Assembly: GCA_007449985.2 (NCBI GenBank)
Contig: VIIQ02000714.1
Span: forward strand, 1 to 64,000
Length of the DNA: 64,000 bases
Reading direction: 5' to 3'
Source of the DNA: Desmodesmus armatus
Taxonomy: Eukaryota; Chlorophyta; Chlorophyceae; Sphaeropleales; Scenedesmaceae
The notes below the pieces were generated by a model. The model was not told where the DNA came from and did no database searches. It worked only from the letters and a program-made list of their open reading frames with translations. Each line of letters begins with the position of its first letter. The first letter of the stretch is position 1. Below, in pieces: positions 1-64,000 of this stretch. A program made the position numbers and the translations under genes.

Positions 1-1188
1 AGGTGATAATGCACTTCTTGGGCTCTTGCCCCTTTCCGCCCATTCCTGCATGCACTCATACAGCTGCTGCGGGGGCGTGCTTTCTCACCGTCTGCTTGCT
101 CCTGCTGTGTGGGTCTACTTCATGCAGGCTGTGCAAGCCTTGCACACAAGCTGCCGCTGCTGTAGCTGGCTCCTGCGCGACGTAGGCGGCAATTACGCAG
201 GTGAGGTTATATCAGTGTGTTTACAGCCTGAACACGCCGAAGTTATGCTGTGCTCCGCGTCGGAGGCTTGACAGATGGCACGATGGAAATGGCCCCACTG
301 CCAGTGCAGCTTACGTTGCACTTGATTACTGCCGTGAAGCACATGAAACGTCTCGGATATATGACTGTAATCAGTCTAGGCATTTGTTGGGTCGCTGCAC
401 GCACTCACCGTAAATGCACAGCAGTGTGTTGCCAGCTTGTCAACTAGTTCAACTTTGCTGCAGCAACGTGCACGCCCAGCAGCTGTTTTCAGCACTATAG
501 AGTACTGGAAATCTGTGTGTGCAAGGCTGCGGCAAACGATGCAGGTCTGTGTGGATTTGAGCGTTGCCACGGTCACAACATTGGACGGAGTAAACTGCTG
601 CCACTTGCACTTATCTGCACGATCAGTGACGTTTTTAGATGTATCTTGCGACATTGAGCGCACTGCTGTTCCTTGCCTGTACCTGTGCTGCAATGTAGGT
701 TTTGGCAGCAGTATTTGACTGTCCCAACAGAACTGCCAGGCAGCAGCAGCAACTCAACTGAGGCTGGCTGCCAGGCTGCAGACGCGAAGCACACGGTGAG
801 AAGTATACTCTCAGCGAATGTCTGATGCCTGCAGTGCCAGCATGTGTATGCATGAATGCTCACAGCTGAAGGGCTGTACAGGCAGTTGTTCAAGCAGTAC
901 GGCTGCGCTGCCAGCAACCAAGCAGCCACCCAATTACATCAATCACCACAGCACCAGACACAAAACCACCCATGCATGCAGCAGCAGCAGTGGGCTCTGA
1001 ACAAAAGGCCAGCAGCATGCAGCCCCATCAAGCATGACCAGTACATGGCCCGTACGAGTACTGCCAAACGCGGGCAGCAGCGCTGTGCGCGCGGCTGCAC
1101 CCACAGCAGCAGCAGGCCAAGTGCAGCACAGGCACAGCCAGCAGGTTACCAAACAGGCCAGCATGGCAGTACAGCAGAGCAAGTGGCA

Positions 1189-3503
1189 TCACCTGTAGTG
1201 TGCTGGGGGGTAGTCACCCTCACTACCAAGGTGGATGTCACCCTGATCATCGGTGTACTCCTCACCCCAGGGTGTGCTGATCACATGCCACAGCAAAGGC
1301 AGCCCCTCAACATCCCTTTTGACAGCACCAGCAACAAGCTCCTGCTCAAACACCTTCCTAACAACACTCTGCAACTCATGCGCACCGCTGCACTGGAGGT
1401 GTAGTGCTCATAGCGCTCATAGATGTGTGCACGAACCTTTGGCTTGGTGAACCCAAAGATGTGTTCAATGGGCCTGTTGATGTCAGGGCTGTAAGTAGGG
1501 ATGTCCACCCTCTGCTTGATGGGGTCCAGCTTAATAACAGGCTCTCATCATACTCGAGGGTGCTGATTTCGGCAATCTTCTGAATTTGTTGTTGTCGTAG
1601 CACAGCACGGGGCATCGGCCTTGTCACCCTTGCCATTGGTTAGGTTGTACTCCTTGGTCTTGCGCTCAAACTTTTGAACAATCTTGTACAGGTTGTCTGT
1701 AAACTCCTCACTTGTTGTGCTCTTTGCATCAATTGCTGTGCCTTTCTTCTGCAGGAGAGGCAAGAAGTGGCACAGGCAGCATGCCGAGGGGCGGTTAGAT
1801 GCGTACAAGTGGAGGCACTACAGGCACAGCAAGCCTGAACAGAGGACTGGATCTTGATCAGCTGCATGTGCCAGTGCTGACCCTGGAGTGTGGTACCCCT
1901 GTCAACATCACCAACAGCAAGGGACTGCACAAGCTGTTCTGGAGGTGTAGCGGCTGTGACCCTGACAGGCAGCATTATCGGCTGTGCACAGCTAAAACCT
2001 GAAGTCACCAGAACACTAGGCTGTCCCTTCTGCCCAGTGCGCCCACGTGAACAGCTGGTGTTACCTGCAAGCAGCAGAGTGTGCAGCAGTGAGGTCAGGT
2101 TCATGCAGCTGTTGTGGAAGTTTAGGCTGGATGCGGGGTACTGCCACCAGGTTGTGCCACCCTTTTGGGGGGCGCCTGTTGATTTCTACTGCTATGGGGC
2201 AGGCATCTGGGTTTTGGTTGATGACAGGCACCATTGGACTGGCATTCACCAGTACTCAAAAGGTGACATAGCTGCAATGATATGAGGCTGAACCTAGCAG
2301 CCATGAGGGCTGGCGAGGTGGTGGTGCGGGTGCATGCAGCAGACATGCAGACCCTGGTTGTGTGCTGGCTGCCTTGTTTGCTGGCGCGGTTGCTGCCAGG
2401 TCTGGTGCTGCTGTGGTGCTGACACCCAGCTATGCTAGCTGTTTGATTGAGTGGCAAGGCAGCGTGAGGCGTATGTGGCTGCACTGCTAAACCCGGCGTG
2501 CGGGGCAGCAGCGGCTGAGTCATGCAACTGCTGATGAAGGTATCTCTGTGGTCACACCCTTGTAACAGCACAGCAACACCACCACCTGATAGTTGTAGTC
2601 GTCCACACGCGTACTGCCATCCATCCGCTTGTTGTGCTTCCGTTTGATATGGGAAGTACCAGTGGTGAATTCCATGTAGACAAGGCCGTGGAGGACTCGA
2701 AGGCGGGGTGGGCGCTGACGGCAGCGATGATGTGGACTTTTGTGGGGTCACTCTTGTGTCCAACAGGGATAGGGCACACATCGCTGAAGTTCACCTCATG
2801 CTTGTCACACCACACAGCAACAGAGTCATGATTGCCACCTGAAGCACAATGCTGGTCTCATCAATAAAGACCATATTTGCAGCAAGGAGGGCTCAACTGC
2901 AAGCCTCTCAATCAGCCCTTAGCCCTAGTGACCCTCTCAGCCTTTTCCTCCTTGCTGAGTGCGCGCTTGAAGGTAATGCGCCTGCGCCCAGGTCTGGGTC
3001 GGCATCGTGCATTGCTGCCCTGAGCTGTGGTACAGTGATGTTGTGGCGGCAAGGATACTCTGCAGCTCAGGAGTGTGGTCAACTGCGTCCTGAATCGATG
3101 TGAAGTACACCAGCCTGTGATGGGTAGCTTCTTGACCTTGACTTCCACCCACCGCCTTCTTCACAAGCGCAGCAGCCCGCTTTGCCACATCAGGGTCTAC
3201 CACCCTCGGCCGCCCAGACCTGTGCGCATCTTCGCAGGTGTGGTTGCCGCCCTTGACATGGTCAAACCAGTCCTGCATGAACCTTCTGGTACGGCTAATG
3301 TCACCGCAGTGTGGCAGGTTGTTAAAGGTCTGCTCCCATTCCTTCTTCTGCGTCTCGAAGGAGGCTGTTGCTTCCTGCCATCTTTCAGTCGAGGAGTGTG
3401 CTGTCACGCCGGCTGCTACCACAACACAAACTGCCAGCCACCTGACCCACATGGGTTGTAGTGGGGCTCTTGTGCTTTTCCACAGGATCTACCTCAATGG
3501 GGT
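1189..3503 (-). pseudogene. Tc1/mariner-like DDE transposase, unit 1 (frame-broken)
   Basis: Same two-exon transposase as in unit 3: exon A about 3503-2586, intron about 2585-1749, exon B about 1748-1189. The reading frame breaks repeatedly through one-base losses, for example where units 2 and 3 have extra bases around 2581 and 3000-3130. The DDE signature pieces survive in fragments: the second catalytic Asp region and the SPDINRPIEH motif (third acidic residue) lie in exon B. As written it cannot encode a full protein. Whether the breaks are biological or consensus errors cannot be told from this sequence, because units 2 and 3 carry different breaks. Confidence 0.7.
1781..2565 (+). pseudogene. 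Intron-nested zinc-domain/Vsr-like nuclease, unit 1 (frame-broken)
   Basis: Copy of the nuclease gene described in unit 2, lying antisense inside the transposase intron. The zinc-binding part (cysteines in FWRCSGC) and the DFYCYGAG / VDDRHHW core are both recognisable, but they fall in different frames because of one-base deletions near 1797, 2002 and 2280-2500. The start ATG at 1781 and the TAA at 2563 occupy the same positions, relative to the intron edges, as in the other units. Confidence 0.6.
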
Positions 3504-5459
3504 CTGGAGGCAAGGAAAAGGCAGAATGACAGGGGCAGTTGCAGGCAAGCTTGTGTCACTGACACCTTCCAGTTGGTAACTGCTTTGACCACGTTTGACT
3601 TTCCGGACAGATGTCAGACCCGCAGTCAGCCGCTCACAAAGTCTCATCCACCAAGTGCTGTCTCACGGTTGCTGCACACACTGCACACAAAGTATTTGTT
3701 TGTTACTACTGTATTATGTGGCAGCGCTCTGCGCCAGCTGCTGCTTCTGCCCAGACCTCATCGCCCCACCTCGCATGTGTGAGTGTGACCCGGCTTTGTT
3801 TCAAAACTGGCGCATCTGCTGGAGCTGCGCTTGTCCCAGAGGGAACGCATCTATATGTTTTGTCGCTGTTGCTAGGCTGGGGCGCCCCTGGGGCACGCAC
3901 TGCTGGGGTCGCATTTGAACTGTGCTGATCGTTGCAAGTGGTCGCTGCTTCCCTCCCTTATCAAGATCACTAGACGCAGCTATCTCCTTGGTCTGGAAGT
4001 AGCAGGGTGCAGCTGCAGGAGCGAGAAGTGCAACGGCACCATTGCCACCCCAGGCAGATACCTACTGCTTCTGCTGTCAGGTACCCCCACCCCCAGTTTG
4101 ACCCCCCTGGGACCTACACCCCAGGAGCTGCGCAGCTGTGCAGGTGTGCTTCGCTGGTGGCACTGCTCGCTAAGCTACAATATACATACAACTCATTTGC
4201 AAAAGCTTGGGCTAGCAGCACTGAGACCTGAGCCTTCAGCTACTGCTGGATAAGATTTCCTCCCAGCTGAAGGTGATAATGCACTTCTTGGGCTCTTGCC
4301 CCTTTCCGCCCATTCCTGCATGCACTCATACAGCTGCTGGGGGGCGTGCTTTCTCACGTCTGCTTGCTCTGCTGTGGTGGGTCTACTTCCATGCAGGCTG
4401 TGCAAGCCTTGCACACAAGCTGCCGCTGCTGTAGCTGGCTCCTGCGCGACGTAGGCGGCACATTACGCAGGTGAGGTTATATCAGTGTGTTTACAGCCTG
4501 AACACGCCGAAGTTATGCTGTGCTCCGCGTCGGAGGCTTGACAGATGGCACGATGGAAATGGCCCCACTGCCAGTGCAGCTTACGTTGCACTTGATTACT
4601 GCCGTGAAGCACATGAAACGTCTCGGATATATGACTGTAATCAGTCTAGGCATTTGTTGGGTCGCTGCACGCACTCACCGTAAATGCACAGCAGTGGTGT
4701 TGCCAGCTTGTCAACTAGTTCAACTTTGCTGCAGCAACGTGCACGCCCAGCAGCTGTTTTCAGCACTATAGAGTACTGGAAATCTGTGTGTGCAAGGCTG
4801 CGGCAAACGATGCAGGTCTGTGTGGATTTGAGCTGTTGCCACGGTCACAACATTGGACGGAGTAAACTGCTGCCACTTGCACTTATCTGCACGATCAGTG
4901 ACGTTTTAGATGTATCTTGCGACATTGAGCGCACTGCTGTTCCTTGCCTGTACCTGTGCTGCAATGTAGGTTTTGGCAGCAGTATTTGACTGTCCCAACA
5001 GAACTGCCAGGCAGCAGCAGCAACTCAACTGAGGCTGGCTGCCAGGCTGCAGACGCGAAGCACACGGTGAGAAGTATACTCTCAGCGAATGTCTGATGCC
5101 TGCAGTGCCAGCATGTGTATGCATGAATGCTCACAGCTGAAGGGCTGTACAGGCAGTTGTTCAAGCAGTACGGCTGCGCTGCCAGCAACCAAGCAGCCAC
5201 CCAATTACATCAATCACCACAGCACCAGACACAAAACCACCCATGCATGCAGCAGCAGCAGTGGGCTCTGAACAAAAGGCCAGCAGCATGCAGCCCCATC
5301 AAGCATGACCAGTACATGCCCGTACGAGTTACTGCCAAACGCGGGCAGCAGCGCTGTGCGCGCGGCTGCACCCACAGCAGCAGCAGGCCAAGTGCAGCAC
5401 AGGCACAGCCAGCAGGTTACCAAACAGGCCAGCATGGCAGTACAGCAGAGCAAGTGGCA

Positions 5460-7738
5460 TCACCTGTAGTGTGCTGGGGGGTAGTCACCCTCACTACCAA
5501 GGTGGATGTCACCCTGATCATCGGTGTACTCCTCACCCCAGGGTGTGCTGATCACATGCCACAGCAAAGGCAGCCCCTCAACATCCCTTTTGACAGCACC
5601 AGCAACAAGCTCCTGCTCAAACCACCTTCCTAACAACACTCTGCAACTCATGCGCACACGGCGAACCCAAAGATGTGTTCAATGGGCCTGTTGATGTCAG
5701 GGCTGTAAGTAGGGATGTCCACCCTCTGCTTGATGGGGTCCAGCTTAATAACAGGCTCATCATCATACTCGAGGGTGCTGATTTCTGCAATCTTCTGAAT
5801 TTTGTTGTTGTCGTAGCACAGCACCGGGGCATCGGCCTTGTCACCCTTGCCATTGGTTAGGTTGTACTCCTTGGTCTTGCGCTCAAACTTTTGAACAATC
5901 TTGTACAGGTTGTCTGTAAACTCCTCACTTGTTGTGCTCTTTGCATCAATTGCTGTGCCTTTCTTCTGCAGGAGAGGCAAGAAGTGGCACAGGCAGCATG
6001 CCGAAGGGGCGGTTAGATGCGTACAAGTTGGAGGCACTACAGGCACAGCAAGCCTGAACAGAGGACTGGATCTTGATCAGCTGCATGTGCCAGTGCTGAC
6101 CCTGGAGTGTGGTACCCCTGTCAACATCACCAACAGCAAGGGACTGCACAAGCTGTTCTGGAGGTGTAGCGGCTGTGACCCTGACAGGCAGCATTATCGG
6201 CTGTGCACAGCTAAAACCCTGAAGTCACCAGAACACCTAGGCTGTCCCTTCTGCCCAGTGCGCCCACGTGAACAGCTGGTGTTACCTGCAAGCAGCAGAG
6301 TGTGCAGCAGTGAGGTCAGGTTCATGCAGCTGTTGTGGAAGTTTAGGCTGGATGCGGGGTACTGCCACCAGGTTGTGCCACCCTTTTGGGGGGCGCCTGT
6401 TGATTTCTACTGCTATGGGGCAGGCATCTGGGTTTTGGTTGATGACAGGCACCATTGGACTGGCATTCACCAGTACTCAAAAGGTGACATAGCTGGCAAT
6501 GATATGAGGCTGAACCTAGCAGCCATGAGGGCTGGCGAGGTGGTGGTGCGGGTGCATGCAGCAGACATGCAGAACCCTGGTTGTGTGCTGGCTGCCTTGT
6601 TTGCTGGCGCGGTTGCTGCCAGGTCTGGTGCTGCTGTGGTGCTGACACCCAGCTATGCTAGCTGTTTGATTGAGTGGCAAGGCAGCGTGAGGCCGTATGT
6701 GGCTGCACTGCTAAACCCCGGCGTGCCGGGGCAGCAGCGGCTGAGTCATGCAACTGCTGATGAAGGTATCTCTGTGGTCACACCCTTGTAACAGCACAGC
6801 AACACCACCCACCTGATAGTTGTAGTCGTCCACACGCGTACTGCCATCCATCCGCTTGTTGTGCTTCCGTTTGATATGGGAAGTCCAGTGGTGAATTCCA
6901 TGTAGACAAGGCCGTGGAGGACTCGAAGGCGGGGTGGGCGCTGACGGCAGCGATGATGTGGACTTTTGTGGGGTCACTCTTGTGTCCAACAGGGATAGGG
7001 CACACATCGCTGAAGTTCACCTCATGCTTGTCACACCACACAGCAACAGAGTCATGATTGCCACCCTGAAGCACAATGCTGGTCTCATCAATAAAGACCA
7101 TATTTTGCAGCAAGGAGGGCTCAACTGCAAGCCTCTCAATCAGCCCCTTAGCCCTAGTGACCCTCTCAGCCTTTTCCTCCTTGCTGAGTGCGCGCTTGAA
7201 GGTAATGCGCCTGCGCACCAGGTCTGGGTCGGCATCGTGCATTGCTGCCTGAGCTGTGGTACAGTGATGTTGTGGTCGGCAAGGATACTCTGCAGCTCAG
7301 GAGTGTGGTCAACTGCGTCCTGAATCGATGTGAAGTACACCAGCCTGTGATGGGTAGCCTTCTTGACCTTGACTTCCACCCACCGCCCCTTCTTCACAAG
7401 CGCAGCAGCCCGCTTTGCCACATCAGGGTCTACCACCCTCGGCCGCCCAGACCTGTGCGCATCTTCGCAGGTGTGGTTGCCGCCCTTGACATGGTCAAAC
7501 CAGTCCTGCATGAACCTTCTGGTACGGCTAATGTCACCGCAGTGTGGCAGGTTGTTAAAGGTCTGCTCCCATTCCTTCTTCTGCGTCTCGAAGGAGGCTG
7601 TTGCTTCCTGCCATCTTTCAGTCGAGGAGTGTGCTGTCACGCCGGCTGCTACCACAACACAAACTGCCAGCCACCTGACCCACATGGGTTTGTAGTGGGG
7701 CTCTTTGTGCTTTTCCACAGGATCTACCTCAATGGGGT
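5460..7738 (-). pseudogene. Tc1/mariner-like DDE transposase, unit 2 (deletion and frameshifts)
   Basis: Exon A about 7738-6813, intron about 6812-5966, exon B about 5965-5460. Exon A carries the HTH region (SGRPRVVDPDVAKRAAAL) and the first DDE aspartate (MVFIDETSI). A base is missing near 7248 (GCTGCCTGAG where unit 3 has GCTGCCCTGAG), and more are missing near 6886 and 6912, so the frame breaks. Exon B is open through the second catalytic segment (VLCYDNNK) and SPDINRPIEHIFGF, then runs into a deletion of about 70 bp near 5656. Compared with unit 3 it is non-functional as written. Confidence 0.75.
5998..6791 (+). CDS. Intron-nested zinc-domain plus Vsr/DUF559-like nuclease (best copy)
   Basis: Plus-strand gene inside the minus-strand transposase intron. 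Two modules are visible. The first is a treble-clef or zinc-ribbon segment (FWRCSGC, then GCPFC about 27 residues later) of the kind found in DUF4379-like domains. The second is a nuclease-like core: PVDFYCYGAG, then WVLVDDRHHW, then an R-x-L-x-x-M-x-A-G-E-V-V-V-R-V strand. That order (Asp-Phe, a strand ending in Asp-Asp with a following His, Arg-containing helix, final strand) is what Vsr, EDxHD homing nucleases and DUF559 proteins show within the PD-(D/E)XK-like fold; the assignment is inference from pattern. From about 6010 to the TAA at 6789 the frame is open. The ATG at 5998, conserved in all copies, is one base out of frame in this copy and in frame in unit 3. It could be a homing-type or repair-type enzyme, active or relict. 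Confidence 0.6.
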
Positions 7739-9057
7739 CTGGAGGCAAGGAAAAGGCAGAATGACAGGGGCAGTTGCAGGCAAGCTTGTGTCACTGACAC
7801 CTTCCAGTTGGTAACTGCTTTGACCACGTTTGACTTTCCGGACAGATGTCAGACCCGCAGTGTGAAGGTGATAATGCACTTCTTGGGCTCTTGCCCCTTT
7901 CCGCCCATTCCTGCATGCACTCATACAGCTGCTGGGGGGCGTGCTTTCTCACCGTCTGCTTGCTCTGCTGTGGTGGGTCTACTTCCATGCAGGCTGTGCA
8001 AGCCTTGCACACAAGCTGCCGCTGCTGTAGCTGGCCCCTGCGCGACGTAGGCGGCACATTACGCAGGTGAGGTTATATCAGTGTGTTTACAGCCTGAACA
8101 CGCCGAAGTTATGCTGTGCTCCGCGTCGGAGGCTTGACAGATGGCACGATGGAAATGGCCCCACTGCCAGTGCAGCTTACGTTGCACTTGATTACTGCCG
8201 TGAAGCACATGAAACGTCTCGGATATATGACTGTAATCAGTCTAGGCATTTGTTGGGTCGCTGCACGCACTCACCGTAAATGCACAGCAGTGGTGTTGCC
8301 AGCTTGTCAACTAGTTCAACTTTGCTGCAGCAACGTGCACGCCCAGCAGCTGTTTTCAGCACTATAGAGTACTGGAAATCTGTGTGTGCAAGGCTGCGGC
8401 AAACGATGCAGGTCTGTGTGGATTTGAGCTGTTGCCACGGTCACAACATTGGACGGAGTAAACTGCTGCCACTTGCACTTATCTGCACGATCAGTGACGT
8501 TTTTAGATTTATCTTGCGACATTGAGCGCACTGCTGTTCCTTGCCTGTACCTGTGCTGCAATGTAGGTTTTGGCAGCAGTATTTGACTGTCCCAACAGAA
8601 CTGCCAGGCAGCAGCAGCAACTCAACTGAGGCTGGCTGCCAGGCTGCAGACGCGAAGCACACGGTGAGAAGTATACTCTCAGCGAATGTCTGATGCCTGC
8701 AGTGCCAGCATGTGTATGCATGAATGCTCACAGCTGAAGGGCTGTACAGGCAGTTGTTCAAGCAGTACGGCTGCGCTGCCAGCAACCAAGCAGCCACCCA
8801 ATTACATCAATCACCACAGCACCAGACACAAAACCACCCATGCATGCAGCAGCAGCAGTGGGCTCTGAACAAAAGGCCAGCAGCATGCAGCCCCATCAAG
8901 CATGACCAGTACATGGCCCGTACGAGTTACTGCCAAACGCGGGCAGCAGCGCTGTGCGCGCGGCTGCACCCACAGCAGCAGCAGGCCAAGTGCAGCACAG
9001 GCACAGCCAGCAGGTTACCAAACAGGCCAGCATGGCAGTACAGCAGAGCAAGTGGCA

Positions 9058-11396
9058 TCACCTGTAGTGTGCTGGGGGGTAGTCACCCTCACTACCAAGG
9101 TGGATGTCACCCTGATCATCGGTGTACTCCTCACCCCAGGGTGTGCTGATCACATGCCACAGCAAAGGCAGCCCCTCAACATCCCTTTTGACAGCACCAG
9201 CAACAAGCTCCTGCTCAAACACCTTCCTAACAACACTCTGCAACTCATGCGCACCCGCTGCACTGGAGGTGTAGTGCTCATAGCGCTCATAGATGTGTGC
9301 ACGAACCTTTGGCTTGGTGAACCCAAAGATGTGTTCAATGGGCCTGTTGATGTCAGGGCTGTAAGTAGGGATGTCCACCCTCTGCTTGATGGGGTCCAGC
9401 TTAATAACAGGCTCATCATCATACTCGAGGGTGCTGATTTCTGCAATCTTCTGAATTTTGTTGTTGTCGTAGCACAGCACCGGGGCATCGGCCTTGTCAC
9501 CCTTGCCATTGGTAGGTTGTACTCCTTGGTCTTGCGCTCAAACTTTTGAACAATCTTGTACAGGTTGTCTGTAAACTCCTCACTTGTTGTGCTCTTTGCA
9601 TCAATTGCTGTGCCTTTCTTCTGCAGGAGAGGCAAGAAGTGGCACAGGCAGCATGCCGAAGGGGCGGTTAGATGCGTACAAGTTGGAGGCACTACAGGGC
9701 ACAGCAAGCCTGAACAGAGGACTGGATCTTGATCAGCTGCATGTGCCAGTGCTGACCCTGGAGTGTGGTACCCCTGTCAACATCACCAACAGCAAGGGAC
9801 TGCACAAGCTGTTCTGGAGGTGTAGCGGCTGTGACCCTGACAGGCAGCATTATCGGCTGTGCACAGCTAAAACCCTGAAGTCACCAGAACACCTAGGCTG
9901 TCCCTTCTGCCCAGTGCGCCCACGTGAACAGCTGGTGTTACCTGCAAGCAGCAGAGTGTGCAGCAGTGAGGTCAGGTTCATGCAGCTGTTGTGGAAGTTT
10001 AGGCTGGATGCGGGGTACTGCCACCAGGTTGTGCCACCCTTTGGGGGGCGCCTGTTGATTTCTACTGCTATGGGGCAGGCATCTGGGTTTTGGTTGATGA
10101 CAGGCACCATTGGACTGGCATTCACCAGTACTCAAAAGGTGACATAGCTGGCAATGATATGAGGCTGAACCTAGCAGCCATGAGGGCTGGCGAGGTGGTG
10201 GTGCGGGTGCATGCAGCAGACATGCAGAACCCTGGTTGTGTGCTGGCTGCCTTGTTTGCTGGCGCGGTTGCTGCCAGGTCTGGTGCTGCTGTGGTGCTGA
10301 CACCCAGCTATGCTAGCTGTTTGATTGAGTGGCAAGGCAGCGTGAGGCCGTATGTGGCTGCACTGCTAAACCCCGGCGTGCCGGGGCAGCAGCGGCTGAG
10401 TCATGCAACTGCTGATGAAGGTATCTCTGTGGTCACACCCTTGTAACAGCACAGCAACACCACCCACCTGATAGTTGTAGTCGTCCACACGCGTACTGCC
10501 ATCCATCCGCTTGTTGTGCTTCCGTTTGATATGGGAAGTACCAGTGGTGAATTCCATGTAGACAAGGCCGTTGGAGGACTCGAAGGCGGGGTGGGCGCTG
10601 ACGGCAGCGATGATGTGGACTTTTGTGGGGTCACTCTTGTGTCCAACAGGGATAGGGCACACATCGCTGAAGTTCACCTCATGCTTGTCACACCACACAG
10701 CAACAGAGTCATGATTGCCACCCTGAAGCACAATGCTGGTCTCATCAATAAAGACCATATTTTGCAGCAAGGAGGGCTCAACTGCAAGCCTCTCAATCAG
10801 CCCCTTAGCCCTAGTGACCCTCTCAGCCTTTTCCTCCTTGCTGAGTGCGCGCTTGAAGGTAATGCGCCTGCGCACCAGGTCTGGGTCGGCATCGTGCATT
10901 GCTGCCCTGAGCTGTGGTACAGTGATGTTGTGGTCGGCAAGGATACTCTGCAGCTCAGGAGTGTGGTCAACTGCGTCCTGAATCGATGTGAAGTACACCA
11001 GCCTGTGATGGGTAGCCTTCTTGACCTTGACTTCCACCCACCGCCCCTTCTTCACAAGCGCAGCAGCCCGCTTTGCCACATCAGGGTCTACCACCCTCGG
11101 CCGCCCAGACCTGTGCGCATCTTCGCAGGTGTGGTTGCCGCCCTTGACATGGTCAAACCAGTCCTGCATGAACCTTCTGGTACGGCTAATGTCACCGCAG
11201 TGTGGCAGGTTGTTAAAGGTCTGCTCCCATTCCTTCTTCTGCGTCTCGAAGGAGGCTGTTGCTTCCTGCCATCTTTCAGTCGAGGAGTGTGCTGTCACGC
11301 CGGCTGCTACCACAACACAAACTGCCAGCCACCTGACCCACATGGGTTTGTAGTGGGGCTCTTTGTGCTTTTCCACAGGATCTACCTCAATGGGGT
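9058..11396 (-). CDS. Tc1/mariner/IS630-like DDE transposase, unit 3
   Basis: Cut-and-paste transposase. Exon A (11396-10468) starts after the pyrimidine-rich acceptor TTGCCTCCAG and is fully open. It carries an HTH-like stretch (SGRPRVVDPDVAKRAAAL), a second helical DNA-binding region, and MVFIDETSI with the first catalytic Asp. A GTGGGT donor and a CTCCTGCAG acceptor define an 847-bp intron, in phase 0. Exon B (9620-9058) carries the second Asp (LCYDNNK) and, 37 residues further, SPDINRPIEH with the third acidic position, the classic Tc1/mariner layout. A one-base deletion at about 9513 (ATTGGTAGG where units 1 and 2 read ATTGGTTAGG) breaks exon B here. An upstream exon ending near 11461 (CAACTGGAAG before GTGTCAG) would join in phase, so the N-terminus is unresolved; no ATG precedes exon A in frame. 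Confidence 0.75.
9621..10467 (-). other. Transposase intron hosting the antisense nuclease gene
   Basis: Read on the minus strand, the segment opens with GTGGGT after CAACTATCAG and closes with TGCCTCTCCTGCAG before AAGAAAGGC. Removing it joins two open transposase segments in phase 0 between the first and second catalytic aspartates. Equivalent introns lie at about 1749-2585 and 5966-6812. Splicing is inferred, not shown. Confidence 0.65.
9653..10447 (+). CDS. Intron-nested zinc-domain plus Vsr-like nuclease, unit 3
   Basis: Same gene as in unit 2. Here the conserved ATG (9653) reads MPKGRLDAYKLEALQ and continues in frame into the zinc module, supporting it as the true start. A missing T near 10041 (CCCTTTGGGGGG against CCCTTTTGGGGGG in unit 2) then shifts the frame just before the nuclease core, which resumes in another frame through to TAA at 10445. 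The gene begins 33 bases inside one edge of the transposase intron and ends 20 bases from the other, so it fills the intron almost wall to wall. Confidence 0.6.
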
Positions 11397-12174
11397 CTGG
11401 AGGCAAGGAAAAGGCAGAATGACAGGGGCAGTTGCAGGCAAGCTTGTGTCACTGACACCTTCCAGTTGGTAACTGCTTTGACCACGTTTGACTTTCCGGA
11501 CAGATGTCAGACCCGCAGTCAGCCGCTCACAAAGTCTCATCCACCAAGTGCTGTCTCACGGTTGCTGCACACACTGCACACAAAGTATTTGTTTGTTACT
11601 ACTGTACTTATGTGGCAGCGCTCTGCGCCAGCTGCTGCTTCTGCCCAGACCTCATCGCCCCACCTCGCATGTGTGAGTGTGACCCGGCTTTGTTTCAAAA
11701 CTGGCGCATCTGCTGGAGCTGCGCTTGTCCCAGAGGGAACGCATCTATATGTTTTGTCGCTGTTGCTAGGCTGGGGCGCCCCTGGGGCACGCACTGCTGG
11801 GGTCGCATTTGAACTGTGCTGATCGTTGCAAGCTGGTCGCTGCTTCCCTCCCTTATCAAGATCACCTAGACGCAGCTATCTCCTTGGTCTGGAAGTACAA
11901 GCAGGGTGCAGCTGCAGGAGCGAGAAGTGCAACGGCACCATTGCCACCCCAGGCAGATACCTACTGCTTCTGCTGTCAGGTACCCCCACCCCCAGTTTGA
12001 CCCCCCCTGGGACCTACACCCCAGGAGCTGCTGCAGCTGTGCCCAGGTGTGCTTCGCTGGTGGCACTGCTCGCTAAGCTACAATATACATACAACTCATT
12101 TGCAAAAGCTTTGGGCTAGCAGCACTGAGACCTGAGCCTTCAGCTACTGCTGGATAAGACTTTCCTCCCAGCTG

Positions 12175-12837
12175 TGTGCAGAGTCAGCTGTTGTGATTTG
12201 AAATGTCGTCCCTGTTCAGCTGCTGTCGTCTTTGCATGGTTTAAGCGACGTGTATAAGTACAAACAGGTTTATGGGGCGCTTGACAGCAAAGGTTCTGTA
12301 AGGTCTTTGAGGTTTTACTGCACTGTGCAGGGTCCCCCCCAAGGGCGTTCCAGACCCTCCAGCAGGTCCTTTTCCTGGTGTGCTGACGCTTGGCCTATCT
12401 AGGTGAGTCGGCCCGGGTGCACTCGCCTTCGGCAGCAGCCTCCAGTGCGGTGTTTAGGGACACGGTGCAGCCTGTTGCGTGATGTTGTTAGAACAGCTTT
12501 GGCTACGTGCGAGTTCTGTGTTGGATCGCGCTGACAGACCAGCCCTGGGCAGCAGACGGCGCGGGCCATCAGCCATCAGCAGCAACATTTCTACCTGTCG
12601 CCACTCACTTCTTTGCTCGGCTGGGGGGCAGTTTTAGGTTACACATACACTATAGGACCATATGGCACCAAGGTTCAGCAAGCTACGGCCCCATTGCAGC
12701 CACAGCTCACCCAGCTGATCCTGGCTGCTACAGCAGCTGTGGGGCCAAGGTTTCCCAGCACAGTGATCCTCATATACGGCATGTGGATGGCAGCATCAGG
12801 CTTGTTATGTCGTTTCTGCTTCAGGTAACGGCCAACA
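12175..12837 (+). promoter_or_regulatory. Upstream region of RPL13
   Basis: About 660 bp between the end of the repeat array and the RPL13 start codon. It probably contains the promoter and 5'UTR. A TATA-like GTGTATAAGTAC lies near 12250. No coding sequence is recognisable. The array therefore sits directly upstream of a strongly expressed housekeeping gene. Confidence 0.4.
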
Positions 12838-15800
12838 ATGGTGCGCCACAACAACGTCATTCCCAATGGGCACTGGAAGAAGAAGTGGCAGTTCCACGTG
12901 AGGACCTGGTTCAACCAGCCCGCACGTGCGCTGAGGCGCAGGAAGGGTACGTACCGGCTCAGCCTTGGTGCTACGGACCAGCAGTCAGCGGTGATGACCA
13001 TGCAGTGGGCTTGTTGCTGTGGCACACACACCCAGCAGTGACTGCGCAGCATTGAAGGCAACAGCTGCCCTTGCAAACCCGTGGGTGTACTCTCTCACTT
13101 TGCCGCTGTCCTGCTGTCCTGCTGCTGTTGTGTGCTGACAGCCCGTGCTGAGAAGGCACGTGCGCTGTTCCCACGCCCCTCAGCTGGACCACTGAGGCCC
13201 GTTGTGCGCGGACAGACCATCAAGTACAACAGCAAGCAGAAGCTGGGCCGCGGCTTCACCCTGGAGGAGCTGAAGGTACGCAGACAGGAGCAGCAGCAGC
13301 AGCAATGGCAGCGCCACCAGCAGTGGCAGCACCAGCAGACTGGGTGGGAGGCACGGCGGGGTGTGCGAGCTGAAGACTGGGTGGCAGTAACAGCGGGTGT
13401 GCGAGCAAGGTTGGCAGCATCTGCTGCTGGTGCAGCAGGAATGAGACCAGCAGTTGCACCAGGAGCAGCAGACTGCGTGCAGGTTGTCCCTGCATAATGT
13501 CCGCAGGACGCAGAGTGTTGGCGATGCAGTGGCAGCACCAGCGTGGTTGCTGCTGTTGGGGCAACCTGAGCCTGGCTGGCAGCTCACAGCCCGCTGTCAG
13601 GCACAGCTGGTTGGCATGCTGCGCCTCTGGATGCAGTTCGTATTTGTGTCACGGCGCTTCATGCAGGGGAAGGGGGCGGCAAATCAGTGGTCAGTGGTCA
13701 ATGTGATGTAGCCAAGACACAGTGGCAGGGGTCCGGTTGGTGAAGCAGCCAGCAAGCCAGTTGCAACGGCAATGCAGCAGCAGCTAGCTTGATCTTGTAT
13801 ATCGATCACAGCTGCTGCAGCCTTGGGGAGGGGTTTTGAGGATGGAGCCAGCAGCCACAGCAGCTGACGTTCCGGGAGGGTCGGGCATGTGATGCCAGTG
13901 CTACTGGCGAAAGAGCAATGCGCTGTGTGCAGCCACATTACCCAGCCGGTTGTGCCACTCGCATCGTGTGCTATGGCATCGTGTATGTATGCCTCACCGT
14001 AGCTCTGCACCCTTTCTGGCTGCATAAGGTCAGCTGTTGCAAGCAGCACTTCTCTTCAGGTGCTTAGTAACAGCATCACACCCTGCCGCCGTGCTGATTG
14101 TCCTGCTGTGTGTGCACAGGAGGCTGGCATCCCAAGAAGCTGGCCCCCACCATCGGCATTGCCGTGGACCACAGGCGCAGGAACCGCAGCCTGGAGTCCC
14201 TGCAGGTGCGAGGCAGCAGCTAGCAAGCAAGCAATGCAATCAAACACACTGCCGGCACAGCAAGCACACTGCTGGCTCAGCAAGCACAGCCTGGCAAAGC
14301 AGAGGGTGGGGGCATCGCTGTCAGACGTGTTCTCAAGCGGAGTGGGCTGGGGCAAGGGGGGGGGGGGAAAGCAAAAGACGTGCCAGTGGGGGTGGGGGCC
14401 GCCAGATGAGCATGCACAGCACATAGTTGGGTCAGCAAGGTGCGAGGCAGGCAGCAAGCAAGCACACTGCTGACTCAGCAAGGACAGCGCTGACAAAGCA
14501 GAAGATGGGGCATCGTTGTCAGATGTGTCCCCAAGCGGTTTGCTAGTGGGCTGGGGCAAGTGGGCCGGGGCAAAGCAACAGACTTGTCAGCGGTTCAACC
14601 AACCTAGTTCACAGCACGGGTGGGGGGTCTGAAGAGGAGCATACACAGCAGATAGTGGTGTCAGTAGTGGGGTCAGTAGTGTGCAGCATTGAGTCCCCCA
14701 CAGGTTCGCGGAAGTCAGCAGGAATGCAAACACAGTGCAGGCTGAGCTGATTGTGGGGGCATTGGGGAGGCATTGTCAGAAATGTTTTTGGGGGGTAGGC
14801 TAGTCGATGGAGGCAAAGTTGTGGCGGGAAAGCAAAGTTGACAGCCGGGCAAACGAAAGAAAGCCCACGTGACGGGAAACTGAAGATGATGTGGTATGTG
14901 TTAGACACCTGAGTTGCATCACAACAGGTACATGCCAACGTCTTGATGAGTCAAGCTGATGGCTGGGAGCTTTGTCGTATGTCTCTTGTGCCTGCAGGAG
15001 AACGTGAACCGCCTGAAGGCTTACAAGAGCAACCTGGTGGTGTTCCCCCGCCACAGGAACTCCAAGAAGCCCAAGGTGAGGAGTGTAACAGGGTTTTGCA
15101 GCCCCAGTGGCAGGGTTAGCAGTGGCGCAATCTGGGCTGAAGTGGCCCAGGGAACAAAGGCATGTAAACCCTCACTGAGCAGCCCAGGATGCCAGCAGTG
15201 TGGGTGTTGAAGATTCCTGGTATTCGCAGTTGGCATGAAGTCGGCATGAAGTGCAAGAACAAAGCTTACAAGGTGTTCTTGCTGAGAGCACTGCTGTCCC
15301 TGCTTGCTGTGCTGTGCTGTGTCGTGCTGTGCTGTGCTCAGGCCATGGATGCCAGTGCCGAGGCGTGCCAGACGGCCACCCAGCACAAGGGCACCGTGAT
15401 GCCTATCAGCAAGGCAGCACCCACCCTGGAGAAGGTCGCCCTCACAGCAGAGATGAAGGTGAGGGGGGTTGATCTGTGGGACGTGCATGGGAGGTATGAG
15501 GAGTACAGGTGTTGTTGGGCGCAAAGGGGGAAATGCCCACAAATCAAAAGTTATTGGGTCAAAAGGGAGTGTGAAGGGCAAGCCAGCATGGTTGCAGGGT
15601 GGTCAGCCTGCGGGCAACATGGTGCAGACGGAAGGATCTGGTACGCTCACAGCAGAGGCGTTTTGTGGGGCGAAGGGGTGCCGGCTGTGGCACGTGGGTG
15701 GACGGGGAGGGGGGGGGGCAGGTTGAGGCCATTGCAGCAGGGGTTGAAGGTGAAGAGCAGAGACCAAGAGGCAGTCTGTGATATGAATGGAGGTAAACAG

Positions 15801-16115
15801 CAAGGAGGGATTGCCCTTTCAACCAAGACAATCGGCAATGTCACCTGCAACTCTATCGCAGCACCGTTTCATGACACGGTTCGTGTGGGCGCGCAATGCG
15901 CATTGCGCGCCCATTCTTGCACGATGCTGACGTGTGACCGTTCTTGCACGACTCGGGCCCATTCTTGCACGATGCTGACGTGATTGTGTATCGTTGTGAT
16001 TGCTGCCAGCCGCCCCGCCTACTCCAAGCTGCGCGTGGAGCGCATGAACAAGCGCATGGCGGGTATCAGGGAGAAGCGTGCCAAGGAGGCAGCAGCAGCA
16101 GAGAAGGACAACTAA
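12838..16115 (+). CDS. RPL13: 60S ribosomal protein eL13 (L13)
   Basis: Cytosolic large-subunit ribosomal protein. Six exons: 12838-12946, 13142-13275, 14120-14205, 14998-15075, 15342-15458 and about 16010-16115. The start [17 protein letters not shown] and the following TWFNQPAR are diagnostic of the family; [50 protein letters not shown] and [10 protein letters not shown] follow in the usual order, giving about 207 residues, the normal length. Donors and acceptors are canonical. Two oddities: exon 3 lacks one C near 14134 (GGCATCCCAAGAAG; GIPKK needs one more base), so the frame breaks and recovers only if that base is restored; and the acceptor AG at 16008-16009 is one base out of phase with exon 6. 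In such a conserved gene both look like consensus errors, although a decayed gene is not excluded. Confidence 0.93.
14206..14830. repeat. Imperfect direct repeats in RPL13 intron 3
   Basis: Units of about 240 bp recur: AGCAAGCACACTGCTG, then GGGGCATCGYTGTCAGAYGTG, then AAGCGG, then GTGGGCTGGGGCAAG appears near 14270-14350 and again near 14457-14560, with a weaker third copy near 14735-14850. A G-run lies at about 14357. These are intronic tandem duplications with no coding value. Confidence 0.7.
15887..15912. repeat. Perfect 26-bp palindrome in RPL13 intron 5
   Basis: GGGCGCGCAATGC followed directly by its exact reverse complement. There is no loop, so it would form a cruciform or a tight hairpin in RNA. 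It abuts the direct repeat that follows. Confidence 0.85.
15910..15981. repeat. Short direct repeat in RPL13 intron 5
   Basis: CCCATTCTTGCACGATGCTG occurs at about 15910 and 15957, each copy followed by ACGTG, separated by a partial copy (GTTCTTGCACGACTCGGG). Confidence 0.8.
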
Positions 16116-16372
16116 GCAGCAGCAGCAGCAGTTGTTTGTGCGCCGTTGCCAGCCTGGCAGCGCTGCGGCAGCAGTAGCTGCAGCGCTGCGGCGGCTGGCG
16201 CTGGAGTTGAGTGCAGGGCTGTCAGCAGCAGCTGCAGGAGGAGGGCTGCCGGTGACCTGGGGGAATGCTGGAGTAGGAGTACAGCAGCAGCAGCTGTTCC
16301 TGGTGCTCCATGCAGCGTCCTCAGGAGTGCTGTGACTTGAGCGTGCTGCTGGCGTCTTTTCAGTAACATTCC

Positions 16373-16377
16373 TGTAA
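16373..16377 (+). terminator. TGTAA poly(A) signal of RPL13
   Basis: TGTAA in ATTCCTGTAATGTG, about 260 bp after the RPL13 stop codon. TGTAA is the usual poly(A) signal in green algae. Confidence 0.6.
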
Positions 16378-19300
16378 TGTGCGCCCGATGTGGTTGGGTG
16401 TAGTGACCAGAGTGTGTATTATTGAGGGAAAGTGCAAACATAGGCAGATGCTTCTGTGTGATGGTTGGAGAGTATGGTACAAACATAATGCTGTCTTGGG
16501 GTTGTCGCACCAACACCCCCCAATGCTTGGGCTGTGAGGGTTGCCTGATTTGTCAAGCCCCCGTTCCGGATTGCTGGAAGTGTGATCAGTGCTTGGCAGG
16601 TCAAAACTGCAGCATCAGTCGCACGTGCAGCAAGTTTGAGTTTGCTGACTGCATATACGCCTGAACACATATCTTGTTGTGGCCTCTGGCACGTCGGCAG
16701 CTGTGCTACTATATAGGTCAGCCGAGTCTGCACAGGGCTTGCACAGCAGGTTGTGCCAAAATGTGCCTGACAAAGCAGCTTAGGATGCACAGGATCATGA
16801 GCAGCTTGCCATGACTACTAATTGCCATGTGGCCAGATAGTGGGACCTACTTGTAGTGGTGGTTGGATTCTGTACTTGTGCTATCTTGTGGTGCTGAGAC
16901 TTGAACGATGCACCTTTGTTTTCTGCAGTGTTGATGACGCTGCACGGGGCAGCTCATCACCTTTCAAGCCCCGCTGTTTGCCTTCCTTGCTAGCCAGTTT
17001 CGCCAGGTTGGTTGCTGCTGGTCACAGCTTCCTAGCAAAGCAAGCTGGGTTCTGCATGCCCAGCCTGGGCTCATTCTGCAGGGTGATTGAGGTGGCTTGC
17101 TGTACCAGCTTCCGCACTGTGCAGCAACTCAACCTTTGTTGTACCTTGGTTGTACCTGCATCAAAGCCTTCTTTGCACGCCCAAATCATTCAATTCAGTG
17201 AGTCCAATGTCATGGTTGCAAGAATGAATTGTTCAACTAGCAGACGGTTTGCAGCTGGAATGCTCCGGACACTATCACAGTCTTCCTAATGCTGGTGCCT
17301 TTGGAAAACTGACAGTTTCCACACCCATATGAGTTACATACACGGCACCACCAAGCCACAACAAACATCACAAAGCGGTGCCAACGGATTAGTTTGCAAG
17401 AGCACAACAGCATGCAGGTGATCAACGGGGCCATTCCACTGGCACAGCACCGCTCAGCACGCTCGAAGGGAGGCTACAACAGCAACAGTAGCCGCACCAC
17501 CACACACCAAGCAACTGCAACCCCGTTGGGATCCGTGCCGCCCCATGCAAACCACAGACATGCCAAAACCAACACCAAAGCAAGCAACACAACCGTGCAC
17601 CGTATGTGCATACATATGGTCTCAAATTGCTCTCATAAACGGGGTCATCACTCTTTACAAACAACAGCTGCTTTGTTGGCACCAACACATCCGTTGTGTT
17701 GAGCTGCATCGCCCGACACAACAGAAGGTCATGCGGGACTCTGTCCATGGCCACCCACAACCCCCACCAGCAGCTAGGCCGGCAGCTGCACCAAACCCCG
17801 TTCAATAAACCTCCCCAAAAGCCCTCAGAGGGCCCCGCCCAGGGCGCAGCAAAACAGCCCTTGCCCAAACCGCAAACCCTAAAACCCTGTACCCTTTTGC
17901 CAAAGGTCTCTCACTTGGCGACGATTCCAACCTTGAAGCTGAGCTGAGCTCCCAGCAGTAGTACAGCCCCCCACAACACTGCAGCGGGAGGGCATGTTAT
18001 GTGCACACGGCTCTGGCTAAAACCTGTACATCAGGGCGTGTTTCAGCCGGCCGTGCTGGAGACAAAAGTGAAGCAAACACAAAAAGAAGGGACAGCCACG
18101 TGTTGCAGGCTGCCCACCACAGGCCATCGAAAAGGACTCTGAGGCCACTCCTGCCTCACTCAGTAACGATTAGTAATCAGGAACCGCCAATCGGAGCTCG
18201 CAAGTGCTGATGTCACAAACATCAAGTGCTGGGTGCACCCACTGCACACAGTGGCAGGTCGTGTCTCGCTGCCTTCAACACAAATATGCCCAAAGCCGGT
18301 CGCTGAGCATCTCTGTGTTGCCAGGTGTCACAGCGTGTGTGCCGCCGTCAGTGACATTACGCAGTGCAATGATACCATGCCCAGCCACAACTGCCATGTA
18401 GCGCATGACGTGCGCCCTGCCACCCAGAAACACACTCCTGCTGGATGCAACTCGTGTGGCAACACACATAGGCCACAACCACAGGTAGGCAGTGGGGGTG
18501 ACAAAGGAACTGGCAAAGGGGCACTACTTCTGGTGGTGGTTGATCATACAGCAAGGCCAGAGCCGTCCTGTTTGAAACCATGAGAAATGTATCAGGAAAG
18601 GCGCCAGCGCAGATGCCGCATGCAAGTACACTGGCCCAAGACCACTGACACACACACAGTTACACGAAGTAATGTATGTTGAAGGCAGTATGCTGGGGGC
18701 ATGTACAGAGAAATGGAAGCAGCTGCCACAGGGCAACTGCAAGAAAGGAGGCATGAACAAGGGGCTTCAGAAAGGAGGCATGAAAAAAGGGGCTTCAGGG
18801 TGCAAATAGCAGAGTGCCAGAGGAGAGAAGAGGGCAACAGGGAGCAGCACGCTTGGCTGAACATCAAACAGTGTCTGCGCAAGCAAACCTGCACTGGTTG
18901 CAGACTAGCCACCGGGGTGCAACCACTGCGCTGGCTTTGGACTCAACAATACAGCAGAAGCACTGCCCCAGCACCAACATGGAGATGGTCTCCCCAGCAA
19001 GACTCACGCTGCAGTACGCAGAAGCACTACAGTTGCATGTGCCATGCATAAATGTACGCATGCTGGTGCTGCAGACACACATTGACACATCTTCAAACCG
19101 CAAGAGTGAGATACATCAACACCACAAGTGAGGTACTACCCAGTGCTTCAGGCCTGCAGAAGACCTGCCAATGCGCCGGAGAGTCGACAACACACTTGCG
19201 CACTGGATGTATGTACACGCTTTGGCTGTATGAACATCATGCATGTATGTATTGTCAGTGGCAGAAGCAGAGGGCTTGCCAGCAGTTGACTGTACAGCAT

Positions 19301-19428
19301 CCGACACCCCAAACAGTGAACATGGAACAAACTTTACAAGCAAAAACAGGTACAGACGGCCCACCATGTATGCATCCCGCACACCGCCAGGTCAACTCCT
19401 GCAGAGTAACATGCTGGGGTCACAATTT
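16378..19428. other. Intergenic region, no supported gene
   Basis: About 3 kb between the 3' end of RPL13 and the probable 3' end of the convergent MYB gene. Open stretches exist on both strands, up to 155 codons at 16822-17289, but none has recognisable motifs, splice structure or biased composition. A short tandem duplication lies at 18742-18796. Confidence 0.5.
18742..18796. repeat. Tandem duplication of about 27 bp
   Basis: AGAAAGGAGGCATGA then ACAAGGGGCTTC is followed immediately by a near-identical copy with one extra A. Confidence 0.8.
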
Positions 19429-19433
19429 TTACA
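19429..19433 (-). terminator. Candidate TGTAA poly(A) signal of the MYB gene
   Basis: TTACA on the plus strand, about 1 kb past the MYB stop codon. Another TTACA occurs near 19334, and one overlaps the stop codon itself, so the assignment is tentative. Confidence 0.3.
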
Positions 19434-19755
19434 AGCCCACCAGCATGCCAATGGCAGTTGCATGATAGGCCAACAGAGCAGCCTGCACCTGCACACTGAT
19501 TGTCCGAGGCTTCAGCTACCAATCCCACCCACCCAACCTGCATCACTGTGTGTGGCAGGTTCACTATACCTCACACCACAACCGCACCCAATGGGGGAGG
19601 GTCCCGAGAATGTCAGCGCTGTTTCATGTACACCTATACATGTACACAAAGGGTGTGACAGTACGGCCCTCGATAGCAGCCACACTTGGGCCGATCCTGC
19701 ACATGCACGTGCGGGTCCGGACATCACAGATCGCACAGAAGCAGAGCCTGAGACA

Positions 19756-19826
19756 GGAGCCATGTACATGTACATGAGCCATGTACATGTACAGGAGCCA
19801 TGTACATGTACAGGAGCCATGTACAG
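19756..19826. repeat. Tandem GGAGCCATGTACATGTACA repeat
   Basis: Three and a half copies of a unit of about 20 bp built on the palindrome TGTACATGTACA. It lies in the probable 3'UTR or downstream region of the MYB gene. In RNA each unit could pair with itself or with its neighbours. Confidence 0.85.
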
Positions 19827-20432
19827 CCACCTTCAGCTTCCCTCCAGCTGTTGCAGGATCACGTACCCTCACTTCCATGCGCTTGGGATCACCCGCAGGC
19901 CAGCACACAAACAGATAGATACCAAAAGGCTCTGCAATCCGCGGTCTGCCATAGCATGCAGCAACCGTCGCACCTTGCATGCTTTCACAAGACCATGCAC
20001 CCTTAAGGTGACTGTGTTCGAAACCACCTTCCAAACCATCAACGATCGCAGACTGATGTCAAGCCCCGAGCGATTAGTAGTACTTGCTCAGGTTCTGAGG
20101 ACCAACAACGATTCAAATGCAGCCACCAACACACTAGAACCAAGCCCAGCCAGCACCACATGGCTGCTGGTGCTTTCGGGCCACACATAGTCGAAGCAAC
20201 CTGCAAAACACGCCTTGGATTGAGGCAAGAGGCCCTCACACTGCTCAATCCCTCCTCAAACCAAGGGCTGTGAGAGGCCGTCAGCCCTGCAAAACCGCCC
20301 AAAACCACAGGCTGAGCCTCACCTGCTGCGCAGCAAAACCCCACAACAGGTCGCAAGCAAGAATCCACACCACACAATGCCGCGGCAGCATGCTAATGAC
20401 TCCAGCCCTGCAAGCTGCAAAGCTGCAGGAAC

Positions 20433-21901
20433 TTACAGGTCACCAAGCAGGCCATGGTCCTCTAGGAATGCTGTGTTGATCAGCTGGGCCGGTGACTCAA
20501 CCACAAGGTCGCTGGCAGGGCACATGCCACCCAAACTGCCACCTGCGCTGAGTGCACCTCCGGCCGACCCACCCACCCGCGTCAGCACAGGCCTCAACTG
20601 TGGCATGAGGGCATCGAAGCCACTCCACTGGCAGGGAGCTGAGGACACAACAGCAGACTGCATGCAGTGGCTGCCCTGCTGGTGCTGTCCGTGCTGACCC
20701 TGCTGCATCCCATCTGGGGCAGACACTGCTGCAGAAGGACCACTGGCAGGACCCATGCTTTGCTCGGTGGCTGTTTGCGCTGCCGGCGCTGCCTGCATCG
20801 CACCCGCGTTAGCACCAGCACCTGCTGCATCCGATGCCTGCATGCCCGCGTGACCGGGTTTGCTTCCCGCCATCTGTGTCTCCATCTGCTGCAGCTTGTG
20901 CATCAGCAGCAGGTTCTCCTGCTGCAGCTGTGCACACAGCATGGACATCGCAGGAGGCTCCGGGCTGCTTGCCTGCTGTCCTGCCATGCCAGCACTGCTG
21001 CCGGGCCTTGCCGGCGGCTGTGACGGCTGCTGCGGCGGCTGCGGCGGCTGCGGTGGCTGGTGCTGCTGCTGCTGCATGGCGGCTGCCTGGTGGTTGGCGG
21101 CAGCAGTGTCTGCGGCAGCACTAACCCCACCAATGCTTCCAGCGGAGTGATGGTGAGACGCCTGAGTGTGATTCTGTTGCGCCTGGGGTTCAGCCTTGAT
21201 CCCCAAGGGGCTCAAGCACATGGGGTTTTGGCTGTTCCCAAACCCTGCTGAGTTGCCCGCGCAGGCAGAACCCTGCATGCCGCCGTCACCATGCTGCCCA
21301 GAGTGCATTCCGACAAACTCCCCACCCCACAGCTGCGTCCCGCCCATGTGACCGCAGCTCCCTGGCCCGCTGCTGCCACCCTGGCCCGTGATATCTGGCC
21401 CATTGCTGCCACCCTGGCCCATGTGACCTGGCCCACTGCTGCCAGCCTGGCCCATGTGACCCGGCCCACTGCCACCAGCCTGGCCCATTGGACCTGGCCC
21501 ACACAGGCCACCCTGGCCCACAGGGGTTGGAGGGGGTGCTTGGGGCCTGGGGCTTGGACTTGTGCCTCCATCGCCCTGGCAGGGTGGTGCCTCTGGCAGG
21601 CTGGGGAGTGTGATAACAGGTGGGTCGAAGGCAGAGCTTCGCTGGGGAGCGATGGGGATACCATCCGAACCCCCGCCCAGTAGCGCCAGTGTGCTGTCGG
21701 CCATTGTAAGGTCCTCGTTGAGAATCTGGTCCAGCATGGAGTGCAGGCCAGCACTGTCGTTGCTGCGCATGTCCTGCAGGATGTTTCCCGCCAAAATGGG
21801 GCTGCCAGGTAGCGGCAGGTCCATTGCTGCTGAGGCTACTATGGATGCGGTTGTTGCCTCCTGCTGTCTATGACTGTGGCAGTGCCCGTTGGGCTGCATC
21901 A

Positions 21902-21936
<35 letters not shown>

Positions 21937-24900
21937 TGCTGTTGCTGCCCCTGCATGGTTGAGTAGTCAACAGGGGCTGCTGTAGCTGCAGCTGCAGCCG
22001 GGTCCTGTGCTGTATGGCCAGCGCTCATGTGGTGGTGCTGCTGCTGGTGCAGGTGCTGGTGGTGCTGCTGCTGCAGTTGCTGGTGGTGGTGGTACTGCAG
22101 GTGTGCATGCTGTGCCGCCAGCCGCTGCTGCTGCTGCTGATAGTGCTGCTGATGCATCCAGAGCTGCTGCTGCTGATGCGCATGCATCTGGTAGCCAGCA
22201 GCGGCAGCGGCAGCAGCATCGGCTGCACAATCCCCACCCACAGGGCCACCTGTGTCGCTGCTGTCAGTCAACAGACTGGTCAAACTACCAGGGACACCTG
22301 CTGCTGCCACTGCTGATGCCTGTGCTGAATGCTGCTGGAAGGGTGATGCTGATCGAGCTGCTGCCATCGCTGCTGCAGCAGCAGGGTCCATCAAACCCCC
22401 GGCCCCCATTGCATACATCTGCCCAGAGAAGTGCCAACTGGTAGCTCGGCTTGTCATGCCGTTGTCGCTCAGCAGAAGCTGCTGCAAGCCGCCGCAGGGC
22501 ATGCTGTGTGTGCGGACACCTCCCGGCTGTGCACCCCCCATTCCCATTGCTGCCGCATTGCTGCCGAAGCAGCCGCCGGCCAGTGTTGCTGTCAGGGCAC
22601 CTCCTGGGGTCAGTGTTGCACAGTTTTCACCACCTGTGAGGTCAGAAGTGGGGGTTGTTTCGCTGCCGGGGGGCATGATGAGGGCAGAGGTGCCGTCATT
22701 GCTGCCGTTGCTGCTGCCGCCGGCCTGCTTAGTCATCATGAGGCTGCTGGAGGGGTCCATTGTGACGAAGGCGCTGGGGTGGCGGTTGGCGGGGGGACCC
22801 ATGGTGCCTGGGATGGCTATGCCCATTGGGCTGCCGGAGCCGCTCACACCTACAGACAGAGTGACAGGGGAGACAGGGGGGTTGTAGGAAAAAACAGAGT
22901 GGTTGAGTTGCAGGGTGAGGCGTGAATCTGGCTGGGATTGTGCCGCCATGAGTCGCAATGGGCTCCCTATGGGGTGGTTAGGCAGGTCTTGCACCTTGTA
23001 ACAGTGACAGGAGCCCCACAAGACAGGGAATGCAGAGTGTGATGGTGTTAAGGTTGCATATGGGAGGGGAGGAGAGCTGTTGCCTGTAACTGAAGCAAGC
23101 AGGCGTTCGTACAGCACAGCTACTGCATGACCACCTGTGCGTCCTGGTTGTGGAGTTAGGCAGCCTCATTACATAATGCAGCACTGAAATGCCCTGGCAG
23201 GCGTGCTGCATTGAGTGCATATGACATAACGCATTTGGCAATGTCGATGTGCACTGCACTAACCGCCATACAGCTCATCTGTCTGGATTCAGACGGGGTT
23301 GGATGTAACAGAGGAGCTGTATGGCATTTAGGGCAGTGCACATTGACAATGCCACATGTGCTGAGCATGCACATGTCCAACACATGTGCTGCATTTGAAT
23401 TGCCACTAGCCCATGCATCCCAAGCTAACGGTCGCATGGGGTGAAATTTGTTGTGGACCGACGGTATGATTAGCCATATTTCACACCCGCAGCTTGGGCC
23501 CCTAAACCCAGAGCTCCTCGCATACCACAAGCACAGTCCATCGATGCTGCTAGAATTGGGATTGAGGAAAGAGGAGGAGCTTACCAGGGAAGCTTGGGCC
23601 CAGGGCGCCAGGGTGAGGGGCCAGGCTGGGTGACTGTGCATGGTGCTGCAGCCCACCCAGCACTGGGGACTGGGCCCCACGCCGCCGCTTGTGTACTGGG
23701 GAGGACTGCTGCAAGAACAGACAGGAACAACACCAACACCCATACACACAGTCTGAGATAGCGGCTTGTGACCATCAACAGGCAAGAACTGCTGCTGATG
23801 GGCCTGCCAATCTGGTTTTGCGGCCGAATGAGCAAAGCGCTGCCATGGCAGGCGCATGCAGGCAGAGTATGGGAGGCTCCTTCCTTGCAATTCAGGCTCA
23901 CAACACCGACATGCGGGCACCTGGCTAACCGAGTGGGAGTCTCAGGGCTTCAGCAAGGACCGGGAAAGAGGTCAACTCACCTGGCCTGCATGTGCTGCCA
24001 TCTCCCCGTCTGCCCTCCTGCGCCTCTCTGAGGTGTTGGCGCTGCCAGGGCTGCCGTTGGGGTGCTCAGTCATGTCACTCTGCCAGGCAGAGCCTGCAGC
24101 AGGAGGCAGGGGTGGTGGCAGGCAGGGTGGCGAGGGATATATGTTGGTTGTGTTTGGCCACCATGCGGAGTGTCAGGTCTGAGTTTCAGTGTGTATCAGA
24201 ACAAACCTGAGCACCGCAATGGGGGTTAGAAAGGCAAGGGTTGTGTCAGGAGGGGGGGGGGGGCGCTCTGGCAAAAGATGTGGGCAAATTGTTTGTGTGA
24301 CCATTGGCGCCAAGGGCCCACCACAGATCAGCCTGCGAACTAGAGCAGGCGGCATGACCTGGCAAGCCACCTCGGCACATGGTGCGCAAACCCTAAACCC
24401 TACACCCTCCAGGGCAGCTTCACAAGGCCAGCCACCCTGACGATAGTCCTTGCTTATGCATGCAGGTTCAATACCTCGCAGGCATTGTTTTTCTGCTGAG
24501 ATGCAGGCCTTTGCTTTGAAACAAAAAAACCTTGTGAACACCGTAGGTGGCCTTTAAGCCAATGTATCAGGCACCGGCGATGTCAGTTCCATGCACGGGC
24601 CAGGACGGAAGGACGCATATGTGGCAGTGCACCATTACGCAAGGCTGTGTCTGCTGTCCTGAGGCGCAGCAGCAGCTTACCAGAGAATGACTCACCAGCA
24701 GATGATGTGCTGGCAGGTGACCCAGACAGCGGTGAGTCATCCAGTGAGGTGCCGTTGGTCCCGTCCGGCAGAATCTGGCCCGGCCGGGGCTTAACCGGCC
24801 CACCAGCACGGTCAGGCTTGATCTCCAGCAGTGACTCCAGAGTCATGCCCCACTCAAGGAACCTGTGGGGTTTTAACATTCGAACATTAAAGGGCAGGGT

Positions 24901-26338
24901 TTGAGTCGGCAGGGATTGTGATGGCAGGGTCGAGGAAGCAGGGAGCATCTGAAGGGTCACTGCTGCAAGCTCTCGAGCACTCGATGTTGGGCTGTCAACA
25001 CAGCTCAAGCTATGTGCACGGGACGTGGAGCCATACAGGGTCTACTGCGGCACAGGCAGTCTTTCTGTGCCCAACGGCGGCAGCTGTAGGCCTGCCGTGC
25101 TCTTGTGAGCAGGTGCTGATGCTGCCTTGAAGCTCTGTCAAGCCTGAACTGAGCAAACAACACACAACAGGGCTGCCAGTTCAGCCCCTACCAGGCCAGT
25201 GCCCTCAGCGAGTACACAAGCAACACTGCGCAGCTGAAGTCTCGTTGCAACCCATTGCACCGTGACCGATAGTTGTCATTTGCATCCATCGCCATAACAG
25301 CAAGGGCTTCACCTGTTTCTGATCTCAGGTAGGCGCGCACCCCACTTGAGGTTCCCCACAAACAGGTTCTTGACTGCACGGTTGGTGCGCCCAGGCAGCA
25401 GCATGGAGATAGCCTTCCAGTTGTTGCCATAGCGTGCTTGGGCCTGAGAGGCGAGCATAAAACAGGCACAACATTACTGTTACTGGGGTTCAGGCTGAGC
25501 CTTCCTGTTGCTGCTGTTACATTGTTACATTGTTACAACGACAAAAATTCGAGCATCCTATAGGGAGCAGGTGCAGATGATTGGGTAGGCCATACTCAGA
25601 CACCTTTTCAATGGGGACTTGTTGCTGGTCGTGTCATCTGCTGACTTTCTGCGGTTGAACGCGTACTGCATGTACTGCTGCTACAGCCCCAACCAGCTGC
25701 AGTCTACAGTAATGCTTGCTATCGTCATCGACGAGACACCAGGTGCTGATTGTTGCAACCCTGGAAGCAGTTGCAGGTTGAGTCAAGCTGCTGTCCTGCA
25801 GTCTTTCGACAGGGCTGCCACAACAAGCCTTCTCCACCGTGCTGCTGCTTCCGCGCAAACCAGCATCGCTGCTTCCCCTGCCGTGCTGTCCAAACATGCA
25901 TGGCATTTCAGTGCAATCCTTGCTCACCAGCACTACCACTGCAATCTCCCACTCTGTGAAGGGGCTCTTGCGGGGGTGCTCTATGTCAGGGCTGAGGAAG
26001 TTGCGCCACCTGGTGCGCAGAAGCACACAGTGTACAAATGCACGTCAGCACGCTATGACGACCCGAAAAACGTTCTGTTGGGTGTCCTGCAGCAGCCAGA
26101 CGGGCTGCAGAGCATGTGCTTTGAGCGTGGCGTGCTGCTGCCCATCGTGCTGTTGCTGGATGTGGCTGCAGTTCGAGTGCAGGGGCTGTGCTGCTGCTTC
26201 GTGGGGGCTGATTCAAGAGGCAAGTTTGACACACCTGTCACTGCAGCTTTTGCTGCTCCTGCCAGGCACCATCTGGGCCACATTGGCCCAGGAGCGCTCC
26301 CCATAGATGCCCACTGCATTGCGCAGCAGGTCATCCTC
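20433..26338 (-). CDS. R2R3-MYB transcription factor with glutamine-rich tail (5' incomplete)
   Basis: DNA-binding regulator. Exons in order: 26338-26235, 26009-25928, 25443-25313, 24862-24681, 24093-23981, 23708-23585 and 22849-20433, all joining in phase. The second MYB repeat reads EDDLLRNAVG, ERSWANVAQMVPGRSSKSCSDRWRNFL; the third reads SPFTEWEIAVVVLAQARYGNNWKAISMLLPGRTNRAVKN, with the usual regularly spaced aromatic residues. After the third repeat, KNLFVGNLK replaces the usual KNHW..LK. The rest (about 900 residues) is low complexity: long glutamine runs (CTG repeat at 21903-21949), His/Gln, Gly/Pro repeats GQ(G/A)GSxGPGxMG, ending in LINTAFLEDHGLLGDL. The last intron is inferred from a long pyrimidine tract ending CTGTCTGTAG. 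The exon holding the start and the beginning of repeat two was not found. A nuclear protein with an activation-type tail is likely. Confidence 0.85.
21903..21949 (-). repeat. CTG/CAG trinucleotide run coding polyglutamine
   Basis: About fifteen CTG triplets with a few TTG interruptions inside the MYB tail, read as glutamine on the minus strand. Further CTG/CAC-rich stretches at 22030-22200 code for His/Gln. Such runs are prone to length change. Confidence 0.85.
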
Positions 26339-28989
26339 CTGCAACATCGAGTGGATACAACATAAGATTGGTGCCTCTAGGCTGCATGCATGCTTCGGAT
26401 GGCGGGCCCGGATGCTGAAAGTTTTTTGGAGCGAAACGATGTGCAGATACAATGCTGGCTGCCTGTGCTGGAGGTGGTACTTCAGCTCACAAGCCACGAT
26501 AAAATGGGTTGATACTTAAATGCGTTGCTGGAGGCCCAGCAGAGGTCGGATTCACCTGCTCTGTCCAGGCTGAGCGCGATTGGCTTGAGTTGAAGTGCAT
26601 GGCTCCGAAGACACTGTCGGCCGACTCTTGTGCTGCTAGCTAACGCTAATGGGGCATTTCTGCACCCATACGTGCGCTGCGGTGCGTGCTCAAGGTATCT
26701 GCGGCTGCTGTGAAGTTGGTGGGTAGCCAATAGACAAAGGAGGCCCCGCTGAGTGTTAACCTCACAGAAGAGAGCCTATGTGTGAGGGATGGGCTGGGCT
26801 GCACTGACGGAGCGACAGCAGAATGGCTTCGCAAGGTGTAAAACCCTGCATGCACTGATGTGCGCTACAAGGTCTCAAAGTACGCCAACACAGCTCTTGT
26901 AGGAAACAGATGATGATGCGAGTCTTGATGACGAGCTCGAGATTGCTGACCACGTATTCGAGGACCTCCAATGTTTTCACGGGGAGGGAATGCGTTATCG
27001 TGTTGGAATAGATTGGTAGGTCTCAGCTGATCACCGTATTTCAACAAAACAAAGCATGCTGTTGTCAGCTTCCAGGTCAGCAACGTCAGGAAAAGAATGA
27101 GGTGCAGGTCTAACACCACGTATCCAGAAGGGACCATCTCGAGTGGTGCCCATATACAATTCGGCAAGGGAATTGTAATTCTCTGCGATCTGAGAACTAC
27201 AAACTACCAATCCAATGCACGTGGTGGCTCGTGTGGTACTGCTAGCTCCTGCCCTGGCCCCTCGCATGACAGATCCAGAGGTGCACAGTGGGGAAAAGAA
27301 GGAGGTGTGGGTTTTGAAATCTCAATGTACAAAATTGATAGTCTTACAGTGCTATTGTTTCTAGTGTTTCACCACCAACTACACAATGCATCCCTGGCAG
27401 GTGGGCCAGGGTCCAGCAAGAGGAGTGCGCATGCGTACTTTGCCTGCCACGTAATGCAGGTGCTGCAGCTGCATACACATATACATGCCAAAGTTGACGC
27501 CGTTGCTACGACCCAACCCTTCAGGATCTCAAGGTGAAAGCACGGTCCAGGTCAAAGTCCATGTTGGGTTGTCTGTCATTCCAGGTGCAGGCCCAGCTGT
27601 CTGCACCGCCATGGCCCCAGTTCTCACATCACACCCCACCAGAGGAGAGGCCTCACTCTCAAAAAGAGTATGACACATGGTTTGACGCTTCGAGGCTACT
27701 GCAAAGTTCATGTGAGACTAGCTTTTGGGTCTTGGGGGGGGGGGGTCCTGATGAGAAACAAGACCCCTTGGCAAGGGGTTGCGCCGGGTGACGAGCTTGT
27801 TTGTGTGATACACAGCACATGTGGGGCCGACCTTTGAAGGTCAGCAGGCTACACAGACATGGTGGGCAAGTACTCGCAATGAGTGCCTGCATAGCTGCGT
27901 TCGTTAGCACAACACTAGCAATTGTTGGTGAAGGATGCAGTATTACCCATCTTTTAGTTGGGTTACTGAAGTGTGTGCTGACAAGTTGGTGTCAAGCACA
28001 AACGTGAGCTCATCCACACAAGCTCATCAGATCTGTCAGCAAGCCCCGGGAGAAACATGTGAAGGCAAGCATGTAGGCATCAGGCAACACAGACCCATCA
28101 CGGCTGCCGATCCCCAACATCCTTGCATGCATGCAAGCTGACAACCAGACATTGACGCTGGTAATATTACCAAGGTTGGCAAAAAGCAACTATAACACAG
28201 ACAAGGTGAAGCCTATCCCAGCATGCACTACAACTTCTGCAGCAGTGGTACACAACCACAACAACAAGTGGCGTGCAGTGCTCAACACGGCTGCAGAGCG
28301 TGCTGCTGCCAAGTAACACATGCTCTGCTTTGACAATGTGCGCTACTCTGCTGTCATCCCGTCGAACACACTGCTGCTCCCCAAGCCCACCTACCACACA
28401 GGGACACCATACACAAATCGGGTACAATCCATTCGAGAAGGGTAAAAAGAACCACACTAGTCCACACCTTGCGCCTGTCTAGGGTCTGGCTGTTGGACTA
28501 TGCTGGGAGGCGTGCATTGTGCGGCTGCGTTTGCTGAGGGCACACAATGCACGCCTGCCAGCCAGCCACGACTGTACAGGCAGCTAGCTGAACTGTCACA
28601 TGCCCTAAAGATTGCACAACAGCGTCAATGCCTTGATTGCACAAGGGCCCTATGCTCAGGCATCGTGGGCAATCATCTGCAGTCTGTGCTACAGACGTAC
28701 CCGCAGCAGAAAATGTTGAACTCGGCTCTATATATGCAGGAGCTGCAACCTTGTCGGCTGCAAATGCGTCACACAGCCCTGCACTGGCCGCTCCATGATA
28801 CCCCACACCCCATGCATTTGCATTCTCAACAACATGTGCAGTTCAAGTCACATAACCAACACACTGTGGCAGGAGCAGCTGAACACCCATATGCTTCCTG
28901 GTCCAAGGTGCCAACTGCTTTGGTACGGACACCCACCAGCTGTTTCAACACTGCCACCACCTATTAATCCTACACCACTGCGTCCCTCG
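26339..28989. other. Region upstream of MYB; 5' exons not resolved
   Basis: Should contain the 5' end of the MYB gene and its promoter. I found no exon with the expected start of a MYB repeat. The part from about 26860 to 27330 is visibly richer in A and T and poorer in CAG/CTG than its surroundings; read on the minus strand it gives two adjoining open stretches (27267-27031 and 27167-26865) without recognisable motifs. A G-run lies at about 27737. TTACA occurs at several points and could serve PEX22. Confidence 0.4.
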
Positions 28990-29787
28990 TTACTGCTGGA
29001 AGTAGGCTTCAAGGGATGGGCTACTGCGCACGTTGGTGGACCCTGCGCCCGCTGCTGCTGCACCAGGCTGCGTGATGTGCAGCAACTGCGGCATGAACCT
29101 CTTCAGGTCCTCTGTCGTCTTGGCAGCACCGTCTATGTGCAGATCTGGCTCGATCTGCCGCACAACCGATACCTTGCCGTCCAATGTGCAGCAGAACAGC
29201 ACATGGTGCGGCAGGATCTGGCCAGGCCCTGCGCCCACCACCCCAGCAGCTTCCAGCGCTCCCAGCATCACTGCCTGTCCCACGTCGTCCTGCACCTGCG
29301 TTATGACGTATGTGTCAGCACAGCCCGCGATCTCGCGCAGAATGTCTGCTGCTGCAGGCCGCAGTGTTGCACCCTCCTGCAGGTCTGTGCTGGCCCATTC
29401 TTCAGTCAAGGAGCCCAGGGCTGAGATAGTGACCTTGCGCATGCCGCCGAGCTTGCTGCGCACTGCACGGCCCAATGGCGTAGCTGCTGCTAGCTCCTGC
29501 TGCAAGCTACCAGCACTGGCTGCTTTGCTGCTGGCTGTGGCGCTACTGCCCTGGCCCGCAGCCCCCAGCCGGCCGCCTGATCCTGCAGCTGCTGCAGCGC
29601 CTGCTGCATTAGCTTGCTGCCTGTGTGGATCTGGGACAGCAGGCCTGCGGAGCTGGTAGTAGGCAAATACCAGGGCGGCTAGGCCCAGCACGCCGGTTAG
29701 CGGCAGGGAGCCTGGGGGTGCTGTCGCCAAGTAGGCTTGCAGGCGGTTGTAGTACATTTGCACCACCCGACGAAGCTCCTGCAGCAT
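28990..29787 (-). CDS. PEX22: Peroxisome biogenesis protein 22 (PEX22-like)
   Basis: Membrane anchor that holds the ubiquitin-conjugating enzyme PEX4 at the peroxisome, needed for receptor recycling during matrix protein import. Single exon of 265 codons, close to plant PEX22. The short N-terminus is followed by a membrane segment at about residues 27-46 (SLPLTGVLGLAALVFAYYQL), then an Ala/Gly/Ser-rich linker. The conserved cytosolic domain spans about residues 115-265: VTISALGSL, GATLRPAAADILREIAG, TYVITQVQDD, ALEAAGVVG, LPHHVLFCCT, SVVRQIEPDLHID, then SSPSLEAYF near the end, as in the plant protein. The start at 29787 gives a complete anchor; the stop is TAA at 28990. It is transcribed away from the CCDC6-like gene. 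Confidence 0.85.
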   Translation of the reverse strand: MLQELRRVVQMYYNRLQAYLATAPPGSLPLTGVLGLAALVFAYYQLRRPAVPDPHRQQANAAGAAAAAGSGGRLGAAGQGSSATASSKAASAGSLQQELAAATPLGRAVRSKLGGMRKVTISALGSLTEEWASTDLQEGATLRPAAADILREIAGCADTYVITQVQDDVGQAVMLGALEAAGVVGAGPGQILPHHVLFCCTLDGKVSVVRQIEPDLHIDGAAKTTEDLKRFMPQLLHITQPGAAAAGAGSTNVRSSPSLEAYFQQ

Positions 29788-30441
29788 CCTTTGGGTGCAG
29801 GCTATGCTGCTGCTGTCACCTGAACGGGCAGGGAGGGTTTGCTAGTTACGTGTGTGCCAGCAGTGCGTCCTGCGCACACACCCACCAGTCAGCAGTAAAA
29901 GAGCAGGAGTGAGGGTGGCAGGGCTCAGCAGCACACGCGCCAGGGCTGGTGCTTTGGGGTTGAGGTTGTGCAAGGTTGGGAGCAATTGTAACAAGGTCCT
30001 GTTGTTGAATGAACTGGCAAGAGCAACAGGGACAAGCAAACTCACCAAGACAGCAGGCCAGATCAAAAGCTGTGAAGCAGCAGGTGCGAGGCAGTCCTTT
30101 GAGGTAAGCTAGTGTCACTTGGTTATGTCTGACACGCAGATATGCACCGTCCGGAAAGCACTTGGAACGTGTATGAGTGAGTGAGGGGCGCCTGAATATG
30201 AGTCACTGTGTTGCCAGGCTGTTCCCGCTTCAAGAGAATGTATTACAGCAGAATGCTGGAAAATTATCAAAACGTTACCAGGGCACCAGCCAACTGCAGG
30301 GCCAAGAGGACACACAGACAAGTCCTTGGGGCCTCTTCGTCTTCTCGAGCTCCGACAGCGTAAGTCCACACATCGTTTGAAACAGCACATGAGAAAACAT
30401 TGATCTACTTGCAAACAGCCCTATCAGGGCTGCAACATCAG
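29788..30441. promoter_or_regulatory. Shared upstream region of PEX22 and the CCDC6-like gene
   Basis: About 650 bp between two divergent start codons, so probably a bidirectional promoter. It may include a 5'UTR intron of the plus-strand gene: CCGACAGC before GTAAGTCC near 30360 looks like a donor, and TACTTGCAAACAG near 30418 like an acceptor. No other gene is visible. Confidence 0.4.
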
Positions 30442-33400
30442 ATGAATTGCCAATACGACAGTTTGAGCCGGGAGGAGCTGGTTGAAAAGCTTTCAACCAC
30501 TCAAAATGCTGTGAGTAGCTGATTGCCTAGAGTAGCTCCAGCTGGGGGGGCCCTCCCTCTGCTCCGAGACCGGCTGGTGTGCTGTTGCTGTTGCTGTGCT
30601 GTTGCTAGACCACCCCGCTGATGGGCATGTGCTGTTGCTTCCTTGCAGTTGGACAAGGAGAGAAAGGTCTGCTCAGCATATGCAGATGAGCTACGTCGCA
30701 CACGGGAGCAGAACATGGCTGTGGTGAGTGCAGATGCTGTCCAGCACCTTTCCGTCTGCAGTCCCCTTGCCACCTCTTGCTGAGCTGTCCCCCGCTCACT
30801 CCCGCCTGTGCTGCAGCAATCCCAAGTGGAAGCCGAGGAGGAGTTCATCACAAACAAGTTGATGAAGCGGCTGGAGCAGCTGAAGCAGGAGAAGCAGATC
30901 CTGGCAAACGAGGTGGGGTACACCTGCCACCAGCATCTGCCAGCAGCATCTGCCCTTGTGTGATCTGTGCTGACATCGGACGAGACTGTGCCTGCTGCAG
31001 GTGGAGGTTGAGGAGGAGTTCTTGACCAACACGTTGCAAAAGAAGCTTGAGAAGGTGGGGTTGCTTGCAGGCAGGCATGCTGCACGCCCAGCGGCATCAG
31101 TGGTTTGCCGTTGTTGGAGCACCACGCCATGAACTTCACCTTATATATAGCCGCCGCTGCAGCAACGCCAGCTGATTTCATGTGTTCAACTGGCTGCCTG
31201 TAACTTTGTGTGCGATGCCTTTGCTGCGCAGCTAAATAAGGAGAAGGTTGATCTGGAGAACCGGCTGGAGGCGGAGCAGGAGTATGTGGTCAACAAGCTC
31301 TGCAAGCAGGTCAGCACGAGATGGGGCGCATTGCAAAAGCATTTTCTTGAAAAGCAGCAGATAGACAAGTCCCATCTCTTAGCAGCAGTCAGTCTGTCGT
31401 GTGAACTGTGCATCTGTGGACTGTGCAGTGAATAGGGCCAACGCCGAGGGTGCAGCAGCCAACATGCTTACCATGCATGCCTGTGCTTCTCTTGGCCATA
31501 CACTGATCATGCTGCTGTGTCATCCGGGTTTGGTTCCTGCAGCTCGACCAGCTCAAGTCAGAGAAGGCTAAGCTGCACAAGGAGAAAGTTGACTTGGAGA
31601 ACCAACTGGAGGCAGAGCAGGTGGGCAGTGCTGGCATGGGCTGATCCTGCAATTGCAGGACACAGTGGCCGCGTCACCGCACTTGCATGTCATGACACCT
31701 AGCAGCAGAGCAGGCGCGATGCAGGAGTGATGAGATGGTTGACAGGCAGCATCAGCCGATGCCTGTGTCAAGACACCTTGCTGCAGCACGGGGGCAGCTG
31801 CTTTCAGCTGGCACAGGGCCAAACTTGGCGGTCACACCACCCTTCCCCACTGACCCACTCAGCTCACACTTCCTCTCGCCATGCTGTGGCCGCCGGCCTG
31901 CCCGCCATTGGCTGTTGCGTCCCTGCGCCATGGCGTCCACTTACTCTCCACCACTTGCACATGCTGAGGCTGCCCGCTGCCGCATGGGACTGTGCCGCAT
32001 GTTGTCTGTGAAGGAGTATATCATGAACAAGCTGCAGAAGCAGGTGGAGAAGCTGGGCAGTGAGAAGGGGGCGCTGCAGCGGGAGCGGTCCGACCTGCAG
32101 CGGCAGTGCAGCGAGCTGTCAGGAGCAGTGGACAAGCTCAACAAGGACAAGGTGCGGGGAGGGAGGGAGGGATTGGGGTGGTGCAAGGAGTTGTTCAACA
32201 GGTCACATAGCAGGATCTTACCTAGGAAACATGTGCACCCGCACAGGCATTGATTGCTGCACCAGCTTCTTCTCCAAGGATGGTGTGCAGGCCCTACAGC
32301 GCATCTCTTGACGTGTGTGTTGAGCGTAGTGCTGTCTTCTGCTGTCTTTCCTGCTGCAGGTGCTGCTGGAGACGCAAATGGAGATGGAGGTGAGTGGCGG
32401 TGACTGACACAAGCATGAGCACATGCTTGTAATGAGCACATCACTTTTACCAGCACCGTCTGCTGCACAGGGGCTGCGTTGTGTGCATTCAAGTAGCCAG
32501 CCATATGACAGCAGCAGCGGGCCCCAACACAACAGGTCAGGTTTCTATTGGCCAGAAGCTGATGCCACAGTGTCTGTGTCTGTGCTGTGCTGTCTCTGCC
32601 TGTCTCTTTGCTGTGCTGTCTCGGTCTGCTTTGTGCATGTGCTCTGCTCTGCTACGTATCTGTGCAGGAGGAGAACATTGTCAACCGCCTGCAGCGCCAG
32701 CTGGAGCAGCTCACCCACAGCTACAAGGCACTGGAGGCAAAGCTGGAGCAGCGGGGCCTCACGGTGCGGGAGCTGGGCCTGGCGCCAAACGAGCTGCCAC
32801 CCGAGTGAGTGTGTGCTGACATGACAGCCTGACACCAGCAGCTGCGCCATGACAGGGTTTGCATGAAGACCCAAGGGGCATCGGCAGCACGATTTTGCTG
32901 CAAAGTGTATGACAGCTGCAAAGGACATGCGCCACACACAGCAAGAGCTGTCCAATGAGTTGTCCCACCCACCCTGCCTGTCGTTGAATCACACGGCCTA
33001 GCAGAGTGTGTAATGTCATGCATCTGTCTCTCATGCGCCACTCAGTCAGCTTCACCCCTCGGTGTCCATGCATGCCTTTTCATCTTCTTTATTTTTCTTT
33101 CCTTTCCGTTCCCTGCGTGCTGCGGCAGCCTTGCTGTCTTCTACAGCCGCTCCTCCAGCAGGGCCAGCAGCGGCGAACTGAGCCGGCAGTCTTGGGGCAG
33201 CATGCGCGGCCTCAGCCTTGGCCATGGCCCACACTTACTCGGCGGCAGCGGCGGCGGCGCTGGCATGCAGTCCCCCTCTGGCAGCCTAGGCCGCGTCAGT
33301 GCTGGTGCAGACCTTATGGCAGCAGCAGCAGCCGGCAAGTGCAGCAGCTTGCATGGCAGCAGCGCCAGCAGCAGGCCTCGGTCGGGGCAGCGACCGATTA

Positions 33401-33522
33401 GCACCGCAACGGTACCGTCTCCGAGTGGTGTTGCACCTGCAGCAGCAGTGTCGTCGTCCCCATCTGCTGCGGCGGCTGCTGCTGCAGTTGCTGGTGGCGG
33501 CCCTAGCCAGCTGGCAGCTTGA
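30442..33522 (+). CDS. CCDC6-like coiled-coil protein (DUF2046 family)
   Basis: Ten exons: 30442-30510, 30649-30723, 30817-30912, 31001-31054, 31232-31309, 31543-31620, 32014-32151, 32360-32389, 32668-32804 and 33129-33522; all phases agree. The protein (about 380 residues) is a long coiled coil of repeated blocks: VEAEEEFITNKLMKRLEQLK, VEVEEEFLTNTLQKKLEK, LEAEQEYVVNKLCKQ, LEAEQEYIMNKLQKQVEKL and EENIVNRLQRQLEQL. This E-E-E/Q-x-x-x-N-K/R-L pattern is the hallmark of CCDC6/DUF2046 proteins. Introns fall between or within blocks, mostly in phase 0, as if the coiled coil grew by exon duplication. The C-terminal 130 residues are Ser/Ala/Gly-rich, starting LAVFYSRSSSRASSGELSR, and disordered. In animals CCDC6 acts in checkpoint control; the algal function is not known to me. 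A stop is reached if exon 9 is not spliced at the GTGAGT at 32805. Confidence 0.8.
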
Positions 33523-35073
33523 GGGGCAAATCAGCCGTGCGGTTAGCCAAAGCCGTGGGGTTGCACGTGGGTTGCGCTCAATGGGGCTTTCCTTCCTCTG
33601 AACTAAGCAGGCTCTTTCTTCCGCCAAGTTTTGGAGTCCTCGACTGAGCTGCCCGCTCGACGCCCACTCTGCTGGTTGTGTGTGTCTCTATGAGGTTGTG
33701 GGAGCACGGCGTGGGATAACATCATTGAAGCTTTGTTGAATGTGGGCCCGACTGGATAGACGGACTGAGTCTCGTAATGTGGGGAAGGCTTGCTGGCGGT
33801 GAGGTCGAGCTGCGGTGACACCCTGGGTATTCAAGTAGATTTACCTTTTGGGGGGTACATTATACAGGTGGCTGTGGTCAGTGTGGCAGGGGTTGCGAGG
33901 GCAGGCGGCCGGGGTGTGGGGGCAGGTGGTGGCAAAGAACTGCAGAGGCTTGATTTTCCACACACTATCTGGGGAGTTGGCAGTTGAGTCAGGCACTGTC
34001 ATTATCAGTGGGCATGTTCAAGCCCAACATGATGTTTACAGATCGAAAGCACTGGTGGATAACGGCTGGCATGCTTTAACTGCGGGTGCAGTTCGATACG
34101 TGTCGATGCTGTCTGATTCGTGTCAGGGCTGTCGGATTGCAACAGCAGTAGTATTCTGGCCCTGGGCCGGACAATGCCCCAGCACCAATGCAGTGGCTGA
34201 AGCTGCAAGTGTGTGCTGTGCAGTTTCATGAGAAGTGGGGTGGTGCGAGGGGTCGGACGATGGAGCATGCTGGACATGCATGTCCCTCTCACCCCACACT
34301 TTGCTGCAGTAGTTCTCTCCAGAATACAGATTGCGGATGCTCTTGCTGCAGTGGTTCTCCCAGGCATCTTAACTCACTCACTCACTGATCAGAGTGTGTT
34401 CATAGCTGGCACCGTCTGGCGTGGTGCTGCCTGTGGTGTGGGGGTGCAGTCAGCATGATCAGTTTGGTTGGCGTGCGGGCTGAGGCCGTGCCTCATGTGT
34501 AGGGTTGACTGGCCGGTGGCGGTCAATAGCTGATTGATGGCGAGCACTGCAGGTAGTGTCAGGGGGTGCGGGGTTTATGTGGCGTTTTGCGTCAGCGTAG
34601 GTCACATGGGTGTTGCAAACCGCTCGGCCGGCAGTGCCCGAGGAGGTGGCAGTTGCAGGGTGGTTTGCCAGGCATCAGATAGACACTGGGCATCTGCGCA
34701 CAGTGTGTTTGGCTCTGTCTGTCGATGCAGGTGTGTTTCAGGTCTGGGGTGCCTGTTTGTTGGGACACGGCTTGGTTAGGGTGTGTGGCGTTATGAATTG
34801 GTGGTTCAGTGAAGGGGTTTTGTTCTGTGTTGATTGATGCCTGGTGTGTGCGCGTATGTTTGCTGGTTCAGCTACGCAGTTCCAATGCGTGTGTACTGCT
34901 GTACAACAGTCGCAGGCCTGTACTGCTTGTACTATTGTTTGTAGGTAGCGTCCTGTTGCGGTGTGCGGGTGCAGGTGGTACAGTACATGTGCTGGTCTGT
35001 AGGTGGTGTGTTCTCCTTCACCTTTGTGCTGTCACGCTTTTTTGGTAGTGTGGTGATTGTGGGCAAGGAGGTA

Positions 35074-35078
35074 TGTAA
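35074..35078 (+). terminator. Candidate TGTAA poly(A) signal of the CCDC6-like gene
   Basis: TGTAA in GTATGTAACGG, about 1.5 kb after the CCDC6-like stop codon and 470 bp before the N-myristoyltransferase start. I saw no nearer TGTAA, which implies a long 3'UTR. The intervening 33523-35547 is TG-rich and non-coding, and its right end should hold the promoter of the next gene. Confidence 0.35.
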
Positions 35079-35547
35079 CGGATTCTGTCAATGAAATCCA
35101 CAGTCAAGTGAGCCTGTGTGTGTCTTTTGGGAGCTCCCTGGAGGTGTAGATACCATTTTGCCTAGTGCCACCATGACGGTACCGTGCGGCACCGGTGCCA
35201 CCCTGCTCACTGCAGTCGCTGATGCGCAATGAAAAAGAAAACACTCAAAAGCGGTTGTGAGGACATGATGTCGTGACGCTAGACAGGGTTCTGGCTCGCA
35301 TCACCGTCAAGCTGCAGTGGATCCCTGCATCTTCACCTGGCTGGAGAGTCAAATAGTCAAATAGTCAGCTATGGTTGTGCGGTTGGTAAACGTGTGTTCT
35401 GATAGTTGTTACCGCATAAAGCTGTGATTAACATTTACGCAAGTGACGCTGATTCAAACAAACGCTTTGCTTGTGCTGCGATCTTTGGAGTGATCAGTGC
35501 TCTTTGACATAGAAAAGAGGAACCGCGTGCAGATCATCCCACTGTTT

Positions 35548-36552
35548 ATGAGCAACAACCTTATGTCTGGCAAAGAGGATGCCAAGGAGGATGCCTCTGA
35601 GCAGCCTTCAACCTCTTCTGCCCTCAGCACTCAGGTGCAGCAGCAGAACCAGCAGCCCAACCCCATTCAGCAGCTGATGGACATGCTGCAGATGGACAAG
35701 CCGCAGCAGAAGAAGGGGGCAAAGAAGAAGTATGCTTTCTGGGAAACTCAGCCAGTGATGCAGTTCTCAGAGAAGGGCGCGACTGTGAGTAACCCACGGG
35801 TCCTGCAGGCACGTGCCTGCACACAGGCTGTCCTGCATGAATGGGGGATCCTTTTAGCATGCCTAGTTGTGACCGCTGCAAGTTGTCCTTCAACACCCTC
35901 AGAAACCTCTGTGACACCCAATCAGCCGCTGCGTACGCACTGCCAGGCTGGTCCTGCCTACATGGCTCTGAGTGGGGTGTGCCACCAACCCTGACTCAGT
36001 ACACTATCTGCTGTGTTTGCATGCTCTCCCCGAATGCTTACAATCTCCAAAAGCAGTCTGATGACGGTCCCATTGATGCTCCCAAAACCGTGGCAGACGT
36101 GCGGCAGGACCCTTACCCATTGCCTGACAGGTGCGCATGGGGCAGCAGCAGGGCAGGTCTCAAGCTTTGACACCAGCTGGGCAAAGCCCTCCCTGAAAAG
36201 CACCATCACCTGCATGCATCCATAAAAAGTTGTGCCGAGTGACCTGCCATTTTGTTGCAGCTGTTGCCTCACTGTGTAGCAGCAGGGTGTTGGCACCTAT
36301 CGACAGTGCTGGGCTAACAGGCAGTGAAGTTAGGGAAGATTCACCCTCCTAGTAACCATGACAGGCTGATGGGGTTGTAGATCAAAGAAGGCAGCTTAGT
36401 GTGGGCTAAAGATTGTTCCTCACATTGGTGATACCTGCATCCCCGCCTGTGTGCCTGACCGCCTGACTGCCTGACTGCCTGCATTCCTCTCTGCAGCTTT
36501 GAATGGTGTGACATCAACATCAATGACCAGCGTGAATGCCAGGAGGTGAGCT

Positions 36553-36595
<43 letters not shown>

Positions 36596-39500
36596 TGCTG
36601 TACACTCACTGCAGGTGCCTTAGCAAGTCAGCCAGGCAGCTTGTTTGGCAACCTGTGTAGCTTGCAGATGCGTAATGTGTGGCAGGTGTTTGGACAGCAC
36701 AGTTCTCAGATCGTTTGGTCAGCAGTGCTCCCAGCCTTGCCGTTTCACATGCTCCCCATGTGCGGCGCCCTTGTTTTCATAGCACGGCCTGGCAACAGCT
36801 TACGAGGGGGGGGGGGGTCCAGGGACTATCATGTGCATATCACAAACACCTATCATGTGCTGGGGGATGAAACAATCGTTGTCACAACACGTAACATGCG
36901 GCAGCAGTCAGTAAATGTGGGTATATAGGTAGTATGCATGTCTTCCTGGCCCTCCTTGTGCTCCAAGCCCCTTCAAGGTGTGGGTAGTGCAATGCAATTG
37001 ACAACCACTGCATAAAATTGTACAACTTTTCTTCTGCGTTTGTGTGTCAGGTGTATGAGCTGCTGCACAAGAACTATGTAGAGGATGATGACGCCATGTT
37101 CAGGTGCGACGCCCTCCCATATTCAGGAGAAAAATTCAGCTCAGGTTCAGGTTCAGATTCAGGTTCAGTTCAGATTCAAATTCAGGTTCAGGTTCAGATT
37201 CAGGTTGAGGTTCAGTCCAGGTTCAGTCCAGGTTCAGATTCAGGTTCAGGTTCAGGTTCAGTTCAGGCTCAGGTTCAGGTTCAGGTTCAGGTTCAGTTCA
37301 GGCTCACTTCAGGCTCAGTTCATTTCAGGCTGTTGAGTTCAGGTAACGCCAGGACCCACCGAATGAGAGTGGGAACTCTGTTGCAGCTTCCCAACTCAGT
37401 GTACTGTTCTTGGTTTTTGGGGTTGACCAGGGGGGGTGGTTTTACCAGTGTACTGTTACCCACGCAGTGTACTGCCGACTACCAGCCTTGTAGCCTCTTG
37501 TCGTGCTTCACGCTTGTTCTAGGCAGGCATCAACCACACACAGCATCAAGCGTTCTGAGGACGTGTAGGGGAGCACAGCCTAGTGCATGAGGCTGACACA
37601 AGTCTGCTGGTCTGATTTGCTGACTGGCCCGGTGGGGTTGATTGGGACCATGCTGTCGACCAGCACTGCGGCCTTGTGCCCTTGAAGCAACATCCGATTT
37701 GGCGCTGTTGTGGTGTACTGTGCTGTGCTGTGCTGTGCTGTGGTGTGCTGTGTGGTGTGCTATGCTGTGCTGTGCTGTGTGCAGGTTCAACTACAGCCCT
37801 GAGTTCCTGGCATGGGCCCTGCAGCCCCCCGGGTACCGGTCCGACTGGCATGTGGGTGTGAGGGTCAAGGGCAGCGGCAAGTTGGTGGCCTTCATCAGCG
37901 GCATCCCTAGCACACTCCTGGTGAGTCGTCACAACTTGACCTGAATCAGGGCAGGCGCTTATGTTGTGTGGCCGTGACAAGTGGGGAGGCTTGATCTGTT
38001 TGCTCGTCCTTGCTGTATTTTTTTCACTTTGTCCTGTCAACTTCAAGTGCTCCTTGTCCTCTTGTCCCCTATGGGCCTGCAACTGGCACTTTTCAGGTGT
38101 TGGCAAGCATGAACGGGTCAGCCCTGAGATTGAAGTGTATGGTTACAATTTTACTCATACATCGAGGTGTCAGCGTGCTTTTTGCGTCACCCCTTTTCCT
38201 TCCTCTTTCTTTTCCAGGCCAACGGCAGCCAGGTGAAGGCAGATGAGATCATGTTCACTCACATATGATGATGTCAATGTGCGTGTTGCGTCACCCTTTC
38301 CCTCATATCTTCCCAGGCCAACGGCAGCCAGGTGAAGGCAGATGAGATCATGTTCACTCACATATGATGATGTCAATGTGCGTGTTGCGTCACCCTTTCC
38401 CTCATATCTTCCCAGGCCAACGGCAGCCAGGTGAAGGCAGATGAGATCATGTTCACTCACATATGATGATGTCAATGTGCGTGTTGCGTCACCCTTTCCC
38501 TCGTTCCTTCCCAGGCCAACGGCAGCCAGGTGAAGGCAGTTGAGATCAACTTCCTGTGTGTGCTGAAGAAGCTGCGCAGCAAACGCCTGGCACCAGTGCT
38601 CATCAAGGTGCGAGGGTTACTTTTGATGGTCGTGGGGCAGGGGTGGGGGTACATGGCCGGGGGAGTTGGCTTAGGGTTGTGCATCACAGCTGGGCACATC
38701 TTGTGGTAGGTAAAAAGGAGGGGGCCGAAGCGTGCGCGACAAACAGCCACATTGTATTGCCACTGCACTCAGCCATGTGTGCTGAAGAAGCTGCGCAGCA
38801 AGCGCCTGGCACCAGTGCTCATCAAGGTGCGAGGGTTCAGGGTAAAAGTTTGTGGTTTTGGGATGCATCCGTAATCTGTTTTAACCTCCTGAGCGGCTGT
38901 GTTGTACAATGGGTACAGTGGGTGCAGGCCAAGCAGGGAATCAAAATTCGGACTGCCAGCACCACTTCCAAACAAGTACTGCAATTGATGCGAGCAAAAT
39001 GTGGTGCCGGCTGCTGCTGTGGCTATTGTCTGTGTTTGCAGGAGATTACCCGGCGTGTGAACCTTCAAGATATCTGGCAGGCTGCCTACACTGCTGGAGT
39101 AGTGCTGCCAAAGCCAGTGGCACAGTGCAGGTGTGCAATAATTGGAGCTTGCGAGGGGTCGGGACACTGTCTGTGTTTGTGGTTGTTGGTGCATCATGAT
39201 CTGTGGGCATGTGGCGTGCAGGGATGCCCCGTTGTGTTTTAGCACCCCGGAGGGGAACTCACACCAGCATGCAGGGACACCCTGCGACTCTGTCTAGTGT
39301 GATCTGAGTGGGTACGCGATCAAATGCCCATCCAAGTGCTGCATGTAATCACCTGTCAGAGGTGCGCTGCAGACAAAACGCAGCCCTGCAGACCCAAGAA
39401 AGCTGCGAGAAGAGGGTTGTGCTGGTGCAGCAATGCTGCCATGGCATCTGGTTGAGTCCGTTAGTGTGATTGTGTGATGTGCCGTGCTGTGCTGTGCTGC

Positions 39501-41869
39501 GCTGTCGTGTGTTGCAGGTACTGGCACCGCAGCCTCAATCCAAAAAAGCTGATTGACATTGGCTTCAGCGCACTCGCGGTGAGCACGGCCCCATGAGCAC
39601 CCCTTGTTGTTTCCCAAAGACAACATAACATGTGTTAAAAAACGTGTATCTGGGGTTACCCCGGGGGGGGGGGGGGCGGACGTCCACCGGCTGGCTACAT
39701 ACACAGCAAGCCGACGAACCCAAGGGCCTTGTGCACCTACTTGTGGGTCTGAAGATGTCGTCCTGTCCTTTGGCAGCCACAGAGGGGGAAGTGTAGACTG
39801 TATGTCAGCACATTCTGCCACACTGCTTGGACAGCAGAGTTCACTAAGGCATCAGCATAGCTGGCTCATGCAGCAATATTGTGATGCTCCCAAATGTGAG
39901 AACTACACTCAGTCGGCCCCCCTCTTGATGGATCGCTTGCCTACGCACCCACGTGCCCACCCAACCATCCACCCACCCACCCACCCACCCACCCACCCAC
40001 CCACCCACCCACCCACCCACCCACCCACCCACTGGGTGGCACTGCTGCCTGCCTTGCACGATGATGCCCTTACAGCCCCGCATGACCATTTTCCATCGCT
40101 TGCTCACCCACTCATTCACTCACGCACTCACTCACGCACTCACTCACTCACTCCCCCGCTCACTCAATCACTCACTCACTCACCCACCCGCTCACTCAAT
40201 CACTCACTCACTCACTCACTTACTCACTCACCCACCTGCCCTCACAGCCCCGCATGACCATGGCCCGCACGATACGGCTCTACAAGCTGCCCCCTTACTT
40301 ACATTGGTGCACCAACCCACCCACCCACCCTGCTGCCTGCCTTGCACGATGCTGCCTTTACAGCCCCGCATGACAATGGCTCGCACCGTACGGCTCTACA
40401 ACCTGCCCTCGCTCGCTCGCTCACTTACTCATTCGCACGCTCACTTACTCATTCGTACGCTCACTTACCCATCTGCCCTCACAGCCCCGCATGACCATGG
40501 CCCGGACCATACGGCTCTACAAGCTGCCCTCTGAGCCGGCCACCAAGGGCCTGCGGCCAATGACGGCAGCCGACGTGCCTGCAGTGACGCAGCTGTTGAA
40601 CGGCTACCTGTCAAAATTCAAACTCACTCAGCACTTCAGCCAAGAAGAGGTGGCGCACTGGTGAGCAGGGAGTAATTTGAAATCGTGATAGAATCGTCAA
40701 CAGCGGTTGTCGAGGGTGAGGTACTCTAAAGAGTTGGCAAACTGGGGAGGTGTGGAGGCCCTATGTTGCTAGTGTAGTGCTGAAACAATTGCGTTGCATG
40801 CATGACCGGTCCGAGGATACACGGGTAATGCTCGTTGGATGGCAATACATGCATGCCCAAAATCAAGGATGTGCATGGTGACCAAGCATTGTGTCATTTG
40901 AAGAACCTCTGCAGATTGACTGCAGCGGCTGTTTAACTGACACAATGCTTGGTCACCACTCACCAGTTTCGCTGGGCAATACCTGCATGCCATATTCTCA
41001 TCGTGACAAGGATGTGTGTAGTTGCCCACCATCCTCTATGTGAACAGCCTTTGCAGAGGTGGACGGGAGTTTTGCAGTACATGTTGATTCGTACTAGGGG
41101 GTACTGCCGTGCAGTTGCAAAGCTGCGCATCCCACATTTGAGCCGCATTCTTTGCCGTTGTCGTTTACGCAGGCTAACACCACAGCCAATGGTGGTGGAC
41201 ACCTACGTGGTGGAGCAGCCGCAGCAGCAGCAGGGCGCTGGCAGCAGCAGCAGTAGCAGCAGCAGCAGCAGTGGTGGGCAGCTGGTCAGCATGTTCAGCT
41301 TCTACACGCTGCCCTCCTCTGTCATCAAGCACCCAGAGCACAACGAGCTGCGGGCGGCATACATGTTCTACACAGGTGGGCGAGGGGCACATGGTGTGGT
41401 ACTAGACTACTATCAAACCTGCTGCTGCTGCCGCTGCTGCTGCACTTTCTGTGTCGCAGCCTCTGGGTCCTACCCGCTACCTCAGCTCATGCAGACCCGC
41501 TGAGGATCCTGAGTCACTCTTAGGGCTATGAGTGCACTCAGACATGTCCACAATCCTCACTTTCGTTTTTCTCTTACCCACCAACCGCTGTGTCTCAACT
41601 GCCATCACGCCACTGCTGCTGCTGCTGCTGCTGCTGCCCTTGCAGTCCCTGGGCCCACCCCCCTGACGCAGCTGATGCAGGATGCGCTGGTCGTGGCTCA
41701 CTCTAAGGGCTACGATGTGTTCAATGCCCTAGACCTCATGGAGAACCTGAGCTTCCTGAAAGATCTGAAGTACGGCATTGGGGACGGCTCGCTGCAGTAC
41801 TATCTGTACAACTGGCGCATGGGCAATGCGCCGCTGCAGACGAACGAGGTTGGGCTGATATTGCTGTAA
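35548..41869 (+). CDS. NMT1: Glycylpeptide N-tetradecanoyltransferase (N-myristoyltransferase)
   Basis: Transfers myristate from myristoyl-CoA to the N-terminal glycine of cytosolic proteins. Eleven exons: 35548-35784, 36057-36130, 36497-36545, 37051-37103, 37785-37920, 38515-38607, 39042-39130, 39518-39578, 40485-40660, 41173-41375 and 41646-41869; every junction is in phase. Landmarks in order: [70 protein letters not shown], the acyl-CoA-binding [61 protein letters not shown], the C-terminal lobe, and the terminal NEVGLILL whose carboxylate is catalytic in this family. Exon 10 carries a Gln then Ser insertion not usual in the family. ATG 35548 is the first in frame; a second lies at 35563. 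Introns 5, 6 and 8 hold duplicated exon pieces (separate entries). Confidence 0.96.
36551..36594. repeat. CAG trinucleotide run in NMT intron 3
   Basis: About fourteen CAG triplets starting only six bases after the GTGAGC donor of exon 3. Intronic, so not translated if the donor is used. Confidence 0.85.
37137..37345. repeat. TTCAGG hexamer minisatellite in NMT intron 4
   Basis: About 200 bp of GGTTCA/GGCTCA/GATTCA hexamers, roughly 33 imperfect copies, beginning 33 bp after the exon 4 donor. It resembles but does not match plant-type telomere repeats. Confidence 0.85.
38218..38514 (+). repeat. Three 99-bp repeats copying the start of NMT exon 6
   Basis: Units begin at 38218, 38317 and 38416; the real exon begins at 38515, so the spacing is exactly 99 bp each time. 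Each unit reproduces the pyrimidine tract, the CAG acceptor and the first 27 or so bases of exon 6 (GCCAACGGCAGCCAGGTGAA, then GGCAG), then diverges to ATGAGATCATG and an in-frame TGA about 48 bases in. Each is a credible decoy acceptor leading to a premature stop. Confidence 0.85.
38773..38826 (+). other. Duplicated 54-nt second half of NMT exon 6 (possible extra exon)
   Basis: In intron 6, CTCAG then CCATGTGTGCTGAAG leads into a copy of the exon 6 end ([17 protein letters not shown]) followed by the same donor GTGCGAGGGTT. It differs from the real exon by one silent change (AAG CGC against AAA CGC). It has an AG before it, a GT after it, and a length of 54 nt, so inclusion would add 18 residues in frame. 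It may be unused. Confidence 0.6.
39970..40032. repeat. CCCA tetranucleotide run in NMT intron 8
   Basis: About sixteen ACCC units, followed further on by CACT/CTCA runs (40100-40230) and more ACCC units at 40314-40330. A G-run precedes it at about 39663-39676. Confidence 0.85.
40076..40413 (+). repeat. Three partial copies of the start of NMT exon 9
   Basis: Copies begin at 40076, 40248 and 40364; the real exon begins at 40485. Each follows a TACAG or CACAG acceptor. The first keeps about 15 bases (CCCCGCATGACCATT); the second and third keep about 45 bases, through CGGCTCTACAA(G/C)CTGCCC, before running into CACT- or CTCG-type simple repeats. The first and third share the upstream text CTGCCTGCCTTGCACGATG; the second and the real exon share CACCTGCCCTCACAG or a close variant. 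Confidence 0.85.
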
Positions 41870-42115
41870 TGGTTTGAGCGGGGGTCGAGTTCTGTGTGAA
41901 ATACAGTGCTGTACGATACAGGGGGTGTCATGCACATGTTTTGCTGAAGTTTGGTTGGGAGCCATCGCAGGCCAAGCATTCCCTGTGAGCGAGGTTGGGA
42001 TTCATGATTCTGCAGTGTGTCTGAGTAATGTACACTCAAAGTGCTGTCCAGCACTTGTGCTATCAATCCAAATACGTCTCGCCCAACTTGGAGCCGTCAA
42101 GATCCAAAGCTATCT

Positions 42116-42120
42116 TGTAA
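42116..42120 (+). terminator. TGTAA poly(A) signal of NMT
   Basis: TGTAA in TATCTTGTAACTCG, about 250 bp after the NMT stop codon. The remaining 42121-42961 before the next start codon shows no gene and should contain its promoter. Confidence 0.5.
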
Positions 42121-42961
42121 CTCGACCACCGACCCCTAGAAAGAGGCCACACCCAAGCTGTCTATCCAAAACTGGTTCACATCGCAGCAGGACAGAACAC
42201 CAAACAAACACTGTGTGCATCCTGAGGATGCAACTCGAATTGTTAGCCACACGCAGCTGCTGCTCATGGAGGGGCTCAGGGTGAATGGGTGCCCCATTCT
42301 GGAAGGGTAGAGCAGGGGCGGAGGTTTAAATGAAAGTGGGGTGGGGGGAGGTATACATCACCTCAAACGCTGCATTTTGGTACAAACGGGTTGGTGCAAA
42401 CTATGCCATCGGTCCTGTTGCTGGTGAGGTTGCCTGGCATGTGTTCTGAGGAGAGTCTTTAGAGCCAGCCTGGCACTACAGTATGGGAGTAAGGGTTGGA
42501 TGCTGCTAGCGATAGTTGAGAGGCATGCAATCAGTGATCAAATCCTTGGGGAGTGCAGAGTGTGGCAGGGGTTCAGCACCCTCAGCTGGAAACTTCCATG
42601 GAAACCTGCAGATCTTGCTGAGCTCACATGCATGTCTTGCCCTGCCCAGCAACTGCCCAGCAACCTCTTGCAGGAAAGCAGTCAGCAATGCACTATCAAA
42701 GTATGCTTCAGTATCAGGATACGGCCAACCCTGCCTTGTCACACCTCAAGACCCTGCAGGTCAGGAGGGCGGGTATAGGAAGAATGGAAGAGAGCAAAGC
42801 CCTGTGCCTACCCGCTGTCATTTCCAGATCGTGTGTTCCTTCCTATCTATCGCCTGGACTCGCGCGCTCGAGCAGTCTCCAAGTGCAGGGAGCAGCAGGG
42901 AACCAGCACAGAGAACCCGGCCCACCCCCAGCTTATGCTGTGAAGCAAACCAGTTCTTTTG

Positions 42962-45900
42962 ATGGCGAAAGCAAAGCAGAAGGCCGCTCTTAGCCAGGAG
43001 GCTTCCGCTGCTGCTGCTGGCGACGATAGCCTGTTGGGTCCTGTTGCTCTGTGCCTAGCGAAGCGTCTGCGTGCCTGCCGCAAGAAACTGCGCAAGATCG
43101 AGGATGTGGAGGCAGCTGTCTCAGCCGGCAAGGAGATCAACGAGGAACAGCGCTCGCTGCTCTCCGAGGGCAGGAAGGCAGGCCTGATCGCAGTGATAGA
43201 CGAGCTGGAGAAGCTGTCTGCGCCTGTCAAGGAGGCTCTGTCCGAGGTATGCACCTGTATGATACTTCCACGGCACCTGAGGTGCCTGAGGTGCCTGCAG
43301 CACATGCATTCCACACAGGCTGTCTGCAGGGCCCACTCACCAGCCCGCTGCTGCCAAATATCTGCCTGCATCTGTACAAGCCATCACAGCTCCTGATCCT
43401 TGCGTATGCTTTTTCGTGCTGTTGTGTTAACCTCACTGCAGGAGGTGAAGAACGTGAAGCAGTCGGGCTATGATGCAGCTAAGGCTGAGTTCCAGAAGCA
43501 GGAGGAGGCACGCATGGCTCGGGAGGCAAAGGAGGCTGAGGAGAAGGCAGCAGCTGCTGCAGCCGCTGCAGCAGAGGCAGAGGAGGAGGCCAAGCGCAAG
43601 GAGCTCGAGGCAGTGCAGGAGAAGCACGATAAGGCCATCGTGACAGACCCTGAGGAGCCTAAGGTGGACCCCCAGGCTGAGCTGACCAACACACTCACGA
43701 AGGTCCTCAACTTCCTGTACTTCTCTCAGGTGTGTCATGATGTGCTGTCCTGTGCTAGTCAGGTGTGTCGTGGTGTGCTGTGTTGTGCTGTGCTGTGCTA
43801 GTCAGGTGTGTCGTGGTGTGCTGTGTTGTGCTGTGCCATGAAGGCAGGGGTCCTCCTCTTGCGGCAGTGTGTGTTGTGCTTTGCTATGAAGGAATAGGTA
43901 CTCCTAGCACAGCAGCGCTGCAGGCAAGCATCAGTTGGCGACCCACTTGACAGTGGGCAGGGTGCCGTAGTTGGTGCACCCAGTCCCGACACCAGCAGCC
44001 CGCCACCAACAGCAGCATCCAGCTTTCGTCAGCAGAGGCAGTTGCGTACTCCCGCCTTATGCAGCGCTGCCACCATAGCTGCACTGCAGATCAGTAGGAA
44101 TGCGGAACTGCGATGAGTTGTGATGTCTGATGATTATTTGACAAGTGAACCACGCGTATCTTCCGTGAATGTTCATGCTGAGCCGCACCTGCCTGTGTGC
44201 TGACCGCTGTCATTGTCCTGTGCAGCTGTTTGACCAGGAGAAGGGCATGATGAGCCACTGGGAGCGCCTGGCATGCCTGCAGTCGAACCCTGAGGTGGGC
44301 ATAAAGTGTATCAGTGTACAAATGACATGGCAACAGTACATCAGAGCATTTCAAAGTGGCAGTTCATGTTAACGGTACTGGGTGGGACAGGCTGCACCAG
44401 AGCAGGCACTCACCAAGGTTTCCTACACGTAGAAGAACGTACCTGGTTTGTTCTGGGAAAGGGAGCCACTCTCACAGCAAAGCAGATGCATCACCCCCAA
44501 AGCTTTACTTGGCATCAGCTCCTGTTGTCGGTGCTTTTGTTGGTGCTGCAGTGAAACACAACGCCTTGTCATTGCGTGTCTTGCCACCCAGCTGACCTAC
44601 TGTGTGTGTATCGGCTTCAATGCTGGTGCCTGCTGCCTGCTGTTGTGTGTCATGCTGCCCCACAGCCCAAGGTGTCTGACCAGGACCTGATCTACCTGGC
44701 CTCTGCTGGGCGGCTGCTGGTGGCCAAGCCCTACAGCAAGCGACTCACTCACCAGCAGGCTCTGGAGGGCTGCGTGGCAGCAGCACAGGTGGGTGGGGTG
44801 TTGGTGGGGATTGTCGTAGTTGTAGTGCAGGGGCATGGGTGGGGGTTAACACAGGGAGAGTGTAAGACACTTGAAGGAAGACAGACGTCACACGGCCGAA
44901 GAGGGTCATACATCTTATGCAATCAAAGCACGGGTGCGAAGCAGCATGAACATTAGACCGTGCATAGCTTACCATATAAGGAGATCGTTCACCTGATGAT
45001 GTGTGTGGCAGCAGCACAGGTTGGCAGCAGGGCTGCAGGAGGGAGGGCAGGGGTGTGTTGACACGTTGCTTGCACCTAACGAATACAAGGCAGCGGTCGT
45101 GGCAACCAGTCAGGTTTGTATGGTGACAGTTGCGCTTTTGTGCGCGCGCAAGTGTACGTGTGTGTTGCAAGAAAGGGTGCTTGTGTAGTGTGTGGGGTGT
45201 AAATACAGCCAGTGTGTCTCAAAAGCTGCAGAGTTGAGCCAGTGGATTCTGGAAGGGGTGTGGGACATCACATACCCCTCTCTGGGCTCACAGCAGGTAT
45301 TGTCATTGCTTATGCCATGTGGGTGACTCTGGACTGAATCTTGTGCATTGTGCACAGATGTGCGTAGTAGCATTCGTCGACATCCTTGTGGAAGTACTGT
45401 GGGTATGAAGCTGACATCGTCTCTGTTGTGTGTGCTGCCTTGTCTGCTTCTGTGCTGTCTGCTGTGTGTCTCCCCGCAGCTGTTTGTGTCTGGAGATGAC
45501 AGTGCAGAGTTCCCTGAGCTCCCCGGGTACACAAGTACGTTCACAGCTGCAGTACATATTATAGCACATAGCAGCAGGACGTCTGCGATACAGCTACAGC
45601 ACAGCAGCAGGACAGCTGCGATATCGTAGTACGGTACAGCTGCAGTACATTTGCGGTACATCTGCAGAGCTGCAAACAGTTGCTTTTAGCGGCTGCCTGC
45701 GACAATCCCACTATGGTTTTGCATCGCAACTGCTGCATGATGCTGAAAGCTGTTGACTTTGAAGTTGGTGAGATTTCGAAAATCAACAGCTCTCAGCACC
45801 ATGCAGCAGTCGAAACGCACAACAGTGGTAGTATTGTCGCAGCAGCACCATCTGACTACCTGCAAGTGCAGCGTGCTTAGTGCTGGAAACTCTTCACTCC

Positions 45901-47955
45901 AGCAACCGTGATGCTGTTTGTGCTGCGTATCCACTGATGCTGCTTGCTACTCCTGCTGTGCTGCTGTTGTCAGCTATTGCCGGTGTGTGACTGAACACAC
46001 CCTTACCAGATTGTTTTAGACACACCCTATCGTGCGGATTGAATTGGCTGTCTTCTAGCTTAGTGTCTTACACACATGTGTCTCTCCTTTTCCATTCTTT
46101 CTTTCCTGCAGTGGGTACCCTGCGCAAGCAGCTGGAGCTCATCCTGGGCTCAGGCTTCCTCAGCCTCGCCCCTGAGCCCCTGCCTCCCCCAGGCCCCCTG
46201 CCCCCTCACGCCCACATGGCCCCCCCACACCCACACGCACCCTTCCCCCCGGTGCCACACCACATGGGGGCCGCGGGCGTGCCAGCCGCTGCTGCTGCAC
46301 CAGCAGCAGGCGGGCCTGTCGGTGCACGGGGAGTGCCTGCACCTGCAGGCGGCGGGGGTTCCCCTGGCCCCGCACCAGCAGCAGCAGTGCCCCCACATGC
46401 CATGCACCCGGCGCCTGCAGCAGCAGCACCAGCGGCAGGGGCCCCGGGGGGTCCTGCCGCTGCTGGGGCAGGTAGCGGTGGGCCTATGCCGCAGAGGGCT
46501 GCAGCAACCACCCACCCTGCCTCCCACCCCCTGCAGTCTCAGGTTGCTGCTGGAGGGCACTCGGGACAGGGTGTGGCACCGGCAGCAGCAGCCGCCGCAG
46601 CGCCGGCAGCAGCAGCGGCAGCACCTGCAGCAGCAGCAGCAGCCAGCAAGAGGTTCAATGTGGCTGATCTGGAGAAGCAGTGGCTGTCCCAGCCCCAGGA
46701 GTCGCAACCAGCAGCAGGGCCGGTCGGTGTTGGGGCTGATTCCACAGCTGCAGCGCCTGCGCCTGTGCCAGCACCAGCAGCAGTACCGGCTGGCGGCGGC
46801 TATGCAGCAGCAGCACCAGCCGGCGGCGGCTATGGTGCCGCACCCCAGGCAGCAGCACACCAGCAGCCAGCAGCAATGGTCGGCGGCGGTTACTACCAAG
46901 GTGCACAGAACAGCTACAGCAGCAGGCAGCCAGCAGCAGCACCTGTTGCTCCCAGCAGCGCTCAACAGCCAGCAGCAGCACCAGCGGCAGCAGCAGCTCC
47001 TACAGCAGCTCCTAGCAGCTATCAGCACCCAGCAGCAGCAGTGAGCAGCAGCTACGGCGTCCCACAGCATACAGCAGCACTGCAGCAGCCGGCAGCAGCA
47101 CCAGCAGCAGCCGGCCAGGGCTCTCAGGCGTACGGCATGCCACAGCAGCAGGCACCACCAGCAGCAGCAGCCGCACCCAACGGCCCTGCTGCTGCTGGTG
47201 CTGTCGCCAGCAGCACACCCCAGCAGCCGGCAGCAGGGAAGGGTCCAGGCGGTCCTGTTCCTGCTGCTGCTGCTGGTGGTGGTGCTGCAGCAGGGGGCTA
47301 TGGTGGGCCTGGTCCCTCTGGTGACACCAGGGGTGCAGGGGCTCCTCCCCAGCGCCAGTATGTTGCTGTGCCCACAACAGGGGGTGGCAGGTGGGTCTCA
47401 TGGAGTTGGCTGGTTGGTTTGTGTCAATGACGTCAAGACATGCAGGGTTTGGGGTGCGCAAGAGGGTTGCGTGCATCTAGGATTGTTGTTTCTGGTCTAT
47501 GTGTAGAGTTGCAGGAAGCGGATTGCTTGCTCACTGGCCCACTGTTTTCGGTTGTTGTGACTGTGCCGATGCATCGTTGCTACTGGCAGCGAGCACCTTC
47601 GATTCCCTGCCCTGCTATGCTGACCTCTGCTGCTCTTGTTGCTGCCTGTTTTTGCGTTGTTTTCTTGCAGGGGCCGCTATGGTGGTGGTGGTGGCCGCGG
47701 CGGGTACGGAGGCGAGAGGGGCGGGTACGGGGGCGACAAGGGCTATGGGGGCGACAGGGGCGGGTTTGGCGGCGACAAGGGTTTTGGGGTGACAGGGGAG
47801 GCTATGGCGGCGACAGGGGCGGGTACAGGGGCAGGGGAGGCTTCCCAGGCGGTCGGGGTGACAGGGGGCCAAGTGGTGGGCAAGGGCGATGGAATGCGGC
47901 ACCGAGGGGTGGGCATGGAGGGGGCCCTGCAGTGAACGGGCAAGTCGCAAGCTGA
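42962..47955 (+). CDS. Caprin-like RNA-binding protein with RGG tail
   Basis: Seven exons: 42962-43246, 43442-43729, 44226-44294, 44666-44788, 45480-45534, 46112-47390 and 47671-47955. The N-terminal coiled coil (KRLRACRKKLRKIEDVEAAV, GKEINEEQRSLL, VIDELEKL) and the later helical part (VSDQDLIYLA, SKRLTHQQALEG, LPGYT, TLRKQLELILGSGF) follow the layout of the caprin homology region; similarity is by pattern, so the name is inference. A long Ala/Pro/Gln-rich segment with one conserved-looking motif, FNVADLEKQWLSQ, follows, then an RGG/YGG-rich end (GRGGYGGERGGYGGDKGYGG). Caprins bind mRNA and nucleate stress granules. Within exon 7 the frame breaks near 47785 (TTTTGGGGTGAC needs one more G): RGG repeats resume in the next frame and end at TGA 47953. 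In the unbroken frame the protein would lose most of its RGG box and end near 47935. Confidence 0.65.
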
Positions 47956-47979
47956 TCCGATGCATCGCTGGCCTGTGCA

Positions 47980-48330
47980 GCCAAAACTCTTGGGTGCTGG
48001 TTCGGTGCTCAGGGTTATGCGGTGTGCAGACGTATGCGGACGGCGAGCTGTGTCACAGGGGCGGCCGCAATGTTGGGATGTGGCCAGGCGCTGGCTGAGC
48101 CGAGGCATTGCCAGCCTGTGCTGCTGAACCTTTGCGGTGTTCACGCGGTGCTCAGAGTTGTAAGGACGGCGAGCTGTGTCACAGGGGCTGTCACAGTGTT
48201 GGCAGGTGTCGAGGCTGCCAGTTCAGTCAACGCAGTACTTTGCCGGGACTGTGCTGCTGAAACCTTGTGGTGCTCAGAGTTGTCAGGGTGGCGAGTTGTG
48301 TCACAGCGGCTGCTGCAGCGTTGGCATTCA
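47980..48330. repeat. Tandem repeats after the caprin-like gene
   Basis: Three diverged copies of a unit of about 120-140 bp, starting GGTGCTCAG at 48004, 48147 and 48269, each continuing GAGTTGT, then GGCGAGYTGTGTCACAG and GGCTG..GTTGG. They lie in the 3'UTR. No reading frame is kept across the copies. Confidence 0.75.
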
Positions 48331-48386
48331 TGTAGGGGTGTGCTGGCCGCTGGCTGGTTGGGTGCGCAGCTGCAGGCTGTCTGTGC

Positions 48387-48391
48387 TGTAA
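48387..48391 (+). terminator. TGTAA poly(A) signal of the caprin-like gene
   Basis: TGTAA in GTGCTGTAAACAAGG, about 430 bp past the stop codon and only ten bases before a strong hairpin, so the mRNA 3' end is likely here. Confidence 0.55.
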
Positions 48392-48401
48392 ACAAGGCAT
48401 C

Positions 48402-48431
48402 GATACATAGAGCAATATCGCTCTATGTATC
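48402..48431. other. 12-bp perfect inverted repeat (hairpin) after the poly(A) signal
   Basis: GATACATAGAGC, loop AATATC, then GCTCTATGTATC: a perfect 12-bp stem with a six-base loop, directly after TGTAA. It could mark the RNA 3' end or be a relic of a small element. Confidence 0.8.
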
Positions 48432-51190
48432 TCATGCATTGGCGGTACCTGCACGGTTGCAGCAGCAGCGATCGGGTGCCTGGTGGCTAGCCCATCAGCA
48501 TAGATGGCGGTTTGCCTCTACAAGTACAGTGTAGCATCGTCACCACAGCGGTCTGCAGGCTGATGTGGGCCGCATCGTGTCTGGTCCATTGCCTGTTCAG
48601 CACTTGGGTGTCTTTGCGGTTCCCTGTGTTTGTGCCGCAACAGGGCAGTTGGCAGTGTGTTTGCAGGCGGGAGATAGGTTGTGTTGTGCTGGAAGCTGCA
48701 TCAGGGCTCAGGCGGGGCAGGCGGTGGGGGGGAGGGTGCATCGTTGGTTGCTTGGGTGTGTACCTGTCTTCGGATAATGTTTGCTTGTGTCGGGTTGGTG
48801 TTGGGTTGTCACAGTTGTGGGCTCTGGTGTGAGGCGGGGCTTTCTTCTTCTTGCATCATGCAGACCCACTGGATCCAGCAGAGCGCTGTTATGGCAAGCA
48901 AAGCAATGGTCACAGCGTGTCGGCTTGGTTGCTGTTGAGGCTGCAGTTTGAAATATTCAAATTTGCACCGCTTGTCGTCAGTTGCAGCAGCAGGGAGTTG
49001 TTTGTTGGCTCTTGCCCTTTCATGAGTCACAGTATCGGCAGCAGGGACCAAGGACCTTTGCTGTCGCTGCTTGTGCAGTGTTGGGGCGGCTGTTGCAGCC
49101 TGTGCAGGGCAGAGCCTGTCCTGCTTGCGTCGGCTGCAATCAGTCTGTCCAGTGATTGTTATTCAGGCTTGTGGATGGGATTTTCGAACCCCCTTCCTTT
49201 GTGTGTTGTCTGGGTGTGTTCAAGGTCTTGCAGTCAGTGCTTGTGTGGTTGAGTTGGTGTGCTGCCGTGTTGTTGCTGCTGGAATGCAGTCAGGGCGGTA
49301 CCTCTGTTGGTGTTTGAGGCAGATCTTTTGCTGCCGCGTGTCTTGCTGAAACAGTGCTTGCGCCCTGTGTGCAACTGCTGGTTGGAAGACTGCAGCATCT
49401 TCAATGCGATTTCACTGACTTTTCCATCTCATACCATCACTGGCCTTGCTAGACACTGTGTGTTGCTTTCAAACTCAAAGGCGCAGTGGCAGCCAGTCTC
49501 GGCATGACCAAACTCAAGTAACATCAGCCAAAGTTGCAGCGAAATTGACTCAAAGCCGCGCACAGGCCTCCCAGTATATCGTCACCGATAGTGTGACAGC
49601 AAACCACTTGCAAACCTGGTGACCAGGCTTGCTTTTTCGGTGCACACTCATGCATGCATTGCAGCAAAGTCCTGTGCATGTATTCCTGCACAAGCCCAAC
49701 AGCCCACTTGCCAGGCTTACTACCATCACTCCAGCCAGGTTGCAGGAGGGCCCATGTGACGCTCTCCACGCTTAACCCCTCTTGCAACCAGATGCGCTGT
49801 GGCTGCATGAGAGGAGGGTTGCGGCCCGCCGCCTTGGTGTGTCTGCAACAGACGCATGTGTTTGCATCAAAGCACAACCATGCCCACAGGTGCCCTTGGC
49901 TGGCCCCAGTTGGCCTACTGACAATGCCATTACTCAACCCCGTCAGCCGTCTCGCACACCAATCATGATGTTGTGCTGTTGTCAACTGACACCCGTCACC
50001 ATACCCACCATCCCACCCCAGGCCAACACGGCAGCCTACTGACACCTCCCAGGAACATGACCTTTGCAGTAGCCGTGTCACCCAACACAATAAGATGCCT
50101 CCGTGCCGCTGCCACTTGCACCACCCCTCCTCATGAACAGCAACACCCCGTGTGTCTGTACGGCAACCATCAGCACCACACCAGCTGCTGTGCAGCAGCA
50201 GCTGCTACAACAGCACAAACCCATGCAGAAAGACTGGCACCGTCACAGCCTGTGAAGACCAAAAGAACCAGCACACTGCACACCCGCTGCTAACAGCAGT
50301 GCCTCCGTAAAACACCCAGCCCCCCCCCCCCCGGCAGCAGCTGCACCCACACGATGCCAGCAGCCGCTACAGGTGCACAGGCGGCCTCTCTCCCTTCTGC
50401 AGCTGTGACCCACGCCCCTCTGTCCCTGATGCCGCTGCAACCTCAGCCTGCTGCTGCCGCATCACCTGTCTCTACTGCTGCGGCTCACTGAGTTTGCTTG
50501 CCACACCCCCTCTAGTCCCGCTGCAGCAACAGCCTCACAACATGCTGCCGCTAACGCAATGGCTGCAGCCTTGGCCCTGCTGTCACGCCCACAGAACCAT
50601 TCAGACACCTGCTGCAGCTGCAGCCTCAGCAAGCTGCCGCAGCCTCCACCGCGTACTGCTGCCGGTGCCCACTGGGTTCGCTTGCCCCCTCCAGTCCTGA
50701 TGCAGCTGCAGCGTTGGTATGCTGCCGCAACCCCAACAGCTGAAGCGGCAGCTCTGCTGCCACGCTACCAAACATCTGCTGCAGCTGCAGCCTTAATATG
50801 CTGCCGCAGCCTCTGCCGCGCACTGCTGCTGGTGCTCAGATGCACGGCGGGAGGACCCAGCCGAGCGTGCCACCCCTGAGTGAGCCGCCGAGTGCTCCGA
50901 CGCCAGGTGCTCTGAGGCAGCGTGGTGCTCAGAGCCCTCCTGCAGCATCTGCACGCGACACATTTGACCAACCGCAACAACAATGACACAAAGGGCGTCA
51001 ACACAAGCAGCAGCATAGCAGTGAGGGCTTCAGCAGCAGATACTATGCAAACGCAGCAAATACCCAGGTGCTGGTGGGGTTCGCTACCCTCACCAACATG
51101 CCCCTCCCTGACACCTCATAATGGCAGTACCCTACTTCCCTGCCTGGGGCTGATGTGTGTTGAGGTGGCGCACACACACATGTGTCCAGG
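48432..51190. other. Intergenic region, no supported gene
   Basis: Between the 3' ends of two convergent genes. The left half is TG-rich, the right half CA/CAG-rich. Around 50440-50860 a CTGCTGCAGCTGCAGCCT-containing unit of about 160 bp recurs at least twice (near 50611 and 50774). A C-run lies at about 50319-50332. Open stretches on both strands (for example 49524-50090 minus) show no motif. Confidence 0.5.
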
Positions 51191-51195
51191 TTACA
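51191..51195 (-). terminator. Candidate TGTAA poly(A) signal of EB1
   Basis: TTACA on the plus strand (CCAGGTTACACCTG), about 190 bp beyond the end of the last recognised EB1 exon on the minus strand. Confidence 0.45.
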
Positions 51196-51384
51196 CCTGT
51201 AGCTGACAACCTCAGGGCGCCCATGCCAGCCGTTCTCTGATATTTGATGATGACAGCAAAACAGAGAGGCCCACTCAGAAAGAGTCACTGCCCGTATGGT
51301 CCCCCTCCACTCAGTAAGTAACTACGCCTATGGTGAACCACTAGCGTAAGTTATGGCTCAGAGGGGGTGTGCATGTCTAGCATG

Positions 51385-54054
51385 CTAGACTACCACACCC
51401 CCCACCTGACCCTGCCAGCCCGAGGGCCCTGCACTCACCAGCTCCTGCTCGTGGTCGTCCCGCACCTCCAGCTCTGCTATGGCTGCTGCCAGGTGTGACT
51501 CACCCTCCTCCTGTGTGGCAGCATACAGTATGTCCTCCACTGCCTTGGCAACCTGGCACAGCACAGGGGGAAAGCACAGCACAGCACAGCGGGTGTGAAG
51601 TGCTGAACGCGGGTCCAAGCATTGACGGTCCAAAAACAGGGCCTTGTGTACAACCAGGGGCTTGGTGGGGGGTAGAGGATGCGCAGCAGCACAGTGGGTG
51701 TTGCACAGCAGCATGATGGGTGTGAGGGGCTTGGTGGTGGTGGTGATGGGACCCCCACTGGGGGCGCGGGGCTTGGAGGATCGTTGCCGGGTATGGGAAG
51801 CTTCAGATTTGACTAAGGGTGAGGGTTTACCCTTGCGTTCAGGGCAGATGTGAAAGTTTGGGTTGGGTTGAGGTGTGTAGGCCACACCACAGCTCAGTAT
51901 TTCAGGCATGACAGAGAATACATAATGACAGTGGTGAACACAACATCGGTGTCTAGTTCTGCAGTTGGCTTACCGGGTGCCCAGAGACCCCTGGTGTGTT
52001 GCACAGCAGCTCGATGGCACGCAGCTTTGAGTAGTAGAAGTCCTTCTCCTTGGTGCAAGTCTCTGTGGCTGTGCGCCAAGTGTTCACCTGCAAAACCATG
52101 ATCAAACCCAAAGACAATCAGCACAAAGTCCTCAGATTAAAAAAAAGACGTGACAAACAGCATGCAGGCATGGAGGCATCCAAGGCCTTCTGAAGGTGTG
52201 CACCTTTGACCTCAAGTCACTTGATGTGTGTGTGGTAGGGTTGGGGAGGGGCAAGGTTCTGTGCAACTTGCTGCCACCACGTCACACTCTTTCTTCCTGA
52301 AGGTTCCCGGGTGGGGTGGGGTGGGGTGGGGTGGGGTGGGGGGGGCACCCCCCACAAACCACCGGCTGGCCACACACAACTCAGCCGAGTGACACTCACC
52401 TCCTCCTGCAGGTGCTCAATGGTCTCTGCGTCGCTGACTGTGTTGCTGCTGCTGATCAGGGAGCGCTTGCTGCGGCTGGCTGCTGCTGGTGGGGGTGTGG
52501 TGGCCTTGCCTGCATAGGTGGCCGGCAGTCGCCGCTGGGGCAGCGCACCTGCGCATGCAACACACAGTCGATCATTGTGCATTACAACAAGGCCCTGAGA
52601 GGCCCACCGACAGAACGCAAGCCCTGCAACCCAAGACGTGTCGCGTCATTGGAGCCCAAGGCGCCACCAACCTTGCCAGGTCAGGGTTGTTTGCTTGGGA
52701 AGATCTACACCCCGCCAACCTCTGACACCCCCCTCTCCCTGCCGTCTGCTGTGCCTGCAGACAAGCTGCTGCGGTTGCGTGCCTCCCTCCCTCCCTCCCT
52801 CGCACCTGCTGCTGCTGCCCGGCCTGCTGGTGCTGCTGCATCGCCGCCTTTCAAGCCGCCTGTCTTGCACTGCTGCCGCCGGGCCACTGGGTCATAGTCA
52901 TCAATGGTCTGGCCTCCTGCAGCATGATGTTTTTGGGGTTTTGGGGCAACAGCATGATTACCCAAGATGTGTTACAGCTGATGAGGCTCACCCGGCTGAG
53001 CGCCATTGCTGTGTGGCAAACAGTTGAGCCAATGCTTTTTGGCAACAATTTGATGAAACCCTCTCTTGAGAACTCAGCACATGGCGTGCAGCCCGCCACA
53101 CCTGTTGCCACATGCCAGGTACTGCCCAGTGGGGCCGCTAGCTGGAGTGGTGGTGCGACTGCGGTGCCAAAAGCATGGTACTGCCCATGATGCGACAGCA
53201 CACCAAGCGCGCTAGCATTCAGGGCGTGGCAAACCCAGCAAGTGCCAGAAGCAAGCATGCCACAGCAGCAGCTACCTGTTGTCCTGTCCCAGTAGGCCTT
53301 GAACCACTGCATGAACTCTGTGTTGTCCAGGGGACGCCCCTTGATGAGCTTAGAGACATCAACGTGCTGCAGGATGCAGGATGCAAAGCAGCACATTTCG
53401 AAGTTTAAGTGTGCACAAAAGTAGGCCAACTCCTGGCATCAGGGTCCTGGTGCCGCATGTTTCACACTTGGGGATGCGGTAGTGCTTCTGCTGCATGGCT
53501 GTGCTGCTGCTGATGTCAGTGAACGCGCTGCATAAAATCCTCCTGAAGAAGAAGTTCAGGGTCATCTGCTGCTGCTGTGCCCTGTGTGCTTCTGTTTGTC
53601 AACTGTTGCTCCTGCACACACCTTCTCGACCCCCAGCTTGTTGAACACATCCTGCATGACCTTGTAGTTGTTGATCATGTCATACTCGTTCTTTGCGTTG
53701 AAGTCCACCTGCATATACGCACAGCTGTGAGCAGCTTGCTGCAAGTGCACCCCATCAACCGCACAGCACGCCCTCCATGAGCCCTCCTCTGGTGTACAGT
53801 ACCTTCTTCATGGGCACTGTGTTTGGGTACAGGGCATCCAGCAGCTGACAGGCCACGGCACCGTTGGCAGTCTGCAACAGGCACAACCAACACAGGGTGG
53901 ATGAGGCGGGCAACAAACAACAGCAGGCCGCGACTGATGGCCTTGGCCAGCAAATGCTCACCTCCTCCACCTTGCTGATACGCAAGCCCAGAGTTGAGTT
54001 GATCCATGCCAAGATTTCACTCCTGGGAACGAAGTACGCCTCTTGTGTCGCCAT
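51385..54054 (-). CDS. EB1: EB1 microtubule plus-end binding protein
   Basis: Tracks growing microtubule ends and recruits partners. Exons: 54054-53962, 53871-53803, 53708-53622, 53366-53276, 52916-52806, 52548-52400, 52087-51974 and 51552 onward; all phases agree. The calponin-homology domain (residues about 1-120) reads VPRSEILAWINSTLGLRISKVEE, LLDALYPNTVPMKKVDFNAKNEYDMINNYKVMQ, GRPLDNTEFMQWFKAYWD, an unmistakable EB1 sequence. A basic Ala/Ser/Pro linker follows, then the C-terminal EB homology coiled coil (EKDFYYSKLRAIELLC) with the family FYxxKLR motif, and VEDILYAA. After ELEVRDDHEQEL either translation runs on to a stop at 51385 or the GTGAGT at 51438 is used and a short last exon follows that I could not place. 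In the read-through version the acidic EEY/F-type end of animal EB1 is absent. Confidence 0.93.
52309..52346. repeat. GGGTG run in EB1 intron 6
   Basis: Six or more GGGTG/GGGGT units ending in an eight-G tract. On the plus strand it has quadruplex potential; the EB1 transcript would carry the C-rich complement. Confidence 0.8.
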
Positions 54055-57000
54055 TGCGTTTCTCGATGTTCAAAGAAGTTGCTGCGCGTTGGCTGGTTTT
54101 GCTTGCACGAATACTATCTGAAGGGCAGATACGACATCAAACAAGTGTGACCAGCAGCACAGCGTCAATGGCAAATTTTGAACGAGGCACGCTGGGTTTT
54201 GCGTCTTAGTGGCAACGGTCACTGTCTGTCAGCTGAGACGACGTGGGTGCCATGTCATCCTCATCTCTTAGGCAGGAAGAATTTAGTAAGTGGCTGGATG
54301 CCAGCCCTTATGCATTTCCTATCCTCTCCCGACACTGATCATGACCTCAGTCATCATTGCAATGGTGGCTTCACACACTGCATTGTACACGGCTCCGACA
54401 CCTGAAATCCAGAAGTGGCTGTGGTAGAACGTCCAGCAAGCCACCAGGTCTTGATGGGTTGGCTTTACAACTGCATGCATACGATACCATCCCCAAACTC
54501 TGTCCACTTTGAACAAGCCAACCATCACTGATGATGGTGAGCCAAGCATGTCCCACAAACTGAAACCTCCACCCAAACGTGATCTGTCCGCAACAAACAA
54601 GATACACAACCCCACCGGGTGCTGGTCAACCCAGTTGGGCAGTGTTGGAAGGACTGCACACTATGGTCGCCGTCATGCACAGATTGAATGCACACTGACA
54701 GATGACAATCCACTAGGGACTGCAATCACCCTCCAACCCAGCTTCCTAGTAGGACCTGCATAAATACATGGCCAGTTTCAAACACGCACAATAAATGCAA
54801 CTGAAGCCACCTGAGCCATAGTTCAATAACATGCAACACAACTATCCGGCAAAAGCATCGGCAGCATTGAGAACCCACGAGCTCCTCAAATCCAACCCCT
54901 GCGACCGCAGCCCCAGCAGCAAAACACGTGAGATGGCTGCTGAAGCAATCCCCACCACGGCATGCGGCACGCATAGCACAAATCGGCTTGCAAGTGCACC
55001 AGCAGTCTGTCAGGCCCCAAAGCCTGTGCTGCACCGCTGACCAGCCAGGAGCATCAACGCAAGCAACCCGCCCAAAAAGCAGGGCCCCAGACAAAACCAC
55101 CGCCTGCACACACCGGCCTGCACTGCGGCAGCTGAGCCATCCACCAAGGACGTGGAACACGCTCAACAAGGCGCGCAGCTACGCAAACCACTTGAGAATC
55201 CTGGACGCATGAGCTGCCAAGTGTGTGGCGTCCGGCCGTCTGACAAAGCTCAGATTGGACCAACATGCACAGGAAGAGGACCGCAGCAGTCACACAAGCC
55301 AGGCCATAAGGCACCAGCAGCTTCGTCCACAACCAACGGAAAACAACTCAAGGACCGAGGGGTCAAACTCTTCTGCGCATGCCACGCTACTATCACTCAG
55401 CACACGCAACGCTCGGTACACACATATTAGTCAGGGTCAACCTGTCAGGTCACGTCAGCACACAGGCAGATGCCACTTGCCTACGACATGGCTTTGTGAC
55501 CTGTTGGGTGCCAAGCGACCCTGAATAGCTACAACGAAGCAACCAGCAGCAGCCATAACATGCATTGGTGCCACTGCCAACGCCAAAACACCTTGCCCAA
55601 TGTCCTGTCCCCGCATCCGCCACAGCTGCAACTTTCCGGGGACTGGGGAGGTGACAGGCGGCGAGAAAACAGGGTCGGACGACAGCCATCAAACAAACAG
55701 CTGCCAGCGACGACCTGCTGCAACCCCAGTGGCCAGCCAATCATCGGCGTCATCACCACCTACACCGCAGGCAGCACCACCCAAACTGTGCAGGTGCTGC
55801 ACCATGTTGACTGCAAGCAGCCCAGCAGAGAAGCGTGCTGCGTATCGAACGCAGCACACCCTTGCTGAGGGCTGCTAGCAGCACGTGCTAGCTGGCAACA
55901 AAGACTAGCCAATCGCACAGAACGACAGTACAGGCATGGCAGCCAGCGAGCAACAGGAACCCCAGCCACGACAGTCCTGTAAGCACCACCATTGATCTTG
56001 GGCAACTGTTGCACAGGTGAAAGCCCTGCATGGATCCTACAGTGGGGCAGTGAATGAACATACGCCAGCGATATACACACACTCACTTTTGTTACACACA
56101 CTCACTCGACTGCGAAAGCACCGTGCTGCCCCTGGTTCAAGGCAGCTCGACTTCGCACACACCACACACACAGAAGGCATAGGCTCGTGTCGGGAGCCTC
56201 TGCCGTGACTCGCCAGCACACCTTCACAGGTCGTGTGGGGAGCCCCTGATGTCACCCCATGCACACCTTCACAGATCGTCAAACTGATAGTGCTGCCAGG
56301 CTACATGGTGCACTGCAGCCCCGACACAAAAACAAACCACGATGAAGCTCCTGTGATCGCCCAAGCAACATACTATTGCAGCCGACACACAAGTGCGACA
56401 GCCGCAGTCATTCGACATACCACACGTGTGCATGGGTTGTGCCTGCAACAACATACTACCGTAGACCTGGCACTTGCAAAGCACGCTCCCAAAAGGGCAG
56501 CAGCAGCTGCAATAGCCAAGCATATGGCACTGCAAACACCTTGGAATTGTACCTCCAGCAGGACTCGACGATGCTTGTCAGATACAAGCCGTGCTGGCCT
56601 GAAGAGTGGTCCCACATGCCGCAACAGAATGCTTTCAACAGACACCTGAGGGAGCACGTCCAGCTGCTTGCGGCTGGCAGTTGCAACAACCTAGGCACAG
56701 CCCAGTGCGCCATGGTCAACCCTGTGGGATACTTACAAGGGGGAACTCACACTGCCAACTCTCTCTGTCTCGCACAATCAATCAGACGGTGGCTATATGC
56801 CATGCCGCACACATGTGTGGCTGTACAGCCAGGCATGCGGGCGCCACCAAGGTCATGCTTTCACAGCCACACAATGGGGATCACCAGCCACCACTGTCGT
56901 ATCGCAGTCAGCAAGATGTCCTGCAAGCCATCGCACGACCACCAGGCACGCCACCGACAACACACACACACACACTCACTACTCCTGATAAAGAGCCTCC

Positions 57001-59228
57001 TCATGTTCGTGAAGTAGGTCAACAGTGAGAGGGCGAGGGGTCAGGTACAAGTGAGAGCACCACCTGTGCCCCTGCCCTAGTCGCTGCCTGTCTGAAACCT
57101 CCAAAGGGAGACGCGCACGACAGAATCAGGCAGGACAGTCAGCCAGAAGTGATGCATTGATGCAGATTTGACGCAAAGATGCCCGCACACACCATGCCCC
57201 TTACAACGCGTATTATCCTCATCACAACTCGCGAGCTTGGCCCTCCCAGCAGCTGTTGCCCGCTGAAATGCAGAGCAGCAGACACCATCCCCAAAGCCGT
57301 GGCAGCATCACACAAACACAAAACTGCTGCTTTCTCGCACGTGTGCAGCCACAACTTCAACAACCGATGACGGCTGCCGATGACGACTGCCGGGGGAGAC
57401 ACAGCAAGCTTCGCCTGCAAGTGCCCAGCAGCCAGCAAAAGCTGTGACCTGCTGCAGCCGCCAATCTTCAGGGCTGGCTGCTGGTACTAGCCATAGCAGC
57501 AGTACACCATAGATACTACTGCAGCATGCATTGACTTGTCGCACCAAGGACACACATTTCAACAAGCAGCAGACGCGGACCCACTGCACACAACTGACAT
57601 CCCATGTACGCCGTCGCTAGAAGCAGCGGCAAGCAAGCCTGTACAAAGCAACACCCAACTGGCAAGCCAAACTCAACACACATTGCTCGGCCCACAGCGA
57701 AGCAGGGTCGAGTCTGCTGTCATGCAGCAGAAGCCAACCCACCAGCAGGGCTGTGACAAGCAGCTGCATCAATCATGCATTGGCAATAATTCAAACCCAA
57801 GGTGAACCAGGCAAGGATACTCACAGCTTGGAGAGCACCTAACAGACTCATATACTGCCTGGCATGTGGTACCTGCTTGTGACCCATGACAAAGCATGCA
57901 TGCAGTCCTAAGAAGCACCTGCATGGCCGCTTGGTACTGAACAACGGCAACAGCCGACGCAATGCCCGACCGATGTGCTTTGGGCGCAGCGCCGACACCA
58001 GCCAGGGCCAATGGTGTCCTGGCAGCTGCACCACCCTGCAAGCCACCTCCAGCATTTCAAGCTCCACCTAAGCTGGGTGCAAGCATGCTGACGGCAAGTG
58101 CATACCAAAGACTGCCCTGCGGGGAACCGTCTCTGGCAGCCGGCGCAAGAGCAACAACATGTGATCACGCAGACAGACCACAACAGATCCAGGGCAAAGA
58201 GGAAGACAGCAATTCTCAATACCAGAGACAGCAGAAGGGCAACAGCATGGCATATACACACCAACTTTGACACTGCCAACAAACAACAGTCCTACGGGTG
58301 GGCTCTTGGAAAGGCGCTCTTGCTCTGCGCGCCGCCACACCCCAAACGCCCTAGCCAGCTCACAGCCAGCAAAGCAACCACCTGAACCGCTTGCCCCGCC
58401 ACTGTCCCAAAGCATCCATAGTTTCCTGTATGCAACAAGTGTCAAGTTATCTGACACCAGCTTCACACCCTGACAAAGTCTCCCCCAGCAATGCACAGTA
58501 ATGTCACAACACCAGGAGATGCGAGGAGGCTTGGGCGCATGGCAGCTGAGCATACATAGAGACAAGTGCAGGTCGGTCTTCGTCTGCAAGTACGTAGTCC
58601 TAGGCACTTGGCAGGCACCTGCTGCTGCTCCCGTACAATCCCAGCGCACACCAGCCCGCCCTGTTCCCGCCTCGCCCTGCCAACAGCCCCGCAGTACCCA
58701 TGCGATAGTAGCCATGCCAAACTCAGATGCAGGATGCAGCCATCCAACAAGTGCTAAGCCTCTAGGGAGAAATGGTGCCTGCGGCCGCACAGGGCAGCGC
58801 CAGCCATCCAAAACAAACCCAGACCAGGCCCCCCACGCCCCAATGCAAGATCAAACCATGCATCCACAAAACCCGACAACACGCCCCAAAGCCCCCAGCA
58901 CTGTATGTGTGCCTAGTCCCTAGGCACTTGCAGTTCTGAGGGATGCCACTCAAAGTTGTCTGCTGCAGCGGACCCAGTGCTGCGAGCCTGCTGCGCCACG
59001 CACTTGTGCTGCAGCCCGACTGCGCCGCAAAGTGAGACGCCTCACTTTGTACTGAAAGCAGTGCGTGCAGCAATGCATCAGCAGCAGTGTCGCCCGCCTG
59101 CTGCGCTGCAGCTTCCGCAGCCGACGGCCGCTGAACCCAGGCTACAGCAGCTGCCACTCCTCATCAAGCGCTGCGTTGCGCTGCGCAGCAGCGCCCGCCC
59201 TCACCGCCACACCGCGCACCCCCATGCT
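54055..59228. other. Long intergenic region, no supported gene
   Basis: About 5.2 kb between the EB1 start and the O-GlcNAc transferase stop. The left part should hold the EB1 promoter and the right part the 3'UTR of the transferase (TTACA, a minus-strand TGTAA, occurs near 57200, 56730 and 54467). It is CA/CAG-rich with no splice-bounded coding pattern. The longest open stretches (56376-57017 plus, 58068-58811 minus) carry no recognisable motif. Confidence 0.5.
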
Positions 59229-62200
59229 TCACGCAGGGATCTCAAAGCTGCGCGGGCCGTTACCCTCGAGGTGGATGTCCCACATGCGGAAGTACACCCT
59301 CTCGAGGTTGCGCACCCAGCCCTCCGTGTCAAACAGCGGGGAGGTCAGGCGGGAGGACTCCAGCCGGGCCCGCAGCGCCTCACGCAGTTGGCGGTTGGTG
59401 CCCAGCAGGACCGCACGCTCCTCATACTCTGCCTGGCTGTTCACCACCTGCGACACACAGCAGCAGCAGGGGGGGGGGGGGAGCCCACGAATATATTTAG
59501 TGAGCACATCTGCATACATGCGAGACAACCTGGTAAATGAAATGACCATGCTGACGGCCTGCCAGGCGTAACCATTCGTGCCGACACCACAGCGGCATGG
59601 TCAGCCAAGCAGCAGCACAGTGCACAGGCTATCCATACCTACACCCTCGCCATACACTGCCAGACACACCCAAGACATGCCGGCCACACTCACCATTCGT
59701 GGCCCAGTCCTGTAGCATACGCCAGGCTGGCCGCCACTCGGCTGGCCATGCGCTCCAGCGGCAGCGTCACCATGGGGCACCCGCCCCACAGCACGTCACA
59801 GCCCGTGGTGTGCGCATTGCACAGCGGCGTGTCCAAAAACACGTCTGCCAAGCCGCTGCGGCGGATGTGCAGGTCCTTGTGCGCCACGTCTGTGAAGATG
59901 ATGCGCGAGGGGTCGACCCCTTGGCTGGCGGCCTGCACGCGGATGTTCTGCTCGCCGTAGGGCGGGAAGCGCAGCAGCCACAGCACACTGCACACATGGG
60001 CGGGAGGGGCAGACAGGGCACCAATTCAGCTTGAAGGACTGTGAAGAGCGGCCAGGTAGCGATATGACCAGTGGATGACATAAGGAACCACTGGCAAGTA
60101 CCTCAAGCAAAAATTCAGGACATCTTCGACAGTAGCAAGTCAGCGGGGGCCAGTCTACAACCTGACAACAACTTGCAGCTGCATCTGATGCCTGTCGCTC
60201 ACAACCGGGCTGCATGCAACACGAACTGCCGAGACCCAAGACCCTGCAGCTTCCACTGTTTGCAGTGATTAATGACAAAGTCCAAAGCCCTGTGGTGTGC
60301 CTCACCTGTCAGGCACGCGCTTGAGGATGTTGCACCAGGTTGTGAAGGTGTCGGGGTCGTACTTGTACAGCTGGTTGCTGCAGCTGAAGATGATCTTGTC
60401 TTCCGGCAGACCAAACTCAGTGCGACGCGGCAGCATGGCCTTATTCAACACCTCCCTGCGCAGGCACAGAAAGGGACCAACGGCAGCACAAGAGCTTGGG
60501 TCAGGTACTGGCTTCAACAACGCAGCGACAACAACGTGACAACCCCGTCCTTGTGCAGGCGGAGACAGAGATAGCCACCATACAGCAGCACAATAGCTTG
60601 TGTCAGGTGCTAGCTAGCTGTGATGGTGCAGCAACAACCAACATGACGACACTGTCCTTGCTCACTGCGGGCAACTGCGCACAAGTCAGGCTGCAGCTAT
60701 GCATGTGCAGGGAACACACATCAGCACAACTGCCAGCAGGGTAGCAGCCATCCACCCCCGCCCACCTGTGGCAGCGCTTGTAGTCGTTGACGAAGTAGCA
60801 GTTTGGCATGAGCGCCAGGTGCTCACTGTAGCAGTGGTGCAGGTGTGGCGGGGCCACTACCTTGTCCGTAATGAGGTACGGCAGGAAGGGAGCACCTGTG
60901 CAGCAAGCAGACCAGCAATTAACAGCGTCAGTGTCAACACACTTGCATAATATCCAACACTTGCATAAAATCCAACATGGGAGCACCTGTGCATGTGAAG
61001 CAAGCACAACAGCATCACGCATTGGTGATACGATGCGCTTTCTCAAAACACTTGCATGGAATCAATCAATAGTTGGTGTGTACCTGTCGAAACACTTGCA
61101 TGGAATCATGGAATCAATCAAAAGTTGGTGTGTACCTGCCAAACGGACACAGGGCGGGTCAAGTGCCACATGAATGTGATGAGGAAAGGCCTGCCCCCGC
61201 CACCGGTGTGGCCGTACCTGTGGTCGCAGGGAAGCCCATGTAGCTGGTCTGCACCGGCGCCGGCCACAGCGCAAAGATCTCGTTGCGGGCACCCTTTGTG
61301 TAGCCGTTGAGGTTGCAGGCCACGTGGATGCCGTCCGCTGAGATCTTGCGCGCAATGTCAGCCACAGACCAACCTACGGGGGCACAGGAGCAACAATGAC
61401 GCACGCACAGCAGGCAGTATGAGATATACTACAAAGGTCAACACCGCATGCGGCATGCATCCGGCACGTTCACAGCCCCCCAAGAAAGCCCTGCCAGATT
61501 GAGACAGACAGCACCTGGCATGTGAGAGGAGGACTGATCAAACAGCACCCCAAGAAGCCCAGCAGCAGCCGTACTAGCAAGCAGGCGATCACTTCAACTC
61601 ACTCGACACGTCCAAGAAGTGCTCCGTCTCCCCCTCAATGCGCAGCCGCCACTCGCTGCCATCACTCGGTGACAGCGCATAGCAGAACACCTCCACCCGC
61701 GAGCGGTCATGCAGGCCAAACACGCCGCCCATAAGGTGGCTGAGCGGGTGGTTGCCAAAGTCACTGCTTACATAACCCACACGCAGCCGCTGCCCGGGCG
61801 CCAGCGCGACAGCTGCGGGGTGCGGGAGCCGTGGCAGGCTGATGCGTGAGGCTGCGAGGCTGCAGTGCTCCGCGTAGCGGATGCTGATCTGCAGCGCCAG
61901 CTCAGCGCTGAAGGGGTAGGCCATTGCGTGGAAGGGCTGCACGCTGGGCAACCGGCCTGCCGCCAAGTCACGGCGCACCTGCACAACAGCAGCAGAGGCA
62001 CCAGGGCAGCAGCATGTCAGTGAGGTGCTTCATAACTATCACCGTGTGCGATCACAACCTGGACTGGGAGCAGCAAACAATGGTCCCTCCATTGCAGCCG
62101 AACCACTTTTCAAACCACACCACATGTTGTGTGCACTCTCACAGCCTTGACAGCTGCAAAGCGCTCGCGCCTGCTGCCCCCTCCCCCCCCTCCCCCCCCC

Positions 62201-63959
62201 GCCCCGTGCTGCTGCCCGGTCAAACCCACCTCCTGCTCCAGCCTTCCAAACAGCGCCGGCCGCTCCGTCCAGTCGCACACGCACTGCAAGCTGTGCACAA
62301 AGTTCGCGAAGGCCTCAGGGAAGTCAGGCCGCAACGCCAGCGCCCGTCTGTAGCTGGCAATCGCCACATCATGCCGTGCGGCGTCCTTATAAGCCGAGGC
62401 CAGGTTGGCATGACCCTCCGGACTCTCAGGCTGCAAGAGCACTACCTGCTCGTAGCACGCATGGCTGCCAACGCCTGCCCCGTCATCTTGAGGATGCCTC
62501 CCAGGTTGTTGTACGCCACGCTGACCCGCTGTGCTACCCCCGGCGGCAGCAGCGCCTGCGGTGGGCGGCTAGCCGCCATCGCTGCCAGGCCCCCCATCAA
62601 GCCGCCATTGCTGCCAGCCGCCACAGCCGCCGCTGCCACCGCCGTGCTGGCCACGACGGCTGCGTCCGGCATGACCTGCTGCCCGTGCTGCTGCAGCTGC
62701 TGCAGCTGGATGGTCTGTACTGCTTTGCTGTACTGTAGCTGAATGCAGGCGCTGTAGCAGGCGACGGCCTCGTCGTACCGCCCTGCCTCTCGCAGCGCAT
62801 TTCCGAGGTTGTTGTAAGCCTCGGGGAAGGATGGCTCAATGGTGAGGGCCTTGTGGTACGTAGCAATGGCAGCATCCAGCTTGCCTTGCTCGTACAGCAC
62901 GCCTGTCGCAGCAGCGGTGGCAGCAGCAGCAACGGCATGGTTGGACTCGCAGTTGAGGGCAGTGCACGGTGCAGCACTTGTAGGGTTTCATGTGGTCGAG
63001 AGGCAGGCTCTTGACGCGCACAGACACACAGCATAGGTGGGCAACCACACTCAGTAAAAGACATGCACGGAGGCAATTGCGTTGCTGTGCTTACCTGCCA
63101 GGTTGCCATGCGCCAGTGCACAGTTGGGCCTGAGCCGCACAACTGCGTCAAAACACGCCTCCGCCTCAGCCAGGCGCTTGAGGTCCTTCAGGACAACACC
63201 TGCACAGACCGGCACAGCAGCAGAACATGCAAGACAAACAGACAGTCAGCAAAGCTTTACGTGTCACTTTCAGCCCCACTCTGCATCCACACGTGCTCCT
63301 GATGCACGCCCAAGACGCTAACAAAGCAACCAGCAGCATTGGTGACTTGATGCGCCCAGCATGCACAGCATATCGTCAGCCCTCACTCCTGCTGTTAAAA
63401 CCCTACCCAGCTACCCGTGATGCATCCTCCACTGCTGCTGTGCCCAGCTAGCGCCTGCTTGTTGCCATGCTACTGTCGCCCTGCTGGAGCCCTCCGCAGT
63501 GCAGTCCACACCTGTCAGACACCAACCCACCCCTCCAAGCACCAATCTCCACCCCCTTTTGCCCGTGAAAGCGTCTGCTGCACCCCTCGCGCCTGCTGCA
63601 CCCCTCACAGCTGCTATGCCCATCTAGCGCCTGCTTCATACCATGCTACTGCTCGCCCTGCTGTGCGATTCACACCGATCATCCACTAACCCAAGCCCTG
63701 CCCATGCAGCAACCCACCCACCCACGCCCGTGAAGGCAAGCACAGCCTGAACAAGCAATGTACACCCACCCATGCCCGTGAAGGCGTCTGCATAGCATGG
63801 CCGCAGCCTGACTGCCTCCTGGTAGCAGCTGAGCGCCTGAACCATCTCCCCACCCTCGCGCAGAAGGTCACCCAGCCCCCGCCACGCTGGCGCATACAGC
63901 ACGTCCTGCCGCAAAGCCTCCAAGTAGCACTGCTGCGCTGCATTGCGGCCGACCGCACC
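59229..63959 (-). CDS. SEC: O-GlcNAc transferase, SECRET AGENT type (5' end outside window)
   Basis: Adds N-acetylglucosamine from UDP-GlcNAc to Ser/Thr of nuclear and cytosolic proteins. Exons: 63959-63770, 63199-63095, 62902-62230, 61978-61603, 61373-61218, 60895-60766, 60455-60306, 59987-59694 and 59447-59229. The first three code TPR repeats ([65 protein letters not shown]) with an Ala/Gln-rich insertion. The catalytic GT41 domain has [108 protein letters not shown] and the ending [16 protein letters not shown]. Two one-base losses break it as written: near 62458 (AAMR should run into CYEQV) and near 59696 (GGCCACGAATG; family pattern needs GAAATG). The resemblance is to SEC rather than the O-fucosyltransferase SPY, by recall of the plant sequences. 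Confidence 0.92.
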
Positions 63960-64000
63960 CTGCACAACGACACAGCACGGCACAGCACGCAACAGCACAC
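63960..64000 (-). other. Intron of the O-GlcNAc transferase at the window edge
   Basis: On the minus strand this reads as the pyrimidine/TG-rich end of an intron (GTCGTTGTGCAG) before the first visible exon. Earlier exons with further TPR repeats lie outside the window. Confidence 0.6.

Follow-up and report, generated by a model that had tools for sequence, protein, structure and literature searches.

In the 64,000-nucleotide stretch of Desmodesmus armatus DNA analyzed here (the window), the transposase gene of a composite DNA transposon is interrupted by an interval whose simplest reading is a spliceosomal intron, and the opposite strand of that interval holds a gene for a probable nuclease of the EDxHD (Vsr-like) type. 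Our preferred explanation, which we judge an even call, is a cassette like the shintrons of mirusviruses carried by a transposon: the transposase gene of a composite IS630-type element would contain a spliceosomal intron with an antisense gene for a probable EDxHD (Vsr-like) endonuclease, and this enzyme would home on element DNA lacking the cassette.

The window (contig C682; the genome assembly comprises 115.8 Mb in 831 contigs) begins at a contig end, within a tandem array of three element copies at 1-4269, 4271-7861, and 7866-12174. Its features are as follows.

1..3626, minus strand: S unit of copy 1, at the contig start, with many short gaps
1781..2565, plus strand: nuclease-type ORF of copy 1, frameshifted
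3627..4269, no strand assigned: R unit separating copies 1 and 2
4271..7861, minus strand: S unit of copy 2, which joins copy 3 without an R unit and is missing ~60 bp of exon 2
5998..6791, plus strand: nuclease-type ORF of copy 2, with a frameshift near the N terminus; the correct frame is open at 6045-6791
7866..11519, minus strand: S unit of copy 3, the gene-bearing core of 3654 bp, delimited by comparison of arrays and elements
9058..9620, minus strand: transposase exon 2 of copy 3 (second Asp and Glu of the DDE triad), with a frameshift near 9513
9621..10467, minus strand: spliceosomal-type intron of copy 3, phase 0, GTGGGT...CTGCAG, 847 nt (848 in the intact copy)
9653..10446, plus strand: antisense EDxHD/Vsr-like nuclease-type gene of copy 3, with a one-base frameshift (intact at L002:1500-2294, 264 aa)
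10468..11406, minus strand: transposase exon 1 of copy 3 (helix-turn-helix, HTH, and first catalytic Asp), of uncertain start; the ORF is open from TTG 11406 and the first in-frame ATG is at ~11343
11520..12174, no strand assigned: R unit of 655 bp, the right end of the composite element, with imperfect terminal inverted repeats CAGC...GCTG

The three window copies are 98.8 to 99.7% identical over aligned stretches. Short gaps make up almost all of the differences between them (one alignment of 4313 columns has 44 gap openings and 3 mismatches), so the frameshifts look like assembly errors. The antisense ORF is broken between ATG and stop in all three, and the intact version lies on contig C681. 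C680 and C682 have the same two flanks as C681, and the window array therefore probably belongs to a single locus that the assembly contains repeatedly. The same array is repeated at the end of C680, in C681, and at the start of C682 (flanks compared for C680 and C681), and a repeated array is likewise found at the end of C713, in C714, and at the start of C715 (flanks compared for C713 and C714). The assembly seems to present a single array locus more than once at both C680-C682 and C713-C715, and the copy counts given below take in repeats from multiply assembled contigs. Elsewhere in the window, positions 38150-38548 hold a short tandem repeat with a period of ~100 bp and copies 88.7 to 92.4% identical.

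The transposase of copy 3 is split in phase 0 at 9621-10467, with borders GTGGGT...CTCCTGCAG, and the antisense ORF at 9653-10446 lies 32 and 21 bases inside the intron edges. A first-pass annotation had described an antisense gene nested in a transposase intron; the arrangement is present in the three window copies and recurs in three diverged element families of the genome, A (that of the window), B, and C, each with an IS630-type transposase, an intron, and an antisense frame. In all three families the intron occupies the same transposase position in phase 0 with GT-AG borders, its 5′ end being GTGGGT (A), GTGAGT (B), or GTGAGC (C) and its 3′ end CTGCAG throughout. The intron measures 848 nt in A and 799 in both B and C, with 823 in the family B copy of C555, the family B values being the printed 805 and 829 minus one codon per side. 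The borders are thus canonical, the host is a protein gene, and removal restores the exon frame in the three families, as in shintrons at the level of sequence. The lengths are not multiples of 3 and every sense frame holds at least five stops, which rules out an intein or read-through. An unspliced transposase would be without the second Asp and the Glu: in family A numbering, D1 (221) is in exon 1, and D2 (365) and E (409) are in exon 2, so intron removal is needed to join the catalytic residues. A group I or group II intron was set aside, since Rfam gave no match in window positions 1-13000 at the gathering cut-off or in 9560-10530 at E up to 1. Six U2 snRNA matches over the cut-off were found in the genome, and together with the GT-AG anatomy and the lack of an Rfam match they make a spliceosomal intron the simplest reading of the interval. 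Junction patterns for intronless copies of A, B, and C had no match in the genome with up to three mismatches allowed. TGTAA serves as a poly(A) signal in green algae; this motif overlaps the stop codon of the nuclease frame in A and C, not in B, and the antisense transcript could end within the intron if TGTAA is a poly(A) signal here.

Families B and C were found by protein search of the window's own genome at 34 to 36% identity, likewise in tandem arrays. Relative to family A, identity is 34 to 37% for the nuclease-type protein, 37 to 39% for exon 1, and 36 to 49% for exon 2, and the antisense frame is 254 to 264 aa long across the families. The family A nuclease search returned at least 146 matches (145 of 405 candidates scored); among the matches listed, at least 13 stop-free copies span residues 1-264 and one spans 3-264, some of them from repeatedly assembled contigs. 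The family C search returned at least 162 matches (149 of 446 candidates scored), and at least 52 of the copies listed are stop-free over residues 1-254. The remaining A and C copies listed include many that are partial, frameshifted, or stop-bearing. Seven stretches taken as examples share one anatomy, in which an intron filled by the antisense ORF separates exon 1 from exon 2, except that the stretch from C193 is a derivative without exon 2; that from C361 was left out of the splice-site comparison. The transposase matches listed (from 126 scored candidates out of 437) can be assigned to families A to C from their location and identity, and nuclease-free transposase relatives may exist beyond them. 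A fourth nuclease family was sought with the DNA pattern VDG....HW, which has 95+84 occurrences, the reversed control having 27+29; at least 11 places fall outside the known families, and all 10 that were read looked like chance. Family C elements with two stop-free nuclease copies lie on the window's contig outside the window (C682:272289-280868). A lone stretch at C579:155615-156024 (L016:4616-5025), with 74% DNA identity to the family A nuclease and no ORF of at least 100 aa running across it on that strand, is probably an old relic.

When the intron frames of the families were compared, the best pair was the antisense nuclease frame, with scores of 350, 347, and 299 against at most 151, 144, and 115 for any other pair; the remaining five frames hold 5 to 20 stops each. 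Comparison of the units of different families by BLASTN gave no match inside the intron, matches being confined to exon pieces outside it. With only the antisense frame strongly conserved and the intron free of nucleotide matches, the antisense frame is, as judged from these alignments, a gene conserved as protein between families. This bears out the nested gene proposed earlier, since the frame is conserved in three families although the intron itself needs no coding. Between families dN is 0.67 to 0.81 and dS 1.4 to 1.8, the latter near saturation. Within families dN/dS is 0.36 to 0.95 where defined, and family C has no synonymous and five nonsynonymous changes; the changes are few and indicate no clear constraint, which would be expected for young copies and is also compatible with relaxation. 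Family C has no ATG at the homologous start.

Eight residues of the antisense product are invariant in A, B, and C: E106, D136, D149, H153, D169, G180, V184, and R185. The EDxHD-like order of residues noted in the first-pass annotation therefore holds as an invariant E-D-D-H-D-G-VR series in three families, with E, D, (D), H, and D preceding a G...V strand. In 20,000 column shuffles the core spacing was reproduced once and the full spacing never, with the spacing windows set after inspection of the motif. At the position of VDG in B and C, family A reads VDD. Two CxxC pairs lie upstream of the motif in A and B, and in family C the first CxxC is incomplete, with one Cys in C534 and none in C105. 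Motif and context point to a probable nuclease of the EDxHD (Vsr-like) type with a small Cys module.

Profile and fold searches did not extend this assignment. Pfam searches with all three families, and PHROGs and NCBIfam searches with family A, gave no credible match for the nuclease-type protein, the best weak Pfam rows being PF13408 for A (E 0.14) and PF01530 for C (E 0.0028, short of the cut-off of that model). Sequence searches of the PDB returned nothing relevant, and hhalign, with three families available, found nothing against E. coli Vsr or a profile of nine Vsr-type proteins (probability 0.5%). Two AlphaFold models, with mean pLDDT of 47.1 and 48.2, are too poor to judge the fold; with these as queries, the Foldseek and VIA matches listed include no nuclease, a result that excludes nothing. 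The similarity to nucleases in fold or profile that had been anticipated was thus not recovered, and the suggested resemblance to DUF4379 was not detected, a genome-wide search with PF14311 giving no match at E up to 0.1. No relatives were confirmed in viral contigs with the nuclease and exons 1 and 2 as queries or in prokaryote genomes with the nuclease and exon 1, and the family C query gave three epimerase rows at E ~1 in phages.

Comparison of arrays, ends, and single elements gave an R-S-R layout in which S carries the genes (3654 bp in A) and R measures 655 bp (A), 680 bp (B), or 675 bp (C), with terminal inverted repeats that are perfect over 22 bp in C and imperfect in A and B. Among the family C R matches listed (40 of 124 candidates scored), at least three are on contigs for which no nuclease match is listed, namely solo R units flanked by 3-bp target duplications at C542:392527-393201 (CCA), C73:19583-20257 (CCT), and C6:8338-9012 (CCT) (L070-L072). 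R thus moves on its own, MITE-like. Composite elements have 3-bp duplications at C681 (TGT; right end taken from the matching C682), C581 (TGC), C283 (CTC), and C14 (TGT; C16 has the same flanks), and no clear duplication was seen at C75 (GTA/GCA) or C530 (right end two bases short). Altogether, seven of the nine loci with both ends read have a 3-bp target duplication, none of them TA. The S period in arrays is ~4.2 to 4.3 kb with R and ~3.6 kb without. R-less S-S junctions retain one to three extra bases (G or GTG in A, CA in B, CG in C), like excision scars, from which we infer that the transposase may excise R. At C193, ~30000-58000 (L030), an array consists of 2502-bp units that lack exon 2 and the nuclease start codon but retain R, exon 1, and the larger part of the nuclease frame, so array growth needs no whole transposase in each unit.

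The IS630 transposase model NF033545 matches two of the three spliced proteins (best E 3e-10), family A being unmatched; DDE_3 falls below the cut-off in two of the three. A profile of the three transposases matches the mariner-type HTH of SETMAR at E 0.00047, and the distance from D2 to E is 43 to 47 residues. Duplication of a TA target site is a defining trait of Tc1/mariner. Of the earlier assignment to a Tc1/mariner-like transposase, the IS630-type kinship stands (NF033545, two of three families), and the rest does not, the target duplications being 3 bp and not TA and the layout R-S-R. Lacking TA duplications, the transposase is one that we would call IS630-type but outside classical Tc1/mariner.

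In the preferred reading, a shintron-like cassette in a transposon, host splicing would remove the intron, so that the nuclease gene would cost the transposase little. The nuclease, produced from its own antisense transcript, would cut element-related DNA without the cassette, its targets being transposase alleles that have no intron or else sites that excision has left vacated or joined. With an intact copy as repair template the cut site would then be converted, which would spread or restore the element and promote its tandem growth. The lack of intronless copies fits completed homing, yet leaves no target. Long conservation in three families suggests continuing use of the nuclease-type gene, and for this reason a role as transposition helper rather than homing enzyme is worth weighing beside homing. 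Such a helper would cut donor or junction sites (S-S, S-R, or excision scars), and repair would keep or multiply the element to yield S arrays, a logic like that of TnpB/Fanzor or TnsA. The retention of the gene at the same place in three families, the S arrays with R kept or missing, the scar-like bases at R-less junctions, and the 2502-bp array unit, in which exon 2 is gone but R, exon 1, and the greater part of the nuclease frame persist, all agree with it. However, tandem arrays can also come from ordinary recombination between R copies or from assembly inflation, the 2502-bp unit has no nuclease start codon, and the last exon 1 copy of C558 ends before the nuclease, so the link is not without exception; we place this explanation on the unlikely side, while giving it real weight.

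That the antisense gene encodes some other Cys-rich protein, such as a transposase repressor conserved for regulation, would accord with the lack of any fold or family match and with an antisense position suited to regulating the transposase mRNA. We consider it distinctly unlikely, because the E-D-D-H-D-G-VR series is invariant and antisense RNA regulation alone would not conserve a protein frame. The near-neutral changes within families, the many frameshifted, partial, or stop-bearing copies among the matches listed, and the lack of an initiation codon at the corresponding position in family C could instead mean that the gene is a parasitic relic, captured by the intron in the past and since then decaying as a passenger. 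Against this, the three families have diverged to ~35% identity with the frame still open, and at least 13 (A) and at least 52 (C) copies are stop-free over the whole query; decay of this kind strikes us as very improbable.

Spliceosomal introns are mostly regarded as immobile. If the shintron-like reading is true, a homing-nuclease route in spliceosomal introns exists in cellular genomes and intron mobility is tied to DNA transposition. Because the copies are numerous and nearly identical, splicing, homing, and nuclease-assisted transposition can each be put to a direct test. A bolder proposal, which we offer tentatively and lean against, is that a resident intron-borne homing nuclease acts as the working partner of a eukaryotic cut-and-paste transposon. 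The transposase would move R ends and excise R, the nuclease would cut junctions or vacated or intronless copies, and repair would restore and tandemly multiply the core; such elements might be a cellular reservoir for mirusvirus shintrons, or the reverse.

Known systems share parts of this arrangement. Judged by the titles and abstract openings listed, open-licence articles in PubMed Central yielded no nuclease in a transposase intron, and the only spliceosomal introns with homing nucleases found there were viral. The elements resemble IS630/Tc1/mariner in their DDE triad, the IS630 HMM match in two of three families, and the mariner-type HTH match and differ in the 3-bp duplications, the R-S-R layout, the 43 to 47 residues from D2 to E, and the intron with its nested gene. 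Fanzor and TnpB nucleases are RNA-guided and are not known to be intron-borne or Vsr-like. They nevertheless share, in eukaryotic transposons as outlined in PMC3627910, the condition of a nuclease as transposon passenger. EDxHD homing endonucleases (I-Bth0305I, PDB 3r3p, PMC3943268) and Vsr (1cw0) have the same order of the acidic and His series, although profile comparison based on the three families available showed no similarity. In Vsr-type proteins the interval from D51 to H64/Asp is 13 residues, as from 136 to 149 here, and that from D97 to G108 is 11, as from 169 to 180; the E-D interval is 26 against 30 here, D-H 5 against 4, and H-D 28 against 16. An endonuclease gene opposite in strand to its host intron has a precedent in I-DsqI, which PMC9548176 gives as an antisense homing endonuclease gene in a nuclear rDNA group I intron, expressed as antisense mRNA. 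There, however, the intron is a self-splicing group I intron in an rRNA gene and the enzyme is of the His-Cys type, whereas here the intron is spliceosomal-type and the motif EDxHD-like.

The first-pass annotation knew of no described spliceosomal intron that carries an antisense nuclease in a DDE transposase; to say that none with a nuclease is described would now be too strong: the main text of PMC12768974 describes mirusvirus shintrons, though not in a transposon. These are spliceosomal homing introns with GT-AG borders and no group I or II signature that contain endonuclease genes, 16 of them VSR-like; the same text uses neither "antisense" nor "opposite strand," and its authors hold that eukaryotic genomes apparently lack equivalents. 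The likeness lies in a GT-AG intron without a group I or II signature that holds an endonuclease-type gene, assigned here by motif and context. The present case differs in that the genome is cellular, the intron sits within a DNA transposon, the interrupted gene encodes a transposase, the nested gene is antisense, and the arrangement occurs in three families. Mirusvirus shintrons are the closest known system, and the cassette described here looks like one, in a transposon and antisense.
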